From: Fusarium oxysporum f. sp. lycopersici 4287
Taxonomy: Eukaryota > Ascomycota > Sordariomycetes > Hypocreales > Nectriaceae
DNA: 64,000 bases
Direction: 5' to 3'
Assembly (NCBI RefSeq): GCF_000149955.1
Contig: NC_030989.1
Span: 2,923,839 to 2,987,838, forward strand
Below, piece after piece: positions 1-64,000 of this stretch (the first letter of the stretch is position 1; each line of letters opens with the position of its first letter). The notes beneath the pieces were generated by a model that saw only the letters and a list, made by a program, of their open reading frames with translations, was not told the origin of the DNA and did not search any database. Made by a program: the position numbers and the translations under genes.

Positions 1-951
1 AAGGAACACTGACGAGATAATTCATCGTCTTATCATCCTTGAAGTAGGTATCAGCACCGTAGAACTCCAAGTGCTTAGCGCCATCGATCAAGCCACCACA
101 AGCCTTGATAACCTTCTTGAGACTGATACCAACGTAGTTTGCAGTACCGATTGCTCCTTCGGCCCAAGGTGCCTGGGGAACTTCGTCACCCTGGCCCGGG
201 TATTTGAGAATTTGCTCAATACGACGAGTTCCAGAGCACTGGATTGTAACGTTCTTGGTCATACGAGGGAACTTTGACTCGTCCATGAGGTCATCTAGGG
301 TGAAGGACTTGGGGTTTGCAACGAGACCATCCATGAGGAAGCTGAAGTCTTCTTTGTTGATGATAGGAATTCCGCCGTGGTTTCGCACAAAGTGAAGGGA
401 GTTGGGAGTGAATTCCTTGTCAGTGACTAAGCGCTTGGGCGGCTCGCCGTTGTAAGGGAATTGCAAAAGGTGCAGCATATCAGGGTGCTTCTCTTTGAGA
501 ACAGTAGCCCATGAATCATCAGGAACGCTGGTGAGTTCACCTCCAATGGCATGATGCCACATCTTCCAGTGCGTGCCTGGGAGAACAGGGTTGGTTCCCG
601 GAATAGGACCAAATTGGAACTCAGGGTTAGGAGGGAATGTCTGTGACGTCAAGATCTTGTGCGCAGCAGCCTTTTTGTCAGGGTAATTCTCCCACTCAAC
701 GAAGCTTCGCGGGTCAGCTTGGTATGATACACTTGAGAAGAGTCTTACCCAACCCAACCCTTGCGTTCACGAGTGAAGAGCTTCTCACGATCACCGACCG
801 ACTTGATAGCTTCTTCATCTATAGTAAGATCCCCAAAGACCTGAGGATCAAGAACCTTGGTCTTTGGTCCGGTTTGGTCCAGTATAGGGAGGACCGCGCC
901 GGAGAGACCTTGCTCGATCTTCCATTCATCAGGACGATTGGAAGTCTTCAT
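1..951 (-). CDS. Molybdenum-cofactor oxidoreductase, sulfite oxidase/nitrate reductase superfamily (5' part only)
   Basis: Minus-strand gene running off the left edge. Exon 1 is 951-749 and exon 2 is 704-1; the 44-bp intron (748-705) has a GTAAGA donor and a CTGAC branch site, and splicing joins RKGWVG to FVEWENYP in frame. The molybdopterin-domain signature is clear: HFVRNHGG, then QCSGTRR, whose Cys is the expected molybdenum ligand, then PWAEGAIGTANYVG. There is no N-terminal cytochrome b5 domain and no visible targeting peptide, unlike classical animal sulfite oxidase; the C-terminal dimerisation domain lies outside the window. Likely a cytosolic Mo enzyme acting on sulfite or a related substrate; the substrate is not readable from the sequence. 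It shares a divergent promoter with the catalase gene. Confidence 0.85.
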
Positions 952-1559
952 GATTGAAAAGTAATAGTGAAATTAGTTTTTTGGTGTGATTGAGCAAAAG
1001 AGGGGGAAGACGGCGGGCTATGGGTTTAAGTTAACCTACGTTATGCGAGGGCAGAGAGTTCAACATGCGGGCGTCGCATAAGGTTCTAACCCTACGATCT
1101 GCTCAAAACGATCTAGATCGAGTAAGACTACCAGACCAATGACGAAGCAGACAGTAGTATACCTAAAAGCAGCCACGACTTCAGATCATTGGCTCGATAA
1201 GCTGCACCCTGCAGGTCAGGCATTGAGTTTAAGCCATAGGACCGATTTACCGTCGATGCCCTGAGCGGTGACACTGCTTTCTAACGGTGTTGTGGTGAAT
1301 GGTTGGTGATTACGCTGTGAAAGTGGGGTTGTTATCAAGAGCTGACAGAGTTGGGATGCATCAGATTTCACCATGACAAAGTGGCTGCTGTACGAGTGCG
1401 GGGTCAACTCAATTCAATGGCTTCCGAGCTTTCCGTGCAAGATTGGGGATGGGAGTGATGGAGGACGGGGAGGATAAGATGAGCTGTGCTGCGTCTGTGA
1501 GGACGATATTTACTTCGTGGTACGATCAATTGGAGTGACAAGATATCATCAAATTAGCC
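952..1559. promoter_or_regulatory. Divergent promoter region, Mo oxidoreductase / catalase
   Basis: About 600 bp separate the two start codons, which point away from each other, so both genes must take 5' control elements from here. I cannot assign a specific factor site. Short ORFs in this stretch show no coding features. Confidence 0.5.
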
Positions 1560-3418
1560 ATGGTGAGTACTAGTCGGATGGGTGACACTGTATTCGAAGG
1601 CTTACAACATCAGTCTCAGAACAATCCCATGTCGACTCTTGCCAATGGTACGAAATCCGATCCGGGTTGGTTATTTGCCTGACATTGTTATCTAGGGCAA
1701 CCGAGCGAAAATTCAGGATCAGTCCAACAAGTTCGCTATGGGAAAAGCAACGGAGGGCTCATCGTCTTGAGCGACACTCAAACCATTGAAGTACTCGCCC
1801 ACTTTGCTCGTGAACGTATTCCAGAGAGGTACTGGTTAATCTGACAAATCCTGGGTCATTGGCTAACAGTGGGTATAGAAGCGTACATGCAAAGGCAGCC
1901 GGAGCCTTTGGCGAATTCGAAGTCCTCGAAGATATCTCCCATCTCACCGACGCAGACTTCCTCACGGGCATCGGCAAAAAGACCAAACTACTCACACGAA
2001 TGTCAACCGTCGGCGGAGAGAAAGGTTCAAGCGATACCGTCCGTGATGTTCGCGGCTGGGCTACCAAATTCTACACCGAAGAGGGTATCCAGGACTTTGT
2101 CTTCAACGATCTGCCCGTGTTCTTCATCCGAGATCCGATCAAGTTTCCGTCCATGAATCGCAGTCATAAAAGACATCCCCAGACTAATGTTCCTGATAAC
2201 ACCATGTTTTGGGACTTTCATCTGAACAACCCTGAGGGTATCCATGCTTTGATGCACCTCTTTGGACAGCGTGGTATTCCTGCGTCGTTGAGGAACATCA
2301 ATGGCTTCAGTGTTCACACATATACCCTCAACAAGGCCGTAAGCCCATCGCCAAGTTAGTCAAATCAAGCTGACACCGCCTAGGATGGTAGCTATGTCTA
2401 TGTCAAATGGCACTTCCGCCCTGATGATGGAATCAAGACAATGGATGCAGACACTGCTCAGCGACTAGCAGGCTCAGAGCCAGACTACCACGTCAAAGAC
2501 CTCTTCAAAGCTATCGAGAAAGGAGATTTCCCATCTTGGGGTGTTTACATCCAGGTTATGCAACCTGACGAGGTTAAGGATGCGCCGATTGATGTTTTTG
2601 ACGACACATATACTTGGCCTTTTGAGAAGTATCCTCTCAGGCTTGTTGGTAGAATGACTCTTACTAAGAATGTGAGTTCTCGTGATGCTTGAAGTTCCCG
2701 GATGCTGACAATCTGACGCAGCTCAACAATTACTTCCAAGACTTAGAGCAGGCGTGCTTCTCACCTTCGAACATGGTTCCTGGCATTGGACCATCAGCGG
2801 ATCCTGGTATGTAGACCCCTCCACGTTTACATCCAGAGACTAACTCGAGAAAAGTACTACAAGCAAGAATGTTTAGCTACCCAGATGCTCATCGCTACCG
2901 GTAATTCTACTCACTAATTCACTCACCGCATCTAACAATTCCCAGAGTCGGGCCCAATTACTTCCAACTCCCCTGTAACAAACCCATCAACCAAGTCTAC
3001 GCCCCATACGTCCGCGACGGCCCAGGCACGATTAATGGTAACTACGGAGGCGACCCAGACTATGTCGGCTCGGAGCTTCGTCCCGTCAGTACGAGCAAAC
3101 GTGTTCAAGTGCCTACCCACGAGGATTGGTCTGGCCATGTCACCGCTTTCGCAACTTCCATCACCGATAAGGACTTTGAACAGCCCAGAGCGCTGTGGAA
3201 GATCATCTGCAAAGAGCCAAAGGGCAAAGAGCAGTTCTTGCATAATATTCTTCCAACGCTGAGCGATATCCCTGATAAGATGAAAGATCAGGTTGTTGGT
3301 GAGTGCTGAGCCATTGCGACCGTGTTAAGATTGTAATTACGCTAACTTCGTCTCAGAGTATTTCGGGCGCGTTGACGGGGATCTGAAAGCTTGTCTAAAA
3401 GAGGGTCTTAGCAAGTGA
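1560..3418 (+). CDS. Monofunctional haem catalase
   Basis: Nine exons: 1560-1562, 1614-1647, 1696-1828, 1879-2338, 2384-2671, 2722-2806, 2855-2900, 2946-3298, 3357-3418, giving 487 residues. The first coding exon is only the ATG, joined in frame to TCT CAG AAC; the alternative start is ATG 1629. Family marks: ARERIPER followed by SVHAKAAGAFGEFEV (distal His), DVRGWATKFYTEEG, NDLPVFFIRDP (distal Asn), and RMFSYPDAHRYR with the proximal Tyr ligand. Length fits small-subunit catalases, which dismutate hydrogen peroxide to water and oxygen. The C-terminus ends in GLSK, not a classic SKL peroxisomal signal, and there is no signal peptide, so a cytosolic location is likely. The divergent Mo-enzyme partner, whose relatives can make peroxide, may be co-regulated. 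Confidence 0.93.
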
Positions 3419-3740
3419 GATTGATGGTCCCTATTCTATGGGCATAGTGCTAGACACGTTAATTCCACCTAAATTGACACGAGTCTAGTTACTGGGTTGT
3501 TGCGTGAACAAACTTTTTCTCGTCGCGTAAATCGTTTCAGGGTAGGATCTTCAGGGACCAGGGTGCGCTGGAAGCCCCCCGCTAATATGGCAGTGCTGAT
3601 CACAGCAAAATGGACTAAGCTTGTTACTTGTCGAACCAACAACATAAAGGATCAATCACTTCATGCGCCTGCTAAATCCTAAATCCCTCTCTTACATCCA
3701 TTTTCGCTGAATACTACTGGAAGGTCAGTGACACTTCGTA
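3419..3740. other. Intergenic, catalase to F-box gene
   Basis: Holds the 3' region of catalase and the promoter of the F-box gene. A 61-codon frame at 3497-3682 has no recognisable features. Confidence 0.5.
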
Positions 3741-5222
3741 ATGACGCCTCTTTCGCTTCTGGACTGTCCCAAAGAGGTTCAACTCAGCATTGCTGAACTT
3801 CTTCTTCAAGCCGATGTGGCCAATCTCTCCTTGTCGTGTCGAGGCTTGCACAGCCTTACCGAGCCGCTCGTTTACTCCACCATCCAGATCATATGGACGA
3901 GGCAGTATTATCCACCCATCCCAAAAGCGCTGCTGTTACTCCGAACTTTGCTGGAAAGACCAGATCTACGGAACCATGTTCGTTCTATCGAGTTCGGTGG
4001 TAATGGATTCATTGACTATGATGATCCTCCATGGCCTGGTGAAACGCCAGAACCGCCTGAGGTGCCGAATCTTCCCCTCGATGAGCTCAATGCAGCGATC
4101 AGAAGGACTGGAGTGTCTGAGTCCAGCGTAAATGAATGGACGTCTAAAGTACTATACTCCGATCGCCACAGGTACTTACACTTTGGAGAAGAGCTCCAGC
4201 TGGGTATTATCCAGAAAACTCAATCCGCAACTTCCGATGCCGCTGCAGCTGTCATCGTTTCTCTGCTAAAGAAATTGGAGAGACTTGCTGTCTCCGAGAA
4301 TTGGTACAATGAGGCGCGACTCTTGGGTCTCATGTTTCAGCTGGCACTCTGCAGGACAAACCAACACTCTACTCAAAGCTCCCAGCCCACCTTTAGTTTT
4401 CTGAATTATGTCTCACTCGACCCAATGCTACACGAGGACACAAATACGGAACCCGACAAGGTCGACCAAGATATTTGCTTGTTCTACTTGCCTTGTATCC
4501 AGCATCTCTCCACCTCAATCCAGAATCCCACGCCATTCTCGTGGCCCTGCGCTTCAGCCCCGAACCCAGTGTCCTTGACCTCATTAGACATTTTCAGACT
4601 CCGAGAAACACGCCTCGCTCCAGTTTTATCTGCAACAAAAAACCTCAGGAAGCTGAAGTACAATTGGTTCTACCGACCCGACCTTGATGAGGAGGTTAGC
4701 ACTTCTACGCTAATGCTGGATGAATTGGCAATGGCGCTCCTCGAGGTCAAAGATTCGCTAGAGGATCTAGAAATCATTGCCGAGACATGTCCCGCGTATA
4801 CAATGGGAGATTATGATCCACCTGATTTTACATTTCACGAGTCGTTGGCAGAGATGAGAAGCATGCGCAGGCTTAAGACTTTAAATGTTCCTTGGTCATT
4901 TCTGACCGGCATGACTGATTTTTCTGCCACTGGACGTCTTGGAAATGCGCTGCCCCAAAATCTGGAGTACCTCATACTAAGCCGCTTTCGTCTACGACCT
5001 ACACCATATAATGATCGAGATGGAGTCATGATTTCCGCTTTCGAGAGGGAACTGGAAACTGGTAGTTTATCGCATCTGACTCAATTGAAGAGCGTCAAGC
5101 TACCGCCGTCTTTCGTCAGTCGTGGGATGTCAGAGGCATGCGAGGAAAGGATTGCAGCACTTGGGAAGAAGTTTGACTTGAAGCTGGAAAGCCAGAAGAG
5201 GGACTTGAGTAGGATTATATAG
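3741..5222 (+). CDS. F-box protein
   Basis: Intronless 493-residue frame. The N-terminus (about residues 5-45) reads as an F-box: LLDCPKEVQLSIAELLLQADVANLSLSC, then RGLHSLTEPLVYSTIQI. F-box proteins recruit substrates to SCF ubiquitin ligases through Skp1. The remaining 440 residues are leucine-rich with irregular repeat-like stretches (for example LRKLKYNWFY, LEDLEII, LKSVKLP), as in many fungal F-box/LRR-like proteins, but no canonical LRR consensus can be drawn. Such genes are numerous and variable in filamentous ascomycetes; the substrate is unknown. Confidence 0.8.
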   Translation: MTPLSLLDCPKEVQLSIAELLLQADVANLSLSCRGLHSLTEPLVYSTIQIIWTRQYYPPIPKALLLLRTLLERPDLRNHVRSIEFGGNGFIDYDDPPWPGETPEPPEVPNLPLDELNAAIRRTGVSESSVNEWTSKVLYSDRHRYLHFGEELQLGIIQKTQSATSDAAAAVIVSLLKKLERLAVSENWYNEARLLGLMFQLALCRTNQHSTQSSQPTFSFLNYVSLDPMLHEDTNTEPDKVDQDICLFYLPCIQHLSTSIQNPTPFSWPCASAPNPVSLTSLDIFRLRETRLAPVLSATKNLRKLKYNWFYRPDLDEEVSTSTLMLDELAMALLEVKDSLEDLEIIAETCPAYTMGDYDPPDFTFHESLAEMRSMRRLKTLNVPWSFLTGMTDFSATGRLGNALPQNLEYLILSRFRLRPTPYNDRDGVMISAFERELETGSLSHLTQLKSVKLPPSFVSRGMSEACEERIAALGKKFDLKLESQKRDLSRII

Positions 5223-5420
5223 ATCATCTGTATTCTGCTTTCTCGAACAAAGAGTCTTTTCCAGATCATGAAGAGCGAGCACAGGTGATTAACTATGAAA
5301 AACCTAATAATCGAACAAAATAATATACCGTGAGACCATCGAGGTTAAAGAAGACAAATACAGCCAGCTTGGTAGGTCATATGGGCTAGGTTACAAGAGA
5401 GACCGAAAACCGACCACGCT
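5223..5420. other. Convergent intergenic spacer
   Basis: The 3' ends of the F-box gene (+) and of the secreted-protein gene (-) meet here. No further gene seen. Confidence 0.4.
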
Positions 5421-6359
5421 TTACTCCCCATCCCAAATTATGTGATTCCTTGTGCACATCTGAATCTGGCCTTTCCTTTGTACGCCTCCGGCAATCTTGT
5501 TCAGCCCATACCCTTTGGCTGCGACGTCGTCGCTGATGTATTTGACCTTTTGATCAGGGACCAAGAGATTACAACCCCATTCGTCCTGGTATTATGCTAG
5601 CAATGAACAAACTGATGGCATTGGATTTGATGACACATGACATCACGCTGGACTCACCTTGCTGTCGACGCCATTCTTGTTTTGACCACATGGTGGTACT
5701 ATTTTATAGTCCCTGCCCTGTTTTCTTACTGAGGTGACTCGCATCTTGGGGCTGAGATCAGGTATGGGCCGGTCATTTGTCATATAGTATAGGTGAAATG
5801 AATTGACTTCCCCGCACTTCGCCTTATTTCTGTGCCACGAGTAGGGGTTTGAGTAAGTAGTGGGATTGGCAAGGGCACGCTCCCTTCAGAAGACACTGCA
5901 GCGGTCCAGTGAGAGCTTCACTGGGCTTTGGGGCCACTCGTTGATGAATCCCGATCTTCCTCTCTGAGAAGATGCCAAGATAATTTTGTTATCAAAGGCA
6001 AGAATGGTCATGACCGTAGGAAGGATCGCGAACTGACCATCTTTATCTTCAGGGTCATATTGCATCATGTCAATCTCCATCTCCTTGTGTGCATTCTGAG
6101 CCATCATTCGTAGCTGAGAGTCGGTGATTGATGACACTGGATCTTTGAACTCAAGATATGACGAGAAAACCCATCGATGGGAGCCCTCTCCCTCATCTTC
6201 TCCATGTACTGGCTGTGTTGCAAGTCCATAGTCAAGACGGACCTTGAGCAATCCTTTCGCGGGATGCTTAGTATCTAAGTTGGCTGTTTCGGTAAAATGA
6301 ACAAACAAGAATAAGATAAAGAATGCTGAGTTACAAAAAGTACTGGAGAGAGGCGACAT
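5421..6359 (-). pseudogene. Secreted protein of unknown function, interrupted by an in-frame TGA (or carrying a very short intron)
   Basis: From ATG 6359 the frame starts with a signal peptide (hydrophobic FFILFLFVHF, cleavage near TETA-NLD). It runs 157 codons to a TGA at 5888-5886, then continues open in the same frame to a good donor at 5658/5657 (AAG|GTGAGT). After a 72-bp intron (5657-5586, acceptor ATACCAG) a 55-codon exon ends at TAA 5423-5421. The downstream part has spaced cysteines (AKCGEV, PPCGQN, WGCNLL, QMCTRN) and looks genuinely coding. A 42-bp intron from a GTGAAGC donor to a GGGAG acceptor would remove the stop in frame, but both sites are weak. Either a CGA-to-TGA-type mutation truncates the protein, or this is an intact gene of about 275 residues. 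No known domain recognised. Confidence 0.5.
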
Positions 6360-6912
6360 ATTGCCGGATTGCTGGACAGAAGTATCTTCTCCTCCAAAGC
6401 ATTAAGATTCAAGGGATTCTAGCATAAATAAATACATGACAGTCAGAAGACCGCGGAGTAACAGCATAATGGTCAAATTCGGGCCACTTCTAAGGATCTG
6501 GGTAACAGAAGACCGCCAGGTTTGCGCCTTTCGGCCCACGGGTAAGTCGGAAGGCAGACACGATGATCGTAGCACTACGAAATTGGATAAAATTAAAGGC
6601 CCATACCTTGATCCTTTGAATAACTGCCGAAGCCGGAATTCTGGAATGATTTGCCTATCACTACTCGCCTCGTTGAGAATACACCCCCATTTACCAACTG
6701 GGTTACAAGTTAACTACGCGCTGTGATAAATACATGGAAATGTAGTTGGTCCCACGACCAATCAAAGCTGAATGGGCCTACCATGCAATGTGGGTGATGA
6801 CACGAGCTTTTTGCTAGAACCAACAACAGGACGCTAACAAGGGGTCATGAAACACAGTTGTTGGTTCGACTTACCATTTTGACAGTGGCTTTTCTATAAT
6901 TAACGGGCCGTG
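6360..6912. other. Intergenic
   Basis: Promoter side of the secreted-protein gene, and the place where the missing 5' part of the SGNH hydrolase should lie. I searched for a GDSY-type exon and saw none. Confidence 0.4.
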
Positions 6913-7884
6913 CTGCGACTCATCTCATTAACCAAGATGAGAGACTCGGCGACCCATCAAAGAGGAACTTTCAGTTCAAATCGTGCTCTGGCGCAGTCAT
7001 CAGAAACGTAATTGAGGACCAGCTTCCTTAAATAGACTCTGACCAGCAAATCATTCTCTTATCTGCCGGTAAGCTTACAGGAAGTCACGAGCTATGCGCA
7101 GCATTGAAAAATTCTCCAGGCGGCAACGATGCTGAACTTGTCAACATTTTGAACCAGTGCGTCTATCAATGGTTCGCCCTGAAAGACCAGCACTCTACTG
7201 TAGGCAAAGTTGCAGAGATGAAAGGTGAGCCTTGGGCCAAGGGTTGGGACTGGGACGCTGCGTCTCGTGGCTGTTTAGGCCAACTTCAATACTCCAAGAA
7301 TATCATCAACAGCGATGAGTTCTCCCAAAAGATCGATTCGGTGATCGAAGCTACCAAGAAAAAGCTGTCGACAGAGTAAGTCCCATCCCCGCTATTACTT
7401 TGACGCTTTACTGATGCCTAGATTTTGCGCAGAGGCATGATATACTACACAGGGTGAGTTGAGATTCAAGAAGCTTGCCTTCGTTTGACTAACCTGGATT
7501 ACAGATACGCCAAATTTTGGAGCACAGACTACTGGTCTGCTTGCGACAAAGTGTCATGGTCAACCTGGTTATTCGTCAGTAAACTGTATCCGCCCATGCA
7601 TTCTTCTAACACATCAGTCACAGAAATCGTATAACATTTGGCAACCTGCTGCGCGTCTTGAAAAGTTGCGGCGCCGAGAGATGAATAGGCTGGTCGACCT
7701 CATTAATGACAAAATTGTAGGTGTGAATCGAGATTGAAGTTCCTCAATAAGCTGACATGTTTTGCAGGAAGCCGCTGTCAAGAGAGCTGGCGATAAGGTG
7801 TCTTTTGTCAACTACGACAAGTACGTGGGCCACTTCAAAGGTCGTTATTGCGAAGATGGGGTCGATGAATCGGTGGTTGGATGA
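6913..7884 (+). pseudogene. SGNH/GDSL-type hydrolase remnant
   Basis: Several exons still read as the C-terminal two thirds of a fungal SGNH hydrolase. LINQDERLGD is followed by KSCSGAVI and then LLSAGGNDAEL (block III Asn) after an intron at 7069-7119. Next come GYAKFWSTD, and near the 3' end GHFKGRYCEDGV, close to where the catalytic His region normally lies. Lesions: a TAA at 7029-7031 inside the CSGAVI exon with no splice site able to remove it; no 5' exon encoding the catalytic GDS motif; and an abrupt stop after VDESVVG. Intact relatives are secreted esterases or lipases. The gene ends 20 bp from the stop of the convergent MFS gene. Confidence 0.6.
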
Positions 7885-7903
7885 TACCCAATCATGAGAC
7901 AAT

Positions 7904-9646
7904 CTACAAGCTAGCATGTGACGCGAGAGGGGAAGCCTCTTGCACTTCATGCACCTCCATTTTGAAGCCCTTGAACCTTCTCGCCGGCAATTTCATTTCG
8001 AACATGTGATCAATCTCAATCGCACTTCTTCCCTTCATCTCAGGAATAAAGAACCAAGCCAAGACAGCACCAACCAGGCAAAGTCCACAGAACAGAAAAC
8101 CTGTCTTTCCACCAAGAGCGGCCTTATCCCTGCTGAAAAGCATGGGTAGAACAACAGCCAACATGATGGAAAAGCCCTTCTCAGCAATACCAGCCAAACC
8201 CTGTGTCAGAGATCGGAGTTGAAGGGAACTGGTCTCTCCTAGAATGGCATACCCAGCAGGCCATGCACCCATACCACAGACGACAATGACAGCTGTCATG
8301 ATTCCTCCAGTTGCCCAAGTGAGGGTCTCACTTCTCCAAAAACCAGTCACACCCATGGCTCCATAAAGGAGGGTCGAAGAAGCCAACGAGAACAGGGTCA
8401 AGCTGCGACGACCAGCGCGGGAAAGAAGCCAGAAACCTAGACCGTTGGCGAGCATTCCAGCGACTATACCGGCGAGCGTAAACATGATAGCATATCCTGA
8501 CTTCATGCCCATAGATGTCAAAAATACGCTGGCATTGGAGAGCAGTTCAAGACCGAAGAGGGCAGGCATGATGGAAGCCAGTACAACAATGAGCGTTCTC
8601 CGAAGGTTCGTGCCCTTGAGACAAGACCAGTAGTTTACTGACGCGGTTATCGCCTTTTCTTCCTCGATAGTAGCTCTAATCCGTTCAAGTGCGCCATATG
8701 GGCTAACCTTCGGTGCGAACAGGCGAGTGGCTGATTTGATCGCTCTCTGTTCTTGACCAGTTCTGATCAAATGAGCAGGACTTTCAGGCATGACGATAGA
8801 AAGAATGAAAGGGCCGAGGGAGAGAATCCACTGTGATCCGAAAGCGCCAAGATAACCACTGCTGTTCTCAATGTCATTGATGAGCTTGATAACAATAAGA
8901 CCAATGAGTTGACCAAGCAATGTGAAGACCGGAAACAAGGCCATCGCTGATCCACGCAGCGCCGTCGGTGTATTCTCCGACACCCACGTAACACAAGTCG
9001 TCTTGATAACACCGACCGAAAAGCCCTGAATCGTCAAACCAGCAGTGAGCACCGTGCGCTTCATATCAAGCGGCTCAGGCATATGCGAGAAGAAAATGCA
9101 AGCAATAGCAATAACGGAGATGATTGTTCCAAACAGAAGCGTGAGTTTTCGTCCAATGCGATTCTGTAGCCATCCGCCCAAAAGACCACCAAGCGCTGCA
9201 CCGGCGGGAGGAAGACCAAGCCAGAGAGACAGCCAATTACCGGGAATGTCCATTTCGCCGTCGATTTTTGATCCGTAGTCTGCTTTGAAGGTATCGACGC
9301 TTGCGACGGCGCCGACGATGACGAGATCGTAGCCCCAGCCGATGACGGGGATTGTCATGGCGAGGCAGTATCCTGCGATCTTGGGGTATTTCTTTAGTGC
9401 TTGGCGCAGTGGCATTTGAGCTTCTTCATCGTCTTGTTGGGGTGGCGGGTCTTGTTTGTTGGTTGAGTCTTGACGTGTGATTTGGGGTGTGTAAGGATCG
9501 TAAGCTGTGATGTCTTCATCTTCTTGTGGAATTGTCTGCCATCTTCTTGTTGTCTCGAGCTCGTGGTAGCTTGGCGCGATACTACCCTCTTGGGGATCGC
9601 TGTTTTTGCGGTCGTGATAACTCATGGCGACTTGTAATAATTGCAC
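7904..9646 (-). CDS. MFS transporter, sugar-porter-like
   Basis: Intronless, 580 residues from ATG 9646, or 573 from the in-frame ATG 9625, which precedes SYHDRK and may be the real start. A long hydrophilic acidic N-terminus (about 95 residues) precedes about 12 hydrophobic segments. Sugar-porter marks are present but degenerate: GYDLVIVGAVAS in helix 1, GGWLQNRIGRKL (loop 2-3 motif), PESPAHLIRTG in place of PESPRWL, and FIPEMKGRSAIEID near the end (PETKGRS motif). Probably plasma membrane, importing a sugar or other small polyol or carboxylate. It is divergent from the AtuA-type gene, suggesting it supplies that pathway's substrate. Confidence 0.85.
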   Translation of the reverse strand: MQLLQVAMSYHDRKNSDPQEGSIAPSYHELETTRRWQTIPQEDEDITAYDPYTPQITRQDSTNKQDPPPQQDDEEAQMPLRQALKKYPKIAGYCLAMTIPVIGWGYDLVIVGAVASVDTFKADYGSKIDGEMDIPGNWLSLWLGLPPAGAALGGLLGGWLQNRIGRKLTLLFGTIISVIAIACIFFSHMPEPLDMKRTVLTAGLTIQGFSVGVIKTTCVTWVSENTPTALRGSAMALFPVFTLLGQLIGLIVIKLINDIENSSGYLGAFGSQWILSLGPFILSIVMPESPAHLIRTGQEQRAIKSATRLFAPKVSPYGALERIRATIEEEKAITASVNYWSCLKGTNLRRTLIVVLASIMPALFGLELLSNASVFLTSMGMKSGYAIMFTLAGIVAGMLANGLGFWLLSRAGRRSLTLFSLASSTLLYGAMGVTGFWRSETLTWATGGIMTAVIVVCGMGAWPAGYAILGETSSLQLRSLTQGLAGIAEKGFSIMLAVVLPMLFSRDKAALGGKTGFLFCGLCLVGAVLAWFFIPEMKGRSAIEIDHMFEMKLPARRFKGFKMEVHEVQEASPLASHASL

Positions 9647-10674
9647 AAATCTCTTTTAGCGAATGGTTAAGATAGTGAATGATGCGAATGCGAAAAGACA
9701 ATGGGAAAGGTGGCAATCAGCATCTATAAAGAAGAGCAATCCAGCTCAGACCTCGCATTTCTGGTGGAGGGGTCCATCGGACTCATGGTGATCTACCCTA
9801 CGGACGTCAAATCGTGGAGTAGCAATTATCGTGTAGGATAAATCCTTCAGTGGGCGATGATACTCTAATTCCGTCCTTGGGCCAATCACGTTGGCGCTAG
9901 AACGAGGATGAAACTCGGTGCTTACAGGGCGCAGTCAGCAGTGGAGCGAGGAGAGCCCTACGGACCTCGGACTAGTGAGGCTTGGGACGGGACAATATTG
10001 CAGGATGAGGCTGAGTTGGGAGGTCTTGTTAACGGCGAGGCATTAGTTCTGAAGAAAGAAGATTTGATCGTTTGGGAAGGTAGTGTTTGTTTGTGATGGA
10101 GAACAGATGCAGTCTTGCACTGATGATGCTCTCGTGAACTTGCTGTGCCGTAGAGGGACAATTGCCACGTAAGATGAGGATTCAGCATGCATGCATTACT
10201 CCGTACAACACCATCTTTATACATGGCAATCAAGCATAATAAACTACTCAATTAACCTCCGGCATTACTACCAATTGCCGCTCGTTGGTGTGATAACGTC
10301 GAGATCCGTAGGACCTTATCCCCGTCGGACTCTGAACGATGAATCTGACATGCATCCACTTTGTGGGGTCTCGCGAAATCCGCACGATCGAGCGAAGTCC
10401 GCTTCACATTAAGGATGCTTGGCGGTTTTGTGCTGATATGTAAAAGCGATGATTTCACTTGAAAGGACGTCAATACTTCAACGAATCATTGATCTAAAGA
10501 GTTTAAGGTCGTGTTGACACGTTTCGCGGATTATTTCCTGGTTTATCACTGACTTGAAGCTACGATCACAAACTTATCAACTCCCGCTTTATCACCGAAC
10601 TTGGCGCCAACACTACGTCGATCCCTAACGTATCACTGCATATCTCGTATCAATCAATACCCTCCCGCTCGACA
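9647..10674. promoter_or_regulatory. Divergent promoter region, MFS transporter / AtuA-type gene
   Basis: A 1-kb region between two divergent starts. Short frames at 9908-10096 and 10191-10412 lack coding features and I treat them as noise. CGG triplets, possible targets of the neighbouring Zn2Cys6 factor, are present, but I cannot point to a spaced pair with confidence. Confidence 0.4.
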
Positions 10675-12775
10675 ATGCAACTCAACAGCACCGAAAACTC
10701 GGAATTTAAGCCGATATGCCAAATCATCACTCCAGTGGGGATGCTAGGCTACGGCTTCGACGAAGCCCTCACGCACTACGAACTCTCCCGCCTCGTACCA
10801 ACCGGCATCCCAACAGCTATCATCTTAGATTCGGGCTCGACAGATAGTGGGCCGCAGAAACTGGCTCTGGGGTCTATGTCATGTCCGAGGTCGGCTTATG
10901 CGAAGGATCTTGCCAAGTTACTTCGGCTTGTTCATACGTTTCGCGTCCCGTTGATATTTGGGTCTGCTGGTGGTGATGGGACGGATGAGCACGTTAAGAT
11001 CATGGGGGAGATTATTGAGGAGATTGCAGCGGAAGAGGAGAATAAGTAAGTCATGGTAGCAAGGCCGATGCTATCTTACTGATACTTTACAGGGACTATG
11101 CTTTCAATACGATATCGCTATTCTCTAATATCAACAAGGCAACGATCCTCGAACGCCTCAAACAAGGCCGTCTAACCGGCTGCGGCCACTGCGTCCCACC
11201 TGCAACAGAATACGAGATCAACGAGTCCCTCCGTGTCGTTTCTCAGATGGGCTACGAGCCCTTCTTTGATGCCATGAACGCCAATCCCGACTTCAACATC
11301 ATAATCGGCGGGCGAGCCTACGATCCATCTCCATACGTCGCATTTTGCGTTTATCAACTCACACGCCAATCAAACCATCTCAGCACAGAAGAACTTCACT
11401 CTAGGCTTGGTGGGTTCTATCACATGGGTAAGATCCTGGAATGTGGAGGACAGTGTTCATTCCCGAAATCTCATGGTGCTGTTGCGACTGTTTATGAGAA
11501 CGGTTTATTTGATGTTCGACCGACGGATCCTGAGTCCATGTGTACGCCTTTGTCTGTTGCTGCTCATACGCTGTATGAGAATACGAGACCGGATGTTCTA
11601 CGAGGCCCAGGAGGGTCACTTCATCTTGACAACTCAAAGTATGAGCAGCTGTCTGACGGAAGGTCTGTGAGGGTGAGTGGCAGTGTTTATCTCTCGTCAG
11701 AAGCAGATGGCAAGCCTTATCAGCTCAAGCTGGAAGCTGCACGTATTGTTGGTTATCGCTCTATGTTCATGGGCAGTATCACAGACCGTAAAAAACCCCT
11801 GTCTCCAACGTATGAAATCATTCTAACATTAATAGATATCCTCGTTTCCCAGATTGACAAACTATTGGCCCGCGTCAAGGTCTACGTTGACCAACAACAT
11901 CCCGAGATCGCCGGTCAGTGGAACCTTGACTTCCATGTCTACGGCAAAGACCAGTACACACATGCCGGACCAGGTCAACTCTTCATCGTTGCTGAAGCAC
12001 TCGCGCCGACACAGCAGTTGGCTAACAGCATTGCCTCCAAGGCTCGAGTTGGAATGATTGTAAGTCCCCCTATGTACCATCAGGCTAAGCTAATGCGTGA
12101 TAGCATGCACCATATCCAGGGCAGAAAGCGACTGCAGGCAACTTTGGCTTCGGCCTTGGTGGCCTTATGGAGATTGAACTTGGTCCTTGTGCTGAGTTCT
12201 CTCTGTACCATCTCATGGACCTTGTGCCGGGCGAAGAGAGGTTGGCTCTGGGTGGTGATGGGTCTGTACTCGAAGGCTCGTTGCTGAGAGGCACGGTCTC
12301 TCGAATTGGCAAAGGGGTCATAAATGGCACCAACGGGCACATTACTGTGCCTGAGGTCGATAGCAAGCCTCCTCAGCGGGCGAGCGCAAGTCCCCAGCGT
12401 TCGCCTAGTCCTCCAAATCAAGCTATCCAGAAATCTGAGACACTATCAGACTTGTGCCGCATTGTCCGATCCAAGAACGCTGGTCCATACGAGATCACGA
12501 TAGATGCCATGTTCGCGTCCAAAGAAGCTTATGAAGCTGTCAAATCCTCCGATCTCCTGTCAGCCAGCAATGTTGCGAAAGCCATCGGCATCTCAGAGGA
12601 AGATATCATCTGGATTGGCTTCTTCGATCCTGCTATCTCTTTCAAGGTAACCATCCCCAGAGTCCGATCGGGGAAGAAGAAATCTGCCGGCGGGTTCATG
12701 GAAAACGACATCCATGGGTCGCAGGAACACATGGGCCTTGCAAGCCTGAAGCTCCCTGAAGGATTCAACTTCTAG
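10675..12775 (+). CDS. AtuA-like (DUF1446) protein fused to a C-terminal DUF4387 domain
   Basis: Four exons: 10675-11045, 11093-11787, 11836-12059, 12104-12775, giving 653 residues. The N-terminal three quarters match the acyclic-terpene-utilisation AtuA/DUF1446 family: GYGFDEALTHYELSRL, LDSGSTDSGPQKLALG, IIGGRAYDPSPYVAF, GKILECGGQCS, and GPYPGQ-like APYPGQKATAGNFGFG. A Ser/Pro-rich linker leads to DUF4387 (LSDLCRIVRSKNAGPYEITI, EEDIIWIGFFDPAISFK). In bacteria the two domains are usually separate, adjacent genes; here they are one chain. The biochemical activity is not firmly known; AtuA is linked to citronellol/geraniol degradation in Pseudomonas, so a catabolic role is inferred. The 48-bp intron 11788-11835 does not change the frame and could be retained. 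The stop lies 5 bp from the end of the convergent regulator gene. Confidence 0.88.
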
Positions 12776-12780
12776 GTCCA

Positions 12781-14754
12781 TTACCAGGTATTTGGATAAT
12801 CACCCTCCAGTGATGTCGGGTCAAACTGGAGCAAGCTCGTATACGGATCACTCCAAAAGTTCTTCAAAAACTCTGGATTCCCATCCACCTGACTCATCAT
12901 ATCCTCATGATCCTGCACCGTCTCTGTCGTTGTCTCCTCAACCGTTCCCCCATCATCTTCCTCCACCTCAACAGGCTTGCCTCGTATCTTCCCCGCCGTG
13001 TTAACAGCATCAAACATCAAGGACACGCCCATCCTATGATTAAGCACCAACTTTGTCTTCTCCTCCTCTGTGGAACTCTCGCGTCCCAGTGCTTCGAACA
13101 CACTTGCAATGCGACTGAACTCATCTTTCGGATCAATCGTACATGCTCTACACAGCGTTTGTGTCATAGCGACATGGTTTGCGACTATTTGTCGCTCTTC
13201 GGGTCCGTCGGAACTTTGGCGGATGAAGAATTTGAGGAGGAAGATTGTTGAGAAACCCAAACATCGGTGGCGGTCTTTCGGTTGGCATTTCTCGCGTCGG
13301 GTGAGGGTTGTGTTTTCGGGGTTGGTACGGATAGCTCGTGTTCCGATTTCGACTATTCGAAGAGCTATGTCGCGTGCTGTTCGGAGAAGGATCTGGCGGA
13401 AGGATGAATTTACCGGGGATTTTGTGATTACAAGTGTGTATATGTGTATTTTGGCGTCTAGGATTGCGTATTCAACTATGCTCTTCGTTTCTTCATCTGG
13501 TAGTATCTCATTCTTTATCGCATCAAGTTCAGTGTCAAACAAGCGGAGGAATGATGAACTTGTGCCGTCTGCCAGCTCATGGTTGAGTAGCGCTGTGAAT
13601 TTTGCGACAACTAGTTGGATGCGTACTTCAATCGCAAAGGCTGGCGGTACGGTTTGTCGTTTCAGAAATGCATGAATGGCAGCAAAGTCCAGCTCCGATT
13701 CGATAGGACAAGGAAGGCCCAGATGTAAGCTCAGTCTGTTTCCGTTAGTAAACACTACCAGGTTCTCATCTTCCTTGAGGTATCTCACGATGTTGACACA
13801 TTGAAACATGACAGCCAAGTGTTGATTCTTGACCGAATGCTCCCCGATGTGACCCCAATAACACGAAGAGATGGAATAGTTTGCTGACGATCGAGACTCA
13901 GATACCGAGCAGCTTGGATAGCAACACCGCAGTAAAGCCAGCTGGGCTCTTTCCATTGTTTGTCTGTAGGCAATGGCCAGTTGCAGAGAAGCAACAAAGC
14001 TTGGACCTTGTACAGTGGTAGTGGCGCGTCAGTTACAGTCTCCTGTACCAATCTCTCATATGGCGCCCGAAGCAACTGGAATAAGGCGATGTTATCTGCC
14101 TCAGGTAAACGACAGAGCACAATTGTGACAATTGTCCAGAAGAGAAAGGGCTGGTTCTCATAGGCTGCTTGGGCGGAGAGGGATGCGACCACCGGAAGTC
14201 GAGGACGCATGTACTCGGCAAAACTGAAATCTATGAGCAAATGCAGAGGGGGCAGAGAGGGGCCTTACACCATGAAGGCCTCTGTCGCAGTAGAAGAGTC
14301 GACGACTACCCCAGCCAAGCTCACAGTAAACGATGTAAGCTCAAATTCATCTACACCGTCATCCTGGGACGCCGGTGATCTGCTCTCGGATGTAAAGCTC
14401 GATCCAGTCACCAATTGATCCCCCGTACGATGAGTCTGGTTGCGTAGTTCTTGAAGCTCCTTACTCATGGCCTCCAAACGCCTACGTCGTCATTATATCA
14501 GTGATAATTCCGGATCAAGCAGTCTTGTTACGTACTTTCTCGCTGGCGTCCTCTTAAAAGTGGCGTCCACCGTGCAAAACAAATGTCTTGCATTGCACCG
14601 AGAGCATGGATCAGGGAACTTCTCCTTGGAATCACATCGTAACTTGCTAATCAGCTCTCCTCTATCCCACATTGAATATAGAAGCTCATACCTTTGCCTG
14701 CTTACACTCCGTACACGCCTTTACGGGCCTTGAGGCTAAATGGTTCTGCGGCAT
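12781..14754 (-). CDS. Zn2Cys6 (Gal4-type) transcription factor
   Basis: Five exons: 14754-14692, 14642-14536, 14481-14269, 14223-13789, 13735-12781, giving 590 residues. The zinc cluster spans exons 1-2: ACTECKQAK joined to LRCDSKEKFPDPCSRCNARHLFC, that is C-x2-C-x6-C-x8-C-x2-C-x6-C. A basic linker (KRTPARKRLE) and a short coiled-coil-like stretch (MSKELQELRNQ) follow. The middle contains the fungal transcription-factor domain (FAEYMRPRLPVV, AIQAARYLSLDR, NTWLSCFNVSTS-LSLHLGLPCPI), and the C-terminus is acidic, as in activation regions. It is convergent with the AtuA-type gene, so the obvious guess is that it controls that gene and the MFS transporter. Confidence 0.88.
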
Positions 14755-15291
14755 TAAATAAATATGTTAATAATTAGATGTTTGTTGGTTACACAAACAT
14801 GCGGGCGCTGGGAACTTTAAGGAAATTGCCGACGTTGCTCTAGCTGTTAGACGGGCCGTTCGTGCTACAAGCTTATCGATAGCGTTGTAAGCCCCGGACT
14901 GTCAGTTACTGAAGCGGGAAAGGCCTGGCGGCTTCTGGATTTAGCCGGGAATGATCCAACATGGGGCAGGGACAGTCATTCCTTACTGGTGATTGGCAGA
15001 TTCTGAGATCTATTTTTAGGTCGTAGGGTAAGTTGATATCGCGAGAGCTTTACAAAGAGTCTCGAGGTACGTAACAATAATTCTAGTGCTTTTAATGCCT
15101 CAATAGCTTCTTAAGTAATATTAACTAGCTTTATTCTTTATGTCAATAAGAAAAATCAGCATTTTAGTATCTGGCTCCTAACGCTGCATGGTACGTTATC
15201 ATTCTGAAATGTGACTTGCTTATTGTTACCCTTCTCGAGTAACTAAACCAGTGACAAATAAAAAAATGACGAGATATCAACTCAGAAATAT
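14755..15291. other. Intergenic, partly AT-rich
   Basis: Promoter of the Zn2Cys6 gene and the 3' flank of the NmrA-like gene. From about 15060 to 15160 the sequence becomes AT-rich, with TTAAGTAATATTAACTAG-like stretches typical of mutated repeat debris; no coding signal. Confidence 0.4.
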
Positions 15292-16197
15292 CTAAATGAA
15301 ATTTCTCTTGTTCTCCTCTAACCACGCTCTGAAATCTTGCATGTTAGGGTTATAACCACGGCACTCATGTACATCCCCGCCATAACCTTCATCAGCGAAC
15401 CACTTGAACATATCACCAACAGACCCCTTCAACACAAACTTGACCGCACTCGCAACCGGACAAGGCGCCAGAGCCATCTTCTGGCCGGAGACTTCACAAT
15501 AGATAGCATCCGCCTCACGTTGTGTGAGCTCATCGCCCACAAGCGTCAACGCTGCATTCTTGTACATCTCCGGCCAGAGCAGACTCTGAGCCGCAAACCA
15601 GCCAATGTCTTTAGTCGACACCATCTGTAGCTTTTTACTTCCCATCTGCTCCCACATACGTGCGAAGCCCTTTCCGTGGATATCAGTCGTGATGTTTTCG
15701 AAGAAGGTTACCGGCCGAAGAATAGTGTATGTCATCTGCTGCACGCTTTCGCGCGCCTGCTGTTCAAGATGTTTCTCAATAGCGTGTTTCGCGGCAAAGT
15801 TCTTGACGTAGGTTGGATTGTTGGGGGATCGCTCAGGTCCACCACGGTCTCCTGAAGAGTAGACAAAGTGCTGGACACCATGCTGTACGGCGGCATTGAT
15901 GACAGCTTTGCCTTGCTGTTCTTCTGCGTCCGAATTGATCTGGACGCTGTAGACGCCCCATACTGGGCCAGCTTTGACGAAAATTGCACCGACATTTTCC
16001 AAATCACCTTCAACAACAGATATCTTGGGATTGGCAGCAAGAGCCTGAGCTTTGCGGCTGGTCGGGTCGCGTGTGACTGCAATGATATGAAAGGAAGAAG
16101 AAGGCGAGTTTGAGAGGATGTTATCAATGACAGCACCGCCTTGCTTGCCGGTGGCGCCAAAGATCAACATGGTCTTTTGTGTATTGAATGCCGACAT
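15292..16197 (-). CDS. NmrA-like NAD(P)-binding protein
   Basis: Intronless, 301 residues. The N-terminus MLIFGATGKQGGAVI is the Rossmann GxxGxxG form typical of the NmrA/HSCARG family. Further marks are IIAVTRDPTSRKAQAL, VYSVQI, HFVYSSGDRGG (YSS in place of the catalytic YxxxK of active SDRs) and the family's LRPVTFFENI. NmrA-like proteins act as redox or NAD(P) sensors or isoflavone-reductase-like enzymes; in Aspergillus NmrA represses the GATA factor AreA, but most paralogs have unknown roles. Cytosolic. Its neighbour is the multicopper oxidase on the same strand, over 600 bp upstream, so they are not obviously linked. Confidence 0.88.
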   Translation of the reverse strand: MSAFNTQKTMLIFGATGKQGGAVIDNILSNSPSSSFHIIAVTRDPTSRKAQALAANPKISVVEGDLENVGAIFVKAGPVWGVYSVQINSDAEEQQGKAVINAAVQHGVQHFVYSSGDRGGPERSPNNPTYVKNFAAKHAIEKHLEQQARESVQQMTYTILRPVTFFENITTDIHGKGFARMWEQMGSKKLQMVSTKDIGWFAAQSLLWPEMYKNAALTLVGDELTQREADAIYCEVSGQKMALAPCPVASAVKFVLKGSVGDMFKWFADEGYGGDVHECRGYNPNMQDFRAWLEENKRNFI

Positions 16198-16828
16198 CTT
16201 GCTTCTTTGCTTAGGATAAAGGTTGAATGTTGAAATATTGTAGGTAAGAGTTTGAGAAGAATTTATTTACTGTTTAGATGAAAATGATTTTCAAGTTTGC
16301 GGAAATGTTTGCATTAATATAGTGCAACTATTCGCATTTTCTTGCGCGAAGACGGCGTCCGGGTTGACATTTTTACATACATGAACTGAGACGGAGCAAC
16401 TAAATCATCGTGAAACTCATAGCTGAAAGATCGCCGTGCGAGTGCGAAAAGATAGAGGCCCTTTCAGGCGGAGCAACGCTTAGCTTGAAGCGTACTAGCA
16501 CATTTCAGGTTAGACTTGCGCTTCGATTTCCTCTTTCGAGCTAGCAAGCGAATGCGAGCCGGTCAGTTTATTCGTCCATTTATCGTGACGCTACTATGGT
16601 ATGTTTTATTCTCCTTCTCAACTACCGGCTTCAAAGACTTTCCTCACAAGACTATGATAAGATGGAATAATGAACGCTCTTGATCAAGTCCAATTTTTCA
16701 TGCTAAGAGCGATAAGACTTAAGGCACGTATGAATCTCTTATTACACATTTCTACTCTAAAAAGTTGAGTCTAGCTCTATCATGTCAACTAGTGACAAGA
16801 ATCACAATCCGGTTCTCCAGTATGTTGC
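16198..16828. other. Intergenic
   Basis: Promoter of the NmrA-like gene and 3' region of the multicopper oxidase gene. No gene or RNA recognised. Confidence 0.4.
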
Positions 16829-18732
16829 CTAGTTATCACTACTATAATAGTGATTGACAACCGGAGGCTTTGCACCAATACCATACGCACTACCTCCATA
16901 ATCGAGATAACCCTGCGAGTATGGAAGAGCGGGGAACTTGCCCTTGATCTCCTGTGCATCGCCAAACACCCAAACCGTCGCCATACCCATGACCTGATGC
17001 TGAAGAATATGGCAGTGCATCATCCAAGCTCCAATGTTCTCCTCAGTAATCTTGATTCTCCATGCTCTCCAACCAGCTGTATGATGAGGTACGCCCTTGA
17101 CGGCATATCGATACAGATTAGTCGAGTCTCGAAGAACAGGAGTGAAGTTCTTGAAGTGCTTCTCGTTTTCGTGAGCGTCGTAAGTGCCATTGCCTGCACC
17201 TAGATCATAGACATGGTAGCCGTGGACATGCATCGGATGAAAGTCCCAGCCTCCTGTTGGGCCGTTGTTGTTCTGCCACACAATATCCAAAACTTCGCCG
17301 ACTTTAGCTGGGAAGGCTTTTGTATTGGGATCAAAACCGCCGTGCTCTAAAGCGAGCGTGTAGTTGGGTGTTTGGCCGGTTTCGTAGACCTGGATGAGAT
17401 ATGGGACTTGGTTGTGATCTGCTTGGACACTTTCCTTCCATGGGAGACCATTTTGGCTGGACAAATTGATCAGTAAAATATAGAGAGAAACGCAAGGGGG
17501 AACTTACGCCCAGGCGACTGTGCCGTTCAATGTTCCATTCTCATATTGTCCAGTGGTCAAGATCTGATTGATCTGAATAGTCACCGTCCTGGTAACCTCG
17601 CTCAAACGAGGGAATGCCTTGTTGTTATACTCCGAAAGCCCTTCAAGCTTGTACTCAAGGTAGTCGTAAGTCTTGTTTGGCAAGACAACAGGTGACGAGG
17701 GTGGCAGAGTCCTTGGTAGCTTTGGTCCCTTAGGACATCTATACCTAAGAATAGCGTAACCGCTGATCTGTTGAGGTCGATCACGACTCTCATACCGGAC
17801 CCAAAACTGCGAATCTTCTCCATGGCAAACATCCTTCGCAGACTTAGTCTTTAAGAGGTAGCTGAAGCGCTGACCGGATGAAACTTGGACGTGGTCCACC
17901 TTGGCTGGCTTGGTGTATGAACCATCAGCCTCAATGACAGTCAGCTTGTCGTGCCCGTCAATTCCAAGCTTGATCATCGACAAAGCAGTCGCGCCGATGA
18001 ATCGCATTCGATACGTTTTGCCAGGATCAACTTCAATGACATGAGGTGTGCAGCTAATGTCAGAAGCAGTATCGAAACTCTGATTTCCAGAATTGCCGTT
18101 TATCGTAATTGCTTGAGGTTCACCAGACCACTTGAACGGATCTCCGAGAAGACCCGCCTCAATTGTCTCGTCTGCCGCAGCGTAGTTATCAGCGACGATG
18201 AGCGCGAGGTCCCCGTCGTACTTGTATTGAGGTTTATCGGCATCCTTAACGATGAGGACTCCATGCGCTGTCAAGCTCTGGAGTCCAACGTGCGAATGAT
18301 AAAAATACGTTCCCGCATCTCCGCGCTGAGGTCGTACTTCATAATCGAAGAAGTGATTCGCGGGAACGGGCCATTGGCTGACGAGAGGTGTACCGTCGGA
18401 AAATGGTGCGGCTCGTTGGCTTATTCCATGCCAGTGCTGTCTCTGTCAGCTGACGCTTCATCAATTGGTATAAGCGGACTTACAACAGTGATGTTCTGGT
18501 CTGGCACGCGATTGTAGACACGGATCCAGGCTGTTTGTTCTTCTTTGAGGTAAAGCGTAGGTCCCGGAAAAGTCCCGTTAAAAACGACCGACTGACGGGA
18601 TTTGCAATTGACTTTGATGTCCTCTAGCGTAGCTTCAAGCACATAATCCGGCGTAAAGGTCTGATCGTGCACCTTGCATTTGGCCGCCGCCAAAGCCAAC
18701 AATGGCAACACAGCCAGAAGATTGAACATCAT
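16829..18732 (-). CDS. Secreted multicopper oxidase (laccase / ascorbate-oxidase-like)
   Basis: Three exons: 18732-18484, 18436-17508, 17456-16829, giving 601 residues. A signal peptide (FNLLAVLPLLALAAA) is followed by cupredoxin domain 1 with FNGTFPGPTL and HWHG, created by the first splice at residues 84-87. HSHVGLQ follows, and the C-terminus carries HPMHVHG (about 466-472) and HCHILQH. All four copper-binding clusters are therefore present, and the protein should oxidise phenols, metals or ascorbate-like substrates while reducing oxygen to water. There is no C-terminal membrane anchor, which argues against a Fet3-type ferroxidase. Possible roles include pigment polymerisation and phenolic detoxification. 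Confidence 0.92.
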
Positions 18733-19339
18733 TTTGCAAACCTTGCCTCAAATCATAAGAACGAGATTCAAGGTAAAGTTCAATTGCTATATACTTCAGG
18801 ATGATGCGGCACGTCGCATTGGGGGCCAGGCAATCCAGGCCCTCCGAGGTGCATTGTCACCCAACAAGCTTTCAGCCCGGATGACACGGCGTGAGCACTA
18901 AAGTATCACCTGAAGAAAGGGGCCTAGCGACTTTCCAGAGTGAGCGTGGCACGGTACACAATGACGTCTGTGATAATGTCAACAAGCGGTGCGATTTGGT
19001 AATAAGCAAGAAAATACGAATAACGAAGGAAGAAGCTAACGAGGCAGTAAGCAGAGACGCCTTGGTAATTGGTCATGAATTCAAGATCGTCGGTGTTCTC
19101 ACCGTTCTTTAGGCGCTGAGTCTGACCATTTTGGGTCAGTGCATGGCTTAGCCGGATTAACGTATTGTGCTTGGGGGCGTAAGGTTTTATCTAGGCGCTA
19201 TCTAAGCATCTGCCGTGTTTGAAACAAATTGGCGTATGGAGAGAACTTCGTTAGCAGCTGGGATGGCCCCGCTTGCGTTAATTACAGCCCCATTGATCTG
19301 CATGACAGTTATTTCGGGGCTTCGGAAACAGCAAAGTTT
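18733..19339. other. Intergenic
   Basis: Upstream of the multicopper oxidase. A few 70-80 codon frames exist but none has recognisable composition or motifs. Confidence 0.4.
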
Positions 19340-19520
19340 AAATGGGAACTGTTACGCGGACTGCGATGGATCAGATGATGAACGTACCGTGTGGAGTGCG
19401 ATGGCTTCAATGAGATTCTGGGGGTATGTCGAGGTCGCGCGATGGCTTTGAATGTGCCTCAGACTTCGCAACTTCACCGTGCAGCAATGGTTCCCACTTG
19501 CCAGCATGTCTAGGGATACA
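19340..19520 (+). repeat. Diverged duplicate segment, copy A
   Basis: Resembles 26515-26715: both begin with GGGAACTGTTACG, share the string GATGAACGT shortly after a GGATCAGA, and near the end share CTTGCCAGCAT. Identity is patchy with small indels. Read on the + strand, copy A gives NCYADCDGSDDERTVWSAM, which may be the end of an old coding exon. The two copies look like remnants of one protein-coding gene or repeat. Confidence 0.5.
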
Positions 19521-19768
19521 CTGGAAATCCAGGTTTTCGAGGGAGAGAAGACCTGCTTGGGGGTCATTACTTCACAGCTATGTCCTATCACAAGCTTGGT
19601 CAACTTTACTTGAAGGGGCAGTCATGTCAGGAAGTAAGCGATGCATTTGAGAAAGCCCACAGTATTCTAGAGATCCCGTTGGCTGGGGCCAGGGCAGAAC
19701 TGGCGAGGACACTTTGGTACTGGGGCAATGAAAAGGAAGGCATGAGATATCTGAGGCTCATAAACTGA
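19521..19768 (+). pseudogene. Fragment of a TPR-like helical repeat protein
   Basis: An open stretch ends at TGA 19766-19768 and contains FTAMSYHKLGQLYLKGQ, then VSDAFEKAHSILE, then AELARTLWYWGNEKEGMRYL. This is the A/B helix spacing of tetratricopeptide-like repeats. A TAG lies just upstream in the same frame, no start codon or upstream exon is evident, and it abuts the duplicated segment, so it is probably a gene remnant. It could be the 3' exon of a gene I failed to assemble. Confidence 0.35.
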
Positions 19769-19995
19769 AGTAGAAGACATTGGAGCCGAGCTACTGAGCC
19801 CTTGGGAGGTTAAGAAATGGGTTGATGAAGAGCTTGACAATCTTGTTGTGTACTAAAATAGATAAAAGAAAGGAAATAGCTGCCGGCGAAGCCAATTGGT
19901 GAAGGGGGAATGGAACTACGTAGGCTTTCTGAAAAGCTGCCCGTCTTCCTGTGTATCATCAATCCTTCAATAAATATCAACAACTTCTTCATTTT

Positions 19996-21519
19996 CTAGG
20001 ACGAACTGAATTTTGTAAAACCAGTATAGTCTATACCACTGGCCTCGCTCGATGATGCGATCAAAGCTCTCGTTGAATACGAAGGTGTGCTGTTGATACT
20101 AACGAACACCATATTTCTCGTCGTCTCGGTTCTGAGTGACATGATGAGATCGCAGTGGTTTTCAAACAAGATACTGACGCAGAATTGATAAGGCTTATGC
20201 CAAAAACATCCCTGATACTTCTTCAAATCACCAGGAGGTTCGCTGGGCTGTCTTTCGCTATCCAACATTATCTGTACACGTTCCATGGCGGATCGCCCTT
20301 ATAAAGCTACAGCAGTAAAGAACTGGCCGAATGGCCTGTCAATTCTGCCAGAAAGGAATGCTTAAGTCAGGATCTGAGCAGTCCAGTCCATAGCATCGCA
20401 GTGGCCGAAAGAACTGCCGATGACAATAATTCCAGTATCCAACTTTGGTACCAGGTATACCGTGGAAGAGCAGCCAGTATTATTGCCGGCGTGATGAAGT
20501 AAAAAAGGTCAGTTGACCAAGCCTCCAATTGTAGGATATGTGTCTAATATTCCCGAGTTGCTGGTGATCTCACTGACTTGGTTCGGGAGCTGAGTGCTCC
20601 CCCAGCCCATACCGTAGGACTGCTCGCGAAGAGCCTTGGAGGCCTTGAGAGGAATAGAAGCGTCAAAGATAGTACGAAATTCTTCAACATTAATGCTGAG
20701 CTCCTCAATCCTGGTCGATGTAACAATTGCTCGTAGAAGAGAACCATAAAACACAAGGAGATCCCGCATACAACTTCGAATGCCGCCTGCGGAAAACGCA
20801 ACGGTATCGCTTGAGATACGAGGACTGGGAACCCCGCGTAGCTTCAAATCGTGGTAGGCAAGATAAGCTACTGAGATGTTCCCATCCATCCTTGAAGGTT
20901 GCTCTGTAAATGTCCAAGTCATATTCAAAGGCTCGAGGATACGATTGGCGAGAAATTCACCATAGCTTATGCCTGAGATTTTCTCAATGATACATCCCAC
21001 CGCATGATAACCAAAGTTGTTGTAAATGAAGTCTTGACGTGGTGGGCGGCTTATATCGAGTGACGCAAGTAAGGTGGTGCCTTGGGTTTTGGACAGGAGC
21101 AGCTTATTATTTGGTCCAACGAAGAGTGCATCCGACCAAAAAAGGCCGATCCGATGGCTAAGCAGGTCCCGAATGGTAGAATTACCAACGTTGGTGTAAC
21201 AAAGGTCGTCGAGAAAAGTATCAGCACGGTCATCCCAGTGAACCTCCCCATCCGTAACCAGACAAGTAATGGCTAGTACTGTAAACCCTTTACACATAAA
21301 ACCAATGTTAAAAATAGTATCGGCATCTGATCGAAGTCCTTGGTCCACATCACGGAAATCGAGAGCCTTCCCATTTCGGTCAAATACCCCAATCTCAAGC
21401 CCTGGAGTGCCAGAAACAAAGCAAGCTTGTTAAATATCTGCCTCGGCGAGATGGAAGATATCTTCCCAGGTTGATGTACAGCCTGATAAATTGACCTTGT
21501 ACGCGTTGCGAGTGGCCAT
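19996..21519 (-). pseudogene. Serine beta-lactamase-family (class C-like) hydrolase pseudogene with four in-frame stops
   Basis: One reading frame from ATG 21519 to TAA 19998-19996 (507 codons) is open except for four stops: TAA 21432-21430, TGA 20511-20509, TAA 20364-20362 and TAA 20301-20299. No frameshift is needed. Family marks follow in order: the region of the SxxK motif (IFNIG-F-MCK, with Phe at codon 74 where the catalytic Ser should be), WDDRADTFL, RDLLSHRIGL, YNNFGYHAVG (the Y-x-N motif), and LHHAGNNTG (H-x-G) after the second stop. A C-terminal domain (LKKYQGCFWH) follows. Intact relatives are esterases or lactone/peptide hydrolases. A Ser-to-Phe TCT-to-TTT change and CAA-to-TAA stops fit C-to-T mutation. 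Confidence 0.8.
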
Positions 21520-21904
21520 GGGACAACAGTCGACAGAGGAAAATGGAGACGACGATGGGCGAGCGGGGAACGTGAACGGGAAGAAGCAGTAAGATATTTG
21601 GTCAGAAGCTAGGTGGAGCCTCCAACCATTGCTTATTTGTGCCTTAGAACCGTTGCACAGAAATGCTGAGTTCGCGACATAATATCTAATTCAGCTACAA
21701 GGACCTGAGCACTAATTTTGGCTCCGAGGTTTTTTTCTTTTCTTTTTGCTGTACCATTGTGACATGGCTGTAAGAAAGGAAGAAAAAAAGATACGCAAGT
21801 GTTCGCTCTATAGACATCTCCCAACCCACCTCTTCATGATGCCTCATGCCCGCCGACTTGGAGAGTCCTTGTTGAGGTTCAATCAATGGCAGCCTGCATT
21901 ATGC
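21520..21904. other. Intergenic between two minus-strand loci
   Basis: Former promoter of the beta-lactamase-like pseudogene and 3' region of the VWA gene. No gene recognised. Confidence 0.4.
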
Positions 21905-23731
21905 TTACAATTCGCGCACGAAGAAATTACTTTCCCACCAGTGCTTCTTTGGCTTCGGCGATTGCTGGCCATCCCCTTCTCCCTGGGCAGTAGCTTGCCC
22001 AGGGTCGATTGCCGCCAACTTCTGCTGCCGTTCGTGTTCTTTGCGACGCGTGTCCCATTGCTTCTGGCGTTGCTTCTCTTTGACCCGAGCCTCACTTTGC
22101 TTCGCCGGATCGTCCAGTGCATCTATTGTATCTCTGATTCGGTCGCGGCGTACTCGCTCGACTCTGACTGCGCTAGGAGACCTCACTATCATGGCTTTGT
22201 TAGGCGTCTATCTCAGAATTTTTGGCGTAAAAGAAAAGTCAGACAGCTTACAGTCATTGTTGGACTCCTCCTCAAGCCTAGCTAGTTCAGGGCTGTACTT
22301 GCTAATCAACCTGACGTTGTAGAATCCTGGCGATCCAAGCGAAAACTCGTGATCGACCATGAAATGTTCGAACTTGGAGAATAAGTCAAACTCGAAGATG
22401 AACTCGTTGCTGAACAAAATGTCTACAGGAAGGTCGTTGACAACGTAAAAGTCCCAGCTTGTTTGCTGTTCGGAGTCACCGAAAGTCCATGTTGCGTTGT
22501 GGATGCAACCTATAGTGAAGAACTTCGAGCCATCTCCTTGCTCAAGCTCGAGGTGATGCTCTGGACTGTAGTCAACCTCAAGGTAGTTTGACTTGGCCCA
22601 CTGAGCCGACACCAGCATGACGTCGGACCCTGTATCTGGAAGGGCAAGAACATGGTGTCCGTTCAGCCGCCCCCAGAGGCGCTGTTCTTCATTGCCGAGA
22701 AGACTGACTCGGGGGCAAGTCTTGAGATTGCGTAGTACTCCTTGAATTCGGTTCTTGAATTTGGTGAGAGTCTTCGTAGCGCGCAAGAACGAACCAGAAA
22801 GAACGAGGTCGCTGGTACAACCAGGGAGAATCCGGCAGTCCAGCACATATTTCTTGATTTCTCCTTGGAATACGAACGGAACTTTGACAGTTCCTGGAGA
22901 AATGACTGTTTTCCCACAGGGTAGCTGAATGGCTTCAGGCGTCGTGTTGTCGGGTACGAGACAACCCTTCACGACGAATTGTTGTGAGATGAAGTTGTAC
23001 TTGGCGCCAGTGTCAGGTAGCGCATCCACTTCATATTCTCCAACTTTTGCTTTGACACGGTAATCTTTCAACCCGGGGTTGAGGATGGACTGCAGGCGGT
23101 TGCCTGTGGGAGTAGCACCGCTGGGCCTGACCGACTCGAAGAGGCGCTGGACACCGGCCGGGTTGCGGATATTGTTGTAGCCGTTGGGAGCTTGAGTAGC
23201 GGAGCCACGAGCACCAGATTTGTGGTTGAGAAAGTAGACGTCGACGCCATCCGGGTCGTGCGACGTGCAGATTGAAGTGATGGCAAGGAGCGCATCGCGA
23301 ACCTCGCGCCAGGACCGGCCCGCCATAGCACCGGAGTCGTCGATGAGGAAGACGGTGTCAAAGGTGGACAGGAAGGCATACTTGTCTTCGGCGGACGTGA
23401 TGCTAGCTAGGCTGGACGATGTAGAGGGACAAGCGGAGGCGGTATATGCGGGAGGGGCATCTTGGGCTAGGAGGTTGATTGTTGGTAAGTCGAGAAGCGC
23501 ACCAGGAGATTTGAGGTTAGACTCACGAGTCTCGTTGCTAGGCTGCGTGGTGGATAATGGGTCGAGGAATGGGTTGTTAGTATTCCAAGACGTCCCCGCG
23601 TCGTTGACTCCCCTCACATCGCGCCGTGAGAGCCTCCACTCTGCTTGGGAAGATGATGAGTTCTTACGAGCAAACTTGTCCTTGGTGCGTTCAAACATTG
23701 ATTTAGTCATGGCTGGCGAGTGTATCGACAA
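21905..23731 (-). CDS. Chimeric protein: partial VWA domain followed by two retropepsin-like domains
   Basis: Two exons, 23731-22252 and 22194-21905 (57-bp intron), giving 589 residues. A low-complexity N-terminus (1-115) leads to a von Willebrand A fold start (about 122-220): TVFLIDDSGAMAGRS (MIDAS), DGVDVYFLNH, and GATPTGNRL with the MIDAS Thr. The fold breaks off at LKDY, where the second half of a VWA should continue, and moves straight to YEVDALPDTGAKYNFIS (DTG at 240-242). A second copy, HVLALPDTGSDVMLVS (DTG at 366-368), follows. D-T-G with flanking hydrophobics is the retropepsin/aspartyl protease active-site pattern; two per chain could form an intramolecular pseudo-dimer. The exon 2 tail is highly charged and probably coiled coil. 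No signal peptide. Proteolytic activity is inferred, not shown. Confidence 0.75.
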
Positions 23732-24008
23732 GGTTGTTGAATAGTGGCTATTTGAGTTGCGGATTCAAAACATGGTGGGGCAGGTGGCGGCTCTGTACTT
23801 GTTGCCTTTTGTTGGCGTAATCGTAATCGGCCTAATGGGTGGCTGAGCCATCGATTTTCAGGTCACAAGTGAACACGTCACTGTGGCTTGGCGGCTGGTC
23901 AGCCCGATTAGACAAGGCAGTCTGATGTCGCATTTTGTCGTAGGCCAGGTGCCTGGTCATCAAACTTCATATTTGTATTCTACATCTTCTTGTCACAGTT
24001 TTCCAGAC
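23732..24008. promoter_or_regulatory. Compact divergent promoter, VWA-retropepsin / DUF6594 genes
   Basis: About 280 bp separate the two start codons. The frame of the DUF6594 gene stays open upstream of ATG 24009 as far as about 23883 and includes ATG 23925, so the promoter could be shorter still. Confidence 0.4.
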
Positions 24009-25140
24009 ATGGTTTCTGAATGCTTTGGTATTTTCTCGAACAACAACGGCGCAGCATCTGAAACCGCAGATGTAGAGAAACATGGCGGCCAGGGCATTCA
24101 ACAAGGGCCGTTGGGTTTCGCGGCTCTTTCGTCGTTGATGGCCTCGGACGGAGACCAGGAGCTCCTCATCTTTCGAAGATTCGACGATATCAGCGCTCGA
24201 AATCTTCTTTACCTACAGTGTGAGCTGTTATCAATAGAAGATCGACTGAAGAAATGGGACCGGAATGTTCTGAAGAGTCGGAACACCAAACTTGAAGAAG
24301 TTGCGTACAGATGGGAGGAGATGGTAAAGCAAGCTAAGGAGGGAAAAGATGAAGCAAAGGAAATGATGGAACTAGTTTACCAGCTAAGGTCAAAGATCAA
24401 GGAATATCGTAAGAGCGCGCATGACCTCCTTTTCAGGCTCTTACTCACATGTTCAACAGACGAGGCACTGGAACTTCAAAGTAGAGTGGCCAGACTTCAT
24501 CCTCCGGACAAAAGAGCTCTCAAAGTGGCCCGCAATGAGCTTTGGGGAGGACCTCTGGAAACCGACGGCCTCAAACCATCGCCAATAGTGGGCGGAAAGG
24601 CAAAGGATTATTTGGACAGAGAAAGTGACCTTGTTTCCGTGAAGGCACCTGTGGAGACGGATTTGTTATCGAAAACGCTGAGAGCTGTCTGGCCAGGCAA
24701 GGTGAGTAAGCCCCATTTGATTCTGGCTGATATGAGATCCTTGACTGATCATTGTACATTAACCTACTAGGAGGAGACCTCGAGAGACGGTCTAAGTCGT
24801 ATCAGCCGGTTCGACGAGCGGTCAGTCGCGATTACGGTGGCTACGATCAACATTATTTTTGCCATCATCTTGCTGGTAGGGCCGATCACGAGTCTGTCGT
24901 ACGTTAGCTCTCGAGCAGCGGTGTTGGGCATGATATGCACTTTCACGGCTCTTTTCGCAATCAGCTTGGGACTCATGACAAAGGCGAAAAGGGCGGAGAT
25001 CTTTGCTGGGAGTGCAGCGTGAGACCTCTCGTCCAAACAGCCAAATAGAACGAATCGAGGTTAGCTGACTTATGAATCACAGATATACTGCTGTTTTGAT
25101 GGTTTATGTGAGCAATGGGGACTTTTCAAGTGGTAAATGA
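24009..25140 (+). CDS. DUF6594 family membrane protein
   Basis: Three exons: 24009-24701, 24771-25018, 25083-25140, giving 332 residues from ATG 24009 (ATG 23925 is an in-frame alternative). Matches the fungal DUF6594 pattern: LLIFRRFDDISARNLLYLQCELLSIE, a long charged helical middle, then three hydrophobic helices at the C-terminus (VATINIIFAIILLVGPI, AAVLGMICTFTALFAISLGL, and YTAVLMVYVS from exon 3) with TKAKRAEIFAG between the last two. Exon 3 is short but restores the third helix. The function of DUF6594 proteins is unknown; many such genes sit in variable regions, some near heterokaryon-incompatibility-type loci. Confidence 0.85.
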
Positions 25141-25905
25141 TGGCGGCTATCATTGAAGCATCATATTTATAACCTTAAGTATTCTCGTGGCATTCTGTCA
25201 CTCCACAAAGCCCTTGGAATTAGCAAGCGACAATAGTCAAGACATATCATGGGTACATCGTTACTGTACAAATTTCAAAAGAGGCAGTGAAACCCCAAAA
25301 GCGTCTCTGGAGCATACCAGACGTCGGTCGACAAGAAGTCAGTGGCGTGGGTAACAACTAGCCGTCCGGGCGCCATCGCCATCATCTGCCCGCCGCGTTT
25401 GCCCTTTACATCCAGTGTGAGAAACACATGGGATTAGCGATTTAGCACCGAGGTTCGCATATGTCAGGAGTTCGTTCAGCCGAGTGACGGCGTTTTTGAT
25501 CCCATTCAGGACTTCACTGAACCGACCTAATCTTGTCGCCCAAGCACAAACGCCGAGAAACAGCGAAATCATCTATTGATTTAACTACAGGCATTATGCT
25601 ATATGCAACACTCTACTATACCGAGAAGCCATTTACCAGTTCCGCGTTATTATCTTCCCAGATAGTTACTTTGCTGGGGACTATAGTTGACTGGCGTGAG
25701 CTAATCTAAGATATTATTGTGCTCCTGTGTCTGCTGATGATGAATAATTGTGTTAGCTTTCCTAGATGTAGCTGAGACCTTGTTTCGTAACTCTGTTAGG
25801 GCGATACCGTATTAGCAATCGAGCCACAATAATAAGCAAGGAAGAAGCCACATACAACGAGAGCTTCATGTATTTGCCATCGGGATGGTTTTTAGACTAC
25901 TTAGG
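25141..25905. other. Intergenic, decayed
   Basis: A 77-codon minus-strand frame (25339-25572) has no recognisable features. The sequence is increasingly AT-rich towards 25900. Confidence 0.35.
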
Positions 25906-26287
25906 CTAACCCGAGATGTTTTCGCTGATCCTCTTCTCAGCTTTAAATTTAGTTGGCGCGATGCAATAAAGCAGATCTTTGGCATACACCGCCGCCATTA
26001 TCACTGCATATCCTTGCTACTCTTTATTCTTATATAAGTTAGAGTAGTTGCAGATGCCTCGAATAACCAGGAATGGAAAGTCATTCATTAAGCCAGCTGC
26101 TTCCATATCGAAACAGAGAACGCCCTTCTTCACTATATGCGCATCCAAAGCAAAGGCATCATTTCATGAGCCTATTCGACGAAGCAATTAGAGCTGTTCC
26201 AAGTAGTAGATGTAGTCGATCCCAGCTTTGCCGCATGGCCAACCATCGGGATATTATCGTGGAAGTGGCATTCGTTGTTCCATCTTG
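25906..26287 (-). pseudogene. Relic of a nucleoside phosphorylase (PNP/UDP family) domain
   Basis: Read on the minus strand: [13 protein letters not shown], then after a one-base shift near 26157-26165 [13 protein letters not shown], then [20 protein letters not shown], then RGICNYSN. The next codons KNKE are followed by TAG (26029-26027) where relatives have Trp, then QGYAVIMAAVYAKDLL. The MEAAGL and RGICxYSD-like motifs are the nucleoside-binding part of the purine/uridine phosphorylase fold that fungi often attach to ankyrin, TPR or NACHT modules. Only this fragment survives; no start or partner domain is visible. TGG-to-TAG is the change expected from RIP (CpA to TpA on the other strand). 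Confidence 0.65.
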
Positions 26288-26289
26288 AC

Positions 26290-26510
26290 CACGTTGTATA
26301 AAGCGAGAGTAAGATGAAAAGGTTTACTGCTACCATCATAAGAAGGATCATTTATTATAGAGTATTATATTATAATAAAGAATAATATATTTATACTTGC
26401 TATACTAATCAAAGTTGATTAAAGTATTTATTATTTAATCTGCCTGAGGTTTAATTATTAAGTGCTTAACCTAGACCAAGTATGAGGTTAGAACTGAGCA
26501 GGAGTTGAAA
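26290..26510. other. AT-rich segment
   Basis: Long runs of A and T (for example TTATTATAGAGTATTATATT and AATATATTTATAC) between the phosphorylase relic and the duplicated segment. No coding potential; typical of mutated repeat DNA. Confidence 0.5.
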
Positions 26511-26514
26511 TACA

Positions 26515-26715
26515 AAGTGTAAAGGGGAACTGTTACGAGGACTGTGGTGGATCAGAGATGAACGTGCCGCGCGGTATGCGATGGTTTCCATTAGGGTTTT
26601 AGAGCAGGTCACGACAGCGTGAATGCTCGACGACCGGTAGTATATTGATATCTCAGCTTGCTAACTTCGCTGCGGTAATATTTCCTTGGTGCAACGATGT
26701 TTGAACCTTGCCAGC
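26515..26715 (+). repeat. Diverged duplicate segment, copy B
   Basis: Partner of 19340-19520. It starts GGGGAACTGTTACGAGGACTG, has an internal deletion relative to copy A near GGATCAGAGATGAACG, and ends with CTTGCCAGCATATCCAG. Its + strand reading is broken by stops. Confidence 0.5.
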
Positions 26716-27378
26716 ATATCCAGCCCAAATCTCGAATCCGACACCAAATATGTCAGCCGTCTCAAGAGCCCGTGTTCGATTAGGCAGAATCCTTCGCATT
26801 AGTCATTTGAATGAAGGCCACTTCGCTTCTGCTCCGAGCACATATGTTTCGTTGATCTGTTCGTGCGTCAAAGGTTTGACTAGTCCTTGTCAGGAAGATG
26901 GTTTGAGCTTTATGGATTTCCATACTTACATCAAGTAGTCGTAGACTTTCGTTCCTTTCTTTTTTGGGAAGTGTACAATGAATAGAGCGGATCATCTGAG
27001 GCTTTGAGCTTTGCAGGGAGAGTTGTACTGGATTATGAGACTGCGTTCTGATTGTCGCTTTGTCGCTTTGTCGATGTTCACGAGCTTGATCCAGGTTGAG
27101 TGTTCGGTGGCGGCTGATGAGTGTTTGGTGTGCCGTTGATGAGGTCAGCGATACTGGGATTACGAAAGTGATCATTTTGTGGAATACTTGTTTCTTCTTC
27201 CTTGTCGAAGGTGACATCGGTGATAAGAATAAGGATGCCAAAGTAGTGCAACGCCCTGTTGAGATGCTCGTTGGTAACTACAGTCGTCTCTCGAGAGTTT
27301 GCGCCGATTGGCAAGACATAAGAGACGTGCTTGACTCATCTACTACTTTGTTCTCGGTCACTTGTCTGATGACAGGCA
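26716..27378. other. Intergenic up to assembly gap
   Basis: No gene can be supported. Frames on both strands here are short and lack motifs. Confidence 0.4.
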
Positions 27379-27686
27379 NNNNNNNNNNNNNNNNNNNNNN
27401 NNNNNNNNNNNNNNNNNNNNNNNNNNNNNNNNNNNNNNNNNNNNNNNNNNNNNNNNNNNNNNNNNNNNNNNNNNNNNNNNNNNNNNNNNNNNNNNNNNNN
27501 NNNNNNNNNNNNNNNNNNNNNNNNNNNNNNNNNNNNNNNNNNNNNNNNNNNNNNNNNNNNNNNNNNNNNNNNNNNNNNNNNNNNNNNNNNNNNNNNNNNN
27601 NNNNNNNNNNNNNNNNNNNNNNNNNNNNNNNNNNNNNNNNNNNNNNNNNNNNNNNNNNNNNNNNNNNNNNNNNNNNNNNNNNNNNN
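27379..27686. other. Assembly gap (308 N)
   Basis: Unresolved bases. The flanks show no obvious repeat; any frame crossing it is artificial. Confidence 1.
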
Positions 27687-27893
27687 AAGTTGAGGGGATT
27701 TGGGGAGGGAGGAGAATACCATGACGCGTTCGGCTCGAGGGAGGCAATGATTCAGAGGCGCCAGGCGCCTCAAAATTTCGCTGATTTAAACACTCCAGCG
27801 TTCAACGGATGAACCACGCGACTCCCCCAGGAGAGAAGTCACTAAAACGGTCTCATTCACAAACTTTCATTATTTACAAAGACCTCCTAGGAA

Positions 27894-29315
27894 CTACAAC
27901 CTCTTGATCAACTTCTTACTCAACATAAGTCTCGAGACAACAATCAAAAACGTCGCAGCAGACCCAACACCCGCCGCGTAAAAGATAGCAGCTCTATACG
28001 GCTCAATCGACGAAGCCTCCGACGCACCCGCAGCATCAATCAAGATCCCCGCCAACGGCGCTCCCATCAAGTATCCAGGTGTCCAGAATGACGTCATCAG
28101 ACTAATAGACGCAGCAGCTGATCCAGGCGCAAGTGCAGCTACAGCTGTCGGCAGTGCAACAAAGAAACTTCCATTGGCACACCCGTTGATGATGGCGAAG
28201 GCGAAGAGTGGCGGGAGTGATGAACTGACAGGCCAGATTGCTAGCATGGACACACTGTTGATGAGGGCTGCAAGCGCGAGGGAGTTGAAGGCGCCAATGC
28301 GATCACAGATCCAACCACCGAAGAGACGACCAACGGCTGTAGATGCGCCGAAGCCTGCGACAAGCCCGGCGCCTGTTGAAGCAGAGAGACCAATCGACCT
28401 CGCGAATACGGGTAAGAAGAATGGAGGCACAAAGAGAGCGAATACTCCGACAGCGCCTGACATGGTGAGCGTGAGAAAAGGCATGCTCCTTAACTGTGAC
28501 CAGTCAAATCTCGATGTTGTTGCACCGCGAGTAAGCTCTGTGAGAAGAAAGGCGCATGGAATTCCAGTGATAAGAATTGAAGCACCGAGAATCCGGAAAG
28601 TCCACTGAAGCCCAACCTTGTCGATCATGGCTTGCGTTGCCAAAGGAAGCACAGTTGCGCCAACGCCGCCTCCCGCTTTGACGATTCCATTAGCTGTACC
28701 GAGCTTCCGACTAAACCATTGAGTGGGCATGGTGTTTGTAGCCGTGTAGAGCAGAGAGGTTGATAGACCAACGAGTAGCCCAGCGATGCAGAAAAGACCC
28801 GCGAGATGCTCGAGGGTGAAACTCGTGATGATCAAGCCTGATCCAAAGAAGATTGTCGCTACGAGACTGGTGATGCGAATGCCATATTCTCTTGATAATC
28901 TGACCGATATCAAGCCAAACGCGACCATGCAGGCCATGTATAAACTTCCAACAAAGGTAATGGTTCGAATATTAGTGTGAAGTCGAGGCGACTGAACAAT
29001 GGCAGCTTGCAAAACTCCCCATGCTGTAGTGTACCCATTTATCCAGAAGAGTAGAGTGAAGCATGATCCGACAATTGTCCAGCCATACCCGCCATCGGGA
29101 ATTGCACTTGTGGCGTGTTCCGGTGGCTCTTCCTCGTTTCTCACGATATCTTTTGTGGTGTTGAGTGGACTCTGGCTTGAAGAAGACATCTTGATAGCAT
29201 CGCCTTGGCGCGATGGATCCATGCTGGATGTTGTGATGGACTCTGCGACCGTGTTTGTAGCCATTTTGATAGTGGTGGATGATTCGGTGAATGAACCATG
29301 ACAAAGAATGAGCAC
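27894..29315 (-). CDS. MFS transporter, monocarboxylate-porter type
   Basis: Intronless, 473 residues from ATG 29315; the start at ATG 29264 (MATNTVAES) is equally good. A Ser/Thr-rich cytosolic N-terminus of about 70 residues is followed by IPDGGYGWTIV, the signature of the monocarboxylate transporter family, and about 12 membrane segments. Other marks: FGLISVRLSREYGIRITSL, QWFSRKLGTANGIVKAGGGVGA, and GRLFGGWICDRIGAFNSL (loop 8-9 motif). Fungal members move monocarboxylates, riboflavin or unknown organic acids across the plasma membrane; the substrate is not predictable. No metabolic partner gene is adjacent. Confidence 0.88.
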   Translation of the reverse strand: MLILCHGSFTESSTTIKMATNTVAESITTSSMDPSRQGDAIKMSSSSQSPLNTTKDIVRNEEEPPEHATSAIPDGGYGWTIVGSCFTLLFWINGYTTAWGVLQAAIVQSPRLHTNIRTITFVGSLYMACMVAFGLISVRLSREYGIRITSLVATIFFGSGLIITSFTLEHLAGLFCIAGLLVGLSTSLLYTATNTMPTQWFSRKLGTANGIVKAGGGVGATVLPLATQAMIDKVGLQWTFRILGASILITGIPCAFLLTELTRGATTSRFDWSQLRSMPFLTLTMSGAVGVFALFVPPFFLPVFARSIGLSASTGAGLVAGFGASTAVGRLFGGWICDRIGAFNSLALAALINSVSMLAIWPVSSSLPPLFAFAIINGCANGSFFVALPTAVAALAPGSAAASISLMTSFWTPGYLMGAPLAGILIDAAGASEASSIEPYRAAIFYAAGVGSAATFLIVVSRLMLSKKLIKRL

Positions 29316-30624
29316 TATATACGTGGGGCAAGAAACGATTGATACAGAGAGTATCGACGTCGAAGTATAATGTCATCACATGGAGGGCGCACTTAAAGGG
29401 CGTCTGCGCTTTTGACTTGAAGGGCGCGCATCAGCATAAGCAGTGACGACATTCACTGTGCCTCGATCTTGGACATGGATGGCCATCTTCCTAGTCAAGT
29501 TAGGCCCTTGTCACCGCCGATAAACTCTTTCCTTATGCGGTTTTAACGCGGGGTTAAGCACTTTCTGCTTACAGATCTAAACCTTGGCACTCCGCCCATT
29601 GACTATCTTCTACGGGTTGAATGTTCTGAAAGAGATCACGAACAATGCTGGTTTTTTTTCTGATGTTACTCCATTTCATACCTTACATTGAGGTATTCTT
29701 CTCGCTGAACTCAGATTAAATGCCAGCCTACACAACTGTTATTCTCCGTCTCATGAAGTCTGTCAGCATATGTCACCATGATGCAATCAGAGACAAGCTT
29801 GTAGGGAGCGGGCCGCCATTATACCATGATATATATTAGGACCTTGACTTTTGGGACGGAAGACAACGGTCAATCGAATGCACCGGAGGTACACAAGTAG
29901 CAATGAATCGATGACATGCTCTACGTTATGGCGTCGTCAGATCCGTCGGACAAGGTCTTCTATTCACATACGGAACCCCGCTCATATAACACAATGAACT
30001 CCGTAGGTCCGTTCTGTGAGCATGCAGGGAGCTCCACTGCCCTTAGTTGTCCGTGATCGTGAGTAGAATACTCAAGGCTTCTATGCACTGCCATTCGCTC
30101 TTCGTCGGTCTTCAGACCTAAGGTGTGTCAAATCGACGACAAGGCACCATGCACTGCCGAAGTAACAGTTGGCGTCCTTTCGAAGAATTTATTCCAGGCG
30201 CTATTCGCTTAGTATAGAATCTTCAATCGTCACATTCAATGTCTCTGGTGGAAGCTGGTTATTTTGAAAGTTGTATCTTGAATTGTGACGATATGTCTTA
30301 GAAGCTCGCTTGAGACAGCGATTCCTGACTCTACTGCACATACTCATATGGTTTACTATTAGCATACTGCCTGTAAGCCACCATCTATAACCAGGGGTGG
30401 CATGAGTCTTATCAAATATTGGAGTTAAATATGTATTTATATATATTGCAGTTGCACTACCAAGTACTCCCATTGACCCGCGTTTAACACACTATTGTTG
30501 CAACATTTTACTTTCTACTTCACTGCATTCTTCTTCTTTTGCTCCCCACTTTACTCTTCTTACTGGGACAACTCGGGTTTGGATGTGTCTCAGCCGTCGA
30601 GGTCTCGCATAAATGAACCCTCCA
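29316..30624. other. Intergenic, 1.3 kb
   Basis: Promoter of the transporter and the flank of the cysteine-rich array. A minus-strand frame at 30201-30473 contains ATGTGC but lacks the cysteine pattern, so I do not call it. Confidence 0.4.
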
Positions 30625-30792
30625 CTATTCTCTCCCTGGTTCTAGATGCCATTCGTAAGAGGGTGCACGTCTTTTGGCGATATTGATTTTTTCCTGGGCA
30701 TTGGCGTTGAGTCTGTACCCTGTGAAATATATCCATGCGAAGAATTCGATACGGCCACAAGGCACGCAATACTTTATGTCCTTCTTACACAT
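30625..30792 (-). CDS. Small Met-Cys protein, short-spacing type, probably degenerate
   Basis: A 55-residue frame starting at ATG 30792. The N-terminus has C2-x6-C9-x2-C12 (MCKKDIKYCVPC), then an aromatic segment (FAWIYFTGY) that lines up with LKWVYCPSY of the neighbour at 31097-31408. No cysteine occurs after residue 12 and the rest is basic/acidic filler, so it may be a decayed copy. Upstream in-frame sequence could start at 30861, but the Met-Cys start is chosen because all array members share it. Confidence 0.4.
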   Translation of the reverse strand: MCKKDIKYCVPCGRIEFFAWIYFTGYRLNANAQEKINIAKRRAPSYEWHLEPGRE

Positions 30793-31096
30793 CTTAACCT
30801 TTACTGATTCTGAGTATCGAACTAAGAACTGGTATTGTAAGCAAGCAGTTGGGGGTTGCATAAGATGTGAAATGGTGGCATGACATGAATTTATAGGTTT
30901 AACTGCGACGTATCAGGTGCCAAATAGCTATGAAGCATTGCAAGTAGAACGGCCTTTGATTGATCAAACTTGAGGGGCCTAAATGAGGTAGCCAACGAAT
31001 GCTTGTTCAACGAATGGCTGGGGTGGTGGGAATCCAACTCTACATCAGACTACCAAATAACTGACTCGGTGATGTCTATCGACCAACAACATAACA

Positions 31097-31408
31097 TTAC
31101 GCCTCTGTTACTTTTCCATGCTCCTCCTCATTCGACTTGTCACCTTCAGGTTGTTTCTCTATTATTTTATCCTTCGCCTCCTTGGTTTCCTCCTTCGGGG
31201 CTTCCTTCTTGCTAGGGCATTCTGGATTCGGGCAAGTCTCAGGATTGAACGTGCCACTCACAGTAGTTCTCATTTCCCCATTGATCACCAATGGTGATGG
31301 GTGGAAGGTCGTCGAAGTAGTCAGTCCCAAATATGATGGGCAATATACCCACTTCAAAGTCTCGGTATGCTCGCAGGCAGTACAGTATATTATCTCGCGG
31401 ATGCACAT
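31097..31408 (-). CDS. Small cysteine-rich protein, short-spacing type with charged tail
   Basis: 103 residues from ATG 31408. N-terminal C2-x6-C9-x2-C12 (MCIREIIYCTAC), one Cys in WVYCPSY, then TCPNPECPSKKE giving C-x4-C, followed by a Lys/Glu-rich tail of about 35 residues (KEAPKEETKEAKDK). The second C-x2-C and the C-terminal Trp/Pro motif of the main family are absent. No signal peptide or membrane segment. It could bind one zinc ion; function unknown. Confidence 0.55.
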   Translation of the reverse strand: MCIREIIYCTACEHTETLKWVYCPSYLGLTTSTTFHPSPLVINGEMRTTVSGTFNPETCPNPECPSKKEAPKEETKEAKDKIIEKQPEGDKSNEEEHGKVTEA

Positions 31409-32223
31409 GTTGTCGCTGGCGTAAATAATAGTCTTGGAAGTAATTTCTTCGTTAATGGATTAGAAGGTTTTCTTTTCAAGCTTTGTTGCTGGAGGGTTGA
31501 GTTCTCATTCAGTGCTGGATTTTATAGGCGCCTTTTGGGAGTCCCATGCGCTCGGGAATATGACATAGTCCCTGATTTAAATTAAGTGGCCTAGTGACAA
31601 GTGAATCAAAATGCGATGAATCATTCCATACGGTATAAGATAAAGTCTAGAGCTGAATGAAAAGACATCATACAATATGCCCATACCGAAATCGGCCTTT
31701 AGTCAATAGTCAGGGACTACTGAAGCATCGCCTCGTTTGGACGTAAGCACTGTAAGAATGTATTGCAGGTCGAAAGCAGAAGCAAGTAGCAATATCAGAG
31801 GGATGAATACTGGAACTTCTAGAATGAAGATGCAATCTCCATATTTTGAATCAGGTTTCAGAGTGTCTCGTAGCCATTGCCCTGGAGATAGCCATGTACG
31901 TCAAGCGAAGTCAGCACATTTCCCTGGTTGGACTACCGTCTTCAGCTATTAAAGATCAAAGTCACCATAACAAGAGCCAGGCTTCTACATATCAGGTGAT
32001 GTTCATTGTTTTATAGAGTCACTTTTGGAAATAACTCAAAACTCTCCTCGATGTCACTGTTTTAGAAAGCTAGCGCAATACCAGTGTCTTTTATTTCAGC
32101 TATCGGATATTGACTCCCACTATCTAGGCCCCCCTTCTAACATTTGCTACACGACTAATCCATGAATTATAGTCCAGTCAGGTCGTTAACCGCCATCGAA
32201 CTCCCAAGCCGCTGAGTGGATGC

Positions 32224-32469
32224 TTAGAAGAAAGGAGCGTCAGGGGTATAGGATTTTCCCGAAGCCAGCCAGGCATTGTACTGGGCCACACATGTTACGC
32301 AATGATCGAACGTGGAACTCCTGTCCTGATCAACTTCAGAACAGTTGCTCAAGTCACAGCGCTCCTTCTCATCCTTGCGAGCCTTTTCACATCGCCTGAT
32401 TTCAAGGTCGACGCCTGTCGACATGTGGCACCGTCTGCAGCGGTAAGTGATGTTTGTAAGCCAGCACAT
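32224..32469 (-). CDS. Eight-cysteine microprotein, array member 1
   Basis: 81 residues from ATG 32469. I prefer this start to the in-frame ATG 32541 because every paralog begins Met-Cys. Cysteines at 2, 11, 14, 27, 38, 43, 57 and 60 fit the lattice exactly: YRCRRCH, IRRCEKA, ERCDLSNC, DHCVTC. The C-terminus has the shared tail Q-Y-NAW followed by a Pro-x2-Pro-Phe-like ending (TPDAPFF). No signal peptide, so intracellular. The two C-x2-C knuckles suggest zinc binding; function unknown. Confidence 0.65.
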   Translation of the reverse strand: MCWLTNITYRCRRCHMSTGVDLEIRRCEKARKDEKERCDLSNCSEVDQDRSSTFDHCVTCVAQYNAWLASGKSYTPDAPFF

Positions 32470-33333
32470 TGTGAGCAGTAGTTTATTAGAAGTGTCAAAA
32501 AGTGTTAGCGGTAGTATAATACTGTAAAGTTGTAATGTCATGTAGTGTTGATTTTGATGTAAGAGGGAGAAATCTTCTTGAGGCTAGGATGACGGGTTTA
32601 TATACTTGGGAAAAGCCAGTGATTCACGAGGGCAATATATCGACACTAGGTATCTTGGCCTTACAGAGCTTACAATCCTTTAATACAAGCTTCATGGTTT
32701 TGTAACACGATATAGGGCTCAGTGACTCAACTTCGCAGTCTCTGGGATGCCCCGGATGGTATGGAGCCTAATAGAACTGAGCCATGAAAGTTGGCTGTCA
32801 ATGCCTGGTTCAGGTCACATCTCCAGGTATATCAGACGTGATGGACAGTAACTTGCCTAAGCCAAATTTTGCTGCAATCACGTCGATAGACTGGCGGTAG
32901 ATGACCCCTTGGATCCTCATCAGCACAATCTGTTCAGAAGTCGTGAATTCTATACGTGAGCTTGCTGAGATTATCTGCTGTACGACTATTCATGGAATTA
33001 CTAGATCTGGAGGTCATCAAGTCAAGGTCACAGATAAATCGCTGGATTCGAGGTTGCAGCGGCAAATAATATCCGTATATTTTCTCTAGCTCTTAAACTT
33101 CGGGGTTTTCATGTTAGCCTCATGCATTGAAAAGAACCTGAGTGGGCGGAAAAGAACCCATTGCATATCTTTTGAACCAGCAGTACGAGAGAATCATTTC
33201 AGTAGGTCAGCTGTCACCTAGCTCAAATTAGGTTGAGACCATAAAAGATACGCCTAATGTCTACCATAAGAGCCAAAAGCTACCGCCTAAGATTGACAGC
33301 CCAAACTTCTATGGGCCCATCCCAATCTCGTTT

Positions 33334-33588
33334 CTAGGTAAAAGGTGGAATGGGATAGTAGGGTCTTCCCGCTGCCACAGCTGCCTGCCATCGATCGTAC
33401 TCCCTCTGACATGCAGTGCATTCAAGCCATCTCAAAAGTCGATTTACTGTCCCGTCGGTACAATCCTCCAAATTACAACGCCATTTGCCCGCCACAGTCG
33501 CTCTGGGGCATGTCCGGGTGCTGTACTCGTCACGTATCACCTGGCCACACCGTAAGCACCGGAAGTAAGTGGTGACACAGACGCACAT
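33334..33588 (-). CDS. Eight-cysteine microprotein, array member 2
   Basis: 84 residues. Lattice cysteines at 2, 11, 14, 27, 38, 43, 57 and 60, plus an extra Cys at 4. Knuckles are FRCLRCG and LECTACQ; the tail is EYDRW, then YYPIPPFT. The spacing of all eight cysteines matches members 1 and 6 exactly while the residues between them differ, the pattern expected when only a metal-binding core is conserved. Confidence 0.65.
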   Translation of the reverse strand: MCVCVTTYFRCLRCGQVIRDEYSTRTCPRATVAGKWRCNLEDCTDGTVNRLLRWLECTACQREYDRWQAAVAAGRPYYPIPPFT

Positions 33589-34113
33589 ATTAGGGCGTTT
33601 TGATATCTAGCGATATTCTATTTATTTATAGTCGGATCTATCGTGGTGGGAATGTGGGTAAAGGAGGGAAACCGTTCCAGCCTCTGAGATTGACGAAATA
33701 GATATACTTGGAGACCATGAGTGATTCGCAGCGAGACACTTGCGTGCGTGGAAGGATTTGTGTTCCACTGGATGTAGCAAACGTTACGGCTCTTTATAGA
33801 TGTAACTCGAGTTTCACAATTACAGTGATGAAATCAAGATTGTATCAAAAGTGTAACATGTCGGATTGGATAAAATAGGGCCTGCCATTGCACCACGTCA
33901 ATGGAATGATCATCTAACTGAGCAAAGCTAACCAATGTTACACAACATCTATTCCAGAACAATTTTATTCAAATCAGTGAATCTAGTTCTTCATAGTTAT
34001 CCATCGATTAATTAGGCATGATGTATTAGCAAGATTTGCTTATCGTAGTGTATTTCTGGTAAACTGAAAGCTATTATATCAAAGCATGTTCTTCTTCCAG
34101 GCTATCTAGGATA

Positions 34114-34389
34114 TCATTTCACATAGTCCTCATAGCCAGGGAAAGGTGGATCAGGTCTCGGAACATGGTCACCCGTATCTACACGCAACTTCCAACAAAT
34201 GAAAAGTTGAAAACACGCTTTACACTGCTTGAAAGAACCCGAAATATCCGAGGGGGGTTCCCACCTGGCATTGAGGCAAACGTGAATGCCTTTTGCAATG
34301 GCTTGGGAACATCGTCTGACTTGGACATCAGATTTCACGTGATACTTACAGCGTTCACAGTGGTGCAACACGTTTTTGGCTTCGCACAT
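34114..34389 (-). CDS. Eight-cysteine microprotein, array member 3 (one Cys missing)
   Basis: 91 residues from ATG 34389; an upstream in-frame ATG at 34500 would add 37 residues lacking family features. Cysteines at 2, 11, 14, 27, 38, 56 and 59 (HHCERCK, VRRCSQA, KQCKAC). The position of Cys43 holds Trp, so one predicted ligand is lost. The tail (PRPDPPFPGY) extends about eight residues beyond the others. Possibly a diverging copy. Confidence 0.55.
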   Translation of the reverse strand: MCEAKNVLHHCERCKYHVKSDVQVRRCSQAIAKGIHVCLNARWEPPSDISGSFKQCKACFQLFICWKLRVDTGDHVPRPDPPFPGYEDYVK

Positions 34390-34957
34390 ATTGGGACTCA
34401 CTTTTTGAGCTTGAAGGAATCCTTTAGTTTGGCGAAAAAGTAATATGAGATAATTATAGCATCGTAGGTGATATAAACGGTAAGGAACTTTGTACGTCAA
34501 ATGAGAATAAGTCTTTTGAAAGAACGATGATCAAATTTGTATGTATTGAGAGGGCCAATGATTCATGAACTGCATATCGATTATCGATGCGCATTACTTG
34601 AGTAATCAGTGTGGCAGAAAAATAATGTGTCAAGACACCGAGAGGCAACTAGACTGAGTAACGGGTGAAGGCGCGCAAAATCTCGTATCTCAGCTAGTCC
34701 GCTATAAATTACTCATGTTCAAAACAGCTTTCAGGCACTGTATTACCTCAAAAGCAAGAGCACTTCATAATTCATCGTGGTCCTATACAACACGGCGGCC
34801 CATTCCGCCAGGAACCTAAGGGCTCATACAAAAGCGCTGACTCTATAATCAATCCTTCACTGGGTCACTGGTGTGATCAAAGCTAAACATAAGTCAGATA
34901 GTTTAATTCAGAGCTTCTTTACTATGGAAGGATCCATACCTTCCCATAAATGTCAAC

Positions 34958-35218
34958 TTAGTAACGTCGGAATGGAAGATAAGGGTCTGGAACGGGCCAT
35001 CCTCGTCTCAGATCCTCCTGCCACTGATTGAACTCTCTTGTACATGCCGAACAACTGGTCCACGGCTCTGTCCTCCAGATGGGTGCCATCGAAGTAATAT
35101 TACAGCAGCAGCTGACGCCTTGCTGCAGGGCCGTCATACATCTTGTAATGTTGACTACGGAGCCGAGGCCTTTATTGCAGCGTTCGCACTTGTAGAATAT
35201 AGCTGTCCTGTCACACAT
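34958..35218 (-). CDS. Eight-cysteine microprotein, array member 4
   Basis: 86 residues. Cysteines at 2, 11, 14 and 27, a triplet at 37-39, then 56 and 59 (YKCERCN, ITRCMTA, TSCSACT). No Cys occurs at 42-43, so the extra cysteines of the triplet may compensate. The tail has REFNQW and ends PYLPFRRY. Intracellular by absence of a signal peptide; function unknown. Confidence 0.6.
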   Translation of the reverse strand: MCDRTAIFYKCERCNKGLGSVVNITRCMTALQQGVSCCCNITSMAPIWRTEPWTSCSACTREFNQWQEDLRRGWPVPDPYLPFRRY

Positions 35219-35652
35219 AATGAACGCTTCTCTTTAACATAAGTTCGAATTCTGGAATATTCTCCGCTTGGAGTTTGAGAAGAGGATAATGGCCTTTGGG
35301 CGTTACTAATGATAGCAGGCTGGATAGTGTGGAGGGAGAGACAGTATTCCCATATCGTATAGAACTTTTATATGTATTCCTCATTTTGGGTCTAATCACG
35401 AACTGTAAGTCATTAGTAATACTGATAAATAGTAAAATAGATATTGAAGATCACTAACAGCAAGGGCGGAATGACTTATATTTGACCACTGTCCAGAGCC
35501 CAGCACAATCATCGGAATCACTAAATCAGATTCTACCATATGCTTCTACAATTCCTGTGGCACATAAGACTATCAAACAAGCATGCACCTGGGTTTCACC
35601 GAATAAATGAACTAGCAGTGAGTTAAGTACGATTAGGATTCTACCTCTTCAA

Positions 35653-35904
35653 CTATAGGAATGGTGGATTAGGCTGATAGTAGTGCCCTTGTCGCTGGGA
35701 AGCCAACCATGCGTTGTACTCTGCCATGCAGGATCTACACTGCTGCCAAGGGGTTACCGAATTCGCGTTCCGGTGCTCGCAGTTGCTCTTGGGGCAATCC
35801 CTCCCACGCGCTATAGCCCGCGCACAACAATGACGACGCTCCTCCTCCAGTGTGATTCTCCCACACCGAGCGCATGTATATGTATACTTAACAATAACGC
35901 ACAT
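35653..35904 (-). CDS. Eight-cysteine microprotein, array member 5
   Basis: 83 residues. Cysteines at 2, 11, 14, 26/27, 37, 42, 56 and 59 (YTCARCG, RHCCARA, RDCPKSNC, QQCRSC); the later ones are shifted by one relative to members 1, 2 and 6. The tail has AEYNAWLAS, closest to member 1's QYNAWLAS, and ends QPNPPFL. Members 1 and 5 may be the closest pair. Confidence 0.65.
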   Translation of the reverse strand: MCVIVKYTYTCARCGRITLEEERRHCCARAIARGRDCPKSNCEHRNANSVTPWQQCRSCMAEYNAWLASQRQGHYYQPNPPFL

Positions 35905-36088
35905 GGCAAAAGTAGTCCCAAGGTGATTTCTTGGTATAACTTGGTTTCGTAGAGTTTAGTAAATTCTGTTGATAGAATGTTTTATTTAGAGAAAAGCAAG
36001 CAACCATCGTTCTTGGTTTAACAACATTTTATACCCTAAGAGATACCATGACTAACTCTCATATCTTCACAAACCGTATGATTCAGTT

Positions 36089-36355
36089 TCAAATATTGAT
36101 CATCTCAAATGGTGGAATGGGTTCGTAATAATATCCGCTTTGCTGGGCTGTATACCATGCTGTATATTCTGTAGAGCACGCGTCACATTCCATCCAAAAG
36201 ACTGGCCGTGTGACACTACTTGATGTACATCTATTCGGCGGGCAAATGGGCAGATTGGGGTCAGGGTTTTGTGCACATTTCGCATAATCCTGCTTTGATC
36301 TGGTAATAGCACCACAGCGGCAGCAACGGAAAGAGACATTAACGATATGACACAT
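36089..36355 (-). CDS. Eight-cysteine microprotein, array member 6
   Basis: 88 residues. Cysteines at 2, 11, 14, 27, 38, 43, 57 and 60, plus Cys12 (FRCCRCG, YAKCAQN, PICPPNRC, MECDAC). The tail is TEYTAW, then EPIPPFEMINI. It lies only 184 bp from member 5, the tightest spacing in the array. Function unknown. Confidence 0.65.
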   Translation of the reverse strand: MCHIVNVSFRCCRCGAITRSKQDYAKCAQNPDPNLPICPPNRCTSSSVTRPVFWMECDACSTEYTAWYTAQQSGYYYEPIPPFEMINI

Positions 36356-36747
36356 TGTCTTGTCTAGTTGTTGGTACTTATTGTTAAATCTATTTTTTTT
36401 CTGGATATTTAGGGCTGTATATTGACAAAATGGATGTGAGAGGAAAGGGCCTTCGGAGTGCTAGTACTATGGCTTTATATACTTATAGAAATATGGTGAA
36501 TAACAAACAGTTTCTAGTGTAGGTGAGTGAAAGATGCTGTTTCTGAGTCTTATGATGAGTGAATTAGTCACGGTTTGTATCCACGTAAATATCACTCGAG
36601 ATATGCTATTTGACAGATTTTGAGTCCAATATAGATCACTGCATCAGTGGAGTCCTTTGTGTTTCAGCAATCATATGCGCCTTTTTCTAGCAAAAAGGTC
36701 GAGATTACTACCAAGGTCCGTACCAGTATGCCCACTGCACCACAGCA

Positions 36748-36999
36748 CTACCAAACTTGGTACGATACAAACCCGCCATTTTCTTCTTCCACTTTCACTG
36801 CGTATTACGCTGCAACACAAGTTTCGCAATACCACCAATTCAGTACCCTGTCTTCCAAACTATGTGTGGAATAACGGCTGGCACATCTGTGACGTCGCGA
36901 TCTTGCTCTGGCGGGTCTACATCGCCTGATATCTCGCCCGGTATCTAATACTCCTCTGCATTTGGCGCAGATGTACGATACGGCTATCATGTGGCACAT
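36748..36999 (-). pseudogene. Eight-cysteine microprotein, array member 7, truncated by a stop
   Basis: The frame from ATG 36999 stops at TAA 36807-36805 after 64 residues. Cysteines at 2, 11, 14, 27, 39, 58 and 61 keep both knuckles (YICAKCR, WYCETC), but position 43 is not Cys. The stop falls where relatives have the acidic residue before the Tyr-x2-Trp tail. Beyond it the same frame stays open to TAG 36750-36748, a total of 83 codons, the family length. The likely ancestral change is GAA to TAA. A 64-residue product could still be made. Confidence 0.5.
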
Positions 37000-38059
37000 T
37001 ACTTATGTTAGATTTCTCTTCTTACTAGCTTTAATGAGAATAGAAGAAATTCTCTTCTTGTAAAGATGAGATTTGCTTGCGATTTATATACCTGAGAAGC
37101 CTCAGTGATGGATTTGCTAGCGGCATGAGAATGGTATCTGTGGACGTCGTCGATTACCTCTGATTGGTAGTGACATGTCATTACATGCAAGTGTTTCACT
37201 GTGCAACTAGCTGGGACAAAGAACTTACGTTACTCGGATGACTTAGTGTGCACTGTCAACCAAAAGGCGGCCCTGTCTTTTGTCTTTACCAGGCAATTGA
37301 ATTTCATAGGTTGGTCATAGCACTGGGCGAGTGGACAAGATTGTCAATCCCCGCGTTGCCCTCTATTTACATTATTTATTCTACCTTGCTTGATGGGTTC
37401 TTCGTTGGCTCCCTTCCGGCTTCACTTTAGATTGTCCCAAGTACGTGAACACCCTGTAAGCCGCGCGCTCAATTGCAACGCATACACTTCAGTAACTTCG
37501 ACATCCTTCGGAAACTGGTCGAAAGCTGCGCAGAATAAATTCGACACCAACACTTGCATTTTCAGTCACAAATGATATCTCAAATCCCTTTTCCGTAAGA
37601 TGAGGCCGCGTAGACATCATGTCAGATAAAGGTCTCGGAATCCCGAAAAAGCGTCTGACGAATGGCTGGCCCTTGGCGCTCAACCAACAAACCAATCACG
37701 GGCCTTCAAAATTGCCACCCGGCCTGCACAAGTGGCTTTATGTCTAAGTTTAAGCATAATCTTGACGATCCGGGATCCCGATACCGCCGTCTGATGGTTT
37801 GATATAAGGTTGAATGGCACAGCCCTCCAGGGAGACGCGGTTTGCTTGTTTTCATTGCCACATTAATGTAGTCAACGGGATTTCCGTTACCGATTATTAT
37901 CAACTGCCGAAGATAAAAGAGCCGAGTTGTTCCAGTCCGAGAACTAAATCTTCATAAGAAGCCAGCACTTTATAATATTTTGACGAGTCTCGAACCTCGA
38001 CTTCCAACCATTCATTGGCTTCACCTTTCATCACCTGTTTCGAGCATCCTTCTATCAAC
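37000..38059. other. Intergenic, 1 kb
   Basis: Separates the array from the RTA1 gene. I looked for another Met-Cys frame with the lattice and found none. Confidence 0.4.
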
Positions 38060-39221
38060 ATGAGCAACGATCAAAGAGAACGATGTGAGAAGATCTCTCC
38101 CGACTGCCCCCTCGAAGACACCATCTACGGCTATGTTCCTAACATGGGCGGCAACGCCTTCTTCGGCGTTGTCTTCGGTATCTGCACTCTCGTCCAAGTC
38201 TACTTCCTTATCCGCTACTGGCGTCTCTGGAAAGGCTATACCATCCTCGTCCTCCTCGGCAGCCTGATCGAATGCTGCGGCTACGCCGGCCGAATTCTCA
38301 TGTCGAAGAACCCGTGGGACGGTGCAGCTACATCCATTCAGTTCGTGCTTCTCATGGTCGGCCCATCGTTCCTTGCTGCAGCACTGTACATGACGCTTCG
38401 AGCTTTGGTGCAGTACTTTGGGGAGCAGTATACCAAGCTTCCAGCGAGGCTTTGGACATGGCCGTTCGTTACTGCTGATATGCTGGGGTTCTTCTCGCAG
38501 TGCGTTGGTGGTATTATGGCGTCGATGACGGAGAAGTATCCTGCTGTTGGAACTGCTGGTAGGGCAGTCATGGTGTTTGGCGTATCATTCCAGGCTGTCG
38601 TCATGGCTATTGCAGGTATTCTTGCTACCGACTTTGCTTTGCGTATGCGTCGACAACGGGGAAGTGTCTTCAGGAATCTGCCTAAAGACCTTAACATCTT
38701 TCTGATCTCTCTGACGGTTGTATTCCTTCTCATTCTCACCCGCTGTATCTACCGGTAAGTAGCATCATCCCATACGCTTGTCGGCACACCCTTGCCTGAC
38801 AGTTTTAGTATCCCTGAGTTGGCTGGCGGCGTTGGTGGACATATGATGCGACAAGAGGTTGAGTTCATGATCCTTGATGGCTGGTAAGTTCACTTCAACT
38901 TCTTCCGTCAACTTACCCGTTGTCTAATACTAAACTCTTGCCAGTATGATCGCCATTTCCGTTCTTCTGCTCTCCGTCACCCATCCCGGTATCTACGCCA
39001 CCGCTATTCATGGCCGGGCCGACCATCGATCCAAGTCAGTCAGACTCATGGATCTTGAATCAAGAGCATCTCGAGACGGATCTCGCAGAGCACCTTCAGA
39101 CAGGTCACGCAGAGGACATTCAAGCAGATCACGCACATCACCTTCAAACAGATCACACAGATCACCGTTAGGCCGATACGAACCACGACGGGAGCATCGA
39201 CTTGAGCCTTCCGACTACTAA
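38060..39221 (+). CDS. RTA1-like membrane protein (lipid-translocating exporter family)
   Basis: Three exons: 38060-38754, 38809-38883, 38945-39221, giving 348 residues from ATG 38060. RTA1 family marks: GYVPNMGGNAFFGVVFGI at the N-terminus, LIECCGYAGRIL, LLMVGPSFLAAALYMTL, the DMLGFFSQCVGGIMAS segment and, across the splice, RCIYR-IPELAGG. Seven membrane helices are expected. Yeast relatives Rsb1/Rta1 are linked to sphingoid-base translocation and sterol-drug resistance. The last 50 residues form a Ser/Arg-rich tail made of short repeats (RSRR, DRSRRG, NRSHRS) encoded by imperfect CAGATCACGCA-like DNA repeats. Confidence 0.88.
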
Positions 39222-39943
39222 GTTAGCGGAGATGTTGCAGCTAATACGAGTGCCATGGCAATGATAGGGTATGGTAATAAATAGTGACAGTTATACAACA
39301 CAGCCAGTGGTGGTTGCAATTTGGTGTTCTGAAAGTTTCTCCTATGTCTACTGTTCTATTTGCGATGGATCTTGCGAGAGTGTTGTAGCTTGTCTTTTTG
39401 CGAAGGGATGCACCGTCTAATGCTGCAGCTTGCGGTGTGACCACGGATCTATTGGTTTAGCTGTGGACGTGCGTTTGGTCGGGGTGGCGTTGATAAAAGA
39501 CTTCTATTGTTGGTGCGGGAGCTGCCATCTTGAAGATCTGGGGTTTTTGTGGTGTTGAGCTAACCTTTCTTGACCGAGGAATTGGAGCACCTTATATGCC
39601 TTCAACGCCGGTCAAAGAGTCATAATCTAGGTTTTCCTCATATCAGCTTTATGCTGTAGCAATTGGTCAGGCATTGTGGTATAATGTCTAAGTTGTGAGC
39701 CAGATGTGTTATTTGCCGTTGAGGCTTGTGGCTGAGAGCCTATATCAGCACATAGAACTTAGCGATGGATCTTGTCTTTATTTATGTAATTCATGGTTGT
39801 TTTAGAGATAGATATATATATCAGGGTTGTCATTAGACTGTCATTGTTTCATTTACGTATCGTAATACCGTTTGGTCCTATCCTTAACATTCCTGACCCA
39901 GAGCTTGATATAAAATAGGCAAAGGTTATGCTCCTATCAGCCA
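39222..39943. other. Convergent intergenic
   Basis: 3' regions of the RTA1 gene and the following minus-strand gene. No gene recognised. Confidence 0.4.
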
Positions 39944-41152
39944 CTACCCTAAGACACTTGTCCAACTGGGATTTTCTGTCCCAGTCCCATCAAAGTACAC
40001 GAGATAGTAGAAGACAGTAGTGATAAGGTTGAACAGTGTCAGCGTAATGCTCGTGCTGGCTGTCGTGTTCAACGTGAGGCCCCGCACAACCAATTGATCC
40101 GGAGCAACGCCTATCCTTCCCAGCCATGCTCCAGGATGACCCGCAAACATCTGTTCCCTGGTCTCGTCCTGCTCTTCAGCGGTATCTTCACCTGAGGTGG
40201 ATTGCACCTCCGATTGCCCGCTCTGTTCGTCTTCCGAGCTATCACGAGACAACAAAAGTGCTAAAAGAGTTCCGATCGATTCCAACAGCTTGGCGATAGC
40301 TATGCTGACAATGGCGGTACAGATGATTAAGCCCGAACTATAATTGAATACGTCCATCCACCTCGGTGGCGGCTTGATCGTCGCTTGCGATGGATTCCTC
40401 GCAGAAGGCTGTCTTGCAAGCCCAAGGACCACCATGACCAAGTAAAAACCTCGCATCGGTACTATATAGAGTGATCTCGAGAGGTCTAGGCGTCGTCGCG
40501 CGACCAGATAAGCAATCCATATGACGACCTGCAATACCATGGAGAAGGTAACAACCATCGCGGCCCATTCGCAAAGATTTTCTAGCTCCGTGGAAAGTTT
40601 GAAAGAGGCTTGTCGGCTGATATTAAACCATATCCAAAACTCGAATGGCGCTTGGAGTACTGACGACAAAAAGACATCAATTGAAGTTGAATCATCCTTC
40701 TCTTGGAGGATCCCTTCTGGCTCCCATCCACAAATGGATACCAGGAGCTTGGTAATATTGGCAAAGAAGAAGATAAAAGCACAAATTTGCGTCGCAGGTA
40801 CGCCCTGGAGACTAAAGACTTTGATGGTCTGTGGCAGGACGGTAAATATTGTCAAGGCTAATCTGATGACCAGGCCAGTGGCTTTTGGTGAGTTGCGACG
40901 ACTCTGCTGAGTCGAATTGTGTGACGACAAAAATCTCGAAATACCTCCGGCCAGTACAAACAAGTCAAAGATTGAATCGATGAGACAGACGGCGGGGATA
41001 GAGCGAACGATATCGACATTGCCTCCGAAGAGGTCATTGTCTCTTTTTCGATTGCCAGACGGTTGTGCTGCTGCCGCTGATGCTAGAGAGGCGAGGATCC
41101 AGAATGCTGTTGGGCCGGTGACCTCTGCTGTGGGTTGTGACTCGCTGGACAT
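39944..41152 (-). CDS. Multi-pass membrane protein, unknown function
   Basis: Intronless, 402 residues. Several hydrophobic segments are visible: AFWILASLASAAAA, AVCLIDSIFDLFVLAGGI, LVIRLALTIFTVLP, ICAFIFFFANITKLLVSI, MVVTFSMVLQVVIWIAYLVA, IICTAIVSIAIAKLL, and LTLFNLITTVFYYLVYF. An acidic Ser/Glu-rich loop lies at about 310-340 (RDSSEDEQSGQSE). No signal peptide, no catalytic motif and no family I recognise. Confidence 0.65.
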   Translation of the reverse strand: MSSESQPTAEVTGPTAFWILASLASAAAAQPSGNRKRDNDLFGGNVDIVRSIPAVCLIDSIFDLFVLAGGISRFLSSHNSTQQSRRNSPKATGLVIRLALTIFTVLPQTIKVFSLQGVPATQICAFIFFFANITKLLVSICGWEPEGILQEKDDSTSIDVFLSSVLQAPFEFWIWFNISRQASFKLSTELENLCEWAAMVVTFSMVLQVVIWIAYLVARRRLDLSRSLYIVPMRGFYLVMVVLGLARQPSARNPSQATIKPPPRWMDVFNYSSGLIICTAIVSIAIAKLLESIGTLLALLLSRDSSEDEQSGQSEVQSTSGEDTAEEQDETREQMFAGHPGAWLGRIGVAPDQLVVRGLTLNTTASTSITLTLFNLITTVFYYLVYFDGTGTENPSWTSVLG

Positions 41153-42623
41153 GTTTGTGCGGCTTCGGAAACGAGATGCGTCAAGAAACCAGTTTCATTG
41201 TAAGATGACAATCCAAAGATATGTTATCGTTGATAACGATAAGCGAGGAGGATTGGGGCGGTGTTGTCAGCCTTGAATCTGCATGGTTATGGCGGAGTCA
41301 TGGCGTTAGTGCTGGACGCAGATTGAGGGGAAAGCTACATCTCGGTACGATATTTCAGCCTAATCTTGATGGACTCTGTGCTGATAAGAGGTAAAGAGAG
41401 CGATAAGATAAGTATTTCTTTAGCAAGTTGAGCCAAACGAAACCCCGCCGCAATTCCGGACTTACCCTGTGGCACGAGATCTACCAGCCAAAACTGGCTG
41501 AGACGCAATAGGTTGTAGCGTGCTGATCTGGAAGCAGAGTTACCATAATAAAAAAAAAATAGTAAAATTCTAGTATATTTGCTTTGAACATTGTTGAATA
41601 ATACCCTGAGGTGGCTTCTGCATGTCGTTTGGTCAACAAACTTCGCCCAGCGTGTACATTGACTTTAGAGATTAATTTAAGCTTATCGCCATCTCATCCC
41701 CAACTGTCAAGAGCAGAGGCTACATCGTCAATAGCAATGCTGGATTGATTTGGAACATATCTCAAATGAACAACTGTACAAATGACTTCGATGTAACCTG
41801 CCAGTTGCGATCATCCACCGGTACTAATGAGAAACGGGCAGACTCGTGCCTTTTAATCTTAAGCTCATGAGGAGATCACCTGTCTTGCCAATAACTGGAC
41901 GGTCTCTACGCGCTGAAACAAATGCTCTAGCAAATCAAGTGACCATTCAGATTATCCTGAATGGAATTGGAAGGTCATGACTGGAGTTCTAGTCCGGTTT
42001 AGGTGCATCATCCCTGGACTTCGGGCCAATCACTCTAACCAGCACGGGCTAGTTTCCCTTCTCGGGAAATATTCCCCCAGCAGGGTTGTAGGGCATAAAA
42101 TTTGCGAGCTCCTGATGTAACGCTCTGATAGGTCACGCATCTTGATCATAGGAAGAGGATGCGAAAATTCTTGTCATTAAGAATCAAGAGGTGACTATAC
42201 TTTGCGTCACGCCTGAGAGATAGAGAATCATTGTGTTGAGATACTTGAACACGAGAAATGTCTTCCAAGAAGAAACACTTGTGTTTTGAAGTGTTTTCTT
42301 CACTTGAAGTTTTCACTTCTCGAAGGTGACGGGATCACTAGATTGACACGCTAGTAGCATGACATGCGGGAGGCTGTCAATGCAGGTCCGTCGGCATTGA
42401 GCCATGAGATCTCGGGCCCTTGCATCTGTTAGCATGATGGATATGACCCATGGCACTGGAATAATAAGATACAGAATATAGATAACTACGTACCAAATGC
42501 AATACTTCCCCCTATCCTATAAGAGTGAAAGGTTTCAGTGCCACGATTTTCATTCTAAGCACTCTACCTAGCAGTCTCATTCGAATATCAATTACCAGTA
42601 CTTCTTACTGAGGTACATTCAAG
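41153..42623. other. Intergenic, 1.5 kb
   Basis: Long gene-free stretch; no frame with coding character. The distal 200 bp should contain the GH16 promoter. Confidence 0.4.
42270..42330. repeat. Nested short repeats around CACTTG/GAAGTG
   Basis: The run AAACACTTGTGTTTTGAAGTGTTTTC, followed by TTCACTTGAAG and TTTCACTTCTCGAAG, has overlapping direct and inverted copies of a CACTT/AAGTG unit able to pair in several ways. It lies about 300 bp upstream of the GH16 gene. Origin and role are unknown. Confidence 0.3.
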
Positions 42624-43540
42624 ATGTTTTTCAAGCAACCTTTTACAGTACTCTTGTCCCTTTCCGCCACGGCTCTGGCTTGGGATGCCCCAGGCTACAG
42701 TGGTTTTACACGTGTCTGGCAGGATCCCTTTTCTGGCGCAGCCGGCACTCTACCTGACACTAGCCGATGGAACATTATACAGGGATACCTCAACGTCAAC
42801 GCGGAACTTGAGGTCTATACGTCATCTAGTCGTAACGTCCAACGAAGTGGTGGCGACACCCTCCAGCTAGTCCCATGGCGAGACGCTTCAGCCCTCAAGG
42901 GCTGGACTTCTGGCCGTGTCGAGAGCAAATATGTCTTCACACCTCAGCCAGGCAAAGTCACACGGGCCGAGGCCAACTTGCGCTTTGGCTCTTGTTCGAT
43001 CAACAACAAGCAAGGAATCTGGCCTGCTTTCTGGATGCTCGGAAATATTCTCCGTAACGGCGGTAGCTGGCCATCTTGTGGCGAGCTTGATGTCATGGAG
43101 ACAGTTAACGGCCAGTTGACCGGATACGGAACTGCGCACTGTGATGTTTACCCCGGTGGCATTTGCAACGAAGGTACCGGAATCGGTGGAACGGTTGGGC
43201 TGCCAAATCAAGATTGGCATACCTGGAGGATCGAGTTTAACCGCGCCAAGAGCAGCTGGCGAGATGAGACTATTACCTGGTTCCTGGACGGACAGCAGTT
43301 CCATCAGATCTCGGGTGCGAGGATCAACAACGAAGGAGTCTGGAATACGTTGTGCCATAGCCCCATGTATTTCATCCTCAACGTCGCTGTTGGCGGTACT
43401 TGGGTAAGTTATTGAAGATTTCATGATCTGCTCCAAAGCAAAAACTGACAGTATAATAGCCTGGATATCCCAACGGCAACACCTGCGACGGCTATGGTAG
43501 CATGATGGAAGTCGGCTATGTCGCCCATTACTCTAACTAA
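42624..43540 (+). CDS. Secreted glycoside hydrolase family 16 (beta-glucanase-like)
   Basis: Two exons, 42624-43403 and 43460-43540, giving 286 residues. A signal peptide (FTVLLSLSATALA) precedes a GH16 concanavalin-like fold: FTRVWQDPFSG, RWNIIQGY, YTSSSRNV, GWTSGRVESK, KQGIWPAFWMLG, then the catalytic motif GELDVMETVNG (E-x-D-x-x-E, nucleophile and acid/base Glu). Near the splice is LNVAVGGTW. It probably cleaves beta-1,3 or mixed beta-1,3/1,4 glucans outside the cell or in the wall. No GPI signal is evident (the end is VGYVAHYSN). Confidence 0.92.
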
Positions 43541-44342
43541 GCGTGACTTGATAAACATCCCCGTCATTTCGACCTACTTCATTAATTCCTGTCGTTTCTA
43601 CTTTTATATCCCTTTATGCATCGAGATATCCCACCATGTGTTGTTTATCTATTTTGTGGTTTTCCGAGCTATCAGATGGTTGTATACTTCCATATTCGTT
43701 CCTTGTGTATTATTATTAGACCTAGTATAGAATACATATTGCACACCTGTACAAGCTAGAATTACTTTCGTGATTTTACTATTTTCTTTGACGTACGTAG
43801 GTAAAAGCTAACTAAAGTCTAAAACTAAATTTGATAATACACCCTTACGACACAATGGAGGGCTCTCTATTCAAGATAGCGGCTTATGCACCGACTAGAA
43901 TACTGACTAGCGCATGCGTGGATTCGTTCTGCCGAGAAATGGATCTTGCCTAAAAAGGAAGGATCAAATCTCAGTGAGTAAGCCAATAGTCTAGGTGGTG
44001 ATACGATTAGCCCCCACTCCAGGCTTCTCGGCACTGACGGACAAACTTTGTCAAGAGATCGGCGGACGACGTGCGATTCGATGCCAAGGCGCACGATTTT
44101 GTAAAGTAGCTTAGAAATTTATTGTATGGTAAAGTTTCCTGATAAGGAAGGATCAAATGCTAAGATATAACTCCGAGGTATTTTGAGAGACCCTCCAGCG
44201 GATAAACGAAGTATAAAGAGGCAGCAAATTTCCAAGACAGAAGAACTTCAAAACCATCGAACTACGAGACCTTCCACTATCATCTTGTTCCATCCACTCT
44301 TACAATCAGCAAGCCCTTCATACTTGTTAAAGCCGAGCTACC
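43541..44342. other. Intergenic
   Basis: Contains two copies of AAGGAAGGATCAAAT (near 43957 and 44146). Otherwise no gene or RNA recognised. Promoter of the aldo-keto reductase at the right end. Confidence 0.4.
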
Positions 44343-45431
44343 ATGTCTACCTCAAAGTCCTCAAATATCAATATTGTCCTAGGAGTAGCAAACGTAGGCT
44401 AAACTCCCCTCGTTCATTCTCAAGAATTTCCCATATCTGATCACTCACTAACAGGTCGGTGACGGCAATGCTGACCCCATGGTACGCTTCCACGAGCCAA
44501 GCGACGTCATTGCCTTTCTAAATGCCTTCACCAAACGAGGATATACCCAAATTGACACTGCACGCATCTACTCACCTCATGCGCCTGGTACATCCGAGCC
44601 AAAGATCGGAGCCATTCCTGAGAAGAACTTTATCATTGACACAAAAGTTAATTCGTTTCATGACGGGGCTCACTCCAAGGAGAACATCCTCAAAGACATT
44701 AATGATTCTCTGAGTGCCTTGAGAATCCAGCAGATCAATATCGAGTATTTGCATCAGCCTGACCGGGCGACTGACCTTAAAGAAGCCTGCGAAGCCATGG
44801 ACCAAGCCCATAAAGAAGGAAAGATCAAGTACTGGGGTATCAGCAAACACACGGCTCAAGAGGTCGAGACTATTGTCAAGATTTGTCAGGAACACGACTT
44901 CGTCAAGCCCAGCGTTTATCAAGGAGAGTATAATCCGATTGCGAGGTCCGCCGAAAAGGAACTTTTTCCAATCTTGCGACGACATGGCATCGCGTTCTAT
45001 GCTTTTAGTCCAGCTGGAGCTGGATTCTTTGCTGGCAACCATAAGAATGTTCGACCTGGCGGCCGCTTTGATCAATCCGTACGTGTTCATACATCCGCTT
45101 ATCCATGTGCTAATATGTCTATTAGCTTTTCCTTGGAGGTCTATACTCTGACCGCTATCTCAAACCCTCCATTTCGGAGGCCACGGAGAAAGCGCTGGCT
45201 GCAGCTTCTCGACACGGGATTAGCGGCCACGCAGCGGCTCTTCGGTGGACCGCTCACCACGGATCTTTGAGCAAAGAGCTAGGTGATTCTATCATCATTG
45301 GTGCATCGAGCTTGGAGCAGCTGAACTCTAACATTGATGCGATTGAGGATGGGCCGCTGCCTGATGATGTAGCAGACGCTCTTGGAGCTGTCTATGCGGA
45401 GATTGGGGATGTTCTTCCATATCATGTGTAA
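44343..45431 (+). CDS. Aldo-keto reductase (AKR7-like)
   Basis: Three exons: 44343-44393, 44455-45078, 45126-45431, giving 326 residues. TIM-barrel reductase with the AKR tetrad visible: Asp and Tyr in IDTARIYS, Lys in IIDTKV, and His in YLHQPD. Then KYWGISKH, SVYQGEYNPIARSAE, YAFSPAGAGFF and, after the last splice, LFLGGLYSDRYL and IIIGASSLEQL. The combination resembles AKR7-type aldehyde reductases, which reduce aldehydes and dicarbonyls with NADPH in the cytosol. It could serve detoxification or tailoring, given the prenyltransferase and monooxygenase genes downstream. Confidence 0.9.
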
Positions 45432-45668
45432 AGAAAATGGCATTTGAACTTTGAGCCCTCATCATGGGGGTTTTGTGATTAGTTATCCAATTACTCGCTA
45501 GTCCATATCAAGTAGGATCAATATTTAGCTACATCATTCGTGCTGACAAATGCCGAATTCGGACCGTCTATACAGACCCTTCTAATACAAAGGCTTATAC
45601 AGCCTTGGACTTGATGAGATATTCCTAGTAGTCATACCTGCATAAGAAATCTGGCTGAATTTGTGACG

Positions 45669-46680
45669 ATGAAATTCATTCAGGTGGTGCACAATGCAGG
45701 CCCCGAGGCTCTCCGAGAGTCAAAACGCGAAGCTCGTTCGTACTCTGCCCAGGTGGCACACGCCAGAGCACGGAAGCTTCGCGGACCTGGAAAGGCAACA
45801 AAGATTCATGAGGGAAATGGCCCCAAAACAGAAAAGAAGCATACTATGAAAGTCTTGAGCCCAAAGGGACAGCCTCTAAACCAGACCTTGCTTCCATACA
45901 ACCAAGCGACTCTAACTACAGCGGAGCTTCACATCCATCAGCCGATACTATCACCATACATCAACTTCCTATCAACTCTCACAAATGACGAATGTTTCAT
46001 GTTCGACCATTGTAAGTTCATACTTTGGAGCGTTCTTGGTCCTTTATGTTCGAGTCTTCCGTTACTTTCGCCTCTGATAAATGATAATCTAACTGTCCAT
46101 ACAGACATCAAAATTGTGATGCCTTATCTTAGCGCTCACTGCCCGATAGCGAGGTCTTTAGGTCAGTACCACGAATATTTAAGAAGAAATTGGATCATCA
46201 TATCTTCGCACGATGCGGAATTCATCAGAGGATTTCTCCTGGCTGCTTCCCGCCATTTGTCCATGGTGGAGTCGAATATCGAGTTCGAAGAAATAGCTAT
46301 AAGGTATAAACTGGAGCACCTCGCAAAGCTGCGGAAGGACGTTTCGATGCAGCCGATGTCAATAAACCCTCGATCGGTCTCGAGTGCTTTAGTCCTATCA
46401 TTTGATGAAGTAAGCCTTTCCATTCATATCTGGAGTCCACGTATGTATGAAGGGAAATATTCACATTCGAGTCTAGATGCTTCTCGGGAACATTCCAATG
46501 GCATTGCGGCATATCCATGGGGCAGCGAGTATAGTCCAGGCAGCTGGCGGACCCCAGTCACTGGGCCTGAGCCAGTTTATATCATATACGTTGTTCACTT
46601 GTGTCCAGGAAGACCGAATCGGAGATTGGGCCTGGGTTTTGAAGTATGATAAAGACTTAATGAAGCCTAAAAAACGTTGA
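45669..46680 (+). CDS. Fungal transcription-factor-domain-like protein without a zinc cluster, probably truncated
   Basis: Three exons: 45669-46011, 46105-46409, 46477-46680, giving 283 residues. The N-terminus (SKREARSYSAQVAHARARKLR) is basic but has no Zn2Cys6 or other DNA-binding motif. The middle matches the conserved region of a large fungal regulator-like family: FDHYIKIVMPYLSAHCPIAR, FLLAASRHLSMV, EEIAIRYKLEHLAKLR, SALVLSFDE, then HIHGAASIVQAAGGPQSLGL. Relatives are usually longer; here the frame ends soon after QEDRIGDWAW, suggesting C-terminal loss. A regulatory role for neighbours is possible but unproven. Confidence 0.6.
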
Positions 46681-47105
46681 AAGGGAGGACACTGGACCAA
46701 ATCAGAATCTGTTCACACGCTATTGAAGAGTACCAAAGCGGTTTAGCTGAGGTTGGGTAAGGCCTGATAAGATGATGTCAGGGGACAGTCAGATTTGAGA
46801 GCATCTAAACGTAGATATGATCAGGTGAATATATTGGCATTAAGGATTCGGTGTGAGAACTTCAGGGATCTACGGTCACTCTTTTCGGTTCTATTTCTTT
46901 CATAATACTCCCAGCCGTGTTTCGATACTTGTAATCCCTTTCGCTGGACAATTTAATGCTGAGGGTTGACGTAAGCCACTACACGGAGGTCGCCCTTGCT
47001 TTGTATCGAACAACCGATGTAGGTGTGAACACCTAGACCATTCGATAGCATCTCTTCACCACTAGGGGCTGTTAGCCACAAGACATCCTGGTATATCGCG
47101 AGGGG
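46681..47105. other. Convergent intergenic
   Basis: Between the regulator-like gene (+) and the prenyltransferase (-). No features seen. Confidence 0.4.
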
Positions 47106-48317
47106 CTAGAATACTAACAAAATACCGTACAAGCAGTCTGAATATCTCTTTGCCCAATTCAAATCAATTGCAACATCAGGCAGCTTGCTAGCCTGGTCTG
47201 TTAGAAAACCTTTCAAGGCCTCAAGTATCTGTGAGTCGTTTTTCGCATAGTGCCTGACTGGTATATAGATCTTGACCTTTGGTATCGTGCTGTTCGTGCG
47301 CAACTCGACGTTATAGAGAATGCCAGCTGTTCGATGGTTGTTGTGTGGTAGAGGAATATCATCAGGCACTCCACTCGTTCCTAATAACGTGTCCCAGAGA
47401 TTCCTCAAATTGCTCATGCCAACGTCAAAATCTGCGCCATGGATTCTGCCTCCAAGTGACATCATCTCTGTGACAGATCGAAAATCTGTCCGCCTGTCTC
47501 GAAAGTAGATCTTCAGTCTTGAACTTTCGATGGGAACTAAGTCCAGTGCCAGCATGTCCATCTCAAGGTTGAGATACCGGCGTTCGTTGACGAATCTGGC
47601 AAAGCTGGCGAAGGCGCTGATGCTTTCCAGCTGACGACCCGGAGCAGAAGATATTGCATCCGTTACGACGTCAAGTGTTGATTTTCCCACCGAATGAGCT
47701 ACGGCGCCAGGAAAGAAGTAAGCCTTATTCGTAGTAGCCGACTCTTTCAGGTCAAACGCCCAGAACATAGTGCTACAGTGGCCTTCTGGCTTATCAGCGG
47801 TCCATTGCCCATTGAAGTAATCATAAAAGTGGTTGAAGAGTGTTGTGTCGGTACCGGGGAATGCTCGGATCGCTCGTTTTGCGAACTCTTCATCAACTCC
47901 ATTATTGTATAGGTCTGCAGCTGTCCCTGCCTTGAGACCGATGGGCTCCATGGAATATCTGATGGTGGGCTGACTGTTAGCGACGTGGAAATCCCAGCTG
48001 AGTTCTACCGGACAATGATTATCGGTCATAAAACTCTTCCATTGCGGTTCGCCCAGCGCGGGAGATGATCCAAGAAATGGTGCGACAAGGTTGGAGAACT
48101 GATCCAGGATGTGGCACTGGCTCCGAGCGTCATACCCGGCACTGGCCAGCAATCTCTTTAGCGTTGAACCGGCGGTTTGGTTCCAGTACTGCTGATGGAT
48201 GTCGACCGCTGGCCCAGTCTTGTTTTTGATATGGTGGAGGGAATGGAAGGTCACAGAGTCAATGGTTGAGAGATCCAATTTTCCGGGCATTTTAATGAGA
48301 GTAGTGATGGCATACAA
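47106..48317 (-). CDS. Aromatic prenyltransferase, DMATS (ABBA) family
   Basis: Intronless as drawn, 403 residues from ATG 48317; ATG 48290 (MPGKLDLST) is a likely alternative. DMATS marks: VELSWDF with the substrate-binding Glu, RYSMEPIGLKAG, DLKESATTNKAYFFP, RLKIYFRDRRTDF, GGRIHG and KVKIYIPVRHYAKND; the Lys/Tyr pairs bind the prenyl diphosphate. These enzymes transfer dimethylallyl groups to tryptophan, indoles or other aromatics in alkaloid pathways. The C-terminus (YGILLVF) is shorter than usual, so a small terminal intron may have been missed. Neighbouring nitrilase and oxidoreductases suggest a small biosynthetic unit. Confidence 0.88.
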   Translation of the reverse strand: MYAITTLIKMPGKLDLSTIDSVTFHSLHHIKNKTGPAVDIHQQYWNQTAGSTLKRLLASAGYDARSQCHILDQFSNLVAPFLGSSPALGEPQWKSFMTDNHCPVELSWDFHVANSQPTIRYSMEPIGLKAGTAADLYNNGVDEEFAKRAIRAFPGTDTTLFNHFYDYFNGQWTADKPEGHCSTMFWAFDLKESATTNKAYFFPGAVAHSVGKSTLDVVTDAISSAPGRQLESISAFASFARFVNERRYLNLEMDMLALDLVPIESSRLKIYFRDRRTDFRSVTEMMSLGGRIHGADFDVGMSNLRNLWDTLLGTSGVPDDIPLPHNNHRTAGILYNVELRTNSTIPKVKIYIPVRHYAKNDSQILEALKGFLTDQASKLPDVAIDLNWAKRYSDCLYGILLVF

Positions 48318-48732
48318 AAGATAGAGGTTTTTGTCAATGGCTCAAGAGATACCCTATTGATTTATGTTGTTATTGTCACGGTGATTTATCACAACTAAAT
48401 CTCAATCTAGGTCCCGCCATGTTTAGCACGATCGCGGCATGATTCCCTTTCGGAACAAGCGTGGTTAAATGATCGGTGCCTCAGTGAGACAAACAGCTCA
48501 TCCCGCATGACATCAAGTCCACACTTATGCTGCCAAGAGAAAACACTGAAAGAGAGTTGACGGTTTTGGATAGCTGCTCGGACCAGTACAATGAGGTAAT
48601 TGTTTCATGAAGCATGGGTGATGAGTAAGGCTCATGCAGATGTTCGCTGCTCTAGCTTCGATTTGGTAATATTCAGCTGACGTAGAGATTCTAGCTCCGA
48701 TTTATAACTGCTGACTACACTAGATCTGTCTA
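48318..48732. other. Intergenic, DMATS promoter
   Basis: Between the 3' end of the nitrilase and the start of the prenyltransferase, both minus strand. No other gene. Confidence 0.4.
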
Positions 48733-49817
48733 TCAATAGACAGTGTTTTCTGTCTCCTCTTGCACTGCAGGCTTGTACTGCTTGGCAATGACATTCTCTT
48801 TCGGCTGGCGATCCACTCCAAGCCACAGCAGATCTGGGCGACTGTAATGACCCACGATGTCCAAAAATCCCCGAGTCGCTACAACCTTTGTCAAATCCAA
48901 GTCAGCATAGACAATGCCCTCGGTATCAGCCTCTCCATCACCCAACGGTTCCGTCAAGCGTCTTCCATCGGGCCCGATAACGCAACTATGGCCTCCACCC
49001 GGTTGACGACAAGCTAACCCATCTTGAGTCTTCAAAACTTCGATGCCCTTCTGCGTGCATACAGACGTGCAGTGAAGCACATAAGTGGTGCTCTCAATTG
49101 CATATGTCTGAGACAGGTTCTGGGACCCATCGGCCGTCATGCTCCACAGACCAGGATGGTTAACGCCCATGCTGGGATCAATAGGTGGCCACATGGAGAT
49201 ATGGATCACCTCACCCTGTGAGATGCTGTGATACTTGAGAAGTGGTTGCGTATGCTCCCAGCATGCGAAGCAGCCCACCTTGATCTTACCATGTTCGGCT
49301 CCAAAGTCCACTTCCACGACATTGTTCAGATCAGCACCGGTACCGTCACCAAAGACAGTGCGCTCCATGTGAGTGGGCTTGATCTTCCTTCGGTGCAACA
49401 AGACCTCGCCCTGAGGTGAGATAATAGCCTGTGAGATGTACACGCTATGAGAGGGGCTCTTTTCGGAGAAACCAAGAGCAACAGCGATGGAGTTTTCCTT
49501 GGCAGCAGCTTTAACCATATCCATAGCCTCGGACTCGATCGGCAGTGAATTGTAGATGTATCTCGTCTGCAGCTCAAAGTCCACAGATCGAGCCCTACCG
49601 AGATTAGCCAAAACGCACAAGCCAATTCAGTAAACGAAACATAAACATACCAGATCCACGCAGGATATCCGGGTAACCAGCATTCAGAGAAAGCAACAAG
49701 CTTCGCCCCGTTCTGCGCCGCCTCGGCAATAAGACCACATGCTTTTTTCACAGATGCAGCTAGGTCAAGGTAGACAGGCTCAGCCTGGGTGACGGCGACT
49801 CGGATGGGGGCGGACAT
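48733..49817 (-). CDS. Nitrilase (aryl-/aliphatic nitrilase or cyanide hydratase type)
   Basis: Two exons, 49817-49651 and 49594-48733, giving 342 residues. Catalytic triad visible: Glu in [17 protein letters not shown], Lys in [12 protein letters not shown], Cys in [12 protein letters not shown]. Also typical: [17 protein letters not shown] directly after the splice, [11 protein letters not shown] and [13 protein letters not shown]. It hydrolyses nitriles to carboxylic acids (or cyanide to formamide) in the cytosol. The substrate cannot be fixed from the sequence; with a DMATS-type gene next door, an indolic or aromatic nitrile is a reasonable guess. Confidence 0.92.
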
Positions 49818-50781
49818 TTTCGGAAGTGCTGTGCCGAGAATAAGAAAAGAAGTATGGATTGCATTGGGAGATTTGAGTCTGAACGGGCCGACGAATAAAT
49901 AGTATCGGCGATGCAGTCACCTTCCTTGTTCAGAGGATTGAAACAGCGTTGGTTCTATATTGAGCTCACGGGGAATGTGAACTGTTGGTCCGGTGGTTTG
50001 TCTTTTCATGCGCAGGGGCGTTGTTCTCTCAACTGGGGCTTAGCATTCGCATTGTCGAGGACATCAACTTCAGCCGGGCCATGTCCGGAAATGACTGTAT
50101 CTGGGCAATATTCGTAGCGGAGGATTTGATCTATCATACTCTCATACAGCTGTCACTTCTCAAAGTCCGGTCGTGGACGTTGCAATCATACCATGAATTG
50201 TTGTTCCCGAATCAACTGCCGACATAACTGAAGCGTTATCAGTAACGTAAGACACAGAACCAACAAATCCAGCATCTGAATCTGGAAATGCCCCTGACAT
50301 CTGCAGCTCACAAACCCAGGGATCTCAATCCCACCAGGACAGTTACATCCCAGCGGGCCCTTACATAAAAAGCCTAAAAACATGTGATGCTCGCCCCAGA
50401 AACCCTCCATTGAGAACCTTGGCGTATCCACTGAGTTGCCAGAGCGTAAGACAAGATGTAACAATCGAAAAAGGAATTTACAATGGTGAGTCTTACGTCC
50501 GAGGCATAAAGATACAGGGAAGGGAAAGATCTGACTGCTTGTAGTTAATTGCTGGGCTATGAATTGTTTTATCTTCCGTCTGGGGCAATATAGGGAGAAA
50601 GCTTAATTGAAAACATGCCGCGGGGTTTCGATTCCTGATTTTTAGATGCAAAAAGAAATTCTAAAGGATCACGTTGCCATTCCTTCATTTACATGCCTTG
50701 ATATGCCTATTTGTTAGCTCGTTCAGCTGCTTGCAGTTGCCATTTCTTTTTGTTAAAACTTTATTTCTTCCGTTCGTTACA
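49818..50781. other. Divergent intergenic, nitrilase / SAT4-type gene
   Basis: About 960 bp between diverging starts. The region should contain both promoters. Short frames (for example 49985-50227 and 50186-50464) have no supporting features. Confidence 0.4.
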
Positions 50782-52100
50782 ATGACTGCGTTAGCTGGTC
50801 AAATCGCAGAGATATGGATCCTCTACGTTATTGGCACTGCCATGATCGCGGCGCGCATCTTTTGTCGCACGAAAATGGTTGGCTATAGGAACTACGATTG
50901 GGACGATTACCTCGTCATTGCAGTCGCTGTGAGTCTCCATTCCATGACTGACGTGTTCAATAATTAACGGTTCATGGTAGGGAATGTGGACTGCTGCACC
51001 CGTAATTGGCCAAGTCTTCGTCCAAGGCGCCGAGGGCCGCCATACCTCCGATTTGACCTTCGAGGAGAGGAAGAACATGAACGAGGAGGATCGTAAGAAG
51101 TGGGCATATGGTTCGCAGATGTTCCTGCTTGGGTTGACTGGATATGTGGTTATTCTGTGGACGCTCAAGTTCAACATGCTCTGCTTCTACAGTCGTGTTG
51201 TTCGAGGCCTTTGGACGGAGAGGTTTGTGAAGCCGTTGATGGTCGTGGTGGTTTTGTCCGTGGTTGTCATCATTATTACGCTGGCTGCTACGTGTCGACC
51301 ATTCCATCACCTTTGGCAAGTTTGGCCAGACCCGGGACGTAAGTATTGAGGCACCAGAGTAGTCTGTGACTTTTGCTAATCTTTGACAGGTCAATGCGTT
51401 CCTCAGAATCTTACCTTCTTCGTCGTGATCTTGGTCTTCAATTTGGTCACGGATATCTGCATCATGCTTATTCCAATTCCTGTACGAGGCCTCATATCCC
51501 CTCTCCAATGTTTATTAACAAATTACAGGTCTTGGTGGGCATTCAAACCAATCGCCTCAAGAAGTTCGGTCTTTTCCTCCTCTTCAGCTTAGGCTTCTTC
51601 TGCATGTTCGCCGCCATTCTTCGCTTCGTCCTCATCTTCAACGCAAGTCCCCCAACCTCACTTTTACAGCAACAAACACTAACACGAGTCAGTTGAACCA
51701 AAAGGGCGTCTCAGCTCTATGGTCAATGCGCGAAGACTGCGTCGGCATCTTCGTCGGCCAGGCCCCCATGGTCACACCTCTCCTCAAGCGTCGCTTCTGG
51801 GTCATGGCCGGCTACGCCACCGACAAGACCGGCAACTCCCAGACACCGCACTACAACGGCAGTCGGCTGGAGAGCCATGAACTTCGGTCTGGGCGCGCGA
51901 ATAACAGCAAAGTGCATGACCCTTACTCAATCACAAACGTGGTTTCTCGGTCCGAGAGCCAAGAGGAGATCGTGCAGAAGGACCTGCCTTCTTTACCGGA
52001 GCAGCCGCGTCAGTTTCGGAGTGGTATTAGAGTGGAGCAGCGTATCGATGTTGAGGCAGTTCAGGGGACGTACACGCAGCCGCGAGATCCTCGGTGGTAA
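50782..52100 (+). CDS. SAT4-family (fungal rhodopsin-like) integral membrane protein
   Basis: Five exons: 50782-50928, 50981-51338, 51390-51481, 51529-51642, 51693-52100, giving 372 residues. The family pattern is clear: ARIFCRTKM, YDWDDYLVIAVA-GMW, KWAYGSQMFLLGLTGYVV, LCFYSRVV, CRPFHHLW, GRQCVPQ, NLVTDICIMLIPIPV and LRFVLIF. Seven membrane helices are expected, then a cytosolic tail of about 100 residues rich in Ser/Glu. The fourth intron starts with GC (AAC|GCAAGT), so it is a GC-AG intron; the frame is kept only if it is removed. Members include Pth11-like receptors, but no CFEM domain is present here. Function unknown. Confidence 0.88.
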
Positions 52101-53264
52101 TCTGTGTTGGTTGAGTTATTTTCTTAGATCTAAAAATGCAACTTAGTGGTCTCCTATCTTGATTGCCACATCATGGCTACTAAGTCAGGTAAACGGATAT
52201 ACCCGAGACTACCATTAGTCCCCGCGAACTAAAGAGATCGTTACCTCCGGGGAAGGACTTCCTAACGATCCATCTTGAACCGTGCCCCTTTTGCGTGATA
52301 CCCGTACCAGGGTTCAAAATTGCCTCGACCAAGGACAAGGATACATCCTCCAATGAGAAACCTCTGCAAATCCCATGTGCTGTCAGCGGATACCGCGGCC
52401 CTCCGAAGCGTTTCTACGCGAGTAATGAGCGACAGGGTACTTCAACCTGACGTACGATTTTTTGCCAGCCAAGAAATACGATTGACCCGACATAGAAGGT
52501 GGAAACCATTCCCGTCTGATTTCTCAATTGACAGAAGCAAATAAGGTTAAGTGTCGGCAAGTTATCCATGACAGCCAGGTATTTGAGAGGAAGACACCGG
52601 CGAAACGGTTTCCTGTTCTGCTTAATCTGCTAGGTCAAGGTATTTTTGCATGATGCAGCAGAAAAAGCAACCAAATCTCGTTTCACTGACGCGCGTTGGC
52701 ACTGCGATAAACGATTCATCGTACGAAAATTAGACTACGGACAGTTCCAGTGTGGATTTTGCGTTATAATTGTGTAAAACATGTGACATAAAATTGTTTG
52801 TCAGCTGCAAAATGCTTAGAGATGTTAGACAATACTTTCCTCGTGACAGTGACAGTGGCTTTAGTGGCGGATGATGCATCCTAATCGGGAGTTTCGCAGC
52901 CTCGGAGATTTTACTGATCGACGTGTGCCAAGATCCGTAGGGTAAGTGGCACATAGCTAAGTTCTGCGTGGTGAATACAGGCTCTCAGCTGCAAATAACA
53001 CATCTAGCGCGTAACTTAGATGCCACAGTGCCTGACTAATTGAGACAGAATCAATACTGATAAGTGGAAAACCTAAATAATGACTCATTTGCCTACTTCC
53101 ACGGGGTATAAGAAGCTCCAATGCGTCCGCCAAGACCATCGTGGCGCATAGCAAAAGATCTCGGCAATCATTATGCTGCAAATGTTAACGACTGAGAAAA
53201 CTTCATCAAGAGATATTAATTACCTCCGAGTTGTTTTTCAATAATTTAGCCTTCTGTGGATGAT
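52101..53264. other. Intergenic, 1.2 kb
   Basis: No supported gene. Frames at 52320-52544 and 52730-53181 lack coding features. Confidence 0.4.
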
Positions 53265-55127
53265 ATGGATCCACCTAGAGAAGAGGCCATCTTCAATGAG
53301 CGCTTCGTCAAGATCATCTGCGTTGGCGCTGGCGTTTCCGGGCTTTGCTTGGCTTACAAGCTGAGGAGGTCATTTGAGAACTATTCATTGACTGTGCGTA
53401 CAAAGAATGCAACGAAGAATCGTACTGACAGATGATAAGATCTATGAGAAGAATCCAGAAGTGGGAGGGACTTGGTATGAGAATACTTACCCGGGCTGCG
53501 CCTGCGATGTCCCCTCGCACAATTACACGTATTCATTTGAACCAAAAGCGGATTTTTCATCTGTTCTCGCCAGTTCAGAGGAGATCAAGGAATATTTTGA
53601 GGGTTTTGCTGTCAAGTATGATCTGCTCAAACATATCAAGGCTGAGCACCAGGTCATTGAGACTTTTTGGGACCAGCCAAAAGGCCAGTGGAATGTCAAA
53701 GCTACTGATTTGAAGTCCGATACGACGACCGAAGACTGGTGCCATATTCTCATTCATGCGACTGGATACTTGAACAAGCCAGCTTGGCCATCTGTGCCAG
53801 GACTCGAGAAGTTCAAAGGACCCAAACTTCACAGCGCCAAGTGGGATAACAGTGTATCTCTTGACGGCAAAGATATCCTGTTGATAGGGTCCGGAGCATC
53901 GAGTGTTCAGATTCTACCCACAATCCAGCCGCATATAAAATCTGCAAAGGTCTTTCTTCGAACACCTCGATGGACTCTACCCTCTGTCAACTCAAAGAAG
54001 GGCAAGTTTTCTCCAGAAGAGATCGAGAGATTCATCAGCGATCCAGACTCGGTTATGAAGCTTCGGCTGGAAAATGAGCGAACACTGAACAGCTTCTTCA
54101 GTAAGTCGCACTGGTTACGCTGGGAGGTTCTTTTCTAACCGAATGTCAGCTATGTACATGAAGGGAACCGTCCTCCAGAGGCAAGCTCGTGAGCATCTGG
54201 AGAGTGAGATGAAGAAAGTTGTTATTGATGAAGAAGTTCAAAAGAAGCTTGTTCCTGACTTTCCAGTCGGATGCAAACGAATTTTGCCTTCGGGGGATCA
54301 GTTTCTCTACGTAAGTTAGCCCCCAGGCTGATATCGCACAAGTCTGACTGGAAGTGAAGGCAATCAAGAAAGACAACGTCCAAGCGATATACTCTGGTGT
54401 CAAAGAGATCACCGAAACAGGCTGTATAAGCGACGACGGGCAGCACTACGAGGGTGACATCATCATTGCAGCCACTGGTTTCGACACGTCGTTCATCCCT
54501 CGTTATCCCATCCATTTCAAAGGGCATAACCTCCAAGAAGATTGGAGCACCTCTATTACAGGCTACATGGGAGTTGGAATCTCCGAGTGTCCAAACTCAT
54601 TCACCCTCGCAGGTCCATGGTCACCGATCTCTAACGGCCCCGTCATCGCTCCCATAGAAGCTCAAACTGATTTCATCTCTGAATTTATCGACAAGTACCA
54701 AACTGAGCCGGGTATGCATAGCATGAGCCTGAAAGCAGCAGCATGCTACGACTTCAAGACCTATATGGCGCAAGTTACTCAGAAGATGGTATGGTCTGAT
54801 AATTGCCGCCACGCACATAACATTAAGCCCAACTGGGGTCAGTCTTCGATCACGTGGCCTGGATCTACGCTGCACTACTTGGAAGCTATGCGAGAACCTA
54901 GGTTTGAGGATTATGACTTTGAGTATAGTGGGAACAGGTTTGCGTGGCTGGGTAATGGGCTATCTCAGACAGAGTGGGATCCTACGGCTGACTTGGCATA
55001 CTATGTAAGAAATGAGGATGATGGGAGGCATTTAAGTAGAAGCGCGCGGACACGAGTCATTTCGAAGAGTGGAAGTCAGGCACCGAGGGAACTTCATCGT
55101 CAAGCTAAGCTTGCCGCCAAGAGCTAG
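53265..55127 (+). CDS. Flavin monooxygenase, Baeyer-Villiger type
   Basis: Four exons: 53265-53393, 53440-54100, 54150-54310, 54360-55127, giving 572 residues. FAD-binding GAGVSG near residue 20 is followed, across the first splice, by IYEKNPEVGGTWYENTYPGC. The Baeyer-Villiger fingerprint F-x-G-x3-H-x3-W appears as FKGPKLHSAKW, the second Rossmann site as IGSGASSVQ, and ATGF lies near residue 385. With NADPH and oxygen, these enzymes turn ketones into esters or lactones, sometimes in specialised metabolism. No signal peptide or membrane helix. It is a plausible tailoring enzyme for the prenyltransferase region, though 5 kb away. Confidence 0.92.
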
Positions 55128-55830
55128 GTCCAAATGACAGGGCAGTTTACATCATAATTTCAAAGCAAACTATTGCCGACAGTCTAAAATTGAAGCATGA
55201 TGCAAAAGAAAAAGAGAAAAAAAAAAGAACAAGTAGACTCAAGGCCCGTTTTGCTTGGATATGACCGGTAGTCGGGAGACTGTTGACGTGGTAGGTAGTC
55301 TGTCACAGCGTTGATCTATGGTAACCCCTCAGCAAGTAGCCAGGAGATTCCCAGCAAGCGCTAGAGGATCTCCTATATCCTTGCGGAAACACTTGGCCGA
55401 CTATTTGATTAGGTGGCCCTAAGAGAGCCACAACGATGAGTTGATGTTGGGCCAGTCATGACGGAACGGGACAACTGCCAAGCCGCGCTATTGTTTCGCT
55501 TCCTATTCACTTGAACGCCAACTACCACTAGTTACGCATATACGGGTTGAGATAATATATTTCAATCAACGGTTCTTTTGGGTCTGACATCTCATCAACT
55601 GGGGTCTTCCATTATCTCCGTTCATACCCCGCCACGTCATAGCTCTGTGATACGAAGACAACAACACGCGAAGAGAACCTCTGTTACTGGAGTAAGGTAG
55701 CGAAAACAGGATAATAAGATATTCTAGTGAATCGAATTTTGAGGGGATTGAACTGATGCTGTGTTTTAGAGGCTTTTCCATTTCTGATCATGATTGACAG
55801 TACTTCAGCACGTCCCTGCCCCTGGTTGAC
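55128..55830. other. Convergent intergenic
   Basis: Contains an A-rich run near 55209-55230 (AAAAGAAAAAGAGAAAAAAAAAAG). No gene seen. Confidence 0.4.
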
Positions 55831-57365
55831 TTAAATCTCACGTCCCAGGGCCGCCAACACGGTCGGAAAGCCACTAGGGGCACTAGCAACAACGACTTGC
55901 CCATCATCGTTATGAATGGTACACCTGCCAGTTTTCATTCCCAATATCTTCTCTCCACCTGGGCCGGCCAAAGCGTCAGACAGCTGACTTTTCTTGTCCT
56001 CCTCCCATGTCATCCTGATCTCCACTTTGCATCCCAACAAGATTCTGGTGATCTTCATGAGTTTACCGGAACCTCCTTCGTTGCCTACAGCCGAGCCCAG
56101 CTGAGATCGAGCAGCGGCGCTAACATCCCTGTCGTCAGCCAATACCATTAGTGAGTTCAAAGTGAAGGTGTCGAAAACTCACCAAAAACCTTAATCAACG
56201 TCGAATACTTGCATACCCCCAGCTTTGAGTGGGAGTGTCATCTTAGGATTGGTAGCGTCGATAAGCTTGGTGTCGTAGAGAGGGTCGTGATCAAGATTCG
56301 GAAACCCAAGGCTGGCCCAAGAAGCTGTCTTGGCATTAGAAAGATCGAGATCCAACTCAACTTCTTCACGGCCGCCGTCTTGTGCGCCAACCCAGGAGTC
56401 AACTCTCCGGTCGATGCCATTGATTGAGTACAAGGGCCTATAATAGATTTGATCAGAGGGAACTACTAGAGTAGTCTGTGCGCGCCCCATAGACGGGGGG
56501 ATGTCCATACTCGGACATGGCATGTTGCTCCTGTGACAGTGTTTTGTATGGTCAGTATTAGTATGACTGAGAATCATATGAAACGGCTTCAAGAAAGGTC
56601 TGCTTACCCAAGTCTGAGCGTTGAGGTATCCCGTGCCAAATCAAACGCAGCCAATACTAACCCAACGCTGCTTGACGTTTTAGTGGCGGCAAGGGTGTAA
56701 TCCGATTCGAGCCGTTTCTGCTCGCTCTTCGCCCATGCATAATAAATGCCGAACTTCTCGCCCCACGCTCCAAAGTTGGCAAGCTCAGATCCAGCCACAA
56801 TTGCACTCTTGTTGTACAAATCGAGGTCTCGCAAGTATGCCTGTGCACTTCTGTCCTGCGCCTGCTCAACTTCAGAGCGGAGCTTTGAGATTGAGCCAGT
56901 GACATCAGATGAAGTCATGGCCTACTTCGTCATCAGTATCTTGCTAGGGCACAGGAAGGACGGAGAGACTTACATCGTCATGTATAGCTTGTAGATACCT
57001 GGATTCATCTTAGTTGCATGAGTCCTCACGGTTACAAGCTAAAGGTGGGACGCATACTTGCGACGAGAATCGAAGTAGCTTTCTCCATCAGATGTGTAGA
57101 ATGGGGATCGGGTATTCTGCAGAGCATCGGTGCGGCGGAAGATGTGATTATTGGTGATCTCCTGAGGAGCAAACTCCCCTGCAGGGATATCGAAGAGGCC
57201 TGGAGAGGCGACGAAGATCGCCTTGGTAGAATTGTCCAGGTCATCTTGCGTTGTCATATGGGCCAGCAACGCAATAGAATAAGCCTTCCAAATAAGTTTT
57301 GATCCCCTATTTGCCAAGAGAGTGACGTTCCGCTTGCTAGTGGCCAGAGTTTCCGTGAGCCGCAT
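55831..57365 (-). pseudogene. Unknown-family protein gene, copy 1, interrupted by TAA
   Basis: Five exons splice cleanly on the minus strand: 57365-57058, 56998-56974, 56921-56608, 56530-56183, 56128-55831, in total 431 codons in one frame. The only break is TAA at 56193-56191, nine bases before the exon 4 donor. The last exon beyond it still reads as coding, with the conserved-looking VEIRMTWEED and GRCTIHNDDGQVVVASAP. A product ending at the stop would be about 330 residues. An upstream exon may exist, since an acceptor-like GATTCAG lies near 57414. No signal peptide. The layout resembles the divergent gene at 58680-60246. Family and function not recognised. Confidence 0.55.
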
Positions 57366-58679
57366 CTTGTCTGTTCCGACAGAACACGGAACGTAGGCTG
57401 CTGCGTATAATCTGAATCAGTCGATTTGGGTTAAAGTTCGATGATCATTTCAACGTGAATGGTGAGCGAGGTGCATTAGTTATCTATTGATCATGTGAAA
57501 ACTAAAATACGCCTTTTTCTATTCAAGTTGGCAAAAGCAACCCGAAACGCTATGGAGGAGGTGATTGCAGCCCTCTATTTGCAGGATGAGGCTTGGTCAT
57601 GTTATCAAGGGCTCTAAATAGTGGCTCGTATTGCAGGAAATATAAATCAGATACCATTTCGGGCGAGCAACCGCGTTTGTTGGTGTTGCCTCACATTACA
57701 CTAACTATGTGATCTAGCTGAGAAGCTACGTGCCGTGGGCGATAAGTGGCGGCTCGGTTACTATTGTCACAGAGAGTGGCTGGCTGTGACCATTTGTGGC
57801 TGTCATCTATCAATTTATCAACAAGCAGGGCCAATACAAGATCAGGGTGAACTATAACTCACCGTCTTGTATTCTTAATGTAAAGGAGAATTTCACTGCA
57901 CTGAGTATTATCGACAAAATCCCAGCAAATCCAACATCGCCTGCAACTATCCAATCCGCTGTATAAATTTGCCGCATTCGATAACTATACTCATTAATAA
58001 AGCATATTGGAAGCATTGCCTTCACTCTAGATTCTGTCTTAAGTCACAGGTCCGAAACGTTTGGCCATCATCTCCGCCCGTAGTCGATAGCTCCGAACTC
58101 AACCAAGCCGTGTCAGTTAGCGAGCTCCCGGAAAGAAACACTTCTGAGAAGTCAAGCCGTTTACTACTCAGGAATGATTCCTCTTCGGGCACCTCAGCTA
58201 GTCATGGAGAATATAGTCAACAGTTTCTCTGCTTTTGTGACATCGCCACATACTCAAGGTTGATCATTCTCAGTTGTGCCGTCTGTCTTATGAAACCCTA
58301 CGGCGAATGGCAGCACGCTAACATCCCTCAATAACGGCCCATAAGTCTGTGCTTGCCATTAAAGCTTCTTGGCGAGGGTCTTGGTCAAGTGAACTCAGCA
58401 TGTAGATCACATAGCGTGTATCAGTCTGACTGTTTCAAGCCGGCTGACCGCATTCGCCAAGCTAGGGAACTGTGTACCGCGAACCACCTTAGCTTACATA
58501 GGGATACACGTTGCAGTAGTCGCAACGAAGAGTCTTCCCTTATATAAAGGGTTGGTGATTTCCCCCAGTTCTGATTCTCACTCAAAAGTTCACCAAACAC
58601 TACAAGAACACTAAATCACAACACAAACATAATCTTCATCCCCCTTCCTATCTCAATCAATCAAGTTTCCACCCGCACC
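57366..58679. promoter_or_regulatory. Divergent intergenic with a TATA box
   Basis: Separates two head-to-head members of one family. TATATAAA at 58541-58548 is followed by a CT/CA-rich leader (about 58560-58675) before ATG 58680, a normal fungal promoter layout. A 121-codon frame at 57969-58334 has no supporting features. Confidence 0.5.
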
Positions 58680-60246
58680 ATGTCTGAAGAGAACCAGCCC
58701 TTTTTGGAAGGCCTACGCCTCGACCGTCAAGAACATCATGGTCAGCGGCCCGGTCGGTGAGAACACCAGAGTCTACGTCGCCGCTGCCAACACTGCCGGC
58801 ATCTCCGGTGGCAAGGACATTCCTGCTGTCTGCACCATCTGGGGAATCTACCAGTATGTGGACTTTCTGTTCGATCCCATCAACCCCGACTTTGTCGCCA
58901 GCAAGGTCTCGCGCTACTCTGAAGCCCTCAACATGACCCTGCAGACCCTCACTCCAGTTAGTCTTCCCCTTAACTTGGACTGACTTCGCATTAACTGATG
59001 ACATTTAATATAGGGCGCCGGTGGTGACAAATGTTCTGACCCCTGGGATAGACTCAACAAGGCCAAGAGAGATTGGCTATTCTCCGCTCCGAGCTGGATG
59101 ATGCGAAGAATCAGGCTATGCAGGACTTCAAAGACGATGACAACCCGGACAAGCTCAAGTCATTCGCCCAGTGGGCCCCGCTTAACGCCAATGCCTACCT
59201 GGTGGCCTTCCAAAACTGGTACATAACCTTACATTGAGAGCAATGGGGACTTCTTACTGACACCCATACCACAGGGAGGCTGCTACGAATGAAGTTCAAA
59301 TGAAGCCCAACGCCATTGGTGGCGCTGGCTCCGCTCTTCTTGCCGCAGCTATGAAGAGTGCCGCCAACGGGTCCAACAATCTGACTGAGCTGAAAGGGTA
59401 CGTGCCCATGCTATCCAAATTTCCATTACCTCTGATCTGACTAATCAATCACTATCAGATACAACATGAAGGCTAGCATTCAGTCAGTCACTTACGATGC
59501 TGCTGGAAAGCCCATCCTTACTGACCCGCTCGAGACCCAATACGTACCTCAGTACTCCATCTCGGGCTACGCTGCCATGCTCGATGGCTGGGTTGGCTTC
59601 TCAAACAAGAAGCCGGATGAGTTTGGCATTAGCCTCTCCACCGGCCAGCAGTCTTCCTTCAAGGACATCGGCTTCACCGAAGCTCAGGGCAGTGCTTTCT
59701 TCAGCGGAGTCCCCGTCTTTGACTTCTATGCCAGCGGAGGTGGACGCGTTGATCACTCCAACTTCCACATGAGTTCCAACGCGAAGGATGTCAAGGTTGC
59801 TCTCAAAATCCAACACTACAAGACTGTCCCATTTGAACCTGGTTCTTGGTAAGCCCTACCCCACTGCTTCACCAACCATCATCTAACCGCGCTACATGAA
59901 CGTCGATGTCAAGAGCCTTATGGCCAAGCTCGGCGCTAAGCCACCCGACATGTTCCAAAAGGTCCGCCCCACGCAGATGCTCATCGCCCAGGGCGTCAGC
60001 ATGGAGATCAGCTTCGGCGGTGACGCCAAGACGGCTTTTGACCAGGACTACAAGAAGACGGTCCAAGGTGGCGGTGGTATCAGCGTTTTCGGATTCCGCA
60101 TCGGCGGTTCCGGCTCTTCTTCTGAGGAGAACGAGTCCCATGGCAACACATGGGACGCCAGCTCTGGTGTCCTCACCATCAACGCTGAGAACTCTCGTGG
60201 GTCGGCCAATGTTCTGGCTGTCATGGGTGAGATTGTCAGCGCTTAG
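58680..60246 (+). pseudogene. Unknown-family protein gene, copy 2, with frameshifts and a lost acceptor
   Basis: Coding character runs from ATG 58680 to TAG 60244-60246 over five exons, but three lesions block a continuous frame. They are an extra T in the run at 58701-58705, a one-base shift near 59066-59075, and an intron starting at GTAAGC 59851 whose expected acceptor reads CG (59890-59891) instead of AG. Conserved-looking pieces are YVAAANTAG, DPWDRLNKA, SISGYAAMLDGWVG, VPVFDFYASGGG and a Gly/Ser-rich end (GGGGISVFGFRIGGSGSSSEE). No signal peptide. Homopolymer or sequencing error could explain the first lesion but hardly all three. Function unknown. Confidence 0.55.
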
Positions 60247-60553
60247 AGTCCCTATCTTGTCCGGAAACCGAAGTATAAAGGAGATCACAATGTTTTCGCA
60301 TTGATCTGATGGAGATTCAAAGTTGGAACGAGTTCTTTTTGGTAGTTTATTAGCTCCAGTCAGTCATTTCCGTCTGCACAGCCGTATTACGATAGTTCAA
60401 CTCAATTCACTCCTTCTCAACTCACTAGCCAATGTGAATATTTTACGCGCATCTTCTTTCACCGGCCTTAATTCCTCATGGCGTAAATGAGTGCCGCTCT
60501 GTTTCTGAAGTTACCGCATGTCTTCAACCTACAACTCCGGCGCTGCGAGGTCT

Positions 60554-61093
60554 TTAGACTCTTTCGCTTTCTAAGTTATCCACCGTCTTTGCCCTCGTCG
60601 CAAGTGCCATGCTTTTGCCCGTCCGTTCTCTAATTCTGACCTCAATAGTGTGAGATGCAATGCTGAAAGTAGCAACCTCGTCGCACTCTCCACCTGCCGG
60701 AGAGCCACCTCCACAAACATCAGTTTGAGAAATAGCAATGCTAATGGACTCAGTAGATGGACCCGCCTTTTCTTGCCATGAAAGCCCTCCATCAGGGACA
60801 AAATCTCAATCTTTGATCGCGAGCTCGTCCTCCCAACATGACGACTTTATCTTGAGTTCCATGCTGGGATTGGCGCAGGGTGAGGCACCGCCAGAGTAGG
60901 GCTCGCTGTAAGGTTCTTTTCGTGCTGAGTCGGTGTTGGTGAGGCCGGTGTCGTGTCCGAATTTGTTGCCTGTTCCGCCGCTGATGGTTGTAAAGTTGCC
61001 ATGGAAGTAGATGGAGTTAAGGTTTTTTGTTGGTTTCTTCGCATGGCCAATCATGGCCATAATGCCAGCAAGAAGCAGTGTATGGAAGGGCAT
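60554..61093 (-). pseudogene. Small secreted protein with one in-frame TGA
   Basis: From ATG 61093 a signal peptide (FHTLLLAGIMAMIGHA) is followed by a mature part with two cysteines (SPCANP, SSCWED). After 95 residues comes TGA at 60808-60806. The same frame then stays open for 83 more codons to TAA 60556-60554, giving a 179-codon frame. The downstream part includes QTDVCGGGSPAGGECDEV, which would supply two more cysteines, and has coding-like composition. No GT/AG pair is placed to remove the stop. Probably CGA-to-TGA truncation; readthrough is possible but unproven. Confidence 0.5.
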
Positions 61094-62006
61094 AGTGATT
61101 AAAAGGTACTTGCGGGAAGTCTTGAACAGTAAAGATGAAGGTCGATGGTATTCTTGAGCTAGCCTCTTGAAGGGAACATCAATGTATACTTTTGACCCGC
61201 TTCCTTCAACGACGATAAGGCTTGCGAATCCAAGATCAGCATGGATACTCCGCCATCAATCAGGCAACAAGAATCTTGGTTTCACTATGCAACTGTGTGC
61301 TTCTCGTGTATCCAACCAGATTAGGCAATCTTGTTTGAGGGGCTCATGAACTAGGACCTTTGAACGATGTGATTCAATTGAAAAATGGAAGATTATTCTA
61401 GACTTTGAGCAATTTAACAATACGCTTGATCAAGCAACCCGAGGCGCAGCATGCAGTAGAGGAACTACCGTGATCTAAAACAGTATATTGTAATTTCTTT
61501 CCAGCGTTGAATTAAGTCAAGCTGTAATTAATTGTTATTGGGCGTTGGACTCCTTCAATAGTGGTACTGGGTAGGTAGTGTCGCTGATCGAATGCAAAAC
61601 ATATAGATCGGGGTTAAATATCATACATTGCTGGAAAAGACACCTGCCATACCTTGGCATACCAGTCAGTGGAACGAATGCGACTCACATGTCAATACAG
61701 AAGAAACATGGCTAATGTTGTACAGAGAGCGGTGCCTGTCTCGGCTTCAACTACTGGCATAAAAAGGTTCCATACAAAAAGCTCATGTCTCAGTTCAATC
61801 CAATAACAGTAGCGGAATTGATTCATTTTTTTAAGCCATCAAAATCTCGAGTACGTACCAACCATGAGTCAGCCACCGTGATAACAGACCTGCTTTCAGT
61901 GGCTGCAGCAAAACCTTCCTCTTACACCGCATTCACAGCTTGATAAACATCGCACAGGAGCCACGTGTCAAGAACAAAAATACAAACAACAGCAACAACA
62001 AGCACG
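61094..62006. other. Intergenic
   Basis: Promoters of the secreted-protein gene (-) and the racemase-like gene (+). No other gene recognised. Confidence 0.4.
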
Positions 62007-62702
62007 ATGAAGACCCTCGGTTTAATCGGCGGCATGAGCTGGGAGTCGACTACAACTTACTACCAAGAGATCAATCGTCGCGTTCGCGAAATACAAGGCG
62101 GCCTTCACTCTGCCCAGTGCATTGTGTTTTCCTTCGACTTTGCCAAGATCGAGGCCCTTCAACACGCGGGCAAATGGGAGGAAGCTGGCGAAATGCTCAA
62201 TGATGCAGCGGCCAAACTGAAGCTCGCTGGTGCAGATGCCCTGGTTCTCTGCACCAACACCATGCACTTCGTCTCTCACGGTATCGAACCCGCCTCGAAA
62301 TTACCTCTCATCCACATCGTCGACCCAACTGCCGAGGCGATCATCAAAGCAGGCTACAAGTCCGTCGGCCTCCTCGGAACGCGTTTCACCATGGAGAAAG
62401 AGTTCTACAAGCAGCGCTTGGTCAAGAAATTCGGACTCAAGGTCATTGTGCCAGATGATAGCGACAGAGATACGGTACACAACGTCATTTACCAGGAGCT
62501 CTGCAATGGGATCATTCAAGAGAACTCTCGCGAGGACTATCACTTTGTCATTCGCAGACTCAAGGCTGAAGGCGCGGAGTGTTTGATCATGGGGTGTACC
62601 GAGATTGGTCTATTGGTTGATGAGGCGGGAAGTGAGCTGCCGATATTTGACACTGCAAAGATTCACGCTATCGCTGCTGCTGACTGGGCCATGAAAGAAT
62701 GA
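62007..62702 (+). CDS. Aspartate/glutamate racemase family protein (YgeA/RacX-like)
   Basis: Intronless, 231 residues from ATG 62007. The start TLGLIGGMSWESTTTYYQEIN is typical of the Asp racemase subfamily. Catalytic cysteines are present in both halves: ALVLCTNTMH and CLIMGCTEIGLL. VGLLGTRFTME marks the second domain. Such enzymes are PLP-independent amino-acid racemases using two Cys as acid and base; broad-specificity bacterial relatives racemise several amino acids. High similarity in motif order to bacterial proteins and the lack of introns hint at ancient bacterial origin, which I cannot test here. Cytosolic. Confidence 0.92.
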   Translation: MKTLGLIGGMSWESTTTYYQEINRRVREIQGGLHSAQCIVFSFDFAKIEALQHAGKWEEAGEMLNDAAAKLKLAGADALVLCTNTMHFVSHGIEPASKLPLIHIVDPTAEAIIKAGYKSVGLLGTRFTMEKEFYKQRLVKKFGLKVIVPDDSDRDTVHNVIYQELCNGIIQENSREDYHFVIRRLKAEGAECLIMGCTEIGLLVDEAGSELPIFDTAKIHAIAAADWAMKE

Positions 62703-62810
62703 TGCCTTTTTGATAGCCGACTACATCAAGCACACGCTATAGAGAAATGATTGAGATCTTAGAATTTTACGGTAAACTGAAGCGTGAAATAGTCCTAGAA
62801 TGCGTCTCAT

Positions 62811-63998
62811 CTACCTAACTGGTAGCGCCTTGAACCCCTTCGCCCGCCCATGGCACTGCATCTTTGCCGGCAATGCTACAAGCAAATCATCTGTCGCGAA
62901 AACAGACTGATGAATCGGCTGTGCAATCTCCTCTCCATCGACCAACACCTTGGTAATGAACGATGCCTCCTCCGTAATCAGACACGGCACCTGGGTAATA
63001 TGCTTGAAGCGCCCCAAAGTAACGCATGTTTGAAGCTGGCTCAATATGTGCATCGCATTGTTCCGGAGCATCTGTAGCACAGCGCAGAAGTCGACAAAAT
63101 AAACTGGTCCAAATCCACTGTCTCGGCAGTACTCTCGCAAGTTATCTTCGGCTTCCTGAAGCTTTGAGAGTCCGTAGATGGAGACGAACTTTAGGAATGT
63201 CAGAGTAGTAATCCGGTTATTGCCATCTATGATGACTTGCCGAGAATCATGGCTCGAACAAACGGGATGGCTATTTGCTACGGCAATCGGGGCAATACGG
63301 ATCTTGTCCCCAGACCTGCAATTGAGAATATCGCTGATCATGCCAATCACAATTTCTGGGCAAGAGAACTCGGATCGAGCCATATCCGAAATATCAACGT
63401 ATGAGTATACAAGTTGCTCATCCTCCGAGAAATGGACGCAGCTTGCGTTACTGACGAGAGGTTGAGAAATGAATGAAGACTCGGCCGCCAACTGCGCTGC
63501 GACATCTTCTCGTATGGTCTGACTCGTCTCCTCCAGCTCCTTCGTGAGCCTGGTAAGCAAGTTCAGGAAATTATTTTTGCGGGATTCAAAGTTGTTGCGC
63601 AGACCACAAACAGGATCTCTCAAAAACGCATGGATCTGCAAGAACGATGTAACTCGACCTGTAGACCATCTTCCCTTGGTGGTGAAGTCTTTTAGAGCAC
63701 GGCTCCAGAACTTCAGACTGAGGTTCTCTTCGCGGGTTTCTGTTTCATACGGCACAACTCGACCGACAAATTCACTGCCATCAACTGGACATTTGGCAGG
63801 CGCTCTAGGAGCGTTCATCTCAAAAATGATGGCTCGACTGAGTATCTGAGACTGATTCTTGAGCGTGTTCATTCGGCGAGGCCAATTCTCAATTACGTCT
63901 TCAGTCTCAAGCAGCTGCGATACAGAAGAAGCCATTATCTGTGGAATTCTGCGCCGTGGAATGCAAGATAGCATGTAGGCCATTTTGGAGGTCTCCAT
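62811..63998 (-). CDS. Hypothetical protein, possible ParB-like DGNNR motif
   Basis: 395 residues from ATG 63998, two bases from the window edge, so the true start may lie outside; inner Met codons near MASSVSQLL are alternatives. No signal peptide or membrane helix. The N-terminal half is helical, including a probable coiled coil (NNFLNLLTRLTKELEETSQT). Near residue 265 is RQVIIDGNNRITTLTFLKF, similar in form to the DGNHR motif of ParB/DGQHR-type domains. Other possible partner motifs are not certain. Family not recognised. Confidence 0.55.
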   Translation of the reverse strand: METSKMAYMLSCIPRRRIPQIMASSVSQLLETEDVIENWPRRMNTLKNQSQILSRAIIFEMNAPRAPAKCPVDGSEFVGRVVPYETETREENLSLKFWSRALKDFTTKGRWSTGRVTSFLQIHAFLRDPVCGLRNNFESRKNNFLNLLTRLTKELEETSQTIREDVAAQLAAESSFISQPLVSNASCVHFSEDEQLVYSYVDISDMARSEFSCPEIVIGMISDILNCRSGDKIRIAPIAVANSHPVCSSHDSRQVIIDGNNRITTLTFLKFVSIYGLSKLQEAEDNLREYCRDSGFGPVYFVDFCAVLQMLRNNAMHILSQLQTCVTLGRFKHITQVPCLITEEASFITKVLVDGEEIAQPIHQSVFATDDLLVALPAKMQCHGRAKGFKALPVR

Positions 63999-64000
63999 GT

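What the first reader, a model, noticed from the sequence alone, without database searches (positions are those of the whole stretch)
30625..36999. Tandem family of microproteins built on a fixed eight-cysteine lattice
Seven neighbouring single-exon frames on one strand (64-91 residues) all start Met-Cys and place cysteines at 2, 11, 14, 27, about 38, about 43, about 57 and about 60; positions 2, 11, 14 and 27 never move. C11-x-[RK]-C14 and the late C-x2-C look like zinc knuckles. Most end with a Tyr/Phe-x2-Trp and a Pro-x-Pro-Pro-Phe-like tail. Between cysteines the sequences are almost unrelated, and the spacers are not copies. That is the signature of an old, fast-evolving tandem family of intracellular metal-binding proteins. 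I know of no described family with this spacing.
Basis: partly seen in the sequence, partly recalled or inferred. Interest (0 to 1): 0.88.

Follow-up and report, generated by a model that had tools for sequence, protein, structure and literature searches.

The report
Fusarium arrays of zinc-finger microproteins
This fungal genome, probably a Fusarium, carries two tandem arrays and several scattered copies of tiny protein frames that differ almost everywhere except at a fixed cysteine spacing; they are predicted to fold around zinc and likely work inside the cell as small binding proteins, and none of the 24 copies checked one by one reached the score cut-off of a Pfam family.

Summary
Seven minus-strand frames (32224-36999) start Met-Cys and keep C2, C11, C14, C27 and a late C-x2-C in 7 of 7. 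"Eight" is generous: the C43-like cysteine is in 4 of 7. The lattice recurs in a second array of 15 frames on contig C9 and at scattered sites: 27 frames found. The arrays match profile to profile (prob 92.9%, E 3.8e-7). All 15 organism-named relatives of the C9 profile are Fusarium hypothetical proteins. No Pfam model reaches its cut-off in 24 of 27 frames checked singly; the nearest is a zinc-ribbon family, 21.7 bits of 23.

AlphaFold2 models of a window protein and of a relative of a C9 frame agree: a hairpin with C11/C14 at its turn, a third strand, a helix starting at the late C-x2-C. The best structural matches, PerR/Fur and plant-virus P1, are weak but carry Zn(Cys)4 sites that fall in register. 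I infer one Zn(Cys)4 site (C11, C14, C56, C59), a second cysteine cluster (C2, C27, C38, sometimes C43) at the far end, and diverging surfaces that bind partners. Metal binding, expression and function are untested. The frames at 30625-31408 have another spacing; kinship is not shown.

The parts
36805..36999 (-). lattice frame 1, 64 aa, stops right after the late C-x2-C; no tail
   Evidence: TATA-like box 91 bases upstream
36089..36355 (-). lattice frame 2, 88 aa, eight lattice cysteines; relative P0004 in Fusarium fujikuroi
   Evidence: TATA-like box at -126
35653..35904 (-). lattice frame 3, 83 aa, eight lattice cysteines; modelled by AlphaFold2 (mean pLDDT 83.2, pTM 0.60)
   Evidence: TATA-like box at -129
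34958..35218 (-). lattice frame 4, 86 aa, CCC at 37-39, no C43; relative P0006
   Evidence: TATA-like box at -154
34114..34389 (-). lattice frame 5, 91 aa, no C43; relative P0005 in F. oxysporum f. sp. albedinis
   Evidence: no TATA-like box found
33334..33588 (-). lattice frame 6, 84 aa, eight lattice cysteines; relative P0003
   Evidence: TATA-like box at -42
32224..32469 (-). lattice frame 7, 81 aa, eight lattice cysteines
   Evidence: TATA-like box at -135
31097..31408 (-). neighbouring Met-Cys frame, 103 aa, other spacing (C2, C9, C12, C23, C59, C64); look-alikes elsewhere in the genome (L013, L014). Kinship with the seven not shown
   Evidence: TATA-like box at -118
30625..30792 (-). 55-aa Met-Cys frame resembling 31408, with fewer of its cysteines and an early stop; likely a decayed copy
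   Evidence: TATA-like box at -103

Best explanation
The seven frames belong to a family of small Met-Cys proteins, spread over two tandem arrays and scattered loci of this genome and found in several Fusarium species, each predicted to fold as a three-stranded sheet plus helix likely held by a Zn(Cys)4 site. Shown: the frames, the lattice, the second array, the Fusarium relatives. Predicted: C11/C14 at the hairpin turn and C56/C59 at the helix start make a structural Zn(Cys)4 site at one end of the sheet. Inferred: C2, C27, C37/38 and, in 4 of 7 window frames, C43 meet at the other end as a second metal site or redox-sensitive thiol cluster, which would explain why cysteine 2 is as fixed as the others. 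Inferred: the proteins stay in the cytoplasm or nucleus and use the variable surface and C-terminal tail to bind different partners (protein or RNA), and the arrays diversify by birth and death.
Against: No metal was measured, and coordinates of the models were not available, so no Cys-Cys distance was checked. Structural matches are weak: no Foldseek E <= 0.001; PerR by Foldseek has TM 0.31 and rmsd 9.1; VIA Z stays under 4, where unrelated chains stand beside the zinc proteins. The alignments for the models are shallow (13 and 23 rows) and share rows. Expression is unknown; 13 of the 19 frames examined outside the window lack a TATA-like box, and stretches of the C9 region carry one by chance in 6.0-11.8%. 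Five of 24 relatives lack a cysteine: P0006 C27 and C39, P0013 C14, P0016 C54, P0017 C53, P0019 C11. dN/dS could not be computed.
Confidence: 0.62

Rival explanations
1. They are disulfide-bonded proteins that leave the cell by an unconventional route and act outside it, as small cysteine-rich effectors of plant-associated fungi do.
For: Small, cysteine-rich, fast-diverging, in a genus with many plant pathogens; the cysteine number is even in some members.
Against: No leader peptide seen by eye; position 2 is already a cysteine. The basic lattice of eight C9 frames has 7 cysteines, an odd number. Two C-x2-C pairs sit as in zinc sites in both models. Two members score near the cut-off of a zinc-ribbon family.
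Confidence: 0.14
2. They are a diverged branch of an already named zinc-ribbon or DUF family, most likely the 3CxxC zinc-binding domain (PF13695).
For: PF13695 (Zn_ribbon_3CxxC) gives 21.7 bits to the C2 member (L035, residues 4-62) and 18.8 to a C9 frame (L022 8142-, residues 7-73), cut-off 23. DUF7895 gives 20.3 bits to frame 36999 across its length. Other zinc-ribbon models give weaker hits. The C11-x2-C14-x12-C27 spacing also occurs in ribosomal protein L36 (PDB profile hit E 0.053).
Against: No cut-off is reached by the 24 frames checked singly; PF13695 is listed for 2 of these 24 (E <= 0.1, or <= 10 for the window frames) and for no window frame, DUF7895 for 1.
Confidence: 0.15
3. They are metallothionein-like proteins that buffer or store metal, without a specific partner.
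For: Cysteine-rich, many copies; 8 of 9 window frames have TATA-like boxes, which would suit inducible genes.
Against: Cysteine spacing is fixed and the models are ordered with strands and a helix; metallothioneins (recalled) are denser in Cys, use C-x-C and C-C runs and have little regular structure.
Confidence: 0.07
4. The frames are chance or relic sequence, not genes.
For: Some copies are truncated or interrupted (36999, 30792, L022 8672, L034, L006); five of 24 relatives lack a cysteine; no expression data.
Against: 0 lattice matches in 60 redraws; cysteines kept more than other residues across species; both TGT and TGC are used (32 and 27 of the 59 cysteine codons of the seven frames), so the conservation is in the protein; gene models exist in several Fusarium genomes.
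Confidence: 0.02

Closest known systems
Sobemovirus P1 zinc finger (rice yellow mottle virus P1, PDB 6xv2/6ty0)
   Different: Plant-virus protein of 157 aa with a second His/Cys site beyond most of the aligned part; sequence similarity not significant (E 0.58 and 8). No role in silencing is shown for the fungal proteins.
Structural Zn(Cys)4 site of Fur/PerR/Zur regulators
   Same: Two C-x2-C pairs, one in a hairpin turn and one at a helix start; range ends place them in register.
   Different: Fur proteins have an N-terminal DNA-binding domain and a regulatory metal site; these proteins begin at the zinc hairpin and most are 63-118 aa.
Pfam PF13695, Zn_ribbon_3CxxC zinc-binding domain
   Same: Two members match over most of their length, 21.7 and 18.8 bits.
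   Different: Below the 23-bit cut-off; 2 of 24 frames, none in the window. A search of the own genome with this family did not complete.
Pfam DUF7895
   Same: Weak match of one window frame, 20.3 bits.
   Different: Below the 27-bit cut-off; 1 of 12 and 0 of 8 members; not found in the own genome, where the control was silent too.
Tandem cysteine-rich effector families of filamentous fungi (recalled)
   Same: Small, cysteine-rich, clustered, fast-diverging.
   Different: No signal peptide seen, fixed Met-Cys start, C-x2-C pairs arranged as in zinc fingers.

Membership tests
Sobemovirus P1-like zinc finger | C-x2-C ... C-x2-C zinc finger (C64, C67, C92, C95) | tested here: met
   Motif present; 6ty0 range ends put the four cysteines in register; the end of the 6xv2 range does not show it for the late pair. 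Ligands from PMC4488728. Zinc itself not measured.
Sobemovirus P1-like zinc finger | Sequence homology | tested here: inconclusive
   PDB profile searches: E 0.58 and 8; not listed with A8.
Sobemovirus P1-like zinc finger | Second zinc site H109, C140, H145, C149 | tested here: inconclusive
   Three of the four lie beyond the aligned part 54..127.
Fur/PerR/Zur family | Zn(Cys)4 from two C-x2-C pairs | tested here: met
   Range ends in register with Cys96/99/136/139 (ligands). Zinc itself not measured.
Fur/PerR/Zur family | N-terminal winged-helix DNA-binding domain | tested here: not met
   Both models begin with the zinc hairpin and show no N-terminal helical domain.
Pfam PF13695 Zn_ribbon_3CxxC | Score at or above the 23-bit cut-off | tested here: not met
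   Best 21.7 and 18.8 bits in 2 of 24 frames checked singly; profile-profile comparison not run.
Pfam DUF7895 | Score at or above the 27-bit cut-off | tested here: not met
   Best 20.3 bits, 1 of 12 members; 0 of 8.
Metallothionein | Very high Cys content with little regular structure (recalled) | tested here: not met
   7-9 Cys in 64-91 residues in the window frames, ordered models.
Conventionally secreted cysteine-rich effector | N-terminal signal peptide | tested here: inconclusive
   None seen by eye; Cys at 2, 11, 14 in the first residues; no predictor was available.

The most novel reading that the evidence does not exclude
Fusarium keeps rapidly diversifying arrays of its own zinc-finger microproteins with the fold and zinc motif of plant-virus P1 silencing suppressors, and uses them as redox-sensitive modulators of RNA silencing, for instance in conflict with mycoviruses, mobile elements or a host's small RNAs.
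Probability: 0.06. Interest if true: 0.85.

Novelty: new variant of a known kind. Interest (0 to 1): 0.5.

Why it matters
A family of at least 27 frames in one genome, with gene models across several Fusarium species, reaches no Pfam cut-off in the 24 frames checked, and two of its members are fused in public gene models. Fixed cysteines with almost free positions between them suggest a scaffold whose surface is under pressure to change, as in conflict systems. Naming the lattice lets others find, delete and test the arrays. If the resemblance to the P1 zinc finger reflects function, it would link a fungal gene family to RNA silencing.

Tried and rejected
Rfam found nothing in the window. Pfam and PDB sequence profiles gave no family for the frames; the cut-offs are shown for the first row only, so the statement on cut-offs rests (24 of 27 frames; L022 8672, L029 2012 and L034 1635, all fragments, were not scanned). 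Cytochrome c3 and PHD-type hits in the PDB profile searches (E 0.05-2) look like C-x2-C coincidences. An internal duplication in P0007/P0008 (134-135 aa) was considered and rejected: they are gene models that join two neighbouring frames of the C9 array (L022 4778- and 4258-) across a stop and the second start, at splice-like ends; P0009 is the second frame alone. A cysteine N-degron for the Met-Cys start was considered: PF07847 (PCO/ADO) did not ring in the own genome, but it rang in no control genome either, so nothing follows. Kinship of the 31408-type frames with the lattice family was not supported. A tree of 23 frames is poorly resolved (0 of 20 inner branches starred), but frames group by array (2 changes against 6.7 in shuffles); 4 of the 27 frames, all fragments or partial, were left out of it. 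My first count of cysteine changes (3 of 133 against 143 of 983 in 18 pairs) had left out P0007, P0008, P0013, P0016, P0019 and P0023; one search counts all 24 and is the one used. dN/dS between species was not done: I had no DNA of other Fusarium, and the collections on hand are described as prokaryotic, viral and metagenomic (metagenome scans: 0 allowed); I did not scan them for it. Odds changed on checking: the named-family rival was raised to 0.15 for the PF13695 scores, the best explanation lowered to 0.62, the effector and metallothionein rivals by 0.01 each. Paper searches: (listings only); passages were seen of PMC4488728 and PMC8063818.
Full report
What is there. The window lies at G000:C4:2923839-2987838 of a 61.2 Mb genome in 71 contigs. 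Hits to the window frames with organism names are F. fujikuroi and F. oxysporum; the genome is probably a Fusarium of the oxysporum group (inference). On the minus strand between 32224 and 36999 are seven frames of 64 to 91 residues that begin Met-Cys and keep C2, C11, C14, C27, a cysteine at 37-39 and a late C-x2-C (7 of 7 each). A cysteine near 43 is in 4 of 7. The strict pattern M-C-x8-C-x2-C-x12-C occurs 7 times in the window and in none of 60 redraws. Spacers show no same-strand similarity to one another. Both cysteine codons are used (32 TGT, 27 TGC of 59), so what is conserved is the protein, not recent copied DNA.

Genes or not. 8 of 9 Met-Cys frames of the array have a TATAWAW box 42-154 bases upstream; 5.2% of 5000 random 226-base stretches of the window have one, 6.0-11.8% in three stretches of the C9 region, and 30.1% of minus-strand stretches of the array itself, which include these boxes. 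Of the 19 frames examined outside the window 6 have one. Gene models for relatives exist in several Fusarium genomes. Transcription was not tested.

A wider family. Searching the genome with single members led to C12 (L005), C5 (a fragment, L006), C9 (L010), C11 (L029), C10 (L034) and C2 (L035). Reading around the C9 site showed a second array: 15 frames in 22 kb (C9 about 737.5-759.6 kb), ten on minus and five on plus, none in the next 10 kb. A uniform scan of the 153,012 bases held, most of them fetched because they hold a member, for M-C-x(4-10)-C-x(1,2)-C gives 35 frames: 27 with x8, 6 with x5 or x6 (the 31408 type), and 2 short ones (window 39138, 30 aa; L026 7999, 18 aa). The 27 are thus sorted by the pattern and by x8; what is informative in them is the rest: C14 26, C27 24, a middle cysteine (33-47) 24, late C-x2-C 23, the whole set 19. 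Eight C9 frames share seven cysteines, C2, C11, C14, C27, C37, C53, C56 in the first row's numbers. The profile of the window array plus the C12 member and that of the C9 array match over residues 1-64 and 1-59 (prob 92.9%, E 3.8e-7). The tail with Y/F-x2-W and P-x-P-P-F is not seen by eye in the C9 frames.

Relatives. A profile of the window array found 5 proteins, one the window's own. The C9 profile found 20, of which 15 carry an organism name, all Fusarium (F. oxysporum, F. annulatum, F. verticillioides, F. napiforme, F. mundagurra, F. pseudocircinatum, F. austroafricanum and unnamed species). The search needs shared five-residue words, so absence elsewhere is not shown. Over all 24 relatives, each set against its nearest own gene in the first 62 residues, cysteines changed in 6 of 175 cells and other residues in 167 of 1313 (p 8.1e-5). 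Nine of the 24 pairs share one gene and four another, so the p-value is only a guide. The changes are C27 and C39 in P0006, C14 in P0013, C54 in P0016, C53 in P0017 and C11 in P0019.

Fold. AlphaFold2 on the 35904 frame with 13 rows gave pLDDT 83.2, pTM 0.60: strands 3-11, 17-25, 43-51 and helices 28-32, 57-71. On P0014, an F. oxysporum relative of the C9 frame L026 8666+, with 23 rows, it gave pLDDT 71.6, pTM 0.46: 88-94 in five of the first eight ten-residue blocks, 77, 57 and 79 in the other three, strands 2-11, 17-25, 42-51, helix 54-75, and a low-confidence acidic tail. The two alignments share rows, so the two results are not fully independent. Both put C11/C14 at a hairpin turn and the late C-x2-C at the start of the helix.

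Named families. In the 24 frames checked one by one no Pfam model reaches its cut-off. The nearest are PF13695, the 3CxxC zinc-binding domain, with 21.7 bits for the C2 member and 18.8 for a C9 frame (cut-off 23), and DUF7895 with 20.3 for frame 36999 (cut-off 27). A search of the genome with PF13695 did not complete.

Mechanism. I commit to small intracellular zinc-finger proteins: one structural Zn(Cys)4 site, a second cysteine cluster that may hold metal or sense redox, and a variable surface and tail that bind different partners. The C12 member has no middle cysteine and a His at residue 38, two columns off in the alignment, which would suit a metal ligand better than a disulfide. Array layout, truncated copies (36999, 30792, L022 8672, L034, L006) and low identity fit birth and death. 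What the partners are is open. The link to RNA silencing rests on fold resemblance alone.

What is set apart. The frames at 31100-31408 and 30625-30792 resemble each other, and the first has look-alikes on C1 and C4, but kinship of this group with the lattice family is not supported.

Noticed in passing
L022 (G000:C9:740000-749900), 4043-4778, minus strand: Public gene models P0007 and P0008 join two neighbouring lattice genes into one 134-135 aa protein, skipping the first stop and the second Met-Cys start; likely an annotation error.
   Followed up: yes
window:31097-31408 and 30625-30792; L024, L025: A second kind of Met-Cys frame with spacing C2, C9, C12, C23 and, in some, a C-P-x3-C-P-S-K end, also on C1 and at C4:2.63 Mb; one 244-aa frame on L024 starts the same way.
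   Followed up: partly
L035 (G000:C2:4454864-4455040) and L022 8142-: Two lattice frames score 21.7 and 18.8 bits against PF13695, Zn_ribbon_3CxxC (cut-off 23).
   Followed up: partly
G000:C10:1730364-1730498 (L034): A near copy of the first 45 codons of the C9:758466 gene, then other sequence; looks like a segmental copy.
   Followed up: no
window:22211-23764, minus strand: 518-aa open frame with a retropepsin-like aspartyl protease domain (PF13650, 43.1 bits).
   Followed up: no
window:27379-27686: Run of 308 N inside 26001-28000, the 2-kb bin of lowest GC as listed (0.372; N may lower it).
   Followed up: no
profile A8 against PDB 8fmw_Ah: C11-x2-C14-x12-C27 is also the spacing in ribosomal protein L36 (E 0.053); probably convergent.
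   Followed up: no
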